DNA of 64,000 bases from assembly GCF_009730915.1 (NCBI RefSeq), contig NC_052488.1, forward strand, positions 20,764,305 to 20,828,304. Reading direction: 5' to 3'. Positions 1-64,000 of this stretch are shown here, piece by piece; the first letter of the stretch is position 1, and every line of letters starts with the position of its first letter. The notes beneath the pieces were generated by a model that saw only the letters and a program-made list of their open reading frames with translations, was not told the origin of the DNA and did not search any database. The stretch comes from Dioscorea cayenensis subsp. rotundata. Taxonomy: Eukaryota; Streptophyta; Magnoliopsida; Dioscoreales; Dioscoreaceae. The translations under genes were made by a program, and so were the position numbers.

Positions 1-13
1 TTGATTTGTGCAG

Positions 14-2816
14 GATGAAGTACCATGCTCTCAAGGCTCTGCTGATCTGGATATGAATCTTTCTGATTCTTCCGATCATCTTACTCAGCCATCTCATGAT
101 GGTATTGCAAAGCGTTCCCCCTGCATAGGTGATGACGACAGGTATTTTCTATACCTGCTTCTTTTGGTTGGGGAATGAAAATATACTTTTATGGAAGACA
201 TTTATAATGAATGGAAACTTGCTTTAACAAAGTTATAATTAATTCTTGGATTTGACATCCAAATCAAATGTTAGGCTGGATGAGGTACAGATCAAAGATC
301 AGGATGAAAAGAAGACTTCTTTGGACAACTTTATAAGGGGAGCTGTAAGTTAATTGCTCAACGGACTTCTTTGTCCGGAGAATCTTTCCTTCCTTAGTTA
401 TCATGTCTCTGATATTTATTTTATTGTGTTGATAGCCATCTGAGGAGGGTTCACATACGCTGAAATCTGACGGTCAGTGACTATCAATTTCTTCATGTTA
501 TTATTCTTTTTTCTTGGCTGTATATTCTGTGATAGATTTTCTTCTGATGAAGTAATATGTATGAAACATATCTTTTTTTCAATTGAACTGTTTCTTAAAG
601 TCTAAGAGACTTCAAAAGTAGAACAATTACAAGGCAATCAAATAATTAAAATGCTTGATCATTTAACAATTAAGTCTTGGAAGTTCAGTTGTAGTTCATA
701 GCTTGTTGATTTTGGCCAGCTTATGTCCAGGGGTAATATACTGATATTAGAAGGATGAGTGTAATGAAACCAACATTTAAAATGCAGGGAATTGTAAAAA
801 AGTTGTGTATATGATGTACTTTAAGCATACATAACAATGTAAGATTCGATGTCCCATACTGGCTTTGTAATTATATAGTACCAGGATTTCTCTGATTTTG
901 TAATTGAAAGATGTTCAAATATATAATGAGACACTGTAGGAGTACATTCTTTGAACATGGTGTTGCAAATTTTGAGAGTTTTGCCAGACAACTTATGATA
1001 GCCTTCTGTTCTTTTTAAACTGTAATATGTCTTAAGGTAATCACATTCTTGTCTTCGTAGTTGCCCGTTATTCTGTCAGGTTTCCAATTGGGGGGTTGTT
1101 GCTACAGCCTTTTTTTTTTTAAATCCATTAATCCTGTAATTAACTATACGAGATCATTATTTGGTTCATAAAAGTCGTTCTTAGTATGTTGTAAACACTT
1201 TTACCTGTGCAGAGGGACAACCACCAAGCAATGTGAAGGGTTTGTCTCCTAGTGCGGCTGCATTTGCCCCTCCTGTCCAAGAGACTAAGCACAGGCCTAG
1301 TGAACCTTCAGAGCTTGCAGTAACAGGAAAAATGTCCACATCTACTGAACCTTCGGATCTTTCTCTACGGCCTTGTAGTTCTGCATCATCCGCTTCTGAG
1401 CGTCTTGGTGCCGGATCAGTTTCTACATGTCCAGGCTTGTCACCAAGCTCTTCCATGGGATCATTATCTTCAGAAAAATCAACCCTAAATCCTCATGCTA
1501 AGGTGCATTTTTTATTTGATATGGCCGAGTCCCTCTGTTTTATTCACTTCCAATATGACTATTTGTTTGAAAGACTATTTTTGTTGTTTAATCCTGAAAT
1601 CTTCTTGTATTTATATGATCCAGGAGTTCAAGCTAAATCCAAACGCTAAGAGTTTCACTCCATCGTCCTTGAGGCCACAGGCATCAGCTTCAGAGACCTC
1701 TTGCTATTATGCTAGCAACATGCCTGCTGTTCCCATGCACAGTTTGCCTATGGGCATAGGGGTGAGGTCTCTAATTCATTAATAGTTCTTGTTTTGGCAT
1801 TTCCCCATCTTTTTTAGCTTATCTAGACATTTATTAACTAAATGTTGGTTGCCCACTGCTTTGTGAAGTGCTGTTTGATTTTTTTTTTTGGAAAATGATA
1901 TAAATTGTCTTCACTAAGAACCAACCCGTTTCTCCATCCAGTCCCGGAGCAAATCTATCAATGTGTAGAAATAATCTCAGAATCATGTTGGTCCTTGCTA
2001 CCGGTTGAACTTCTTCTAGCATGTTTCTTGTTTTCACCTCCATTTTCTATGGTTAGCTCTGATGAGGGAGTCAAGATCTAATTTGCCTTTATCCTAGTTC
2101 TAACAAATGATTAAGATACAAAACGAGTGAATATTATGATCAATATGGGAAACGTGTCAGCAAACGCTGTAGTGTAACTAAAAGGGAAGTGGAAAGGCAT
2201 CCTATCTCTTCCCTCAGCTGACCATCCATTTGCTCGGGTTCTATACCTTTCCTCAGTTTTGACTTTAGGATTATAAGTCACATTTTACTCGAACTTGTGC
2301 CTATCTTATTCCTCATTTGAAACTCCCACTCATGTGACTTTTCTTTTGCTCACATGTAAAGAACATGCTTTGATATGGCAAACAATTGCAGATTGGATCA
2401 TTTGGTGGGCCTCCGACAGTTATTTACAATCCACAGGCTGCACAAGGGCAACCACCCCAGGCATATATTCATCCTAATGGACCTCTGGTATGTTTACCTG
2501 ATTTTCTTTCTGGAACCAGTTGTAGATCATGTTTATGTATTGCCAATGTTAAGGTTCATGATCTGGGCAAGTGATGTGCTCCAATTGCTTAGATAGATAA
2601 ATTAACTCCATTTTTTGCAGTTTGCACAGCAGATGATGCTGGGGCAGCCTCGACCGGTTGTTTACATGCCAGGTTATCCACCTGTAAGTAAAATTTTAAA
2701 CATGCTAGTTTGGACAATTGGCATTGTTTCTTCAGCCTGTAGTGAAATCAACCCATTGTTTTTTAATATTTTTGATTTTTCAGGATACGACACCGTATAA
2801 AGGAAGAAACTTCTAG
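14..2816 (+). CDS. Ataxin-2-like PABP-interacting protein (CID3/CID4 type), 3' part
   Basis: Exons read as 14..141, 275..344, 436..472, 1213..1502, 1624..1761, 2392..2487, 2621..2683 and 2784..2816. All have GT-AG borders, and the phases close to give 284 codons plus a TAG stop. The 5' part, which in the family holds the Lsm and LsmAD domains, lies outside the window. The visible part is Ser/Pro-rich and carries the PAM2 motif that binds the MLLE domain of poly(A)-binding protein; the core is TLNPHAKEFKLNPNAKSF, split by an intron after the first AK. The tail is rich in Gln, Pro and Tyr and ends in YKGRNF. Family members act in cytoplasmic mRNA regulation and RNP granules. I assign it to the CID3/CID4 group by the PAM2 motif and tail; which of the two is not decidable here. 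Confidence 0.85.
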
Positions 2817-5800
2817 TCAAACATACAGAATGTGACAAAAACTCTATTTGATGAGTTGCTTACAGGGACACCATTCTTCCTGTGCTCATGAGTGCTATAC
2901 ACTGGGACATGACTGTTAAAGCATGGGATGAAGGTGCGCTGAATTATGTGACGGTGGATTTAATAAGATCGGAAGGAAACTGCCTGCCAACCTTAATCAA
3001 TCTGATTTATCCAGGGCAATTGTAAATTCATTAAATTCAACTCAAATGTTTTTATGCCCTGACATTAGAATTCAGCTTGAAATTAGAGACGTGTGCGGTA
3101 TCGTTATATGTTGAAAGTTTGTGGTTATAATGTTCTCTTTCACAGGGTTGAATGGAGAGCCTCTTTGGCTCAAGATTTACAGGGTCTTTCTTCTTCTGAT
3201 GACCTTGTGCTGCTCAATGATGAGTACAGAACAGGGTTTTGTTTTCTTGGTCTGAGTAGTCCGGACTGAACTTAGAAATTTTTATTTTTTAAATAAAGCT
3301 CTTAACAAGAACAATGGTGATATATGCTAGAAAAAGATATAATATCCGAATTAATTTTTTTATTTTTTTCTCTTCTTTTTTTATCTCTTTAATTCATTTT
3401 CAAGAGTTGAAAGAACTAAGTGAGTCATTTTTTAAAAATAAGAAAAATTAACCAAAAACATTTTTAAATAAAGAAACAAAAAAAGAGAAAAATAAAATGA
3501 CTAATTCTGTATTATTATACCGTTAGAAAGAAGTTATGTTCTGCATCATGCTTTGAAAAGATCATTAAGGTTTTATACCACAATAATAAATAATATAATG
3601 ACTTAGAAAATTCTTAAAAAATTCATTGTACCATTTTTATCCTATCTCTTTCTTTACTCAAGAAAATTCTCCAAAAATACCAAAATTTTTTTTTTTTTTA
3701 AAAAAAGAGAAAATAGCAAATTAAGAGACAATAATTTTAAGAACTGATAGCAATCACATCAAGAAGTCCGTTTATAATAAAAATCCAAACCGTCCAAACA
3801 TAACCAAAAGATGGGAGTCCAAAACGGAATCATAAAAAGCATTCCCTCCCTCCCTCCCTCCCTCCCTCCCCCCACAAATAAGTAATAAGGCTAAAGACCA
3901 CTGCAATATCCAGCCCAGAATCCAATTCCACCAGTCAAATCTCATATCTAACAAAGAAGAAATATATATATCAATCAGTGTTGTAGATGGTTCTTGTCTG
4001 CCTAATGGATTAGCATATTGACACATCTCTCGCATAAAAAGCAAGTAGTAGATCCTCGAAAATCAAAATTCACTTGCAAAACTTCAACATCACAGTATAA
4101 ATGAGAGCCAAACTTTCAACAAGAATTACCAATCAATGAGAAATTAAGTAACATCAATTCAGAGAAACTTCAAAAGAGCTAGTCATTGTCAAGCGTCCCA
4201 CCACACATACCAAACACTCCAATCCGGACTCTCTATATATAGATATATATATCTGTTGTCTTAATGAGACATGAAATAAATATATCATTAGTGCATATTC
4301 CACTAATATCAAAGCATCCACTTTATCCAAAAGGTGGAGCCCCTGTCCTTACTCTTCTCAAACCATGATAATCAAAGCTATATAGCTTCTTGTCCTTATC
4401 TATTATGAGAATCTCGCAATGTTGGTTTATGATCAGCATGACAAAAGCATGCTGGAGAAGTAAGCATGGCTGAATAGTCATAGACAAATGCTATTTTGTT
4501 CTTGTGTCTATTTAATTCTTCATTTCAAAAATCATGTGCATTGTACCTACATTACGTGCCTCCTTACTTACCGTAGAACTGATAAGAAGACCAAATTGGT
4601 ATTATATGTATATAGATATAACATGGCAGACATAGTTTACATGGCCCATCCGCAGTTACTATTTGTTCGCGGATATAAGAGCATTATGTTGTCACAATCC
4701 GGGAATGTGGACCGGAAAAAAGAGCTGAAGATAAATAAACAAATAAGATATCCAGAGAAATAAAGGGCAAATATCAAAAGAAATTAAACAGTGACAAGAG
4801 ATAAACCAACAGTGGCATGAACTATGTTGCTCATGAGAAAAAAATAGTCAACTATTCATCCTATTCTTTCATGAAACCAAGAGGTCTGAAACATAAAATC
4901 TAAAACATCTAAGGACACTGAAGAAATTCTTTTGATAGAAAAAGAGGGCTGCTATCTTAAAGGAAAAAAAAGACAATAAGAACAGTAAAAGAACTATTTC
5001 ATAAATCAAAAGCGCACTCATATCATTATTAAGCACAGTTCCAAACAAGGTCCTACAACTGAAAGATACAATAGTAAGATGGAAAACATAACAAGGAACA
5101 TTTACAACCCTAATAGAAAAGGCTGACTAGTTGTATTTGTGGGGCTAAAACCCAATTTCGAAATGAAAACAAAACAATCCCTTTAGAAATTGGTCAAAGA
5201 GTTCATAAGAACTCCACATCAAACTCCTCCAAAGTTGCAATAATTATTATCTTCAGAAAATGAATTTCATTTGCTTGGACGCTTTGCACTAGGCATAGCA
5301 TTACAATAAAAAAATTCATGCTACACTTGATGTTTCACTTCCAACCCAACTGAGAAAAACTTAATAACAATCATTAAAGTTTGAAACCTAAATGTAAAAG
5401 ATTATGAACAATAAAACCAATCAATCAAGACATAAAACTTAAATTCATAAACAACAAACAAATTCAATTTCAAAGGGAATAAATCCAAAATATATACAAG
5501 TCAAGGAACCACATTGCTTGTTCTAATGTTCTAATTCACATCAATGTCTCCTACCCATGAAATTTCTACTTATCACTAGAGCAAGTGGTTCTTTAGCCAA
5601 ACTGAGGCATTGGCGACAGGCGAACACAGATTAGATTTTGATCTGGTTATACAAGTTGGAGCAACACCATCTTCACAGGAAAAAGAAGTGCAATGCATGC
5701 TCCAGAGGGACAAACTCTTCCTCATTCCAGCCAACAAGTTACACAGAAAACTAAAAACACATGCATAAAACATACTAACAATAGCAGCAGCAACAGTAAA

Positions 5801-5851
5801 AGAAGAACAAGGATTATGAAACACAAGGCTCACATTGTTGACATTCATACC
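2817..5851. other. Intergenic / UTR sequence, no gene seen
   Basis: The first few hundred bases after the TAG at 2816 are probably 3' UTR of the ataxin-2-like gene. The last few hundred before 5852 are probably 3' UTR of the carrier gene on the other strand. Between them the sequence is AT-rich, with a short CCCT run near 3841-3873 and AT dinucleotide runs near 4230-4252. The short open frames here have no recognisable domain or codon pattern. Confidence 0.6.
3841..3873. repeat. (CCCT)n simple repeat
   Basis: A run of about eight CCCT units ending in a C stretch, visible directly. On the minus strand it is a purine-rich GGGA run. Confidence 0.9.
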
Positions 5852-6931
5852 TCAAACAGAGGTGCTGTCCTGGTTCTTGGCCGAGAGACGCTTCAAGAAC
5901 TCATAGGTGGTAATCATTGTGGTTGCAGACATTGACATTGATGCCCAGCGGGGTCCGAGTCCACGATAACAAGCACCCCAACCCCCTTCTTTTAATAAAT
6001 TTCTCATGGTCCTGCCAATGGTTATAGCTGAAGATCTCTTATTGCTACTCCTTCCTCCACTGCTATCATCATCCATCACCTGCATTCTCGTTTTTATTGT
6101 GTCCAGAGGCATTGTTACCAAGCATGACGCACCGCCCGCCATTGCTGCACTAACACCTTGCACAACTGCCACCATCTTGTAGTCTGGCCGGAGCCCAGCA
6201 GTACCCCCTTCCTCCGGTGAGCTGTCACAGTCACCTCGCCGGCATAAATAATATCCAATGCCTCCCCATATAATCCTCTGAGACACCGAATATGAAGCCC
6301 ACCAGACTGCATTGGAAGGGGCGTACGTCAAGATTGACATCCCAAAGCCTCGGTATAGACCACGAAGTCCATCCGATCTCAAGATCTTCCAGAATGCATC
6401 TATACCACCAAGGTACTTCGTCGGGCTAGGGTTTTGTGAACCCTGTACCATGAGACGTTGGCTGATTACGTCAATTGGCGTCCACACGATTTGCGAGGCC
6501 ATGGCTGCACTGAGACCCGCTGCAGCGCTAGCGGCCGCAGCTGCTGCCGGCTCAGCGACACCAAGGCGGGATGCTGCAGCACCAACAGCACTCTTTGTGA
6601 CCTCGAGCGCAGTCATGTAAAGAGCACGAGCAGGGATGGTCCCTGTGAGGGATGTAGCAAAACCGCGGTAAAATCCACGTGGGCCATCATGGTGGAGGAT
6701 CGCCATGGCGGCGTGTCGGCAGGAGAGCGGCTGAGAAGAGCACTGCAGCCGGGTCTTGAGAACGACCGCGGGGTACAAAACGAAAGAGACACCAGAGAAA
6801 AGGGCGGCTCCTAAAACAAAGAATCGCCACTTGTCAAGCATCTCCCAATCGATCTCTGCAGGAAGCTGGATCTCCGCCGATGCCGCCGGCGGTGATTCCT
6901 CCTCGACTTCCCCCACCGCCGTGAGGTTCAT
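5852..6931 (-). CDS. Mitochondrial carrier family protein, SLC25A44-like
   Basis: Single-exon gene of 359 aa with an ATG at 6931. It shows the threefold carrier repeat: signature cores PAVVLK (residues 54-59), PIDVIS (152-157) and PLDTIK (275-280). Each is followed by a basic residue pair and later by a G-x-x-x-x-Y-R-G block (FYRGF, LYRGF, CYRGL). The length and long loops fit the SLC25A44-like plant carriers. The animal SLC25A44 moves branched-chain amino acids across the mitochondrial inner membrane; the plant substrate is inferred, not shown. The first signature has Val where an acidic residue is usual. A run of telomere-like CCCTAA units lies just upstream of the ATG, in the probable 5' leader. 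Confidence 0.9.
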   Translation of the reverse strand: MNLTAVGEVEEESPPAASAEIQLPAEIDWEMLDKWRFFVLGAALFSGVSFVLYPAVVLKTRLQCSSQPLSCRHAAMAILHHDGPRGFYRGFATSLTGTIPARALYMTALEVTKSAVGAAASRLGVAEPAAAAAASAAAGLSAAMASQIVWTPIDVISQRLMVQGSQNPSPTKYLGGIDAFWKILRSDGLRGLYRGFGMSILTYAPSNAVWWASYSVSQRIIWGGIGYYLCRRGDCDSSPEEGGTAGLRPDYKMVAVVQGVSAAMAGGASCLVTMPLDTIKTRMQVMDDDSSGGRSSNKRSSAITIGRTMRNLLKEGGWGACYRGLGPRWASMSMSATTMITTYEFLKRLSAKNQDSTSV

Positions 6932-6980
6932 CTCCTCCCGATCTCGCCTCCCACCTATCTCTACGACCTCTCCTTCATCT

Positions 6981-7008
6981 AAACCCTAACCCTAACCCTA
7001 ACCCTAAT
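6981..7008 (-). repeat. Telomere-like CCCTAA run in the 5' leader (telo-box)
   Basis: Four CCCTAA-type units in a row about 50 bases upstream of the carrier ATG. On the gene strand this reads as TTAGGG units. Plant promoters and leaders, especially of translation-related genes, often hold a single telo-box AAACCCTAA. Several in a row could be an expanded telo-box or a scar of break repair with telomeric DNA. Confidence 0.7.
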
Positions 7009-7009
7009 C

Positions 7010-8445
7010 CTCTATACACTACTATTATTCACAACACGGGATAGAGATATTCACGGATTAAGGAAGAGGTGAGGGGTTTCTCGAGAGGAATACCTTACGG
7101 CGATGTGTTTACCTGCGGGGGACGACGGCGTCATATCGGCCGTCGGCTAGTGATCGAAGGGTCCAGATCGTGGACCCAGGGGTCTAGGCTAGGGTTTACG
7201 ACAACGGAGCCGGGAGAGAGAATGGGGAACGTTGCTTTTCTTTTGCGGATGGATAGAATCATATAAGTCGTCTATTTAATGAAATTAGAGATAGTAGAGG
7301 GGGTTTTCCGCATATATATATACACACACACAGACAAACACTGGAAAAATGGATTAGGGTGAACTGGGTAAGGGCAGGTGCCCATATTGGGTAGGGCAGT
7401 GCCCCGTAAGCGGTGGACGAGTCTTTAAACTGAAAGTATCTTTAAATGGATGGATGAGATCTTCTTGGTTTTGAGTGCATTCCAGTATCTCGAGGCAGGT
7501 TGACGGTGGAGGTATCAAGGATAGATTAGCATTGGGAGTTTAGTTACCGGCATGATGACGTGTGTGGCCTATCGGTTGCAGCTGCGTGTCCTGTAGCGTA
7601 CCGTACGGTTACTGACCTCCACGTGGCGGTATAAGTGAGGGGTATCATTGTCATTGCAGAGGGACGAGCGTGCAGAGATTGCACGCAAGGCTATAAAGAA
7701 CGGTGAAGACGATGTTTGCTGTTTCACGAAACAGCGAACCGGGAAAAGATAAAGACACGTGGAGGTGCATGATTGGTTTGCGTTTGGAGATCGGAATAGA
7801 TACAATGGGCCAAAAGCCCACGGATCCGAAAGATGCGGCTACGAAGCCCACAGGAAATCCCGGTGAAAACGGGGATCCCATGGGTTCAGTTAAAGGGAAT
7901 CAAAGCAAAGCAATCTGGGGATCCATAGAGACATGGTTTTCCCAGTGAATCAGTGATGATGATGATGATAAGGATTTGGAGTTTGTTTCTCAAGTTCGGA
8001 CCCAAACAATTGATGCTTTGTGGCTAATTCTGATATAACTGAACTTGTAAATATAAACACTGATATTATAATATATATACATTTAACTTTATGTTAGTGG
8101 AAAGTGCATGCTACCACTTACAAGTAGTTTATGGCTTTTTCATGTTCCAGTGCACTGAAAACTCTTGCGGGTTGCCAGACCTGGCAAAAATTCATAATTT
8201 AGAGCACAAGGTTATAGGATAATCAGTACAAAGAAAAAGAAATAAATATCACAGTTAACTACTAAGATAGAATTCTCCCACAACAGATGGCCGGGGAATT
8301 TCAACAATGTGCAACTTTGAGATCAGGAGCACAGCCAGATTCACTTTCTGTATATAATTTGATTCGAGCTTTGCATGGTTAGCAACTAGCTGAATTGACA
8401 ACCAAAATTCACAGTGGAAATACCGTCCAAGAAGGTGAAAGCATG
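7010..8445. other. Carrier promoter region and Alfin-like 3' flank
   Basis: The stretch lies upstream of the carrier (-) and downstream of the Alfin-like gene (-). It has a TA/CA microsatellite near 7311-7333 and otherwise mixed sequence. The open frames at about 7570-7950 on both strands lack any recognisable domain. Confidence 0.5.
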
Positions 8446-11400
8446 TCAGGAGGAACGAGCTCGCTTGTTGCTGCAAGAAGGGCATTTGTATTGCTTGATG
8501 TGCTCAGCTCTTGCAGGTGTTATTTTCACACACTTGCCATGAAACCATTTCTCGCAGGCATCACAGCAAATCCAGAACTCGTCAGATGCATAGTTTTCAC
8601 CACATGCCCCGCAAAGAGCATCTCCATGCTCGTCTTCATCGTCCTCCTCCTGAAGACCTTCATCCTCTTCCTTCTGCACCATTATCTTTGAAGACTTGCT
8701 CTGAGATTCTGATCCTCGCTGCTTTAAAGTCAAATTTAAAAAGGTATAGAGATGTTAAACAATGTAATTTGTGAATAGTTGATTTTAAAAGTCCACACAA
8801 TGGATACTTCATACAAAACTAGACGTTCCATCAAAATGAAAAGGAAAAAAACCAATTAAACAACAAGAAGAAAAAAAAAAGCAAAATAAATTGACCACTT
8901 GTAAGGCTATATGTTCATCAATCACACAAGTTTAACTATGATGCCATAGTACAAGTTGGGCAAATTACACTTAAACATGATGGATAGAACCACAATAATA
9001 AGATTGAAGGCATGAATATTAATACTAGGAGTGCAAGCCATTAACTTCACTATTCAAACATGGCAGTGTTTCTTCAATAATTATGACAATTTCTGTACAT
9101 GCAAATAAGTTATCAAAACAATTAAACATTATGAAATAGTAGTACTTACTGGTTTGGAGTTTGATTTGTGTTTGTTATTGCTGTGATTGTTACCCTGTGG
9201 ACTCACTTTGTCTTTACCATTGACAACCTCATATATGGTAGGCAGATCGTTTATCATACCAAAAAGGCGCTTTCTGCAACAAAAGAATAATTAATTTTAC
9301 AGGAGAGACCATGATAGAATTTCATCAAATCCCAACAAGCACAAACAATTAACCACACAAGAATAGTAGAGAAAAATTTCAGCATGCTAGACTAATGAGG
9401 ATCCAGGTAAGTGAATGAAAGAAACAATATCAACACGACAAGAAATAGAAAGTTCTTTGAAAATAGTTAAAATCAGATAATCATCTGAAAACTACACAAG
9501 GGCCTCAAGAAGAAATAGAGAACTCTTTTCGTCTGCCAGCTACAGCCCTGACTTAATACTTCCATCTCTCTAATTAATCTTCTCACTGCTATAGTTGTCT
9601 AAATAGTCTTTCAGGTTAGTGTTCTTTCTTAGAGTTGTCTTTCTTAACAGACCTGGCAAAAGAATCAACGAAGAACTAGAAGATGGCATGCATTTACTCT
9701 CAAGTTTCAAACTAAAAATTCCTGAACTGCATTCGTGAACCAAAAACAATAGTTTTAGAGGGTTTCATACAATACAATCTGACAGGGAGAGAAAAGAGAA
9801 CTGAGTAGAAGCAATTGAGTGCAAGATTTTCCAATGGCAAAATTTATAATGAAAAGAAACATAAACAATTCAAACATTATTCACAATTGAAATATTTAGC
9901 TATTTATACAAGAATTGAGCAAGGAATGGCAATTTACTAGTCAAGAAAATATTTCAAAAAGAATTATTAAAAAGAGGCATATTCAAGAAACCACCAAAAA
10001 ATAATCAAGCGTCTGCGAAGCCCAAATCTTTCAAATCAGCCTGAAAATGTCTGAAAATGTTAATTACCTTTCAGTTTTATCAAATCCAAATCTTGCACCA
10101 AAATAAAAGGCAACAGAAAGTAGCCATGCATCACTGTGCACAGCAACCAAAGACAACCAGTCCTTGTCTTGCATTCCATCTCTTGCAAAATTAATTCCCA
10201 AAGCAGGCTCAGGCAGCTCAGGAGGAACTTCTTCTGCAGGTAAAGTAACTTCCCACTGCTCATTAGGCAATCCATAAAGGCAAAGGTTTTCCTTATCTGC
10301 AAGATATGATATAATACTATATAAGAACAAAAATGGGTATTTTACAGTTGTGCATTATTAGCCAATACAAACTGAGATAATTGATTATGAACATTCCTTG
10401 GAAACAAATATCAGTCTATAAACAGATCTGATCTCTCTCAATTATTTGCCTAACTTCTTTTGCATGACAAACATTATTTGGATGTCATGAGCAGAGCCAT
10501 AATCTGTACATTAAAATGCAGATCACAGCACTACGCAATGGTAGTCGTGACATAATAATTCATCACGTTGTAGTAGAAAGGATTGCAAGTAAATAGACCT
10601 GATACAAAGGTTATTTTCCCCAAATAGTGAAAACTAAGCTGCTCCAGGAACAGTGCAGTGCAGGGCTAATTCAGACATCCCACTGAAAAAAGCTGCCTCC
10701 CCAGAAAAAGGCTAGCATAAAGCTCAATATTCTAAACCATCATAACAAGCAAGAAATCTGAGAAAATAAAAAAGCAAACAAACAACTGATAGCACAAATA
10801 GAAGTGATTAAACAACACAACCAATAGTTGAACTGGATGATGAAATGGCAGCCTAAAATTCTAAGAAACTAGATTACGCTAAGTCTTCCATATTCCCCAA
10901 CATCACTTAAAACAAAAATCACACCATATTTAAAAATCTCTGGAAGACAAGAAGCTAGAATCCCGATAAAAGTTAAATAAAAAACAATAAAAATAAATTA
11001 AATCTCTAAAAAACAAAGCAATAAACTAGTCAGCAGGAACAGCAAAACCATGTGCAGTGATAAGAGATACTCACATGATATCTTAAAAAGTCAAAAAAAT
11101 GATTAGCAAAATAGGAACCTGTAATGGCAACAATCTTCCGACAAACCATCAACCTGTGGTCTGGAATATAAGTCACTTTGATTTAACAGTTCTTAACAGA
11201 CCTCTTTGCCATTCTGAACACAGTCATAGGTAACATCAGCAATGCACAAGGGCAACAAGTTGGTTCAACATTCTCCATGATAATGCAAATTGGCAAATAA
11301 CTAATCCTAACTGTATCTCAAGAGAACCTCTCACCCAAAAGCCAAAGTTGATAATAGATCCACACAATGCAAATATGCAAGAAACAATGAGATTGTGCTT

Positions 11401-11992
11401 GCCATCAAGAACACAAGAGCAAAAGAAAAAGCCACATTTTATCAATAAATCGATCTTACTTCTCTCACTACACAAATACAACACCAAAAATAAAATTTAT
11501 AAAAATAGACTATACCCATCTAGATAGTACTTGTTTTCTATTCAAAAATAAAAACGATTCGCAACAAAAAAATTTAATTAAACCTATAAAAAAGATACCC
11601 TAAATCACACGAAACAACCCAAAGAAAAAGGAGCAAATTTTAGATCCATAAATCCGCACAAAGGGAGCTTTAAAAAAACACATTTTTTTAACAGAAACAC
11701 ATCCATGCAAGCAAGATCAAGTCCCAAAAAAAAATTAAAAAAAAAAGTGTTCAAAAATCCTCACCAGGGTCGCACTGCTGGAAGAACTCCTCAACATCTG
11801 CATAGATTTAACCCAAAAAATCTTAAAAAACCATAAAAACTCCAAAAAAAACACAACAAGAACCGCAATTCTCGAAACCCTAACAATCGAGCAGGGCGCA
11901 CCGGTGGTGAGAGCCTTGATCATGCCGGCGCGGCGGCTCTTGAAGTCCCTAAACACCTCCTCCACCGTCCGCGGGTTGTACGCACCATCCAT
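8446..11992 (-). CDS. Alfin-like PHD-finger protein
   Basis: Five exons: 11902..11992, 11765..11797, 10068..10296, 9150..9273 and 8446..8718. They splice in phase to 249 aa. The Alfin domain comes first (starts [17 protein letters not shown], then [16 protein letters not shown]), followed by an acidic, Ser/Lys-rich linker. A C-terminal PHD finger has ligands C195, C198, C211, C214, H219, C222, C238 and C241 and the aromatic WFHGKC core. Alfin-like proteins are plant-specific nuclear readers of H3K4me2/3 that help repress or tune stress and germination genes. The tiny 33-base second exon is missed by simple ORF searches; its reading [11 protein letters not shown] is typical of the family. Which AL paralog it is cannot be told. 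Confidence 0.95.
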
Positions 11993-13508
11993 TGCGAATC
12001 GAAAGTGAAATCAATGGGAATTCGCGAATTCCGAGAGGCTAAGCCAAGGAATTAGGGATTTGAATGTGCGAGTTCGCAATTCAGGAAGCGGAATGTGTTT
12101 CAAAAAAATAGAAACAAATAAAAAAATTGAGAAAAAAAAAATCAATAAAATTCACTGCGGACTTGAAACGATTGGGAACTGTGTATTTAATTGGATTTGA
12201 TTAAAGGGTGGGGTGTGATCACCGCCGTGTGATGTTACTCTCTGAAAGCAAATTGAAGATATATATAATATATATATATATATAAACATATTTGGATGGA
12301 TAATAATGTTTAATAAATTAAATTTTCACAAATAAGCTTATCAGATCATGAGTAACCATTGTTTCATAACAATCTTTTAAATTAAATTATTAGAAGATTT
12401 TGTGTATACCTATTTGACATCAAAACAATTATAGCTGCTAATTTAACTAGGAATCTTTTTTAGTTGTATATCTTGAAAAGTTATTTAATTATATATATCC
12501 CTCAATAAAACTAAATACCATATATGCTTTTTTTGAAAAATTGAAATTGTTTGTGTATATTCTCCGCTAACCTACATACGTTATTATATTGTATTATAAA
12601 ATATAAATTATATTAATATTGATTTTTGTAATGATACAATTAGAATTTTATTTTAAAGTTTTAAAGTACTTTAATAATGTTAATTTTTATTTACATGTAA
12701 ATAACAAAAATAGCTTAAAATTTTGAGAAATATATATGTATATATATTGAGTTTAAGAAATTTTTTTTTATAATTTAACCTATAACAATTTATTTATATA
12801 TATATATATAATCTATTTTAAGAAAATATGGCATTTGGTATTACTGAGAAATATAAAAGCGTAAGGATAAACCAAAAAAAAAAACTTTTTACATAAAAAT
12901 TAGTAGAATTACTGTAAATCTCTTGTGTGCCTGTCAAATGATAAGGTTTAAATCTATAGAGAGTGATATTTGTTGTATTTTTTAATAAAAAAAATTACTG
13001 CAACCACCTCCACTTTAATTCAATACTATTAGAAGATTTTACAAAATATTTAGAATTTTTTAATTATGATGTACAATAGTGGTTTGTCTGTTTAGTCATT
13101 GATGAAGACGAGCCACCAAAACTTTCATGGAAGAAAACCAAAACAAAGAGGAAAAGTTTAACAAAGAACTAAAGATAAAAATTAAAAGATATAGCTCCAG
13201 ATTAAGAACTAATACCATTCAAAGAATGACCCTCATCTCATTGCTTCACATTGCAACTACTGCCAAATGAATCATGAAATAACTGAAACTCTAACCTTAT
13301 GATTGCTCAATAATTACTTAATAGAACCAGGATTTGAAGAACATCAATTTTGCAAAACACATACCATGCAATTCAAGAGGTTTCCAGTAAGAACCAGGTT
13401 CACATTTCATTACCAAGCAATAAGTAGTAAGTGAGTTCAGACAATATAAAACAAGTAGATACACTTCCCTTCACAGACAATTTATCAGCGTCTACTACAA
13501 GAGATTTT
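11993..13508. other. AT-rich intergenic region
   Basis: The first part (11993-12240) is the likely 5' leader and promoter of the Alfin-like gene. A TA microsatellite follows at about 12258-12286, then strongly AT-rich DNA to about 13080. The stretch near 13080-13508 is the likely 3' UTR of the next gene on the minus strand. I see no other gene. Confidence 0.6.
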
Positions 13509-15731
13509 TCAAATGGAAGATCCTGACCTGAGCACTCTCTCAAGCTTCTCAGCCTTCACATAGTCCTTCTCGGTGAGAGGTCCGGCAGGGAAAGCAGTGA
13601 TCTCGACAACCAAGTGCGGTGTAGGGAGCTCGTCAAAAAGAGCTCTCACATTGTTACAGCATACACTTTCTCCATGTGCACTTTCCCGCCTTATCTGACA
13701 ACCCTACATGCATGGAAAAAAAAATGTTAAATTGACGATATAACAAACACAAATACCATTCCTCTTCTTGTGGTAAATGATCATATTCTATTTCCCTTTC
13801 CAAGTTTTATACGGTCGGAGAACAAGTGTTTCAAATAGAGTACTGTTTTCTTTTTCTGTTTCTCATTTCCATAACACATTCAATGGGACACATTTGCAAT
13901 TTCTTTCGAGCAGAGTTGATGAACAAAACAAGTTTGACTTGGTTTACAAGCAAGCCATTCCCTTTAGATTTAAAACTGAACTAGTGCTACAATGTAACAA
14001 GCTTGCTCTAGTTTGGCTCACAATCATACGATGGTGGAATTCTTAAAAAAAAAAAAATGAAAGTCCAAAACATTAGAATTTTCATTTATGGTATGCAAGA
14101 GGCTTTTTCGATACCTTGTGGGAGGTAGCATCTACAAAATGGTCATCATCAGAGAGTAAGCCGGCAATGGATTTAAGCAGACGCCGGCCTTCAGCTTTTG
14201 AAGGTACTCTATAGCTCCGCTTAAGAGTACCCTTTGTTGTCGGATGCCACTTACTGACTAACTTTCTTCTATTTATTGCTTCTTTATCATCTGGTGAACA
14301 TGCATCACAAGAAAACTGATTACTGCAGCATACAGAACAGTAAGAGTAAGTAAAAAGTACATGATATATGCATCGAGTTGGCTTTCATGGATCATGTCAT
14401 TATAAGCAATATGAAGAGCAAAACAGAATTTGAAAGACACCATATCAGCCTATCAGCCTTCAATTAAGGCTTCTGTCACAAACTACAACAAGGCATTCCA
14501 TGACCTTCATTGTATATGAGTCATATGACCACTGATTCTGAGACATCACTCGCACATTCTACACTGACAGGTATACATTAAACTTAATGAAGAATTTTAA
14601 TGTGATTTTTGGCAAGATATCGCTGTTCTTAAGTATCGCATCAAGTTCATAGCGCACAGTGATGCAGTGCCATCAGGTAAGGAATCACATGAGTTTGAAC
14701 TTTGAACACGATCAATAATCGGTTGTCTATCTTAGCATTAGATTCAGGGCATGAAAATGATGCTTACAATCCAATAAAGATCATATCACCACCAAAGATA
14801 TAGCAAATTTTAGTAAACAAGGATCTTTCCTGCAAGAGATTCTTCTGTTTCCTTGATTAAATAATAAAATTACCAACTTGAGGAAATAAGATATGATGAA
14901 CAGCTGGGAGATGCAGGTGTAGGTCAAGGAGAAGCACAAGATCATAAGGATCTGATGCATCAAAAACCGTATATAATCCCCCAGCACCCCGAACAATGAT
15001 GAGAATGGACAATCACCAACATCATAGTTACATTTCCCACACACTGAAGTATGAGAAACTGATAAACTAGAAGCACCTAGTCAACAATCAAGTTACACAC
15101 CATAGCCAAAAAAACTCGTCAGCTGAAATCCCATTAAGCTCAGCTTCATTAGATAATCTAACAGCAATCAAAATTCTCTATACTTATTTCAACTACGATG
15201 AGGATTGATAGTGCCATACTCAGAACTCAATGCAAATCCTTGATAAATTCATAAAATATGACTTAAAAATTGAACTTTTTAGTTTTCATCATAGTCACTT
15301 AGTCACAAAAACCTGATTTCCCTTGCAATCCCTCAATCCACTTTGCAAATCCCAAATCTTCACCATTTCCTCCCAAATCTGCAGTAATACACCATCAAAG
15401 CATTAAAAAAAACACATTAGGACCATGGAAGAGGATCTGTACCAGAAGAGATGAAGGGGTTTGAAGGAGAGCCAGCAATCCCAGTCTTGATAAGGACATA
15501 GAAAACAATGAGCCTGCTCAACCATAGCACAGGGCTCTCAAGCATAGAAGCTACAGAAACAGTATTCACCTTGAGATTCCTGGAAAGCTTAGGGCTTTTG
15601 ATTGAGGCAAGGCTGATGAAAGAGGGAATGAATAGGGTTTTGAGGAGGGGATGGTGCCTTCCATTACTGTGAGAAGATTGGAAGGATGGAAGTGGAGCAA
15701 AGTAGGGCTTTTGAACAAGAGAAAGGAGCAT
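13509..15731 (-). CDS. Conserved plant protein, probably plastid-targeted, function unknown
   Basis: Exons 15443..15731, 15313..15378, 14115..14290 and 13509..13703 join in phase to 241 aa. I take the ATG at 15731; the frame is open further upstream but without an ATG. The N-terminus is rich in Ser, Leu, Phe and basic residues with few acids, as in a transit peptide. It is followed by a hydrophobic stretch (VLWLSRLIVFYVLIKTGIAG, about residues 63-82). The C-terminal half is compact and strongly conserved-looking: KLVSKWHPTTKGTLKRSYRV, then GCQIRRESAHGESVCCNNVR, then FDELPTPHLVVEIT. I believe I have seen this family in many plant proteomes but know no function, so none is given. A TATA-like element lies about 50 bases upstream. 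Confidence 0.8.
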
Positions 15732-15779
15732 TGCTTTCTTAAGAGAGAGAGAGACAGAGAATGAAGTGTAGAGCTCCAA

Positions 15780-15790
15780 ATTTATAAATG
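15780..15790 (-). promoter_or_regulatory. Probable TATA box of the gene at 13509-15731
   Basis: ATTTATAAAT on the minus strand, about 50 bases before the chosen ATG. This spacing would leave a very short leader, so the ATG choice and the TATA call support each other only loosely. Confidence 0.5.
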
Positions 15791-16718
15791 TTAATAATTA
15801 ACAGAAGAAATAAAAATTAATAATTAAAAAAATATCAATTAATATGAGATAAAAATAAAAATTGTGTGTTTTTAAAATATGGAAAATTAGAGTTCATGAA
15901 AAAAAAAATATTAGACAAAAATTATTGAATGTATATATATATATTATTTTTCTACCAAAAAATTTGAGGTTTCAATTCACTTGCTTGTCCATGTATATAT
16001 ATATCTCACCTTATATAAGGCAAATGTGTGCTCCTGATTGTTAATTTTCTTGACCCAAAAAAAAAAAACTTTTATTTCAATTATATAGTGTGACTAATAA
16101 AAACACCCTTTTCAAAAAAAAATAAATAAATAAATAAAAACACAATTTTAATTTTGGAAATATTTTACTGGTTCACATCTGTTTGATTTGTTCAATGGTG
16201 TTTGGAGTTTTTGCTGACACTGAACTGTTGGAGACTTGGAAGAGGATCCAGATATTAATATCTAGTGGATAAGATAAGTGTGAGGGCCCACAAACCCTAG
16301 CCTACTTGCTCAAATAATTGCATGGAAAAACAATGACAGATTATTTGAAGCTAGTTATTTTCAATTATTTAAAGTTTGTTCATTAAAATCACATATTCAC
16401 AATATACATCATTTTTACAACACATCTTTAATTTAAAAAAATGTTTTAAAAAAATATATAGAGGAAAATGATCAGATAACTGAATGCACCTTTGCCATTT
16501 CAAACTCAATTATCATCTCAAGAAATTTCTTTTAATTCTTCTCATATTCATTTCCAGAAAAATCAACAATGGAACCTTGTCAATATTTATCACTGATTAA
16601 GCTTTGTTCCTTACCCAATACCTTCCACTCATCTGAGATTGTAACAAACACCTTCCTTTCAGGAAAAGACCAATACTTTTCCACTGAATGATTCTATGTC
16701 TATCAAACAAACATAAGA
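15791..16718. other. Intergenic between two minus-strand genes
   Basis: AT-rich, with TA-repeat runs near 15932-15946 and 15993-16004 and a GGGCCCAC element near 16288 (a TCP-type site in plant promoters). The end nearest 16718 is the likely 3' UTR of the PPR gene. Confidence 0.5.
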
Positions 16719-18374
16719 TTAGACATTTCCATCCTTGATAGGGCCTTCATTATTGCCAAATCCTTCAATCAATGAAATATAAGTACTATCATCAGGATTG
16801 ATACCATTTCTCACCATTTCTTTGAGTAGTTCCTCAGCATGCTCACCTTCACCATTCTTGCATAATCCTTGTATAAGCGCATTGTAAGTAAGAAGTGTAG
16901 GATTGAAGCCCTTGCTAAGCATCTCATCACGAACTTTTAAAGCATCTTTCGTATCACCTTTCCTGCTATAACCACTGATCAAAGTATTGTAGCTAATAAG
17001 ATCAGGTTTAATGCCGTGTGTTGTCATCTCATTAAGGAGCTCGCGAGCTTCCTCAACTTTTCCCAACAAGCAAAGCCCTCTCATTAGCGTATTGTAAGTA
17101 ACATCGTCGGGTGTGATACCTTTCTTCTTCATCTCCTTCAAGAGAGCAAATGCCCGCACCATGTCACCCTTCGCACAATGTCCGTCAATCATTGCATTGT
17201 ACATGACAAGGTCCGGAGAAAAACCTTTCTTCGCTGCTTCTCTGAACAATTTATCGGCATCCACAACTCTGCCCTTCTTGCAAAGAGCATAAATAAGTGA
17301 TGTGTATGTGACTGTTGTAGGACTAACACATTTTCTTGACATCTCCGCGAAAAGCTGAAATGCCTTCTTTACATTCCCATCTTTGCAATGCCCATTAATC
17401 AAGATATTGTAAGTAACCGCATCGGCTTCTATCCTCTTCCCTTCCATCTGCTTCAATAACTCATCGACTTCTTTACTCCGTCCATCCATAAACAATCCAT
17501 GCACAAGCAAATTATAAGTGCGCACCGTCGGCTCAATCTCCCTCCTCGACATCTCATTCCAATAGTCAAATGCAACATCTAACAAACCTTTATTACAATA
17601 CCCATCAATCAATGCATTGTATATCATGGCAGTAGGTGTCAATCCTCTTTGCAGCATTTCATCAAACAACTTGACTGCATCCTCAACCCTCCCACCTTTG
17701 CACATTCCAGCAATAATGGTTCCATAACTATAATCATCAGGCTCAATTGCTTTACTTCTCATCAATTTCAACATCTCCAAAGCAACCCCAACCTTCCCTT
17801 TGTCACAATGGCCACGAATTATAGTGTTGAAAGTAACAGCAGTGGGATTGATTCCAGTGTCCTCCATGAACTCCACAAAGGCCAAAGCTTTCCGCAGCTT
17901 CCCTTCTTTGCAAAGCAAATTGATCATGATGTTGTATGTGATAACATTAGAAGAGATTCTCAACCTGAACATTTCAGCATACAGCACCCAGGCATTGTGA
18001 GGTTGGTTGGTTTTCAAGAACGAGCTGAGGATTTTGTTGCAGGCATCGATGGTAGGCATCAAGTTGGAGCCTTTCATGAGGTAGAACAGTTCGAGAGCGG
18101 TGTCGGGACGGCCGGAGTCGGAGTAGGCGCGGAGAAGGAGGTCGAGGGAGGAGAGGGAGTGTTGAAGAGAGGGGAAGAGGACGGAGAGGGATGGGAAGTG
18201 GGGGGAGGCGAGGGAGTCGGTGAGGAAGCGGAGGGCGGAGGAGGGTGAGAAGGAGGCCAGGCGGAGAAGAGAGGTGGAGACGTCGAGGCATTCGGTGGCC
18301 GGCGCCGGCGCGGTAGAAAGGTAGCGGGGAATGAGAGCGCGAAGACGTCGGTGAGCGATGTCAACGGTTTTCAT
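16719..18374 (-). CDS. P-class pentatricopeptide repeat protein
   Basis: Single-exon gene of 551 aa from the ATG at 18374; the frame is open upstream but has no earlier ATG. The start (MKTVDIAHRRLRALIPRYL) is basic and lacks acidic clusters, as in a mitochondrial presequence. About thirteen 35-residue PPR motifs run head to tail from about residue 80 to the C-terminus, plus a partial last one. They carry the usual cores such as VTYNILINGHCKDGNVKKAF. There is no E, DYW or SMR domain, so this is a plain P-class protein. Such proteins bind one organellar RNA each and aid its splicing, stability or translation. Residues 5 and 35 of most repeats are N with D or T, suggesting a pyrimidine-rich target. 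The RNA itself is not identifiable here. Confidence 0.93.
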   Translation of the reverse strand: MKTVDIAHRRLRALIPRYLSTAPAPATECLDVSTSLLRLASFSPSSALRFLTDSLASPHFPSLSVLFPSLQHSLSSLDLLLRAYSDSGRPDTALELFYLMKGSNLMPTIDACNKILSSFLKTNQPHNAWVLYAEMFRLRISSNVITYNIMINLLCKEGKLRKALAFVEFMEDTGINPTAVTFNTIIRGHCDKGKVGVALEMLKLMRSKAIEPDDYSYGTIIAGMCKGGRVEDAVKLFDEMLQRGLTPTAMIYNALIDGYCNKGLLDVAFDYWNEMSRREIEPTVRTYNLLVHGLFMDGRSKEVDELLKQMEGKRIEADAVTYNILINGHCKDGNVKKAFQLFAEMSRKCVSPTTVTYTSLIYALCKKGRVVDADKLFREAAKKGFSPDLVMYNAMIDGHCAKGDMVRAFALLKEMKKKGITPDDVTYNTLMRGLCLLGKVEEARELLNEMTTHGIKPDLISYNTLISGYSRKGDTKDALKVRDEMLSKGFNPTLLTYNALIQGLCKNGEGEHAEELLKEMVRNGINPDDSTYISLIEGFGNNEGPIKDGNV

Positions 18375-18692
18375 TGTTTCTGGAGCGTAGTTGGAATCCG
18401 GGGAGTGATTGAAGAGGGAGTTGGACGAAGTGATTGCAAATATACCCCTCAAAAAAGGAGAAATTTTTATAATATGTTGGCCCTGTGTATGAGATTTAGT
18501 GGTAAGTTAGGGTTTATTTGCAAAATTTAATATTGTGGAAATTTACAAGGATGTCATATTAATCACTCAACCGTTAAAAATTAAGTGTTTTTTCTACATT
18601 GATTCACAAATAAAACATGGAAAAAGCGTAGCCAAGGAAGCAGTAATTGAAATACAAGCATGCTGTGTGCAAAATGGTGTTTGATTGGGGCA
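18375..18692. other. Short spacer between PPR promoter and HUB2 3' end
   Basis: About 300 bases holding the PPR gene's 5' flank and the HUB2 3' UTR. No separate feature is visible. Both genes are on the minus strand, so the PPR promoter must sit here or inside the HUB2 3' UTR. Confidence 0.6.
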
Positions 18693-21600
18693 TTATATGT
18701 TTACTTCCCGGACATCATTCTGGCCGAAAGGGCTGCCGCACCCGGGACATTTCCGGTGTCGGATCTCCAAATTCCTCTGGATACAGGGAGAACAGAAGAG
18801 GTGGAAGCATTTGGTGATCACAACCTGCAAATAAGAGAGATTTAATGAAGGCTCAGTGATTCATTTTGCAACTTATTTTGATAATAAGACTATGAGAGAT
18901 AATGGCTGGATAATTTGATAAGAAAGTACTCACAGGTAATGTATTTATTTATTTGTAAAAATCATGAATAACTTACTTCCTTTGGTCTGTCAAAACATAC
19001 ACCACATTTGAGTATTGCCTTGCACTCCTTGATCTCATCTTGAAGTCTCTGAATTGCAGCCTCTTCACTCTCTGAGCTCAGCTCTGCAACTTCATTTTTC
19101 ACCTCGGTGAGCTCTCCCTCAAGTTTTTCCCTCTCATTTCTGGTTTATATATAAACAATACCCAAGGTATATATATAATTGGATAAGATGCATAAGGAGA
19201 GATAACATCATTCAAATAGAACTAGGAAAATCAAGAAAACTCCACTGGGGCAAATGACCTTACCTTTCCCTCTCTAATTCCATCCTGATGTCAAGAATTT
19301 TCTTCTCATTCTGCTCATATTCCTTCTCAAAAGAATCTACCGTTGAGCGAAGCCATTTCAGCTCTTTCTCAGAATCCTCCAAGTCAAGTTTTACCTTATC
19401 CATGATGATTGCAATGTGCCTATTATCTGAGGCAGCTTTAGCACCTTGAGCAAGATGTGCTTTCATCTGTTGTAGTAGATAAAAACAGTTAAACAATGAC
19501 ATTACACTGAGGGAAGTAGAGAAGAGATCTTCAAAGTTTCAAAGAGAAGCATATGGACAAGACACTCACCTGTTCCTCACTCCGAGCAACTTTCATTTTT
19601 AAAAGTTCCATGGATCCATGAACCTGCTGTAGTTGCTTAGCCAGAGCTTGCTTTTCAGAGATGAGAGAACTATGAGTCTGCTTCATCTTCACACTATCTG
19701 AAACTAGCTGATACCACCCAACAGGAATAAGTATTGAGCAAGACTTGTTATAGTAAACAGAGTTCACATCTTAAAGCTTAGAAAATGAAACAATGGATTT
19801 GAGAAATGCCGCAGAACAAATATAGAATGTCTGCTGTAAAAGCTTAAGATTTCTGGTGAACTTTTCATCCTTCAACTTAAAGCAATAAATGTAAATCATC
19901 ATTGGGAACAGAGACAAACTCCACTCAAAATGTGAACTAATACCCTGTGCAACTTAATGATAGGCAAAAAGGACAGAAATTATGCACATTAAAAGTTAAA
20001 ATGGGGTAGTTGATTTTGCACTAACCTTTATATTGTAACCATCTCTATCAGCAACCTGTTGGAGCAAATGTTGGTTCTGTGTCTGCATATCTTCATATGC
20101 TTGACCAATGGTCTGTTGATCAGGAATTAAAGAACAGTGATTGAGAATCATGCTTCACAGTGGTTTAAGCAAAATATAAAAGTCTGACCTCAATTTCAGA
20201 AATATAAGCTTCTCCTTCAGAGTCCTTAATTTTTATGGCCTCCTTAAGTGCAAACACCTCTCTGCAAGAGGAAGCGCCAAGTTAAAAAGAAGCTGAATAA
20301 TATACACAGCTTAATAAAGAGTGTATTTTTTTCTGTTTTGTTTAGTGAAACACTCTTAGTTTATGACCCATATGTTTTTGAGTTATTTTGGTTCAGTCTA
20401 GTGTGATTTAATCGCAAGAGAATATATCAACAAAGTATCAATCCAAAGGGCTGGCTCATTAAGTCACATGATTGAGCTCATACTAAAAGATTGCATTCTA
20501 GATTGCTTGTAAATTGTGCTAGAAAATACTGATGCGTATATAGTGGAAGCTAGATGATAGATAAAATAATTTCTCCAGGTGTACAAGGATTGCAGAAAAT
20601 AGTAAGTGAAAAAACAGCAGTGTATACTAAGCAGTGGCAATTTATCGAGTTGATAGTATAATAATAGGAAGTACTCATCCAACCTCTCAGAAGCATCCAA
20701 TTTAGCCCTTAATTCAGCTATTTCAGCTTCAGCTACAGAACGCCTTTGCTGGCAAGCAGCCTCCGCCTCATTTGCAGCTTTCACCCGCAACTCAAGACTG
20801 TGATCATCTAAAGCAGTCCTCAAGTATTCCGCTTGAGAACGAGCCCTTTGTTCTGATTCCTTAATTTCCGTGATGGTTCTAAAATCCCATCAGAAGCACT
20901 AGTCAGATGAATTCATCGACAGTAACTTCAGAATTAACATGAAGCAAGTCATCTCAAATGCCAAACATCCAGTAGCACTAGTAGTTACAAAAGTATGAGA
21001 ATGGACAATATATTTTTAGTATTAGTTAAATTTAAATGGGAGAGAAACAAGGTGAAAATAACAAGGCAGCTGAATATTATAATGCTCCAAATGCTAGTAA
21101 TAAGATGTTTCAACTAGAACCAAATAAGGAAAGAACAGATTTTACGTATGTTGCAACCACTGGGAGCATACCTATTATCAAAGCATTCTTGTCCATACAT
21201 ATCCAAAAATATTTGCAACTCCTGCTTTTCTTTTTCCAATTTCTCAATCTGCAATACAGCTAAGAATACAGATCAGGTATGACATGTGGTGTAATCACTC
21301 AGGTAGTTTCATCTTTTCGAGCATTTATTAAAAATAAGGCCAAGAAAGTTAACCACCAAATGTTAGGCGGACCAATGATATAAGATTAATTTCCAAGAAC
21401 CGATCATACCAGGGATTTAAGGGACTTGATTTCAACCACTTGTTCAGCACATCTATCAGATAAGCTTTTCTGTTTGCTAATCTAGCAACATAGAAAAAAA
21501 ATTAACACATCAGAATGAATGAGTAATGAAAGATAATTGGAACATGAATCAGATCAACCAAATGAATGAAGAAAAGACTTGCCCAAAAACCAGACAGCTT

Positions 21601-24600
21601 GAAAAAAAATGCAGTCAGATAATTAAGAAATGACATTATGGTATGAGAGAGAGCAGAGAACTTATGCGATGTTCAAATAGAAAATAAAAATAAATACTTC
21701 TCCACAAGTTTACTGATTCACTGTCATTTTGAGGGAAAAATAAATGCTAACAACATGCCAAAAAAATAGGGCTTCCCATACGACATGGACAATTTGCTAA
21801 TAACAATACATCATGCTTCAAAATACAAGCCACTTTAGGTACTACACCATGCTAAAATTAAAAAATAACCCCTAAATAATAATATATTGCTTGAAAACTT
21901 CTCACAAATATCCTACTGACAAAATTTAACTTCTTACACCTATGTTTGTTCATGGGGTTACACCATGGTTCCAACAAAACAGCCCAACGTTACCCCACCA
22001 ACCTTTTCTTCGACAAGATTTTATTATTTAAATAAATATATTTAATAATTCATTTTAAAAAATTATTAGTGTAAACAACCATAATTAATTATATGAAAAA
22101 ATTAATCTTAAAATATTTATTTTCTTTAGTGTTAATTATGTCAGTTTGGTCAATTTCATATTAAAAGGTCTTCCCACACATCAATTTCAAACTTCCAAAC
22201 CTAAACAACTCCATTAGCCCTCTTAATTCACCAAACATAGCCTAGTTGCTCAATGAAGTTATGATGGTAAATCAAATTCTCACTTTCCTAATGAAAATAA
22301 CTAATCCCTGTATTGGGGGCATGAAATATAAATTTCCAAAAACTAAAAAAACTCCATGATTTCCTGCCTCTGAAGTTTAAATTCAGAAAGACACCAGAAT
22401 GGCATTTAAAAGCAAAAAAAAAAAATCCTCAGGAGGATGAACATATCCCAACCACTACCTTTTTCTCTAACAAGGCTCTCAAGGAATTGGCTTCCTCATG
22501 TAGAGAGGCTGATTCACAAGCTGCCTCTTTTGATCGATTCAACTGGGTCTCCAACATTTCCATTTCTTTAGACAATGCCAATGCCATAACACGCATCTCA
22601 TCCTTAATATCTTTTCTCCCTGGAACAGAAGCGAATCTTAAGAGCCATTTCAAAAAGTAAGTACAATAAAGTGATAATTAACCTAATTATACCTAAATCT
22701 TGTTGAGCTTCTTCAAATTTAATCTCAAGATCATTTTTTTCAGCAACACATTTTTGAATCTGAAGCTCTAGCTCCTTAATCTTGGCTTCATGATTGCTAA
22801 TAGAATTTTTTACTGTATCAGCTGAGTCTGCTTTTGCAGTCAGTTCCATCTCTCTTCTCACTAATTGATTCCTGTCAGCCTGAACTTAGAGCTTTTAAAC
22901 AAAACCATGAGTGAATGAAGCAACAGAGCATATGCTGAAACAAGAAGTACATATTTACCTGCAAGGATTCAATCATCCCGTTGTACCTTTCAACTTCAAA
23001 GTTCAAATGCTTCACTTGATCACTCAAGAGAACGTATGGTCTTGATGAGAGTATGTACTTATCATCCTTTAGTTCACTCTATACAAATATAAGAACAGCA
23101 CAAACACCATTTCTAGGTCATTTGTCTTGCAAGAAATAAAATCAATGATAGTCAAGAAAAACAAAGAGTTTGAATATCCAGAAAAACCAACTTGAAGATC
23201 TTCTAATTGCTTTGATAATAATAAATTATCCTCTTGTGCCTCCTCGAGTTCAAAAAGTTGGCTTGCTGCTAGTGTCTGTCATTATAAGGGAAAAAAATAA
23301 TAAGTAAAAATAATATGAATGACAGAAAGCAAATTAAAGTGGTTTTATCTATGTTGAACTGTTGATTCTTTCAAAACTATCCATAGCAAACTAATGATTA
23401 TAATCTACCTTTGCCTCCTCAATTGAGTTCTTAAGATCCCGAAGTCCCATGGATTTATCTGCTAGTTTATCAGGTAAAGTTCCCCCATTTACAGCATTTA
23501 CTACTGTGGCTGCACTGAAAGCGGATGTTCCGTGCTTTTGCATTTGAAGAGCAACCAGCTTCCTCCTGCTTTCTTCAAGCTCTGCCATGCTCTCCTCCAA
23601 CTCACCTGGTTGGCAAACATGTCAAAATTATACAAATCAGCAAATAAATGAAGTAGTCTTGCTGAAAGACTAAAAAAGAAACACATCATGCACAGCACCA
23701 GGTCTTTCAAGTGTTAAAGAAGAACTTAAATTTACAATAATACAACACTAATGTTATATAGCTAATGGATGCTGAACTAGCTCCTCACACTATCACGTGA
23801 TCTAGTTCTGAACAGACCAGTTAGATGAGCATCAACAGGTTCACCACCACCACTAAATGATGGCTCATACTTAGCCTTGGAAGATACACTTTGTAATTGA
23901 AAATCACAAAGGTCCGATGGAGGTTAAATCAAAGAAGTGCTATTGGACACAGATAGGATGAAAGCTATTTTCCCTGAAGAATTTTTCTGTTAAAATTTTA
24001 GTACTTGCAAGAGTTATAGAGTTTAGCAGAATGAATGGCATCAATTTGAAAATTTAATAGATACAAACTTGCAGAAATAAGGGATAAGAAATGGAAGAGA
24101 TATCAGAACCTGAGAGGCGCTTAATCTCAGACTGGTCCCTGGGATGGCTCTCTAGATAGGTATTTATTTCATCTGAGAACTGTTTATGCTTCTCATGAAT
24201 AATTTCAATAGCTTGCCGCAGATTGCCTGCCTCCTCCATTAAGGACTCATCGAGTTTCTGGAGTTGGAGAATAGCATCTTTGAGAACAATATAAGAAATA
24301 CATGAATCAGTTTAGAATCCAAGCAAATCCACAAATAATTGCTCACGACAAGTGGCAGTACCCACGAGCAATGCAACAGGGAAGATAATATGGCTTAACA
24401 AAAAGACACATGCTTCATATCTTTCTGACCTTCTGAGGATAGCTTTCCACGTAAAGCCAACACTATGCTCTCAGTTCTAGCTCGCTGAGCCACAATTGTT
24501 TCTTGTAGGTTCTTCATCAAATTTATTGTTGAAGAAAGCCGTATATCAAGAGCTGCTTGTACATTTTTAATAATTCCTTTACTGGCATCATCTTCAATAG

Positions 24601-25510
24601 GACCTGCTTGCAAAAGCTGACAGAGAAACATCTGCTCTGGAGGGCATGATTCAATTGTATCTAGAAATGAGAAGGGAAAAATACATGTTAATATAAGAAC
24701 ATAAAAGGAAAAAAATCTATAACACGAGCTGATTATTACAGATAACTTTCTCAACATATGACAAAAACCTGGTGATAAATCTTCATGATCCAATATTTGT
24801 AAACCATTTGGATGACCACCAGCTCGCACTCCTAGCAGGACCAGATCATCAACCAACTAAAAATTCATGACCCAAAGTCAAATGTCAGCACTTAAAAAAT
24901 AATAACAAATGCATATATATAGATTGTGCTATAACTACACCTGATTCCAGATCCTGTTCAAAGCAATTAAAGTCTTGTCATATGAAATCTGGTCATCCTT
25001 CAACTCCTTGAATTTCCCTTCAAGTGTGTGCATTTCAGTCTTCTGGGCCTCTAGTTGTTGAACAAGCTTCTGATTCTCAAACTGAAGACCAACAGCATCA
25101 ACCTGCAAAATATTCAACACTCCAGCAATCCTCAAACGCTCCACAGGATATTTGCTACACCTCAAAAAAATAAATAAATAACACTATGAAACAAGATACC
25201 AGAAATCAAGCAATCATCTGTATAACAAAAAGACTATTTTTTTCTCCTTATTAAGAACAAACAACAAGCCAAGGCCTTCCCAAACAAAAAATTCTTCAAA
25301 TAAATATAATTTTCCAACCCTATTCAGATAAAATAGATTCCTTTTCTCTTCTATTAGAGATATATACTATAATGAACCAGAAACTTAAATCAAAAAGGCG
25401 TTGAAAGGAAATAGGAAGAGAGAACGAGAGAGAAAAAGGACACCGACCTCCTCTTTCTGATCGGCGAGGCCACAGTTCCGGCCATCGTTCTCTCTCTTTC
25501 CCGACGCCAT
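18693..25510 (-). CDS. HUB2: E3 ubiquitin ligase BRE1-like (HUB2 type)
   Basis: Nineteen exons (from the start: 25448..25510, 24941..25102, 24769..24856, 24430..24660, 24110..24277, 23409..23605, 23192..23275, 22959..23078, 22693..22879, 22459..22619, 21410..21481, 21172..21248, 20684..20878, 20189..20261, 20026..20112, 19570..19707, 19264..19466, 18977..19139, 18693..18824). All splice in phase to 866 aa. Nearly the whole protein is coiled coil. A C3HC4 RING ends it: C814, C817, C829, H831, C834, C837, C849, C852. HUB1/HUB2 monoubiquitinate histone H2B in the nucleus and affect flowering, dormancy and the circadian clock. Blocks such as WNQLVDDLVLLGVRAG, QAYEDMQTQNQHLLQQV and LEIRHRKCPGCG fit HUB2 rather than HUB1. 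The N-terminus is shorter than I recall for Arabidopsis HUB2. Confidence 0.95.
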
Positions 25511-26217
25511 CGCCTGGAACCACGACGAGATCCCGGAAGATGCTGAGAGCTTGGAGGGAAGAAGGGGTTAGGGTTCTGGCGTGAAAGGAGGGAAATTACG
25601 GTAGTGAATGATCTGGTGAAGTATCTGCTATTAAGCCTGAACAGGATTTGTAATTATAGGGAAGCATACGTGGCATCCTCTGATTGCTCAGTAATCTGTT
25701 ATTGGATTTTTTTAATTTTTTTTTAAATAAAAATTTTGAGCCCAAGAGCGTATATTTGTACGTATGCTTTTTTTTGTCTTTCTCGCCTTCTTGACATCAA
25801 GTTATACCGGATTATTTAACCAATATAAATTACCAATTGAGATGATACCTCAAACTAGATTAAAACATCTCCACTCGGTACATTAAAAACAAACAAATCT
25901 ATGCTTTGAAAAACTAGTAACATAACAGAAGCTCCCAAATTTGCTCATAGTTGATGCTCACCAACAAATTTTGTACTCATGCATATGCAAAAAAGCTTAT
26001 AAACACACTGCTGCAATAGATGATGGTAATACTAATAATTTTTATGCCATATGCTAGCAATGGTTACTTAAGAAAATTTAAATAAAAAAAACTTACAAAA
26101 AAAGTGCGCAATAGTAGACACGATAGAGAAAATAGTCAATGCTTTCTTTTTTTTCATTTTTTATCTGGGAATTAATTGGTAATGAACTTACTTCAATCGT
26201 TGACTCTATCTGATATT
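25511..26217. other. HUB2 5' flank and AT-rich spacer
   Basis: The bases just above 25510 are the HUB2 leader and promoter. The rest is AT-rich and holds no gene I can support. Confidence 0.5.
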
Positions 26218-26400
26218 TTTCTAAAGAGCGAGTTATATAACAAAGTATCGAGCCTATGGATCTATTCTCATTTTTGTGTAAAAATGGAATCCTTGGATCT
26301 ATAAAGAATAGAAAAATAGAATAAAACTCCTTTTGGATTCGTATGAAAAAAAATAAGAAAAGAAAATAGTATTTCCAGATATTTCAATTGGGCAAATTCG
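26120..26400 (-). pseudogene. Possible organelle-derived coding fragment (unplaced)
   Basis: On the minus strand a stretch of over 60 codons is open and reads like an AT-rich organellar protein, with cores such as ENRSIGSILCYITRSLEKYQ. It lies 1.4 kb from a certain plastid ycf2 fragment. I could not place it in a named plastid or mitochondrial gene, so the call is tentative. There is no start codon or gene context around it. Confidence 0.3.
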
Positions 26401-26490
26401 AACCAATTTCATCTTCATTTTTTCCTTTTTCTTTTGATGTTCGTGAACAAAAAGATCAAGTAAAGCTCACAAATAGACATCCGGGGGGAG

Positions 26491-26561
26491 ATCTCATAAA
26501 CACACAACGCTTCATGAACATATGTTCATGAACAAAGTTCACCGAATGGTGTTTATGAGAT
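26491..26561. repeat. Inverted repeat with a perfect 22-bp palindrome inside
   Basis: Arms ATCTCATAAACAC (26491-26503) and GTGTTTATGAGAT (26549-26561) are perfect inverted copies. Between them a 22-bp palindrome (26511-26532) is centred on CATATG. The flanks hold further degenerate TGTTCRTGAACAAA motifs (near 26440 and 26672), as in a decayed small inverted-repeat element. Confidence 0.75.
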
Positions 26562-27054
26562 TAGTGCTAACTGGCATGCGATTGTCGACAAAATACGCAA
26601 ATAGGCATTTGAGGAAAAAAAAACTCCCAAATAAATGCTAGTAGACATGCGCTTGCGAAAAAGATCACAAGCATATGCTCCTGAACAAAGCTTGTATGGG
26701 CGCTCTACAACAAAAACTCACAAGGATAAGCACACATAGGTGAGCATGATGACGTTATTTGGAAGGCCTACGAATCCAACAAAATATACAAAGTTCGATG
26801 ATTTTTTTTTTTTAGATGAAACAGTTAACAAGATGGATAGGTAGACCACACACATCATCCCATAATTTGGCAAATCTCCAATAACCACTGATGAAGGAGA
26901 TCCAAACCTCTGTGGAAGAGGGACAAAACGGGATTTCACTAATTATACTGACGCATGCAATCAGCTACGATATTGTCTTCCTTTTTGAAATAATGTCATG
27001 TTTCATAGCCACAGAGTAGTTGTTAAGGCATTTAATGTTGTGAATCAAATTAGC

Positions 27055-27250
27055 GTGCCTCTTGCCAACGACCTGCGGCCTATTTCGTAGACACGGGCCG
27101 ATGAAGACTTTTCACCGAGTGCTGAGACTCGATTTCTACCGAGAAGCACATTTCTGGGAGTCGTGAATAGTGGTTGCAGATGCAGTGGTTCCAGCGCTCA
27201 CGTGAGCGCAACCACATCCCCATTTATTCCACCAGGGCCATGACGTCTCC
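27055..27250 (+). mobile_element. Diverged SINE copy
   Basis: The block AGCACATTTCTGGGAGT followed by a GTGAATAGTGGTTG stretch closely matches the body of the better preserved SINE at 32957-33135. Order and spacing are the same, ending in a similar 'cacat/cac..ttcccact..' tail. An upstream GACTCGATTTCT may be the box B relic. It is too diverged to give clear target duplications. Confidence 0.55.
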
Positions 27251-27807
27251 TCGGCCTTTTAGCTGGATTCACCCCGCTCCTCTTTCCCCAAAAAAATCAG
27301 CCTGCCTCCAACTAACTTACTTGATCGTCAGCGCAAAGAATTATATTCACAATCGACTCTCGTGGTTCCGAAATAGTTTCTCAAGATTTTAACCTTTTAG
27401 CGTGACAACTTTCCAGGATCATTAGTAAAGCACCTCTACCGAACACAAGAGTACCTGCAATGATATACTTGTGAAATTAGTGACAACTACAAAGCCACTT
27501 CCAGTGAGCTGAGAATTTCCCGCCCAAAATGCAATGTTGAATATAGATACACACTATAAGGAATGGGAAAACGAGGATACTCCACTCCCAGAAATATGAG
27601 GACTCCTTGAATATTATGATCCTAGCTTTAACTCTTTGTTGAAAATTTAGTTGAAAATTAGGTTCTTGATTGTAATGTACAATGTTACAATTAACAGAAA
27701 TCTTAATTTATTTTAAACTACACTTAACATTCTCTGGAAAACTTTTCTTTTTTTTTTGCAAAAGTGGATAAACCACATAATTTATTTTACACTTCACTTG
27801 ATTATGC

Positions 27808-28101
27808 CAATTCTTTTTAATGAATAGATCCTATGTCAACTTCAAATATGGAATTCAAAAGAATCAAACACAAAATGATACTCTTAATGCATATATCGAG
27901 AAATAAGAGAATCAAACCATTATTCTCTTTTAGATTTGATAAATGTGGAAATGTATCAAATCAATTCTTTTTAATAAGTAGATATCATCGCAAATTCAAA
28001 TATGGAATTCAGAGAAATCAAATAGGAAATGAAACTTTGAATCATATAACTAGCGTGAGATATATAATCAACCAACATTTATCGAGTTTGAAAAAGAGTT
28101 G
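27808..28101 (+). pseudogene. Nuclear plastid-DNA insert: two tandem pieces of ycf2
   Basis: Translation of 27935-28101 gives [19 protein letters not shown] and then [13 protein letters not shown] and [11 protein letters not shown]. This is the middle of the plastid Ycf2 protein with scattered changes and a TGA-closed end. A second, more altered copy of the first half starts 154 bases earlier (27808), reading [20 protein letters not shown]. Ycf2 is a large plastid import-motor protein of over 2,000 residues, so these are non-functional fragments. The divergence suggests an old transfer followed by local duplication. Confidence 0.85.
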
Positions 28102-30006
28102 ACTCTGACTTATAAAGCATAGTCAAGTTGACAAGCGAGCTAACTACCATAACATACTGAGCCGCCTAACCGAGCTAACTGACATGGCCAAGCAAACAGG
28201 CATAGCCAACAAAGACCATGTCTACCTCAATAACAATTTATCTTTTGATCCAAAAGATTGAGAAAGAAATGAAGAGACCTTAAAGAAAGGAAAAGTGGGC
28301 AAGTTTCTTAACTAATTCTAGAACAAACAAGCAAGAAATCAAAATGAATGAAACATTGCTTCTTCCTATTGTTACTGGGAGAGATAAATTGTTAGGAGCT
28401 ATTGGGCTCATGGATTCTTGCTTGGCAGGTGCTAGGTGGGTTTCCCTAGTTGTGGGGGGTTTTTCCATTTAAATTTGGTGTGTTATTTGTTTTTACATCT
28501 GTTGTGTTCCATGTTCTTGTTTTTTCATCTTAAACCTTGCCAAGCCTATTTACAACTTGCCATTAAATTGACAAATGAATAAAATAGAGATTGTGTATGA
28601 AATTCAGAAACTTAAATACATAGGGGACATCTACTAAATTCTGATCTCTTAGTCAACACAAAGAAGCATATTTCATTTTCACTAAGAATCTAGAACTACC
28701 ATACATCAAGCTACTGGAATATGTTTAGCAAGAAAAAAGAAGGAAAAAAAAAACAAAAATTTCAATGTAATCAACAACCAAATCATGCTGAAGTCCACAT
28801 ACTAATGATGCAATATGCCTTTGACAAAACAACATACCTATGTAAAATTGGTCTGTGATCATGTGTTTGTCAATAATTCCCATAAAGGAAAGGGGTTAAA
28901 CAAATTTAAAACGAAAACTACAAGTCAACGATGAAAACAAGTAAATCAATGCACTTAAACAGGCACATCAATGATAAGTAATTTCACACAAAGGAAACTC
29001 ACAAAGCATATACACTCTCACAAAACATATAAACTCATTAAAAAATGCATATACCTTGAAGTATTCAAAGTCTGAAACATAATAAAAAGCACTAAAAAAA
29101 GAAAATGCAACATTTTAGTAAAATTAATTTAAACAGCTCAAAGTATCTTGCATATTTTTCTGCTAGCTCAACTAAATGATAATGGCAAACAGGATAAAGT
29201 GCCGTAAAAATCTATATCTAAGCATTTTATTAATGCAAGACTAGTTGAAAAACAAACAACTAATGTTCAGTAAGAAGATATTTAAAAAATATTTATTACA
29301 AAAACTGATCATTCATAACAAAAGAATCACAAATTACTCAAACAATAATCACGTCTAAAGGTCGCCTCATAATTTTGATTCAGTAAAGAAATTATTTAGC
29401 TGAAGTTGTGTTAAATAATCAATAAAAACATAAATGAGGAGAAACAAGGATATATTTCTACTTCAGTACTAATGTTCAATAAGATAAAAGATGTATGTAA
29501 GAAATGGACCAAGATACAACAATCATACAAGTATGTAAAATTCCAAAATTTATAATGCGGTACATGGGAAAGTCTACCTAAGTTTATGCATGCATATAAA
29601 ATAATAAGCAGTTGCTTGAGATTAAATGGACCAGCTTTGATAATTAAAAAAAAAAAAAAGCTAGTAATCAACAAGCACATGCAAGCATCAATTACGCGGG
29701 ATACTGCAAAGTTAAAAAACAACCATAACTTCCAGCATTAAAAACATAAAGCAAACATTACCCATATAAAAGGATGAGGAAAAGGAATTCAAAGAGCATA
29801 TGGACACATTTTATCAGAAAAAGAAAAATGCATATACCTTGAAAGTTTTCGATTAATAATGCAATAACAACTAGTGATTAAAAAACTTCTCCAAACTAAA
29901 ATAGACATCATAAGATTATTAAAAAAGAGAATTTGAAATGAGACGAAGAGTTTGGCTCTATTGAAAATTTTGGTAAAAATAATTTAACTAACACAGAATA
30001 TCTTAC
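28102..30006. other. Repeat-rich intergenic sequence
   Basis: AT-rich DNA without a gene. From about 28.8 kb on, degenerate repeated blocks occur: one that starts AAAATGCATATACCTTGAA is at about 29040 and again at about 29826. I see no clear element ends. Confidence 0.45.
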
Positions 30007-30203
30007 ATATATTTCTACAAGGGCCAACAACTTTTTAGGTTATTGGCACTGGATCCCTAACTGTCCTGCCAAAGAGGCGGATTCAATCATCAGCTCACCT
30101 AATGTGAGGGCACAGTTGTGTGAGGTATTAACTCAATGCCTACACATCCCCTGACACGTGACTTGTGTATATTTCGTCAAAAAAATATATATATTTCTAC
30201 AAG
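30007..30203 (+). mobile_element. tRNA-derived SINE with perfect target-site duplication
   Basis: The 15-bp direct repeat ATATATTTCTACAAG flanks the element at 30007-30021 and 30189-30203. The body (30022-30188, about 167 bp) has a tRNA-like head: a box A-like TAGGTTATTGGCACTGG, then a box B-like GGATTCAATC about 40 bases on. It ends in an A-run. The size, head and target duplication fit a plant SINE moved by a LINE reverse transcriptase. The perfect duplication suggests a fairly recent insertion, inside an older degenerate repeat. Confidence 0.8.
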
Positions 30204-31440
30204 CTGAACTAAACATTAATAAAAAAAATAGCAGAAAAGAAAAAGGCAAAAGAAAGAGTTATATAAGCATATTGTGGTATGAGCTTTGATAAATTGAAGG
30301 CATCTCAGATCTCATACAAACCTGATCCATATAGCATTTATTACATAAACTGATCTTCCAATAACGTAAGAGGCCAGTAAATTCTACTATTACAATACAA
30401 ATAAACAAATCATACAAACATGACCCATATAACATTTATTATAAAAATTGATCTTCCAATAACATAAGTGTCAGAAGCTGCAGTAAATGCTACCATTGCA
30501 ATAAAAATAAGTAAATCATAACTAAGAAGGCTAGATCTTGATTTTAATTTGATTAAGAAATAATTCCTGTTATATGAATTTTCAGTAAAAACATAAATTA
30601 TCTGAAAATAAGAATCATATTTTTCAAATATAAGTCCTGTGCAGAACACATATATAAATCATCAAACTTGTTAGATAAAGTTAGGATATCAGTATAAACA
30701 GAAAATAAATAAATAAATATACTTGACCAATTATATTATCTAACAAACTTCTTAGATTGAGTTATATAAATTTTCTAATGAGGCACTGTAACAGCTGAGC
30801 AATGAGAGAAGAGTTTTTAGGAACCACAATTTAAGTTGCATGCCTAGCCTGTCATTTTAACAAGTGGAGTTTTTACATGTGGTGATTCTGCCAATATTCA
30901 TCACAGGCACCTATGTTTCAGTGAAGAACAACACTAACAGAGGATTCAATTTCTTCCACAGAAACATCAACTCTTGATTATATATCAAGCATCAAACATA
31001 TTGAATTAAACCAATAACAAAGAGAAGGATAACAATTTCAAGTGATATAACTTAAGTCAAATAACTTTCATATGAATTCACAAGTGGATATCTATCTACT
31101 TGTCTTAGAACACATCAAAATGAATCGAAGGAAAGAAGTATGGCTGAGACATATGAGAGAGATGTAAAAGGATACACTGTACAAGTTGAGTATATATAAA
31201 AACTACCAAAATTTCTAACACAGCAGCATACAGATGCATATTAATGTTCATGTGTGCATATAAAACACTAAGAAGTTTTCTTGATTTAAATGGAAATATC
31301 ATCATATTTAAAATAACTAATGCCATGCACTTTCTTATGGAATTTCTCATACATGTGAGCATTCAGACACGCCAAATTACAAGATGAGGAACATTTATAC
31401 AACTATATATTTTTTAATTCTTATTGCTAAGCCTACATTT
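30204..31440. repeat. Degenerate repeat blocks
   Basis: Two roughly 95-base blocks beginning TACAAAC.TGA.CCATATA sit in tandem at about 30316 and 30412. Blocks similar to 29.5-29.6 kb (with GCATATAAAA..AAG.AGTT) recur near 31250. No protein-coding potential is seen. Confidence 0.45.
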
Positions 31441-31444
31441 ATAC

Positions 31445-32075
31445 AACTACCGACGGCAACTTGTGTGATGTGTCATTCTGAGATTGAGTCAGTCAATCAT
31501 TTTTTCCTTCATTGCTCCCTTGCTCGGGAGGTGTGGGTGTATTTTACTAGGCTTCTCAACTTACCTGAGCCGCCGAGTTCTATGAGCCACATTTGGGGCT
31601 CTTGGGAGAAGGACAGTGAGGCCGGCCTCTAGGACGTGTGTGGATTTAGTGGTCAATGCGTTAGTTTGGAATCTCTGGCTTGCTAGAAATGATAGAATTT
31701 TTAATGCTAAAGTTGTTCCAACACATTGCATTGTCATGAATATTGATCGCATGCTTCTTTCGTGGTTCGATGCTCTTGTAGATAGTGCCAAGGGGAAGCT
31801 CAAAGACTCCATGACCACTGTTCGACGTAGCCTCGAGTTTCTTAGTCCGAGGGGCCAGTTGGTCAAGGGGATCCTACCGCCGTGGAGGCAACCGACCCTC
31901 CGCGAGCTAGTCAGTTTTTTATTTTGTGTGGCCCTGAGGTGGCCCGTTTTTCTTTTGGTGGTCTATTTTTATTTAGTGATCTGTTTCTGTGTAACTCTAG
32001 TATCACATGGTGTGTGAGGCTGGTTCTTCTATGTTTTGTTTGCTTTTTCCATGTTTTAATTGAAGTGGTTTATTT
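31445..32075 (+). mobile_element. 5'-truncated LINE fragment (zinc-binding C-terminus)
   Basis: The translation matches the C-terminus of the full-length LINE ORF2 at 36861-40439: LPTATCVMCHSEIESVNHFF, HCSLAREVW, then in a second frame NALVWNLWLARNDRIFNAK and VRRSLEFLSPRG. At least one frameshift, near 31616-31630, breaks it. The end TTGAAGTGGTTTATTTAC matches the 3' end of the full LINE (AAGTGGTTTATCCAC). It is a dead copy made by incomplete reverse transcription. Confidence 0.85.
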
Positions 32076-32946
32076 ACTTTTTTTCCAACATGAAGATAGA
32101 ATTTTAACTAATAATACCGGCTCATGAATCAAGCTAGGGTAGGTTTCAAAAAGCAACTATTGTTCAATTTCTCATACACAATTTAAGACTGCAATCTATT
32201 TAATCTGCATGAATATGTTCAACAGGCAATGAGAAGGAAATGCAATTTTCTTTTGGGTGTAAATTAACAACAACCTAACCACCTCACAAGAAATCAAGAA
32301 CACAAAACTATAATAAAATAAAATAAATTTTCACTAACAGGAAAAAAAATTACCTTTAATGAAACAACATGGATGAACTGAGTCGATGAACAGATACTGC
32401 ACAACTGGGATATTTAGTCACAATCTATTTCAATATTGCCATCATTTGAATACCCTACATTGCTAAATTACTCCTAGCTTTGCTGTAGCCACTTGTAACA
32501 TCATCCATGCAGAAAAGAAAAAAACAAAAGGAAATGAATCAAAAAACCTTTCAAACATAAAAAGAACCTACAAATCAGCCATAAAAACAACAAGATGATC
32601 TGTGACTTTAACGGCAATATAACACAGCAACACAATAGATCTCTTTGTGGAAAGATTACCTCCTTGATGTCAGCTGCGAGGTCGGAGCTCGCCTTCTCAT
32701 CAATTATCAATATGGAATCCTAAATCCAAACCCTATGAAGAGGAGGAGGAGGAGGGAAGGAGGAATGGCAATATTTATTTATTTTTTAATAACTGCTTTA
32801 TTAAATAAAAATGAACGACGACAAACCAAATTAAAAAAACGAGTACAGAAAAACGAAGAAGGAAGCATAAATAACCAAACTAGAGGTTAAAGTAATCACC
32901 AGGAGTGAGGCTCACCTCAACACAAACAAAAACAGAGAAACACATA
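32076..32946. other. Intergenic, with an orphan splice-like exon
   Basis: Mostly AT-rich. On the minus strand near 32660-32745 a GC-richer block preceded by a CCTCC repeat ends in an AAG-GAG|GTAATC splice donor, and a possible second exon is at 32355-32400. I cannot build a protein from them. Confidence 0.35.
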
Positions 32947-33145
32947 TTAACGACCAAGTAGTCTATTGGTAGCCAGGTCCCTAATAGAATTCTTCACAAG
33001 TTGTGAGAGTTCGAATTTTGATGAGAGCACATTTCTGGGAGTGTGAGTAGTGGTTGTGTGCGGGTGTTCTCAGCGCCCATGTGTACGCGGGTCTCGTTCC
33101 CACTTGCTCTATAAAGGCTTGTGCACTGCCTTTTTTTAACGACTA
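32947..33145 (+). mobile_element. tRNA-derived SINE
   Basis: The head has a box A-like AGTCTATTGGTAGCC and a good box B, GAGTTCGAATTTTG, about 35 bases later. The body ends in a T-run. Flanks TTAACGACCA (32947-32956) and TTAACGACTA (33136-33145) differ at one base, a likely target duplication. The body is shared with the diverged copy at 27055-27250, so the two define one family. Confidence 0.75.
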
Positions 33146-33229
33146 GGCCGCTCATCTTTGGGGGACACGGAAAGAAAAACAAACTAAGGAGGCAAAGTCC
33201 ACCACCGAATATCCAAGGCCTCCTCAAAC

Positions 33230-34008
33230 CGAGATCGAGAGTGGATCACTCCTAAGACGAATGAGTTTACCTTTTGGAATGTCCGATTTAGCACTCAAGA
33301 AATTCAAAGAGTGCTTGAGGTTCCCAATGGATACTGCTGGAATGCTTGGTTCTTTGCAGCGTCCTATCAGGAATGGCATTTGAAATAAAACTTAGAACTA
33401 ATAAACATTGGTTAGGAATCTTGAATCTGTCAAGTCTGGAGTTGGCTTTTCCATCTCCAACTTCAATTCAAGCTTCGTTCTGCTCGGGTTAGTGGTCCAA
33501 TTATCGCCGACTCAGTATTGAAGCTCGAATCCTGCGCCTCCTTTTTGCGTTGCAGAGTATTCTGAGTCAGAGAATTTTATGCAAGCAGATTTTCCTAGCT
33601 AACAACGATCTATTATCTGCCATCAACCGAGATTCCCGACTGTCGATTGGCGTCTTGTGACATTGATAGAGAATATTCGCTTTCATCCGAAGAGCTCATG
33701 TTTCCTCGATTCACATCATTCCTCTTCGTTGGATGAAGTTTGCTGTTGATTTGGCCATCTTTAGTTCCAGTAAGCATGCTCTGATCTTGTATCATCAAGG
33801 AAGAGATCTTCCACATTGGCTTATGAAGCATTTTGTTTAATGCCTTCTTTACTTTTGATGTCTGTTTTCCCTCCTTTTCTCAGGTTTTCTGCGTCTTTGT
33901 AATCTCTAGATAGTTGTTAGTTTCTTGGTTTTTGAATAAATAGCTTTCAGAGCTCTTTTCCCAAAAAAAAAAATAATAAAAAATAATAAATAAATAAACA
34001 TTGGTTAG
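33230..34008 (+). mobile_element. 3' fragment of a second LINE type, with RNase H domain
   Basis: Broken frames read like the RNase H end of plant LINE ORF2: ALQSIL, then NNDLLSAINRDSRLS, then HIPLRWMKFAVDLAIF and ILYHQGRDLPHWLMKHF before a stop. An A-rich tail with TAA units closes it at about 33970-34008. Several stops and frameshifts make it inactive. The full LINE downstream has no RNase H domain, so this belongs to another lineage. Confidence 0.65.
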
Positions 34009-34274
34009 AGTGGCCCATATTATATTCACAATCATTGGTTAACAGTTGATATTTAAAACGAACTTACAAGATAAGCCTCTTGCGGAGCCTCTGGGTCGCT
34101 CCTGGCGGAGGTGGCGGTGGCGGTGTAGGCGGGAGGAATCAGGTGACTTCCAGGCAGCTTGCTGACGACTTTAGTGAAGGAGATCAAACACATATAAAGA
34201 AGAACTTCACCTACGCGCAAGCTGCAAGCTCTTCATCGTCGGGAGATGCAAAACAGGTGAAGAAGGGAGCCAGT

Positions 34275-36749
34275 ATGAGCAACAGTGGTAGCTCGGCGGG
34301 TCAGGTGAAGATGGCTGGATCTAAGCGACCTAGATCACCGCAGGAGAGTACGTGTGGTCGATGCTTCCAATCTACGCACAAAACGGCGGACTGTAGGCAC
34401 CAGGTCGTGTGCTTGCGGTGCTCGTGCGTAGGTCACATGGCGGCGAGGTGCACCGTTGAACCAAGAAGAAGTCCACACCGAAGGAAACTCCATGTTCGTT
34501 CAAAGCGAATGGATAAGTTTGCGGATTCGACTACGCTGCCGGTTGAGAAAGACCTGAGATCTGGTTCGAATGCTAAGTTGGTTCACACTGGACCTAGGCC
34601 GTCTCTCTCGATTGCATTGTCTCCAGATTCTGAGAATCTGAGAGAGGAGCTTGCGAGAGTCGCAGTGCTCACGCTGACTAAGGGATTCGTCAATGAAAGT
34701 AGCTTGCTTGACGCCATTCCGTCCATCATTAACAAGGAGCTTGCAGGCCCTGTTACTCCTTTGAATGACTGCACTTTCTTGCTGCCGATGGAGAGTAGAG
34801 TGGAGGTCAAGGATCTATGCAGGCTAGGTACTTTCTCCGCAACGACTATAGATGGACCGTGTTTGCTTCATATATCTCCGTGGTCTGCTGAGCTGGGAGC
34901 GGTGGGGAGGGCGTCGGGAGAGGGGCAATGGGTTCACATTTGGAACCTGCCCCTTCATGCTTGGTGCTGGCCCATTATCGCGGAGGTACTCAGGCCGGTG
35001 GGGGAGTTGGTCACTCTTTCGCAAGCAGAGGTTAAGCATAAATATTTCATCTCTACGCTTGTGAGGCGTCGAGCAGGGGTTTCGCTTCCTCTGGTGCTGG
35101 ACCTCAGCATGGGGATGAGGAAATACCAGGTTTTGTTCACAGGAGATGGCGGCGCGCTCCCGGTGTTTCGGCGTGAGCTGGGAAGATACATACTTGATTC
35201 AATGGAGGATGGAGCGGCTGTGAAGTCGGGGACGCAGGTTCAACCTGAGGGGGAGGCTAGGAAGGTGACTGATAAAGGGAAAGGAAAGGTGTTGGTTGAG
35301 CTGAGCTCCCACACCGGACTGCGGATCGATGGCGAGGCTCCGACTAGGCCAGCAGTGATTGCTGGTTCGGAGAAGGTGCCAGGGGTCTTGATGTTACCGA
35401 AAGTGGTCGAGCTTTGCTCCCACGGTGGTGCTGATGCGAACGTTCCGCGGATTCGGAAGATTGGGCGTCAGACCGGTGGTTTTCCGGTTGAGCCGGGTCA
35501 GACTGATGGACTTCGACGGGCTCAGTCTCCCGAGCGGAGGCAGGTGCTGCGAAAGAAATGGGTGCGGACACAGGGTACGGGAGAGTTACGTGTTGAGCAT
35601 GGAGGCTTTCGTCAGTCGTTGGACCACGTTAAGGATCCGCTGGAGCAGGTTAAGGTGACTCGTGGCCTTCTCGCGGCGTCCGAGGTTGGGGCGGCATTTG
35701 TTAAGGATGGGATGGATCACGTTAAGGAAGGGGCGGAGCACTTTAAGGATTCTATCACGTGGGGAGGCGGGGTTGATGTGGAAGGTGTTCCGCTGGACCA
35801 GGTTAACAACTCTGTTGGGCCGACTGAGAAGTTGAATCAGAAGAAGTTAAAGGCCCATGAAGTGGATGTGGAAGGAACTTGCTTTGATGACTCTATTGCG
35901 CTCATGATTGGGCCGCTTGAGAACACGGCCCATAGAGCTCGGCCTGAGACAGATTTGGATGTAGGGAATCCCCTCCTTATTTGTGATGTGGGCCTGCAGG
36001 TGGGCCGGCCTTGTGTGTCCAAGCCTGAGTCAGTTTTAGGAAAGGTTTTGGATACTGGGGACAGAGTTACTAGGGATGCAAGAGGCAAGCAGATAGGAGA
36101 AGAGACCCGAGCGCCAGTGCAGTGGTCGAAAGTTAATTTTAAAGACAACTCAACGGTACCGATGATTGATCCCCTCGATGGTTTTCTTTGGCAATTTATT
36201 GAGGGGGGATGGGCACTTGTGCCGGTTCTAAATCAGGAGGACACAGGGGGTTGCAGTGGCACTGATTTGATGTCAGAAGGGGATGAGGGCTCTATTGATC
36301 GCCCTACCGATGATGTGACTTTGGGAGTCGAAGTTGAGTCGGACGACTCGGCTTCCGAGTTCGAGAGGAACCTTAGGGAGCTGTTGCCTGGTTTGCAGGG
36401 TGGTGTGGAGGCTATTGGGCAAAGGCAAGCTACGGGACTCAGGAAAAGCGAAAGGTCTAAAAAACGGTCTTCCCGTTTCACTGAAGATGCTGGGTATTTG
36501 ACTGAACCACCCAAATCGACCAAGAAGAAAGGAATGGTGACGGAGGAGGTGCAAGGTACTAGCTCTAAACCGCTACTTATTTCAGATTGGTCTAATGTGC
36601 AAATTGCTAGCTACTGTAATGCATGTGGCATTTCATTTACTGAGTCTGTGGATGCATGTGTGAACCATATTCGTTCGTTAGAGCTGTCTCGTGCTATGAT
36701 TAGTAAAGGGTCTCGGTGGCAACTCCTCTCGGGGGTTGCGGGGAACTAA
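34275..36749 (+). CDS. LINE ORF1 protein, two CCHC knuckles
   Basis: The frame is open from at least 34080 (889 codons), but the first ATG is at 34275, giving about 824 aa. Two CCHC zinc knuckles (CGRCFQSTHKTADC and CLRCSCVGHMAARC) lie near the N-terminus. They are followed by a DUF4283-like region (LNDCTFLLPMESRVEVKDLC, WVHIWNLPLHAWCW). The rest is low-complexity, rich in charged residues, with a repeated HVKD/HVKE/HFKD pattern around 35620-35760. ORF1 proteins bind LINE RNA in the cytoplasm. The knuckles precede the DUF4283-like part, whereas a C-terminal position is more usual. The TAA stop is in the same frame as ORF2. Confidence 0.85.
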   Translation: MSNSGSSAGQVKMAGSKRPRSPQESTCGRCFQSTHKTADCRHQVVCLRCSCVGHMAARCTVEPRRSPHRRKLHVRSKRMDKFADSTTLPVEKDLRSGSNAKLVHTGPRPSLSIALSPDSENLREELARVAVLTLTKGFVNESSLLDAIPSIINKELAGPVTPLNDCTFLLPMESRVEVKDLCRLGTFSATTIDGPCLLHISPWSAELGAVGRASGEGQWVHIWNLPLHAWCWPIIAEVLRPVGELVTLSQAEVKHKYFISTLVRRRAGVSLPLVLDLSMGMRKYQVLFTGDGGALPVFRRELGRYILDSMEDGAAVKSGTQVQPEGEARKVTDKGKGKVLVELSSHTGLRIDGEAPTRPAVIAGSEKVPGVLMLPKVVELCSHGGADANVPRIRKIGRQTGGFPVEPGQTDGLRRAQSPERRQVLRKKWVRTQGTGELRVEHGGFRQSLDHVKDPLEQVKVTRGLLAASEVGAAFVKDGMDHVKEGAEHFKDSITWGGGVDVEGVPLDQVNNSVGPTEKLNQKKLKAHEVDVEGTCFDDSIALMIGPLENTAHRARPETDLDVGNPLLICDVGLQVGRPCVSKPESVLGKVLDTGDRVTRDARGKQIGEETRAPVQWSKVNFKDNSTVPMIDPLDGFLWQFIEGGWALVPVLNQEDTGGCSGTDLMSEGDEGSIDRPTDDVTLGVEVESDDSASEFERNLRELLPGLQGGVEAIGQRQATGLRKSERSKKRSSRFTEDAGYLTEPPKSTKKKGMVTEEVQGTSSKPLLISDWSNVQIASYCNACGISFTESVDACVNHIRSLELSRAMISKGSRWQLLSGVAGN

Positions 36750-36860
36750 CTTGTTGTTTATGAATATTATAAACCTGGGAACGTTAGGGGTCTAGGTAGG
36801 CCAGCGAAGAGGTTTCTAGTTAAGGATTTTCTGCATTTACATTATGCTGATGTATGTTGT

Positions 36861-39800
36861 TTGCAAGAAACAAAACTAGAGAGTTTCTTACCGGCTACCT
36901 GGAGGGAGATTGGGGGTAGTAATCTTGATCAGTTCGAATTCATTCCGGCGAAGGGTTCCGCGGGGGGTATTGTCATTGGGTGGAATAGCGTGTTAATGGA
37001 CGGGACTCTTGTTCCGGGAGGGGGGGAGTTTTGCCTATCGGTGGATTTCGTGACTAAGAAGGATAAATCAAGGTGGCGATGTACAACGGTTTATGGGCCT
37101 ACTGAGCGATCGCGCAAGTCGGTGTTTTGGAACGAGCTTCGCGGTTCCAAAGGTGCTGTGGGGATCCCATGGGTTATTTGTGGAGATTTTAATGCAATTT
37201 TAAACGTGGCAGACAAATCAAATGGTAACTATATTTGGGAAGACATCAGGAGGGCCAATGAAATTAAGCATGATTTGGAACTGCAGGAACCCCCGTCTGT
37301 GGGGAGGAGATTCACGTGGACCAATAACCAAGAGGAACCTATTTGGGTGAAACTCGACCGCTTTCTGGTTAATTGCGAGTGGTTAAGTCACTTTCCTAGA
37401 GTGATTCAAATGACCCTCCCGCGGTTGGGCTCGGATCATGTGCCGATTAGGCTGGAAGTTGGTAACCACTATTCTAGACCTAGACCTTTTCGGTATGAGA
37501 AGGTTTGGTCTACTTCGGAGGGGTTTCATGATTTGGTGAAACAATGGTGGGACGAGAGCACACATAGGGGGTGTGGTGCGTTTATTCTGTCTAAGAAAAT
37601 TGCGGGGGTCAGGGAGCGCTTGCGTCAGTGGGCTAAATTCAGCTTTGGGTCGATCAAACTGAAAAAATTAGCCTTGATGCATGAAATTGAGGATCTGGAC
37701 ACGGCTAAGGAATCAAGATGCCTTACTCTTGGTGAGCTCCAGATAGAAAATGATATTCACTTGAAGCTTGAGGATATTCGCAAGCAGGAAGAGGTCTATT
37801 GGAAACAAAGATCGAGGACTCAATGGATCAAAGAGGGAGATGAAAACACTAAATTCTTCCATGCGGTGGCGAACGGTCGGAAGAACCGCAACTTCATCCC
37901 GGGCCTTAACCAGGGAGGGGCTACGATTGTGGACCCCAGTGAAATTGGAAAAGTGTTCAGTGCACATTTTAAGCATTCCTTTGGTAGTCAACGGGATTTT
38001 AGAATGAGGGTCGATCTCCAACATCTATTTCAATTAAAGAACCCGGTGGATCTGTCTATATTGGAAGATCCGTTCTCTATCAAAGAAATTAAAAGGGCAG
38101 TGTTTGAGTTAGGTAGTGATAAATCCCCAGGGCCTGATGGTTTTCCTATCCATTTCTTCAAGCAATTTTGGGAATTGGTTAGTGGGGACCTCAGTTTGCT
38201 ATGTGAGGATTTCTATTGGCATCGTGCTAATCTGGAGCGGATTAATTGGGCTAGTATCGTGCTTATTCCTAAGGTGGATACTCCGGAGTCCCCGGGGGAT
38301 TTTAGACCCATTAGCCTGATTAACTCTTCGCTTAAAATTATCTCTAAAGTATTAGCTTCGAGGTTGAGTAAGGTGATGAATCAGTTAGTGGACAAGGAGC
38401 AATCTGCTTTTCTCAAAGGGAGGTGTATCATTGATAATATTGCAACATCAGAGGAACTTATTTTCAGTATTCATAAGAGGAGGTTGCCGGGTCATATTTT
38501 GAAAGTGGATTTCAATAAGGCGTTCGATCGTGTAGATTGGGGGTTTCTCCTGGATCTACTGAGAGCTAGGGGCTTTGGGGAACGCTGGATTGGTTGGATC
38601 AAATGCATTCTGGTATCTTCGAAAGCGTCAATTTTGGTTAATGGCTCACCTAACGGTTACGTTCGCTACAAGAGCGGGCTCCATCAAGGAGATCCATTAT
38701 CACCTCTGTTGTTTGTATTGGTTACGGATGTTTTGAGTTCTATGTTTGTTCATGCCCTGAGATCTAAGATCCTGGTGGGGGTCCCCCTAGGGGAATTCGG
38801 CAGTAGATGTAATCTACATTATCCTGACGACCTGCTTGTTTTGACAACGGGGGGTCTGGAGGATTTGAGGATTGTGAAATTAATTCTTTATTTGTTTGAG
38901 GGGATGACAGGTTTAGCTACCAATTTCTCGAAAACGTGCCTTTTTTCTTCGACTTTGGGGAAGCTCCCTGAGAGAGATGCGGAGGAAACCCTTAGCTGTG
39001 CCAGGGGATTGCTTCCAGTCACGTATCTTGGTATCCCGATCTCTGGGAGAAGGCCAAGGAAACAAGATTGGGAGGGGCTTATTGCTAAGATTAGGAATAG
39101 GTTGGCGTCGTGGAAAGTGAGGCACGTTTCCCTTGGTGGTCGCCTAACGTTGGTCAATGCGGTTCTTACTGCAATACCTACATATTGGATGTCTATATTC
39201 AGGCTTCCTGGTTGGGTCATTAAAGCGATTGACCGGATTAGACGTGACTTTCTCTGGTCTGGGGCGGACTTTGACCACCCGAGATGCAGACTTATTAGTT
39301 GGCAAAATATCTGTCGTGGACGTGACCAAGGGGGTTGGGGTATATTGGATCTTAAAAACTTCAATCACGCGCTTGTGGGAAAGTGGTGGTGGAAATTTTT
39401 GACTGACCCAGGATGGTGTGGTGCTGATGTTATTCAATTCAACTACGGCATGGCCCGTTGGAATATGTTCCCTAGGCATTCGGGTCGGATGTCTTTCTTC
39501 TGGAAAGGAGTTGTGAGTTGTCTTCCGGCCTTTAGGAGCTGTATTGTCCATGGTATTGGAGCAGGGAGGGAGACTTTATTTTGGAAAGATAACTGGCTAA
39601 ATGGCAGAGCACCTATGTATATTTGGCAGGAGGAATTTCGTAGAGCTTTTGATACTTTTGGCACTGTGCGGGATCTAATATCACTGTTATACCAGCCTCC
39701 ATTCTGTTATGAGGGGGATGTCACTTCGTTCAGGGATCGATGGAGATCGCAGGAAGGGGTGTTAGGGGACACAAAAAGATGGCGTTTGACTGGGAATGGT

Positions 39801-40439
39801 AGTTTCACTGTTAAATCTTTTTATTCCTTCCTGAACGACGGTGGGCTGCGTTGCCCGGTTGCGAAGTTTTTTTGGAAGAGTACTTGCCCGAAAAAAATCA
39901 ATATCTTTAATTGGTTAGCTTGGAAAAATAGGACCCTCACTTTGGCGAACTTGGAAACTAGAAGGTGCAATCGTCTTCCAACTGCTACATGTGTGTTGTG
40001 TCACGCGGCAATTGAAACAGTTGATCATCTCTTCTTACATTGCTCGATGGCGAAGCTGGTGTGGAATTATTTTAGCAGATTGTTCAAGCTTCCTGAGCCG
40101 CCTAATAGCCTGCTTCAGTTATGGGGTGATTGGAGGTTATCGATCAAACCGGACCATAGAGAGTTAGGGGTCTTAATTGTGAAGTCGATTGTGTGGAACA
40201 TCTGGCTTGTTAGAAACGATTGCATGTTTAATGCTAATTTGATGTCTGCTCATGTGCTTTTAATGAAGATTGATCGTATGTTATTATCCTGGTTTTCTAC
40301 AGTTCCTGAAAAATCGAGAGCCAAGATGGAGGACCATTCTTCTACAATCAGGCGTAGTCTGGAGTTCCTTACTTCCACTGGGGAGGAGCAAGGTGGAGCA
40401 TCGTTTCAGGATGCTGGGCCCGATACGCATACTGGCTAG
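36861..40439 (+). CDS. LINE ORF2: endonuclease and reverse transcriptase
   Basis: About 1,192 codons without a stop. The endonuclease comes first (LQETKLE, GDFNAIL, RLGSDHVPIR), then the reverse transcriptase (DKSPGPDGFP, FRPISLINSSLKI, KVDFNKAFDRVDW, GLHQGDPLSPLLF). A zinc-binding domain (FFWKSTCPKKINIFNW, TCVLCHAAIETVDHLFLHC) ends it. The catalytic YADD box reads YPDD (38820-38831). The coordinates start at a TTG inside the endonuclease. The frame is open back to the ORF1 stop at 36749. The usual start (an ATG followed by an IITWNVRGLG-like block) appears at 36762 but is put out of frame by two extra bases. No RNase H domain is present. Confidence 0.93.
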   Translation: MQETKLESFLPATWREIGGSNLDQFEFIPAKGSAGGIVIGWNSVLMDGTLVPGGGEFCLSVDFVTKKDKSRWRCTTVYGPTERSRKSVFWNELRGSKGAVGIPWVICGDFNAILNVADKSNGNYIWEDIRRANEIKHDLELQEPPSVGRRFTWTNNQEEPIWVKLDRFLVNCEWLSHFPRVIQMTLPRLGSDHVPIRLEVGNHYSRPRPFRYEKVWSTSEGFHDLVKQWWDESTHRGCGAFILSKKIAGVRERLRQWAKFSFGSIKLKKLALMHEIEDLDTAKESRCLTLGELQIENDIHLKLEDIRKQEEVYWKQRSRTQWIKEGDENTKFFHAVANGRKNRNFIPGLNQGGATIVDPSEIGKVFSAHFKHSFGSQRDFRMRVDLQHLFQLKNPVDLSILEDPFSIKEIKRAVFELGSDKSPGPDGFPIHFFKQFWELVSGDLSLLCEDFYWHRANLERINWASIVLIPKVDTPESPGDFRPISLINSSLKIISKVLASRLSKVMNQLVDKEQSAFLKGRCIIDNIATSEELIFSIHKRRLPGHILKVDFNKAFDRVDWGFLLDLLRARGFGERWIGWIKCILVSSKASILVNGSPNGYVRYKSGLHQGDPLSPLLFVLVTDVLSSMFVHALRSKILVGVPLGEFGSRCNLHYPDDLLVLTTGGLEDLRIVKLILYLFEGMTGLATNFSKTCLFSSTLGKLPERDAEETLSCARGLLPVTYLGIPISGRRPRKQDWEGLIAKIRNRLASWKVRHVSLGGRLTLVNAVLTAIPTYWMSIFRLPGWVIKAIDRIRRDFLWSGADFDHPRCRLISWQNICRGRDQGGWGILDLKNFNHALVGKWWWKFLTDPGWCGADVIQFNYGMARWNMFPRHSGRMSFFWKGVVSCLPAFRSCIVHGIGAGRETLFWKDNWLNGRAPMYIWQEEFRRAFDTFGTVRDLISLLYQPPFCYEGDVTSFRDRWRSQEGVLGDTKRWRLTGNGSFTVKSFYSFLNDGGLRCPVAKFFWKSTCPKKINIFNWLAWKNRTLTLANLETRRCNRLPTATCVLCHAAIETVDHLFLHCSMAKLVWNYFSRLFKLPEPPNSLLQLWGDWRLSIKPDHRELGVLIVKSIVWNIWLVRNDCMFNANLMSAHVLLMKIDRMLLSWFSTVPEKSRAKMEDHSSTIRRSLEFLTSTGEEQGGASFQDAGPDTHTG

Positions 40440-40678
40440 TTAACTGTATTTGTGGTGGGGGTCAGTGGGGTGGGGGTGGTTGTTCCTTACTTCGTTTTGT
40501 ATCTTTTGATTTCCTTTAGTTTCTGTTCCACTACTTGTGGTTCGTTTTGGTGCCCCTCTTTTTTCTGTTAGGGGTTTGGTTGTTTCGCTGTTTCTTTTCC
40601 TTTTGTTTTTAATATAAGTGGTTTATCCACCTTTTCAAAAAAAAAAAATAATAATAATAATAATAATATTTAAAACGA

Positions 40679-41580
40679 GTGTTTTTCCCCGCTATTTAGA
40701 ACCATTAACTTCCAAATTTTATATAAAATTTATACTAATTACCATTGTTAAAATGGGGCAATTAGATTCACAATCATCGGTTAACAGTCACTTGATATTT
40801 AAAACAAGTTTTTTTTTTCGTTTATCCAGAGCCCTTAGCTTCTAAATTTAAAATTACATTTAAAACTAACTATCAATGTTAAAGTGTCCCCCGCTAAATT
40901 CGCAATCATTGCTATCTCTTATGTTAATTCAAACAATGCTAATCAAAAGAAATACTGCCATTTTTTTCTAATTAATGACTGATATTTATTGATAGTCAAT
41001 GTCTTAACTCAAGTTAGTTTACAACTAAACAACTTAGACTTCTTAAAACATAATTAAACTAAGAAGCAGCAGTTTCAACCACTGAACAAACTAACCAGCA
41101 AAGAGCTCACTGTGATGCTTGTGACGAACCTTTCCTTATTTACAAATCAACAATAACATTGTAACAACCTCATTGTATCAATTATAAAATCCCAACAATA
41201 TACACTCAATTAAAATAATAATGCCAGCTTTACAAGAAATTTTTTAATTTAAAAATAAACAAATATTAATAAAGGAATATATGAGCCGTTTGGCACTACC
41301 TCAGGACGTTGAGAGCTACAAATGGGTCCCACTCTAAACCAAAGGATTCCCCTTCCCAAAGTCAAAATCATCTACGTGGACTTTTCAAATCATGCAATAA
41401 AGTGGGACCCTTTTCATTGGTCAACGCTCAAACCGAGCCCCACATGCTTCGTTTCCACTCGCTCGCGGAACAACATTACCTCTCTAATAAAATATTAAAA
41501 TTCTCACACCACGTAGATGGTTCACGTTAAACTATCTATCAAATAAGTTTATCCGCGGGTGAACAGAACACCAACGCTTC
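40679..41580. other. LINE 3' flank with degenerate ~120-bp repeats
   Basis: Sequence around TTCACAATCATCGGTTAACAGT and TGATATTTAAAACRAGT occurs before the LINE (34027-34061), right after it (40666) and again at 40769-40815. The LINE thus landed in an old tandem repeat. The rest, to the TATA box at 41584, shows no gene. Confidence 0.55.
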
Positions 41581-41583
41581 AAG

Positions 41584-41592
41584 TTATATAAA
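41584..41592 (+). promoter_or_regulatory. TATA box of the small gene at 41629
   Basis: TTATATAAA lies 37 bases before the ATG. The spacing gives only a very short leader. Confidence 0.6.
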
Positions 41593-41628
41593 CCCTCGAG
41601 CGTGTCACCACCCAAAAGCTCCATTTCA

Positions 41629-41949
41629 ATGGCGGGACTGAGCCACGAGCTGCGACTCATTCTCCTTCGCCGGCGCAGCCGCATTGCCTTCCGGATTCGC
41701 AGGAGAAAGCCACTGACGGTGAGGCTCGGCAGCGGCTCCTGCGCCGGCTGCAAGTATCTTAAAGAAGGCTTTGTTTCAAGAGCTATTCATCGGATTAGGC
41801 TTCCGTGGGTGTCGGCTAAGTGGCGGCTGGCGGCGGCTCGGATGGCGGCTCTGTACACCGGATTGATGAAGGACGTCAATGAAGGAAGGTCAGCAATGGA
41901 GGTCTTCCATGCAAAAGCTAGCAATGGAGTCTTACTTTGCTGTACCTAA
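41629..41949 (+). CDS. Small basic protein of unknown function (106 aa)
   Basis: Intronless ORF from the ATG at 41629 to TAA. The local sequence is GC-rich against AT-rich flanks and a clear TATA box precedes it, so I believe it is a real gene. The N-terminal third is Arg-rich (LLRRRSRIAFRIRRRKPLTV), then comes GSCAGCKYLKEGF, then an Ala/Arg/Leu helix-like part. It ends in Cys-Cys-Thr. No family is recognised. The Arg-rich start could be an organelle or nuclear targeting region; this is only inference. Confidence 0.55.
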   Translation: MAGLSHELRLILLRRRSRIAFRIRRRKPLTVRLGSGSCAGCKYLKEGFVSRAIHRIRLPWVSAKWRLAAARMAALYTGLMKDVNEGRSAMEVFHAKASNGVLLCCT

Positions 41950-42560
41950 TTCAATGCCTTCTCTTCATCATCTTGTGAAGTCCTATTGATTTCTGATTAT
42001 TGATTAACTTCTCCATTTACTCCAAACTCTTTTTTCAGAGTTTTAGAACCTTTATTTAGATATGTTTATTCTCAAAGCATGAATGCAAATGCATGTTAAG
42101 TTTCACGTTCAGATGTTCTACTTCCATTAGTGGAAAGCATTGGTTTTATTTTGACTATATTTTGTTATATATGTGTATACATACATGCATAACTTGTGGT
42201 CATGTCTGTTTCTTGATGTTATATAATAATGAAAGGAGTGCTTGGCCAGTCATTATGTGTTGTTGTCCAACTTATTTATTTTATTTTGGGTATCTTGATA
42301 ACTGTTGAAATATATAGGACATGAATTTTTTGTATCTTTGATCATTAAATGTAAGAAGCTGAGGCCATGAATGTGTCAGTAAGGTAACTTCAACAAGATT
42401 ATTTTTTTTAAGTCATGACAGAGTGACATTAAATACCTACCTACTTAACATGGTACAAGGAAATCTAATTAGCAATGAAGATATGAAGATCTATATATAT
42501 ATATATATATATAAAGAAGAAGAAGATTGATCACGAGATAACTTGGACAATGATGATTGA
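41950..42560. other. 3' flank up to the assembly gap
   Basis: AT-rich, with an AT microsatellite near 42494-42514 close to the gap edge. No gene seen. Confidence 0.6.
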
Positions 42561-43560
42561 NNNNNNNNNNNNNNNNNNNNNNNNNNNNNNNNNNNNNNNN
42601 NNNNNNNNNNNNNNNNNNNNNNNNNNNNNNNNNNNNNNNNNNNNNNNNNNNNNNNNNNNNNNNNNNNNNNNNNNNNNNNNNNNNNNNNNNNNNNNNNNNN
42701 NNNNNNNNNNNNNNNNNNNNNNNNNNNNNNNNNNNNNNNNNNNNNNNNNNNNNNNNNNNNNNNNNNNNNNNNNNNNNNNNNNNNNNNNNNNNNNNNNNNN
42801 NNNNNNNNNNNNNNNNNNNNNNNNNNNNNNNNNNNNNNNNNNNNNNNNNNNNNNNNNNNNNNNNNNNNNNNNNNNNNNNNNNNNNNNNNNNNNNNNNNNN
42901 NNNNNNNNNNNNNNNNNNNNNNNNNNNNNNNNNNNNNNNNNNNNNNNNNNNNNNNNNNNNNNNNNNNNNNNNNNNNNNNNNNNNNNNNNNNNNNNNNNNN
43001 NNNNNNNNNNNNNNNNNNNNNNNNNNNNNNNNNNNNNNNNNNNNNNNNNNNNNNNNNNNNNNNNNNNNNNNNNNNNNNNNNNNNNNNNNNNNNNNNNNNN
43101 NNNNNNNNNNNNNNNNNNNNNNNNNNNNNNNNNNNNNNNNNNNNNNNNNNNNNNNNNNNNNNNNNNNNNNNNNNNNNNNNNNNNNNNNNNNNNNNNNNNN
43201 NNNNNNNNNNNNNNNNNNNNNNNNNNNNNNNNNNNNNNNNNNNNNNNNNNNNNNNNNNNNNNNNNNNNNNNNNNNNNNNNNNNNNNNNNNNNNNNNNNNN
43301 NNNNNNNNNNNNNNNNNNNNNNNNNNNNNNNNNNNNNNNNNNNNNNNNNNNNNNNNNNNNNNNNNNNNNNNNNNNNNNNNNNNNNNNNNNNNNNNNNNNN
43401 NNNNNNNNNNNNNNNNNNNNNNNNNNNNNNNNNNNNNNNNNNNNNNNNNNNNNNNNNNNNNNNNNNNNNNNNNNNNNNNNNNNNNNNNNNNNNNNNNNNN
43501 NNNNNNNNNNNNNNNNNNNNNNNNNNNNNNNNNNNNNNNNNNNNNNNNNNNNNNNNNNNN
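42561..43560. other. Assembly gap (1,000 N)
   Basis: Exactly 1,000 unknown bases, the usual placeholder for a gap of unknown size. ORFs reported across it have no meaning. Confidence 1.
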
Positions 43561-45690
43561 AATATACAACTTCAAAAACAATGAAATTTAACTAATTACA
43601 ATAAGATAACTTAATAATTAAAAACTTTTCTATTCTTTACCTTACCCAATTCAAAATACATGATCATCAAAAATGCTCATTAATTTTAAAGTTCTGCACA
43701 AAAATATCATCCGAGACAATTATACTAATAGAGCTATATCTCACAAACTACAACTTTCATACATAAATCAACGTCTAATTCAGATTAAAAAATGATAAAA
43801 TAAATAAAAAACGCGGCCTACACAGAAATCCTACCCGAAGCACCTGCATTCAAAGGCTATATCTTACAGGCAGTGGCGGAGCCAGAAACTATAGGATATG
43901 GGGGTGAATTGCAAAAAATAAAAAAAAATAAAAAAAATCAATTAATAAAATTTTTTATTTTTAAAATTTATTTATAGTTTAATTTATAGTTTAGATTGTT
44001 AAAAACAGTTGTTAAACAATAAATTTTTAAAAAACTCTGCTAAAAATATAATTTGTATATCATATAAATTAATTTGTAAAAATCAAAAACTCAAACATAG
44101 ATTTTTTAATTTATAAAATATCAATAGATTAAAGAATAAATTTTTGTATATATATTTTTTAAAAATTATTATGTTTTAGATGATAAGGATGATATGGATT
44201 AAATTGTATAAAATTTGATTTTGAATTAATTTGTATAAAATTTGATATTTTAAAAATAAAAAAAAAACTCTAGAGAGAGAAAGAGAGAAAGATTTGTTAT
44301 GTTTTAGATGATAAGGATGATAAGGATGATAAGGATTAAATTGTATAAAATTTGATTTTGGATTAATTTGTACAAAATTTGATTTTGGATTAATTTGTAT
44401 AAAATTTGATTTTTTTAAATAAAAATAAAAAATTTTAGAGAGAGAAAGAGAGATATTATAAAATAAAATAAAATCTTTACCGAGGGAGAGAGAGGGAGAA
44501 AAAAACCCGAGAGAGAGAGAGAGAGAAGGGAAAAGAAGGAAGGAAGGGGGCCCCCTCTCCCTCCGGCCCCAAGTAAAAGGGAGAGAGGGAGGAAGGGGGG
44601 TTCGCCAGCGACAGGGGGGCCGCCACCCTCCCCTCCCTCAGCCCCTCCTTATAGGATACAACTGCAAAAATTTTGAATTTTGGCAAGTATTTAACCAAGG
44701 TCGAACTCTGCAAGTTTTGTATTTTACTCTTTCCTCCAAATTCTACCTTTTAAGACCCCTAAAATTGCAGAAGGGGTTCTACCATTATTAAAAAAACGAA
44801 ATATGAAATCTATCAAATTAATCTCAAGCTCCTCAAACAAGAAGCTAACATAAATCATCCATCACTAACATCCGTCAATAACAGATCAAGATCTAAAAAA
44901 CAACAATAACAATTCTACGTTTTAATCAAAGATTCGAGGAAGAGGATACTTACCTCAACAATAATACTGAATCAACCATGGATGCCGCCAACACCACTTG
45001 CAAATAGGGAGAGAAAGACGTTTTTTTTTCCTAACGGCAATCTAAATTAAATGGAGTCGAAGAGGCGTGTAGGGTTTTGAAATTGAAAACAAAATCAACT
45101 GCTATGATTAAAAAAATAATATCAATGACTGTGATTTAATTAAGCGATGGGTCTCACACTCTCATTTGGTATAACATGAGGTTTGAGTTACAAATTCACA
45201 CTCATAACTGAAAATTCATCACTATCACTTGTATCATATGTGACTTGAACTTACGGATCTTAAATCCTCACACTGATGTCTTTTACAGTGTAATCAATGT
45301 CGCTACACTATGAGCTTTTTGATTTTTTTTTTTAATAATTTCTTTCTATTTTTCATAAAAAAATTAATGGTTTTATTTTAAGTTACTATGATATATTCAA
45401 ACAAGTTTTTATCACCATTTCATATGAGAAAATTTTTAGTTTTTAATTAAAAATTCATTAAATTTTATTAAATTAATAATATATAATAATATTATTATAA
45501 ATAGTATATAAAACCATGAAAAATACAAATTATAAATTTGATATATAACCCTTACAAATCTACAATACTTCATTCCTTTCTATATTTTAAAAAAATTCAA
45601 AATTTGAATTTTACTTGTAGAGTGTTGGTAATTCTTAAAAAGAAAAACACAACAACAACAACAACAAAAAATAGACCATAAACCTCAAAA
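43561..45690. other. Low-complexity, mobile-element-like stretch
   Basis: Starts AT-rich. A GTGGCGGAGCCAG block at about 43873, typical of the ends of many plant mobile elements, opens a region with two imperfect tandem copies (44168-44290 and 44298-44450) holding GATAAGGAT units, GTATAAAATTTGAT units and GAGA runs. A GA/CT-rich segment lies at 44480-44640. Near 44954-45000 a minus-strand ATG is followed by a consensus splice donor, a possible orphan first exon. No complete gene is seen. Confidence 0.45.
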
Positions 45691-45691
45691 C

Positions 45692-46654
45692 TCACACATT
45701 AATATTGATCCAGTGAAAACTCTGAGGCTCAACTTCGCGCTTAATCACACGAGTTCTACAAACAGGACAAAACGAAGACATTTTAATAAACCAAGGATCA
45801 ATGCACTTCTGGTGAAACATATGTTTGCAATTTGGCAAACTCCTCACTGTCTCCCCTTCTTCAATCTCATCCAAACAAATCACACAAACCTTCTCTTCAG
45901 AATCATTATCAACATTACTAGTTATAGAACACACACAATTCTGTACTCTTGTGCCATAATTTATCTTCAGTAACTTCAACAGCATCACAAGAACACTCAC
46001 AGTTCTGTACTCTTGTGCCATTATCTTCATTAACTTCAGCGGCATCACAAGAACACTCACAGTTCTGTATTCTTGTTCCATTATCTTCATTAACTTCAGC
46101 AGCATCACCAGAACACTCACAATTCTGTACTCTTGTACCATTATTTTCAGTTACTTCAGCAGCATCACCAGAACACTCACAATGCTTGACTCTTGAAGCA
46201 TTATCTTCAGTAACAGCAGCAGTATCACAAGAACACTCACAATGCTTGACTCTTGAATCAGTATCTTCAGTAACAGCAACAGTATCACAAGAACACTCAC
46301 AATGCTTGACTCTTGAATCATTATCTTCAGTAACAGCAGCAGTATCACAAGAACACTCACAACTCTTCACTTTTGAGTCATTATCTTCAGTAACAGTAGG
46401 GGCAGTATCAGCAATAGAAGAAGAAGAAGAAGAAGAAGGTTTTTTTTGTAGATGATGAGGGGAATAGTGGCAAGCTGTTTGTTGCACTCGTTCAAGTCAT
46501 GTTCCGCTAATTCTATGCCCGGCCACACGTCGGAGTTTTGCTCCTCCTCGTCGTCGTCGTATTCTTCTTGCCTGAGCTGCCGTGTTAGGATTTGAAACAA
46601 GAGAAGGAGAATCCAAAAGATTAAGCACATGATGATTAAAACTATATGTGCCAT
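45692..46654 (-). pseudogene. RING-H2 gene with 60-bp Cys repeats, frame-broken paralog
   Basis: Paralog of the intact gene at 48925-49623. The N-terminal anchor (MAHIVLIIMCLIFWILLLLF) and the RING-H2 (CVICLDEIEEGETVRSLPNC..HMFHQKC..CPVCRTRV) are in one frame. The repeats between them are readable only in another frame. An A8 run replaces the A6 of the intact copy (46440-46447, +2), and four extra bases near 45956-45962 shift back (+4). In the outer frame stops occur inside the repeats. The repeats number seven and a half, each 60 bp, with the core HCECSCD. It has a good TATA-like TTATAAAAA at about 46700. Most likely a recent pseudogene; sequencing error at the homopolymer could explain only the first shift. 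Confidence 0.75.
45950..46396 (-). repeat. 60-bp coding tandem repeat, about 7.5 units
   Basis: Units of exactly 60 bp encode 20 residues each, of the pattern V-T-E-D-N-x-[ST]-R-V-[KQ]-[HN]-C-E-C-S-[CG]-D-x-A-[AE]. Units fall into two subtypes, KHCECSCD and QNCECSGD/CD, grouped in blocks, as expected from stepwise unequal crossing-over. Confidence 0.95.
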
Positions 46655-48924
46655 GCTTGATTCACTTGGAGTTTGGTTCAGTGTTGAGGAGGGGTTTCCC
46701 TTTTTATAAGTAGAGCCAGGTGAAGTCTGACTTCGAGTAGGAGTAAAAATACTAAAAAAGGAAATTTCTAATTTATTTATTTAAAAATGATATTTTAAAT
46801 TTAATTTGAGATACAAAAGTTGTTTGTATATGGACCCCATAAAAGTGCGTAATTAATTCCATGTATACACCTTTGTAAAAATTGTATATATACATATATA
46901 TTAATATATAATTATACATAAAAAAATTTGTTGTTTACGTATCTCTGTTCCTCTTGCTTAATAATTAATTGAAATTTTCAAAAATTATTATTTAATTTAT
47001 ATATTTTATAAAAACAATAAAAACTATAAGAAAAAACAGGAAGATATGAAAAGTGCACTAATTATAATGATTTACTAACTTTTACGACATTTTTAGTAGG
47101 ATGTTTTTACCCTCAATGAGTGTTTAATAAAAAAAAATCCCCATTATGAGTGCTTAGTCATCACTAAGCGCTCAACCTGTGGGGCCCCTTTTTAGAAAAA
47201 AATTACTTTTTTAAAATTTCAAGAGCCATGGTTAATTTTTAAAACATATAAAATTTAATATTGTCAACTACTAATTTTTAAATTTTTTTAAATTTTAAAT
47301 TTTAAATTTTTATTAATAATAATGAAGATTTTAAAATTAGTTAATTTAATTTAATAATTTTTTTAAAAATATAAAAATATTTAATATTTTTTTAAAAAAA
47401 TATTTTTTACACAAAAAAATGAAAAAAATAAACAAAATATGGGGGTTATTGTTGTAAACCTTATCCCGAGGGGTTATTATTTTTAAAATATTTATTTTGA
47501 ATTTTAATTTTTAAAATATATTATATAATAATTTTATTAATAATATTTTAGATTTTATTAAATAAATATGTTTTAATAAAATATATAAATGTAAATAGTT
47601 AATAAATTGGATGAAATGATTACGGGTCTCGTATAATTATTATGGGAGATAGTTTAATGAGTAAGAGTTTAATGGATTGATGAGGTAGCATATGTATTAA
47701 ACTCTAAGATAGTTTAACGATTAAAGATGCTTTCTATACAATTTTAAAAGAGAAAAAAATCTATTTCTCCTAAATAGGATTAATAAATAATATTTAAAAA
47801 CTTTGTGTTAGGTTATCAAACTACCTCTATATTTTTTTATTAAATTATAAAAAGTAAATATTATATATATATATATATAATTTTTATCATAACGTACAAA
47901 TAAAAAAATATTATCAGTGAGACTGCTCAGATTAGTTTGGTTTACAATCTCTTTTTGTTTTTTCCCGTGGGGCCATTGCCGTGGTTTGAAGTCTTCTTAT
48001 TCTCCACTTTAACCTTAGTATTATTATTTCATAATTACAAAAAATCACTTTACTTTTAAAAATTCATTAGTTTTTATTAAATTAATTATATATATATTAT
48101 AAATAATATATAAAAACCATGAGTAAATGGCAATAATGAATTTGATATATAATTCTTGCAATATGATAATTGGTACTTTATTCCCTCTTCTTACTTAAAA
48201 TTCAATATTTAAAATTTTATTCATAGCTTTTTTAAATTAACTTATAAAAAATTGTTTTCATACTGATAAGTAAAATAAAGTTAAAATTGTCCGTGAAGAA
48301 TTCTTATTGAGTGGCGAGGGAAGGAAGAATTTTGTTTAACAGAAATAAATTATTATAATAACACTTCTAATTTTTTTTTTTGTTTTTTTTAGTCTTTAGA
48401 AACTCAAAATAAAAATGAATTATTTTACTTGATAAGGATAATAAGTTGGTGGTTTATCAATTTTTTAAAATAAAAATAAAATTAGATGTGAGTTCAAATT
48501 GGCTCCGATTTTACCTAATAAGGATCATAAAAAATCTTCTTTTTTTTTATTTTAAGTAGACAATGTTAAATTTATTTGACATAAATGAAAATTTAAATCT
48601 TATCATAGAATAATTGCAATGTAAAAACTATTACATCCATCCACAATATCATTCAAATAACACATGTTTAGAGATCTTACAAAAGCGATAAGCATTATAT
48701 ACATTATGGATGTGTATCGATTGAGAATTAATTATCTAATCCATGTGCGCTCACTTGACGATATAGGGTTTATCAATAAGTCCCTACACATGACTGGGAA
48801 TCCGTTACCACCACAGAGTCTAGCCAAATTTGAACTCTATTTGTAATGTGCCAAAACCATTGGGCTGAACTCTGTACACCTTCAATAGCATGATCAATAA
48901 AAAATAAATCTCAAAAATGACACA
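46655..48924. other. Spacer within the tandem duplication
   Basis: Very AT-rich. The part after 46655 is the promoter of the broken copy and resembles that of the intact copy (49840-49950). The stretch at 47910-48230 resembles 50360-50500 in its first part and 45440-45600 in its second, placing the duplication junction near 48050. The ORF at 48664-48846 has no support. Confidence 0.6.
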
Positions 48925-49623
48925 TTAATATATATTGACCCAGTGAAAACTCTGAGGCTCAACTCTACGGTTAATCACACGAGTTCTACAAACAGGACAA
49001 AACGAAGACAGTTTAATTAACCAAGGATCAATGCACTTCTGGTGAAACATATGTTTGCACTTTGGCAAACTCCTCACTGTCTCCCCTTCTTCAATCTCAT
49101 CCAAGCAAATCACACAAACCTTCTCTTCAAAATCATTATCTAACTTACTACTAAGAGAACACTCACAATTCTGTACTCTTGTGCCATTATCTTCATTAAC
49201 TTCAGCAGTATGATCACCAGAATACTTACAATTCTGTACTCTTGTGCCATTGTCTTCAATAACATCAGCAGTATCACAAGAACACTCACAATGCTTGACT
49301 CTTGAATAACTATTCTCAGTAACAGCAGCAATATCACAAGAACACTCGCAACTCTTCACTCTTGAGTCATTATCTTCATTAACAGTAGCATTAGCAGCAA
49401 TAGAAGAAGAAGAAGGTTTTTTGTAGATTATTATGGGAATAGTAGCAAGTTGTCTGTTGCACTGGTTCAGGTCATGTGCCGATAATTCTACGCCATCGAA
49501 GTTTTGCTCGTCATCGTCATTGTCATTGTATTCTTCTTGCTCTTGATACCATCTTAAGAATTTATACAGTAAGAAGAGAATCCAAAAGAGGATGTTCAAG
49601 ATGGTGAAACCTATATGTGCCAT
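48925..49623 (-). CDS. Membrane-anchored RING-H2 protein with CECSCD repeats
   Basis: Intronless, 232 aa, ATG at 49623. The order is: a hydrophobic N-terminal segment (about residues 4-24); an acidic stretch; QLATIPIIIYKK, which recalls the conserved segment before the RING in ATL proteins; four repeats of 20-21 residues (81-160) with cores SCECSCD, HCECSCD, NCKYSGD and NCECS; then a RING-H2 with C170, C173, C189, H191, H194, C197, C209, C212. RING-H2 proteins of this layout are membrane-bound E3 ubiquitin ligases. The Cys repeats are not part of any ATL domain I know; they could bind metal or form disulfides, which is inference. A frame-broken paralog lies 2.3 kb away. Confidence 0.88.
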   Translation of the reverse strand: MAHIGFTILNILFWILFLLYKFLRWYQEQEEYNDNDDDEQNFDGVELSAHDLNQCNRQLATIPIIIYKKPSSSSIAANATVNEDNDSRVKSCECSCDIAAVTENSYSRVKHCECSCDTADVIEDNGTRVQNCKYSGDHTAEVNEDNGTRVQNCECSLSSKLDNDFEEKVCVICLDEIEEGETVRSLPKCKHMFHQKCIDPWLIKLSSFCPVCRTRVINRRVEPQSFHWVNIY

Positions 49624-51063
49624 GATTGATTCACTAGGGAGTATAGTTCAGGGGTTGAGGAGGGGTTTTCTCTTTTTATTAGTAGAATTTGGTGAAGTTT
49701 GTGTAGGAGTAGGAGTGTGTATGGAAAGAAAGTTGTGTTCTATAGTAAAAGAGTGAGGCTCTCATATGATCATATTTTGTTGATTTTTTTTTGGTAAATG
49801 GATCCTATTATACAAGTACATAATTCCATGTATGCACCGGTATAAAAATTTTTTATATACGTATATAATTATTTATAAAAAAATTATTGTTTACATATTT
49901 TTGTTCACGTGCTTAGCAATCAATTGAAATTTTCAGAAATTATCATATTTTTTTACAACAGTAATAAATACCGTCAAAAGAGTAGATATGTATAAAATTA
50001 CATTAATTACGGTAGCTTAATAATTTTTATGAGTAAATCCTACCATATAATCATATAAATAGGAAAAAAACATTGTTTTTCACATAGAAGACCAACAAAC
50101 AATACTCAAACAATATTGATGAATATTAGTATTAGATGCTGATGTATAACACGTTAATAATGATGTGAACAAATACCAGGACCAATAAATAATAGTAAAA
50201 AAATACTCAAAGCATTTATGTATTTTGTGGTAAATTACCATTGAATTACCAATGGCTACTAATATTATGTTCTCTATTCTTTCTATAAAATTTAAAAATA
50301 TAATTTTTTTTTCATATATATAAATATTATTTTTATCATAACATACAAACAAAAGAAACAGTGAGATTGAGATTGCTCATAATTAGTTTGGCTTAATCTC
50401 AATTTTTTTTCCTGTGGGGGCGTTGCCGTGTTCTGAAATCTTTCTTATTCCCCACTTTATCCTCAGTACTATTTCATAATTACAAAAAAAATCTCCCTAT
50501 TTTCAAAATTGAATCTGTAACCAACTAAGGGCAATTTTGTCTTTAGAAATGCAATAATTTTAGATAAGGAGTCAACCAATTAGCCACCATTAAGGACCAA
50601 GATATGAACATGTTTTTTTAACTATATACCCCTATAAAAACAAATTTTTGCAAAAACTTATCTAATTCCTAACCATTATCTCAGCACAAAATTCAAATTG
50701 CTAATACAGCCTCATAAAACTAAAAAATTGAGAGGCTTCATGTTTAATACTTTAAACCCTTGTCTATGTATTAAAAACTATATTTATATGGACTAGGTGA
50801 GGTCTAAACTTGTTTTTAATAAGGTTTTAAGTATTTTTTGAATTAGTTTGGATCTAATGTTAAAAAAAATATATTTATGGGGATCTATACGCGAAAATGG
50901 GTGCAAAATGAACTTTTGCAATATCCAGATTTTATAGGGATATATATGAAAAAAACCTAAAAGCGCAAAAGGATATATAGCAATGAATAGTAACGGAGAA
51001 GGCCGTTCCGGAGAGGCTTTTCTTCTCGCTTGGACCTCTTCCCATTGCTTCAGCTTGGTGATC
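49624..51063. other. Promoter of the RING-H2 gene and spacer to the GNAT gene
   Basis: AT-rich, with blocks shared with the other copy of the duplication (49848-49950 and 50360-50500). The end is the likely leader of the GNAT gene; its frame is open from an earlier ATG at 50983. Confidence 0.55.
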
Positions 51064-53953
51064 ATGGAGGCCATGCCCCTCTTCGCGAAGCCTTCTTCAA
51101 CTCTCCGCTGTGTTCCGGTGCTCACTGTTGGCTTTCGTCCTCCTCCCATGTCGTCCGTCTGTTTTAAGAAGTGAGTGTTTCTTCAAATCCGAGAGAAATG
51201 TCTTTCTTGAATATTTAGTTTTGTGGAATCATTGTTTGATGTGATTCTTAATGGTTATTTTTAATGATTAGGTTTTGTTTAATGTGATTTGTCTTGTGTT
51301 AAAAGAATGATCTTTTTCCCCTTGTTCATGGGAAAGAAGGTGAATTTGATGTGGCGCCATTGGTTCAGAGTATGAATTTTTATGATTTTCCTTAAAATTG
51401 TGGAAATATAATGAGCGTATGGTTGTTGGATAAGTTAAAGTTTTCATTTTTATGGATGATTTCTTATTTGTTGTCCATGTAGATTGGAATTTTGCAGGAA
51501 TGGGGATTCTACCGCTTCTTCTGATGAATTGAAAGGGTTAAACGGCACCAATGATGGCCTTCCAACAGCTCCTAACAATCAGAGTTCCACAAGTCCGCCC
51601 GATCTCCGGTTTGATAGATTGCAAGTGGCGGATGATCAGGTTGAATGTCAGTATAGAAGAATTTTTGGGAATTTTTTTGCAAGAGAGGTCCTCTTTGATG
51701 AAGAATATTGGGTGAGATTCTAATTCTCTCGAGATCTTTTGTTCTTGGATGAATTCGTGTTTGATTCTTGTTTCTATCATGGAAGTCAAACATATGTTAG
51801 GTTTGAGCTTTGATGAAGTTTCATCCATGACAGGTAGTAGCTATGTTAAGGGCAGAGTGCCAGTGGGAGGAAGACCGACCTGATGTGGGGTAATAACTTC
51901 TTTTCATCCTTTTTTCCCTTTGTCTTAGGATGTGTTTAGATTGAGAAAACTGTTTCCTTGTGTTTGTGATTGGATTGAGAAAACAAGATGGTGAACAAAT
52001 TCAGGAAATCCATCTTTTTATATAAAGCTGTGCTTGGTTTGAGGTAGAAAGGAAGTCAAAGTTTTTAGTAAGATGCTTTTTCCTTATCTAATTCAAATAC
52101 AAAACTTGTTTTTAATTCTTCTATTTCCCTGCAAAGAACACATCTATACTTTCATTTTCCCACTTCTATTTGCTCATTAAATAATGATAGTGATACTGAT
52201 TTTGGATAATCTCTCTATTACAGCAATGTTCCATATCTTAAGACGCAATTTGCACAAAAGGTTAGTGTTGTTTTCTCATTGAGAAGCTATGATAATTTCA
52301 AAAGGCATCCAGTTTTCAGTTCATTGTTGAGTATAGAATTCTGGGTTTAAGTGGTACTAATGGGTATGATATATAGTTGCTTTGAGATGGAAAACTTTAA
52401 TAGTTTAAATTGCCTTTTCCCTAAATTTCATCATTTTAGACTTAGGAAGAATTCCTTAATAAACAAACCTCTGTTTATTCTATTGGTTAAGATCATACCA
52501 ATAATGCTTGTTATAAGAAAACAATCTCCTTAATCAGTTCTCATGCTTATTTACATTACATGCTTCAAATGATGGATTCCTGGTGAACAGACAAATTATA
52601 CTTTTTCTTCAAGGCTGGTTTATTGAAATATACAGGTAGAAAACAGAAAGGGCGAATTTTGAAATCAGAATTTGTTTCAAGTAGCAAACAGTAATGAATA
52701 CATGTGTTATTTTGGCTGTATTTCTCCATTATGTGGATGGCTTGCATTACTTAAATGAATAAACTTGTTATTCTATGAACAAATTAAATTTTCAAGCAAT
52801 GATCTTTTTAAACTTTTTGAAGCTAAAACTGTCTAGTTGGCCTTGAATGGCTCCATGTTAATTCTTATACAGGTATTCAAAGCGATAAAGATGCAATGCA
52901 CTAGTAAACTTGGTGAAAAACGCACCTGTGTTGTTGCGGTATGTTCAAGCCAACTCCACTGTTTTTCTATAAATGCTTTAATACTCACTTGACTTGCGTG
53001 CATTCAATCTGATGAAGGCAGACCTTACAGAATTACAGTTAGTGTGATCTTATCTACAAAAGTTGTTCTCAAGATTCTGTGGTATGGAATAATGAAGAAC
53101 AGAAAGATGAGGGGACAGAGCTCCTATTAGAGCCATACATATCGATAGCGTGTTCTTAAAATCTACTCTGAGCTTTGTTTTCTTTTCCAGTGAATTATTC
53201 CAGTACACTATCAAGTTGCTTCTGTCTATTACATTGATAATAAATGCAAGCATGGTATTAAATGGAAGAAAGTGTTAGCTTCATAGTTTACCATCTGAAT
53301 GTATCAGGTGAGAAGAAACCAAAGTAATGACAAACAAACAGTATTGAAAAGCATAGTTGGGACCCTGGACATAAGCATGAGGCGCCTCTTCTCTGGAGAA
53401 ACCTTTCCTGGGGTATGTTTTGACATGAGCATCAGCTTCCTATTTGTTATGTGCTAATGCATGAATTTTGACTACCTATTTGATAACAGGAGATTGTAAA
53501 GCCCCCAGTTTTCGGCAGCAGAGCACCTGGACCAGGATATGGGTATATCGCAAACTTATATGTTCCTAAATCTGCACGCCGCCGAGGTGTTGCAAGCAAC
53601 ATGTTGCTTTTGGCTTTAGAAATAGCTAGATCAAACGGTAAAATCATTATAGTCAATGAAGGATTTGTCACATGAATAATTTGCGTATTACAAATAAGCA
53701 TCAGATTAGAGCTGGTGTTATCTTTTCAGGTGCAAATGAGGTGTTTGTGCATGTGAATAAGTATAATGTGGTCGCTCGGCAACTGTACGAGAAGATTGGA
53801 TTTCAGGTATTAGTCATCTTCAATCATATATATGGATCAAGATTTGTATTGTGAATTATAGATCAGATTTCCCTTGTGAATTCACAGATTGTAGAAGCAG
53901 CAGCACATTGCTTGTTAGTACAACATAATTACTTGATGCACCTAAAGATCTAA
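51064..53953 (+). CDS. GNAT-family N-acetyltransferase, probably plastid
   Basis: Nine exons: 51064..51170, 51498..51711, 51834..51889, 52224..52260, 52873..52938, 53308..53412, 53490..53637, 53730..53806 and 53888..53953. They join in phase to 291 aa. An in-frame ATG at 50983 would add 27 residues; I prefer 51064 because the following sequence (MEAMPLFAKPSSTLRC) looks like a transit peptide. The acetyl-CoA-binding motif A is YIANLYVPKSARRRGVASN (the RRRGVA is residues 225-230). The later VNKYNVVARQLYEKIGF is motif B. Plastid GNATs of plants acetylate protein N-termini and lysines. Which paralog this is cannot be told. Confidence 0.88.
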
Positions 53954-54506
53954 TCTTTCATAGACACTGACGATCCGGATCATGCAGACATTAGAGTTGG
54001 CTAACAAAATTCTTTTGATTCAACGGCATTCGGTCACCAAACTAATGGCCACGAGAACGGACGAAAAGTGATCACAATTCTCCATTGTACAGTTGAAATC
54101 TCACGTACATACTGTTTTGATTTAAACTTAGAAAATTGCAAATTTACATTGGTTCTCCTACCATTTTACCCTTTTTTTTCAGATGTAAGATGGAGGGTAT
54201 TATCATTTGTGAACATGCATATATAAGTTTAATTTTATTTATTGATCATCAAATTACTCGCATTCTTTATATAAAAATGCTGCAAATCAGGTTGGCTTGG
54301 ATTGATGAATAATGACAAACTAAAGATTTCTGCTGTTGATATTAGAAAATAGAGAGGTCGAATGTATTCAAGAAAGAAGGCACAAACATTAGAATTTGTC
54401 AAATCTGAAATCACAAAAATTTAGTGCCAACTCCAACTCTATTAGCCAGACAAAAGTGGCCATTTTTACAGTAGACAACTTAGAATAGGGTCTTACAAAC
54501 ACATGA
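53954..54506. other. Convergent 3' ends of the GNAT and YlmG genes
   Basis: The two genes point towards each other and this AT-rich spacer holds their 3' UTRs. Nothing else is visible. Confidence 0.6.
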
Positions 54507-57013
54507 CTAAACATTTTCAGAGTTCTTAGATCTCTTGCAGCTCACCCTTTTTATCCACATTTTCTGAGCTGAAGTGGGATTGAAAGGCATAGCCGGAGAT
54601 GAAGAGACCCCTTGCTTAGATTCTGTTGCAGCTGGGAGTTCGGCAGGAAGTGCAGCAGCAGTGCTTTCAAATGCATTCAAGACGAGGAAGGCCAATATCG
54701 GTGAGAGGTCTAGTGTACCTCCAAGAGGCGGAATAATCCCCCGGAATATGTTCAAATAGGGATCACAAATAGTGCTGGTGAAAAGGGAAATGTTTAATTG
54801 ATCAATGTTAGAGAAAGTCATTGACTTAGAAATAAAAACAAAGCTTCAGCTTTCAAGAAGTAAGAGCACAGAACATTGATGTAGTCATCTGAGCCATTTC
54901 CACTAGCGCAATCAATCAACCTTGCTAATAAATATAACAGTTTTATTGCTATCTAGAGAATTAGCATCAAAGCAAGATTTCATGCATTTTTTAGTTTGCA
55001 TGGTTTTGCATGATTTAGAATCTTTCACACCCCTAGATATATGTTGCAATACTATTGTGATTATATCATGCAGTGGTTTACTAAGGTATTTGGTAATGAA
55101 TAAATAGCTTTTTCAATGTGTACCAGATTTTCAGCAAATCTATGGGAATAATTGTGCATCAGTTTGGCCAAGACCTGTTTAGACATTTTTAATTTGCAAG
55201 ATTAGGTAGTCACAACCATTTGTTTCATCAAGCATGTACCCATAAAGCAATAGATCTCATATGCTATATATTTTCAAATATGTAATCAAGATTCATATGT
55301 GTTCCAAAAGAGGACCAACAAAATCCTTGCTCAATAGAGTATCAATATAGTAACTAAAGAAATTAGTGACAATGACAATAGTCGAGCAATGAGATCGAAT
55401 CAAGGCAATTGAACTATACAATAAATTTCAATTCTATTTAGCAAGTCACGAGAACTAATATGGAAAGCTAAAGTGTTCTCAAGCTGAAGACAGAAGATCA
55501 GTCTAAGATCCACAAATCACTCCATCTACCAATCCTAATTTGATGTGAGTTTGAAGATTTGCATCTCAAGAGATTACACAAACACACAACACTACCCTAG
55601 CTTTTAAATGAAGAGTTTATGGAATAGCAGAAATTTTTTGTCAAGTCTCACTTGAGGTTGACATGACATGTTAAAAAGTACATAAATGAGGCACAAAGGA
55701 TGTCCAGATGTTGATGCTGCTGACAAGGGTATTCAGACATGGCAAATGATTCTGGTTCATAGCTTACATTGATCTTTTACCTAATGTATCAGTTACTTAG
55801 TAGGATAGCTGATCACTGAATTCAAGTGAACTTTAGTAACACCCTGGCAAGCTTGGTTCTTCCTTTACGGATTAAACCACACACACAGTACTTTCATCTA
55901 TAACAAATTCGCTTTAAGCACACTGATTATCATGCATTTGATTAGATCTAGAGTTAACTTTCCATCCATTCTCAAAACCTGAAAACATATGAAGACAGCA
56001 GTGGTTGAACAGCAGGGATACCTGAGAGGGGCAACAATTGCTGGAGGAGAGTTGGGGAACCAGGTGAGCACCAGCCTCACAATCAGCAAGGAATTATATA
56101 TGTTCAAGAAGTTAGTGATACCATTGGCCACCACCAGCCCTGCCACCGAGTCGCCTGGCAAGATGGCTGCGAAGTTGTGAGTAGCTATAGAGTTCTGCAT
56201 CCTAAGGCTCCTCAAATGAACCTGCATTCAAAAATTACAATGCATATCAGGACAATAGTTCTGCAGACTCAGTCAAGGATGAATTCTATTTATAGCTTTT
56301 TTTATTTTTATTTTTTTTATTTTTTATTTTTTGGGAACAGATGCATGTGAAATTCTATAAAGTTGTCAACTTTGCATTAATTTCATAGTTCAAAGCAAGT
56401 CATAGGAAGTTCAGAAGACTCGCTCATGAACTTTTGGAGCAAATATGATAAAGCAGGCATCATTCTAGCTATAGAAAATTAAATAAGATCCGAGGAAAAA
56501 TAGAAAAAAATTGATGACTTTGCATTCAAATATTCAATCCATATTTCATAGTAAAACTAGCAAGCAAAACTGGGTATTTTGGGAAGCTCAGAAGACCTCA
56601 TTCATGAACTTTTGCAGCCCATATGATAAATTAGACATCAACGTAGAAAATCAGAGGAAAATAAGAAATTTAGGTTATCTTTTGTGGAACGCCATAACAA
56701 CTCAAACAAATGGCTAACTTTTGGATTATTTCCGAAATATAACTCGAGATGATAATTTGAGAGAGGAATTCGGAGAAACCTGGAAGAAGCGCCGGGATTC
56801 GGATTGGAAGGAAAGGAGAGGCTTGATGAGCGGGTGCTCAGCAACGGCAAGAGCGCAGCGTTCGGCAGCGGAAACCAGTGTCGGAACCGTTCGTTGGAGA
56901 ATAGGCAGTAGTGATTGCCTAGGCGGGCCGGAGCGGAGGCAGTCGCACGGAGCTCCACCGCCGGCGCCGGCGCCGTTGCTGCCGCTCCGAGGGGGCTCAC
57001 TACTCCCGGCCAT
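54507..57013 (-). CDS. YLMG1: YlmG/YGGT family protein, plastid type
   Basis: Exons 56780..57013, 56022..56221 and 54507..54774 splice in phase to 233 aa. The first exon encodes a Ser/Gly/Ala-rich start; an in-frame ATG at 57043 would add ten residues (MPARTQTIRS). The YGGT domain follows: hydrophobic segment 1 (GLVVANGITNFLNIYNSLLI), then VRLVLTWFPNSPP, then CDPYLNIFRGIIPPLGGTLD, then segment 2 (LSPILAFLVLNAF). These are the hallmark blocks of the family. Plant YLMG1 proteins sit in plastid membranes and affect nucleoid distribution; bacterial YlmG is tied to cell division. The tail rich in Ser, Lys and Arg is not conserved. Confidence 0.9.
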
Positions 57014-59808
57014 GGATCGAATGGTTTGGGTTCTCGCGGGCATCGGGGTGGATAACGTGTAGGGGTTTTCAAAGGCGTTCAATTTGATCAACGGTCTGGG
57101 ATGCATCGTGATCTGGATTTCCTGATGGATCTTGTGATGGACGGTTAGATGGTGATTTCTCAAAGTTTTTATGTTAATTTCTTACATTAATATTTATACT
57201 TTAAATAGAATTTTTTTTTAAAAAAAATTAGCTTTACTTCCTCACTTTTCCCTTTTCAAAATTTTCAAATAAATATTATATTTACTTTTAATCGCATTTT
57301 AAATTTATTTATTATATATATTTTTAAATTAATTTTATTAAAATAAATAACAATACAAAACATGACATCACCAAAACCTCAATTCTATGCAATATTAAAT
57401 AAAGTTTCAACCAAAATTTATAAACCCGGTGAGAGCATATTAGTCAGCGTTAAACTCTGCTCCTTACACGTGCACATCTCTGATTTACCCTTAAATGGGG
57501 GGTGCTTGTTGTCTATGTGTTAAAAAAAAATTTATAAATCCGGACATGGCTAGTGGATCTGACCAAATAAACCCAAAAACAAACTTAAGACAAGTTCAAT
57601 TCAATAACAATCTTAAGACAAGTCGGATTCAATTGAAAACCCCTAATTTGAAAAAAACTTGGATTAAACTTGTGACCCAGCGGGTTTTTTTTTACCCGGT
57701 TTGCATTATTTTTTTTTGCTAGTTCAAAAAAAAAATATATATATATATGATTCCTTTATCTATTATGATCTATTTATTCATAGTTGTGAATACTCAAAGC
57801 TTAGCTGGTTAAGGCACCCTTATTAAGGCGGGTCTTGAGTCCCACTTGCTTGCAAGGATTTTTTATATAAATTTAATTTTTTTTTAATAGTAAAATTTCA
57901 TGCTCCCATTAAAATGCATTGTTTTTTATTTTTATTTTATTTTAGAGTCATTTGGGGAAGCCGATAATGCAAACAATGATTCCGAAGACTTTGAATTAGA
58001 AAATATTCTTAATTATGAAATCATGCATGGGTTTAAGTTCAAAGATTTTTGTTTGACTCATTTCTATGACATGGTTGAAAATTTATATATATAAATGTCA
58101 TGATTTATACAAATTATTAAAATATATAAAAAAAATAATATAAATGTGAATACTTTTATGTTTTATAGTTACAGATTTCATAGTCGTGTGTTCCATATTT
58201 ATGTTTCTAATTTGTCGAGATTTGAACATGTTTATTTTTATGTTGTTGGTGTGCTTAAATATTTATTTATAAGACATAATTAAATAAATCTTTAAAAGTT
58301 ATATTTAAAATTTTTCTATTCTTCAATATTAAAATATAAATTATATTATACATAAAAATTTGATCTAATTTAACCCAATTTAACCTCTCAATCCTTTGAC
58401 CTTTGATCTTTTTGAATCAAAATCCTTTTGAAAACTTTAGCTCTAATATCCATCACTAGTTAAAGGGGAATTACAAAAATAACTGGGCTCTGAAAGGAAA
58501 ACGGTGAAAAAAAAAAAAATCCTTTTAGAAGAAGATTATCTATTGTGGGTGACACTCAACTGGTATCATGTATACTAGTGGCAGTCAACCAGCATCATGG
58601 ACAAGTAGCACACACGTGTGTGTATATATATATCTTTATTCAATTTTATATGGAATGTTTTTCATTAAAAAAAAAAAACCATACCACCTGTTATGTGAAT
58701 GTACTGAATATAGAAACTGCGTTCACTGGCAAAAAAACACATAGTTATAACAAATATAAAAAAATTAATTTAATTAATGTAAAAAAGAAATATGATTAAT
58801 GTGAAATTGAAATTAAACTATACATAATAAATATCAAATCTGCAAAATATATGATTTAATTAAATATAAAAATAAAGAACATAATGGAACTCAAGACTAA
58901 ATAAACCATGTGATTTAAATCTAATTAACTCATAAGTGGACACATAATTAACGGAGTTTAAGAGCATGTTCTCGCCGCCCACGTTAACTCACCTAACCAC
59001 ATGGCATTCAATCCAATAAATAATACAACCGTCACACGTTTTACACGTGATCGAATTACATCTTGCGGTTCATATCGCGCCACGCACCCATCCGTACAAC
59101 GTCGACCAAGGCAGCACGTACATAAGTAACATAACATTATTGGTTCGGATCTTGTCCTTGTTTTCAGATCCGATATCTTTTCAGTTTCGGAGTCGGATCC
59201 TTCATTAGTAGTTTTTTCTTTTTTTAAATTCGGCCTTTAAAAAATATGCATAAGTCTCTCTGTAGCAAGTGAGTCAGGACCTATGCGGACCTTGGGACCA
59301 TTTACACATAACTATTATTAATACTTCAAAAAAAAAAATGTGAGCCCCAGATATTAATATATGAGACTCATATATTAATAATTTACTTCGTCATTAGTTT
59401 ATTTATTTATTTTTTTATTAAAATGAGTAGTTAATTGCTAAAAAAAATATAAAAATGTACAAATTTCAGCGAAATAAATGGAGATGGAACTGCACGTATA
59501 TATGAGTGATAAAATTACTCACATATAATTACTACTCACACTTTTATAATTCAAATTTTTTACTATTTGTGAGGATTTTAATGAGGCCCAATTATTAATA
59601 AATCAGTTGGTTATTCATTGATTTATTAGCTTAGCTGTTGGCAAGTTCACTGCAAATAAAGGTTACGTTACGTGATGAACTAAATCTTCCGGTTCGTTAT
59701 CGGATCCGAAATCGGATCTAGTATGAATCCGACCCGCATCCGCAAACCATCATCTTTGGACTTTTTTAAGAGCTGGTCATCTTCTTCCATTGCTGCGGTT
59801 CCTCTCTA
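57014..59808. other. Divergent promoter region, YlmG gene and PAA2
   Basis: The two genes point away from each other across 2.8 kb. Most of it is AT-rich. It holds a tRNA-like block (57795-57860), a TG/TA microsatellite near 58614-58634 and a G-box-like ACACGTGA near 59043. GTAC cores near 59092, 59118 and 59457 could be copper-response elements. The ORFs at 57495-57722 and 57900-58094 have no support. Confidence 0.5.
57795..57860 (+). mobile_element. tRNA-like SINE head, tentative
   Basis: TTAGCTGGTTAAGGC resembles box A and GGGTCTTGAGTCCC resembles box B, about 25-30 bases apart. A T-rich stretch follows. It lacks a full tRNA fold and I could not find flanking target duplications. Confidence 0.4.
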
Positions 59809-62800
59809 ATGGCAGCTTCTCTTCTCCAACTACCGATTCCTCGAAACCCTAAGCTCAAATCTCAATGCATCGTCCCTCGATTCTGGACTCCTTCTGTCCT
59901 GCTTCCGTTCCATCGTCGGCGGCGCCATGTCGCATTTACTCCCCTCGCTCGCGCTGTGGAGATTGGCGTGCCCGCCGGAGAACCAAAACAACAGAATTCT
60001 CCCCCGTCGCCTTTGCTTCTCGAGGTGTCAGGTATGATGTGCGGCGCCTGCGCCGTCCGTGTCAAGACCATCTTGTCTGCGGATCCGCGTGTTGAGTCCG
60101 CCGTCGTCAACATGGTGACGGAAACCTCCGCTGTGAAGCTGAAGCCTGGGGTTTTGGATGGTGTGGATGTTGTTGGAGTGGCGGAGGAGCTGGCTGGGAG
60201 GCTCACGGAGATGGGGTTCCCGGCGAAGAGGAGGGGGATGGGGAATGGGGTTGGGGAGAGCGTGAAGAAGTGGAGGGAGATGAAGGCGAGGAAGGAGGAG
60301 TTGCTAGTGAAGAGCCGGAACAAGCTTGCGTTTGCCTGGACGCTGGTGGCGCTGTGTTGTGGGGCTCATGCTTCGCATCTCTTGCATTCCGTTGGGATTC
60401 ACGTCGGTCATGGTACGTCTGATGACTTGTCTTGTTAAATGATTTGGCTCGGAATTCACTTCTTTTCTTTCTTTTTAATGCAAAGACTTGCTGATCTTGT
60501 GGTTGATTTTATCGCACATACCGATATGAGCATTTGATCTGTGCTTTGAGGGTCAAAATTAAGTGAATATTTTTTTCAAACAACAGAGAGTATTTGTGAG
60601 AAATCCAGAATAAGTTATGTGCTTGCGAAAATGATAATATTATTTGAAGGTCTTTTTCCCTAATCAATTCTGTGATATAAAATCCATTGCAGTGTAGTTT
60701 CTATATCCAGATTGTAAAGGAAGGGCATTGCCGTATCTGTGGAGAGTTGATTTGATCCCTGTTTACCAAACTTTTTTTATTATGCTTCAGAAGGACATAA
60801 GAGAACTGTCTTACCTGTATGCCATGCTTCTTCATTGGCTGTTGCTATTTTATTTGATTTGATTTGGTTGATGCAGGGTCTTTATGGGAGATATTGCAGA
60901 ACCCATATTTTAAAGGTGGAGTTGCTATGTTATCGTTACTTGGACCTGGTAGAGGTATGTACAACTGCTTTGCTCTAGCTGACTTGTTTCGTGGATTTTT
61001 GTGTTAGATGGCTGATAGGAATTTAGTTGCTGAAAATAAATATGTAATATTAATATTAATAATATCAAGTCCAGCCAAATATTTGAACACCATTTTTCAC
61101 TAAATATTAGGTTGGCCACCATCCTATTTTGTCATGCCCCCAAGTTGAAACAAAGATTTATAGTAACAAATAAAAGCTGAATTTGAAACCTTGTGGTATA
61201 TATATTCGGCGAAATGCTATACGAAGTCACTGCTGAATATTTCTGAACTTCAATGTGTCCATTACTAAGCAAATCTCCAATTGTAAGTGAAAGCTTGATC
61301 CATTGCTCTCTCACTTAATTAATATCGATCAAAATAAATGTTTTTAGATTAAAAATTCACCTCTCTAATTAATGATAGGTGTTTAATAAAATTGATATAT
61401 GTTATTAATATTAATTGTTAAATATATTTTTTAAAGTAAATAAATTTTTTAATAGAAGATTTGTTGGATAATCTTAGGGTGCTTGGTCAGTGCCATAGGG
61501 TAACCCCACAACCAAACAAACCCTAAAAGAATTCTGTATGTGCTTAAAAAATGATTTTACATGCTCATTTTCATATACATAAGCATTGAGAATTATTCCT
61601 TTCTGCGTGAACCTTTCAGATTTGCTGATAGATGGTCTTCGAGCATTCGTGAAGAGGTCACCAAATATGAACTCTCTTGTGGGATTTGGATCAATTGCTG
61701 CATTCCTGATTAGTGCAGTAAGTGGTTTTTATTGTTGACTTGGATTTAGATTCCGTATTAGCTTCCAAGTTGACTTCTTGTAGCCATGTTTCATCTATGG
61801 ATTTGTGATTTTGTTGATGTAGGTTTCACTTTTGAACCCTGAGCTTCAGTGGGAAGAAACATTTTTTGATGAGCCGGTGTGTTGTTCAATTTCATTTTAC
61901 TTGTAGTATTATCTTCTCCCATTTGTATGCTTTCACTCTGTAATATTCGTACATTTGATCATTAATAATTGAACCATATGTTCCATTAGTGAGTTTTGTG
62001 TGAGTGAACTACAATACAATATTACTATTTTATGGAAAAGCATCTAAATTTTTGTGCTCACTTCGTATCTCATTCAGTAGAAATAAGAACCTTTACTTGC
62101 TAAGGTTGTTTCTGGTCTTCTTTGTTGATGATCATATGCCTCATTTATCCATATATCTTCCAGATTATTAATATTAGTTTCTCCCTTTAGGTTAATTTTA
62201 AATTTTAGTTGAGCTTTGCCATTAGATTTTGTGGCATTTGATATTATTTCTCAAACTGGATTTCTATTACACTCAAGCTTCTAAAAGACAATGAGGATCG
62301 ATGATCATATGTAGTCTGATATCGATTTCATTACTTAGCTTTTGTTGTTCATATTTTTATTTTCAAAATTTGAATATGGATTTTGTTTTTGTTTTTTAAG
62401 AGAGTGCAATCTGAATTGTTTCTTTTGCTTGCAGAAGTTTTAGCACAGAATTCTGTCATCATGTATGTTAGTGTAGGAACTCCACCCTATTTTTGTGTAG
62501 AACATCTATGAAATAGTGTTTATATAGCCTTTTCATCTGGCAAAAGCAGTTTATCTATGAAATATCAAATATGAATTGTCCCTATTTCTTGTAGAAGTTT
62601 AATATAAGAATTTCTCATTTTATCAAATTTCTTTTTGTAGTATGCAGGTCATGCTTCTTGGTTTTGTTCTTCTGGGGCGTGCTCTTGAAGAAAGGGCTAG
62701 GCTTAAAGCATCTAGTGATATGAATGAGCTCCTGGTAAGTTGACATTTCTTTTGACCTTTTGAGCCTGTTCTTTGTCTGGTGTTGTATTTTGGTAATTGA

Positions 62801-64000
62801 CAAGTCTCACTTAAAATTGTTATATAAGGTTTCAGATCAAGTTTCTTGTTTTCTTTTCCGATGAATTTTTCCAAGGACAAGCGAAATCGATTAAACCACA
62901 AATTTTAGACAAGTATAAGATAATTATAGTAAATCAGTGGGTATAGTCTCTTGATTGTTGGATTGGGTTTCTCAAAGTTGGCTGTTAACCAAATTTCTAT
63001 GTTTAATGACCAATCTATGGGCTGAGATTTAAGAAACTATCGGAAAGAGTGAAAATTACAAATGAATATTTGTGTGGTTTGACTTGCTTCATGTTTGGAG
63101 GTAGATGAACACATGCATCACTCTTTGAACTATGAATTTTTTCCCTGAATGATCAGAAAAAACTCTTAAAGAAGAAAATTTTGTTGAACATTCACTGATC
63201 ATATTCCTTTAAGTTAAATTTCCATGCAAGAGTGACAAACCATGCAGTAACTTCACCTACAAAATGATGTGTTCTTGCTCAAAGAAATCCATCAATAACA
63301 ACTAACTAGCCGTACTGAAAAAATGTTGTTTGTACATTATTATATTGTTAATCTCTAACCTTTAAAGTTCTTTCTGGGACATCATCCTATCTTTTCAATT
63401 ATTGCAACTACAAATTGGAAATTCAAATTACCCCAATATTATTGTGAGTATGTCATTTAGAACATCCTCAGAAATTGTTAATGAAATTCATAATATTTGT
63501 TATAAGATAACATACTTCTACAGAGTCATGAAGTTGAAATGAATTGTAAAAAGGTATTGGTGGGTTCTGTACATGCAAAAATTGACTGTTATGAGTTTGT
63601 GGCATCAGTTTAAATTGCTTATCATGTACTTCTCAGTATTTTATTATTGAGAAACATTCACCCATAACTTCATAGATTTAGTAACACCCCACCAAACTGG
63701 CCAATGTGTGCACTGTTTGTTCTTATGGTATTGAATTTGTATTGCACACCATTGGTCCAGTATGATCAATGTGTTTATCATGCTGTTGTAGATTGTTCTT
63801 CCTGTGTTGATATGTCATTCATGTTTATAATCTCATTTGGTGAATATCTTTGCAGTCGTTGGTATCTTCTCAAGCAAGATTAGTGATTAGTTCATCAGAT
63901 AATAGTCCTTCAGCTGATAGTGTGTTGAATGCCGATGCAATTACTATAGAAGTCCCTACTGATGACATCCGAGTTGGAGACTCAGTCATGGTTTTGCCTG
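59809..64000 (+). CDS. PAA2: Thylakoid copper-transporting P1B ATPase PAA2/HMA8, 5' part
   Basis: Exons 59809..60412, 60877..60954, 61620..61717, 61823..61876, 62648..62734 and 63856..(64000, cut by the window end) join in phase. A plastid transit peptide rich in Arg and Ser comes first. A metal-binding domain with GMMCGAC (C78, C81) follows, then the membrane segments. Blocks such as KSRNKLAFAWTLVALCCG, RSPNMNSLVGFGSIAAF, LLGFVLLGRALEERARL and DDIRVGDSVMVLP match PAA2 rather than PAA1. PAA2 moves Cu(I) across the thylakoid membrane to supply plastocyanin. The ion-site CPC, the DKTG phosphorylation site and the ATP-binding domain are beyond the window. Confidence 0.93.

Follow-up and report, generated by a model that had tools for sequence, protein, structure and literature searches.

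The closest described counterparts of the gene studied here are the ATLs. As set out in PMC3161093, the ATL layout comprises an anchor, a motif, a spacer and a RING-H2 domain, and the family is defined by the exact ligand spacing of a canonical 42-residue RING-H2; the GLD motif is given there for about 82% of ATLs, and tandem gene arrays are reported for the family (PMC3161093, PMC6118397). Within a stretch of 64,000 nucleotides from Dioscorea cayenensis subsp. rotundata, hereafter the window, we found an ATL-like RING-H2 gene, copy A, that carries a tandem array of 60-bp units between its motif and its RING. Copy A lies on the minus strand at 48925-49623, was delineated from the list of open reading frames and by Pfam, and matches itself with 100% identity in the source genome at C18:20813232-20813927. 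It is a single open frame of 232 codons at exactly the positions given in the preliminary description, and the feature is real.

The membrane anchor proposed for the product is borne out by a hydrophobic N-terminus, with the best 19-residue Kyte-Doolittle windows falling over residues 1-24 (up to 2.13), and by a confident modelled helix; hydropathy and pLDDT together place it at residues 2-24 (49552-49620, minus strand). The AlphaFold2 model of copy A (mean pLDDT 49), built on a six-sequence alignment in which one sequence is the RING frame of copy B with the array read out of frame, has a helix at residues 2-39 with the first 30 residues confident (ten-residue blocks at 91, 97 and 88), pLDDT below 50 for residues 36-166, and blocks over residues 171-210 at between 69 and 82, followed by blocks at 59 and 52. 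It suggests, rather than shows, that the linker is disordered, because the alignment is shallow. The anchor is followed by a GLD-like segment, HDLNQCNRQLATIPIIIYKK (residues 50-69; 49417-49476, minus strand), which can be aligned in the cluster relatives but has none of the GLD letters and is weak as a motif, resting on a loose HDLN...IPIIIY resemblance. Next come a 99-residue linker with nine cysteines in all and a RING-H2 domain at residues 170-212 (48988-49116, minus strand) with the pattern C-x2-C-x15-C-x-H-x2-H-x2-C-x11-C-x2-C.

This RING matches Pfam zf-RING_2 with E=7.3e-14 and lies near the solved RINGs of RNF13, Arkadia and EL5 in sequence, RNF13 being its best PDB sequence match (E=3.4e-15). 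It had been called a canonical RING-H2, and all eight ligands (six cysteines and two histidines) are indeed present, but the spacing departs from the canon: 11 residues separate ligands 6 and 7 and the domain measures 43 residues, as compared with 10 and 42 in the ATL-type genes L019 and L020 of the same genome. Further ATL features found in copy A are the N-terminal transmembrane helix, seen in hydropathy and in the structure model, a P-x-C at the third ligand (PKC) and a tryptophan three residues past the sixth (CIDPW). This tryptophan, Trp201, is invariant in the six-sequence alignment together with Pro210 and Arg213, and the three presumably have a role in E2 use. Because the RING spacing and the GLD letters depart from the family definition, the best reading of the sequence is that copy A encodes an ATL-like membrane E3 and not a strict ATL. 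Its earlier identification as a membrane-anchored RING-H2 ligase is supported to that extent, with ligase activity expected from the domain.

The repeat in the linker is not a product of chance: over 49156-49384, Tandem Repeats Finder reports a period of 60, 3.8 copies, 78% matches and a score of 258. In the coding direction (minus strand), it comprises unit 1, VNEDNDSRVKSCECSCDIAA (49324-49383), and unit 2, VTENSYSRVKHCECSCDTAD (49264-49323), each of 20 residues with three cysteines and the core CECSC; unit 3 (49201-49263), of 21 residues with the degenerate core CKYSG and one cysteine; and unit 4, VNEDNGTRVQNCECS (49156-49200), a partial unit of 15 residues that ends in CECS and has two cysteines. 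Of the four 20-21-residue repeats with a C-x-C-x-C core described previously, the repeat itself stands, but only units 1 and 2 have the full core, and the lengths are 20, 20, 21 and 15. Pfam gave no match in the repeat of copy A, and among the papers listed in a literature search none was on such a repeat to judge by its title, which does not prove absence from print. We also considered the openness of the repeat as evidence that it is coding and rejected it: the unit has three open frames out of six, and at least as many are found in 2484 of 20000 shuffled 60-mers (12%). The same property of the unit, repeated with a period of 60 bp, explains a 175-codon antisense frame that runs over the array of the neighbouring copy (45928-46455, plus strand).

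This neighbour, copy B (45692-46654, minus strand), is a tandem paralogue delineated from the open reading frames and by sequence comparison, with seven full units and a disrupted eighth; its array spans 45926-46394 (minus strand; period 60, 7.8 copies, 90% matches), and CxCxC is found in five of the seven full units, the other two reading CECSG. Its frame is broken by two length changes, of which one lies in a homopolymer and the other in the last unit outside any homopolymer; the array is therefore out of frame with the anchor and the RING, which share a frame, and copy B is for this reason probably a pseudogene. The identity between the two copies is 79% in the N-terminal part (161/204), 94% from the RING to the stop (200/213) and 45-48% in the 3' flanks, and silent differences fall at about 12 of 40 sites in the N-terminal part versus 3 of 40 from the RING to the stop (p=0.02). 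Such a shift in identity partway along the gene suggests that the 3' half has undergone gene conversion.

Elsewhere, the window holds a LINE-like element at 34050-40439 (plus strand), in which a frame with a sub-threshold DUF4283 match (E=3e-5) precedes one for a reverse transcriptase (RVT_1, zf-RVT), and ordinary neighbours in a mitochondrial carrier at 5852-6985 (minus strand), a PPR protein at 16719-18506 (minus strand) and an open frame with a heavy-metal-associated domain at 59770-60438 (plus strand). At about 42.5-43.6 kb there is a run of N of about 1 kb, translated as X, which is either an assembly gap or a stretch withheld from the sequence. Over the same window, neither Rfam at gathering threshold nor a tRNA scan gave any hit.

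Relatives were sought in one plant collection, the source genome (584,211,761 bases in 2249 contigs). A first search with copy A returned at least 149 matches (from the best 150 of 223 candidates scored), most of them RING-only, and the absence of arrays from these rests on searches with the repeat alone: the protein query found at least five places, five of five in copy A or B, and a 240-bp query of array DNA at least three, again all in copy A or B, so that nothing outside the two copies appears among the matches listed. Of the eleven hits of the whole-gene DNA query, one is copy A and two are copy B; C18 has three more, C174 has two, and C6, C468 and C1 have a single one apiece. Our reading of C18 took in the window, the 40 kb after it, where tblastn found no further copy, and parts of 20.6145-20.663 Mb; viral contigs searched with copy A held no stretch fitting the patterns.

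We read ten copies of the family, A and B plus eight others (L009, L010, L011, L012, L013, L018, L042 and L043), and copy A is the sole full-length open member among them, each of the other nine being truncated, interrupted, broken in frame or stopped early. In L009, about 400 bases interrupt the RING, the frame of L010 breaks ahead of its RING, L011 is open through the RING with a stop where copy A has W228, L018 has stops and frame breaks, the front of the RING is missing from L043, L042 is a C-terminal piece, and L012 and L013 are truncated, starting within a final unit with about 400 bp of common other sequence upstream. The array is absent from all five relatives with some linker left (L009, L010, L011, L018 and L043), L042, L012 and L013 being uninformative on the linker beyond their ends. 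L010 and L011, in the C18 cluster, share with copy A the alignable segment before the linker and a RING of 64% identity, but have no array, and L011 has one cysteine in its spacer; the more distant L015 (C11) and L014 (C468) share an IP-x-x-x motif, a RING with an 11-residue gap and, judged by eye in the translations, a hydrophobic N-terminal stretch, but have no linker cysteine. The C1 copy L016 is similar to L014 and L015, but has a tyrosine at a RING ligand. Between the motif and the first RING cysteine lies a spacer of 102 residues in copy A; L011, which is near-complete, has 44, L014 has 11, L015 has 9 and the ATL L020 has 14, and three further entries in this comparison offered no motif to measure from.

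As the linker-bearing relatives are without the array, its simplest origin lies in the lineage of copies A and B and two fragments, one on C174 (99% identical to copy A over 280 bases) and one on C6 (95% over 177), both of which begin at the same point in the last repeat unit. The truncated copies at L012:5048-5618 (C174) and C6:4719139-4719710 have the same breakpoint inside the repeat unit and, upstream, a common stretch of about 400 bp that is absent from the window, as if an insertion had broken one copy and the result had then been copied.

For the origin of the unit, we compared its consensus with sequence outside the array in ten targets at three window lengths. The linker/RING junction matches it at 37 of 60 bases in copy B (as good in 1 of 1000 shuffles) and in L010 (0/1000), and at 34 of 60 in copy A (14/1000); in all three the match is in frame and, read from the offsets, places the first cysteine of the unit on the first of the RING. 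An earlier part of the linker gives the best match in L009 (34/60, 2/1000; 25/36, 0/1000), L011 (33/60, 32/1000) and L018. At 60 bases, L018, L015, L014, L019 and L020 do no better than 81/1000, and at 36 bases L014 reaches 3/1000 and L018 6/1000. That the unit arose by amplification of the linker and linker/RING junction of the gene itself is moderately supported by these matches; the weaker junction match of copy A, and the best matches of L009, L011 and L018 elsewhere in the linker, weigh against it.

We think it fairly probable that copy A encodes an ATL-like membrane E3 whose disordered linker has been lengthened by in-frame expansion of a 60-bp minisatellite and acts mainly as a spacer. 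The N-terminal helix would hold the protein in the membrane with the RING in the cytosol, where the RING would recruit ubiquitin-loaded E2, and the disordered repeat would mainly provide a spacer of variable length, with the number of repeats setting the reach of the RING. The cysteines would have been carried along by the amplification of a single Cys-containing unit, itself probably derived from the linker and linker/RING junction of the gene, and they look like a by-product of the expansion rather than a proven metal sensor. A point against this account is that L012 and L013 show array-bearing sequence to have been copied elsewhere too.

A possible but doubtful alternative is that copy A is a duplicate already silent or decaying and its array neutral DNA in a disused gene. 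Nine of the ten copies read are broken, the TATA-like site upstream (a motif read by eye) is AATAAAA in copy A and TATAAAA in copy B, and the RING dN/dS between the two copies is about 0.6 (0.56 to 0.61, on 10 to 11 changes), all of which speak for this alternative. However, copy A keeps 232 open codons, its length differences from copy B in the N-terminal part are of 3 and 9 bases, and its RING dN/dS is 0.22 to L011 and 0.24 to L010; for copy B, the corresponding values are 0.34 and 0.37. When the RING differences between A and B are polarised by close outgroups, three silent and two amino-acid changes fall on A and none and one on B, with three further codons unpolarised; tiny as these numbers are, they too speak against a dying duplicate. 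On these comparisons the RING of copy A looks constrained, although the higher ratios of other pairs (A-B and those of copy B to L011 and L010, as above, and L010-L011, 0.64) also weigh against spacer expansion in a working ligase. The preliminary description had envisaged, as an outcome adverse to it, relatives without the repeats together with neutral decay of this locus: paralogues without repeats are what we find, but plain decay is not, because the frame of copy A is open and its RING looks constrained.

The preliminary description had raised the possibility of a metal- or redox-sensing domain. On such a proposal, CxCxC clusters would bind Zn, Cu or Cd, or else pair in disulphides, and so change RING activity at the membrane. 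The nine cysteines in the linker of copy A, CxCxC in two of its units and in five of the seven full units of copy B, and the near-invariance of the CECS core columns over the units are what this proposal has to offer, and we hold it to be improbable. A cysteine pattern conserved in every unit, as expected of a metal-binding Cys-rich protein, is not what the array presents, for unit 3 of copy A is without two of its three cysteines and unit 4 without one; the repeat used alone as a query finds nothing outside copies A and B among the matches listed, the five linker-bearing relatives are arrayless, and the repeat of copy A is without a Pfam match and predicted to be unstructured. Nor do differences among the units follow the codon: over eleven units, leaving out the disrupted eighth unit of copy B and one codon of unit 3 of copy A, variable columns are spread 9/9/9 over the three codon positions, a minimum spanning tree has 41 changes, 13 of them at third positions (p=1.0, at low power), and the ratio of amino-acid to silent differences stands at 0.70 when the units are read in the true frame, as against 0.64 and 0.72 when the frame is shifted and codons reading as stops are skipped. 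Because the differences are even over codon positions, protein-level selection on the array is not visible, at the low power of these data. The third positions of the CECS core are nearly invariant too; still, the near-invariance of the core could mean selection and, with the little power of a phase test on 41 changes, counts against spacer expansion. To a variant of the proposal, a young, lineage-specific sensor made by minisatellite expansion, we give very little credence; its CxCxC units, seemingly derived from the linker and the first RING zinc knuckle, would take up metal in the cytosol, or form disulphides there, and tune the membrane-bound ligase by their number. A metal sensor, if true, would matter more than a spacer, but the evidence does not lead to it. 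Mis-assembly of a tandem repeat, giving a false array length or false frame breaks, is hardly credible at all, for while repeats are prone to it and one break of copy B lies in a homopolymer, the other does not, and most units differ from one another, which makes assembly easier.

Under the preferred reading, spacer lengthening by minisatellite expansion, a membrane RING ligase duplicated in tandem could gain dozens of spacer residues by in-frame amplification of 60 bp, and a striking cysteine pattern could arise without visible selection. Should the number of units vary between accessions, these would form a natural series for spacer length in a membrane E3.

Metallothioneins have C-x-C motifs, and copy A has the motif in common with them but differs in that its nine cysteines lie in the 99-residue linker of a RING protein and its repeat has no Pfam match. 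The earlier statement that no described E3 family has this layout proves half right: the repeated spacer is unusual, but the remainder is the ATL layout as given in PMC3161093. With the ATL family as presented in PMC3161093 and PMC6118397, copy A shares an N-terminal helix, a motif before the RING, P-x-C, a tryptophan after the sixth ligand and an occurrence in tandem arrays, and it differs from that family in its 43-residue RING, in the absence of the GLD letters and in the repeat array that occupies the spacer (ATL region V).
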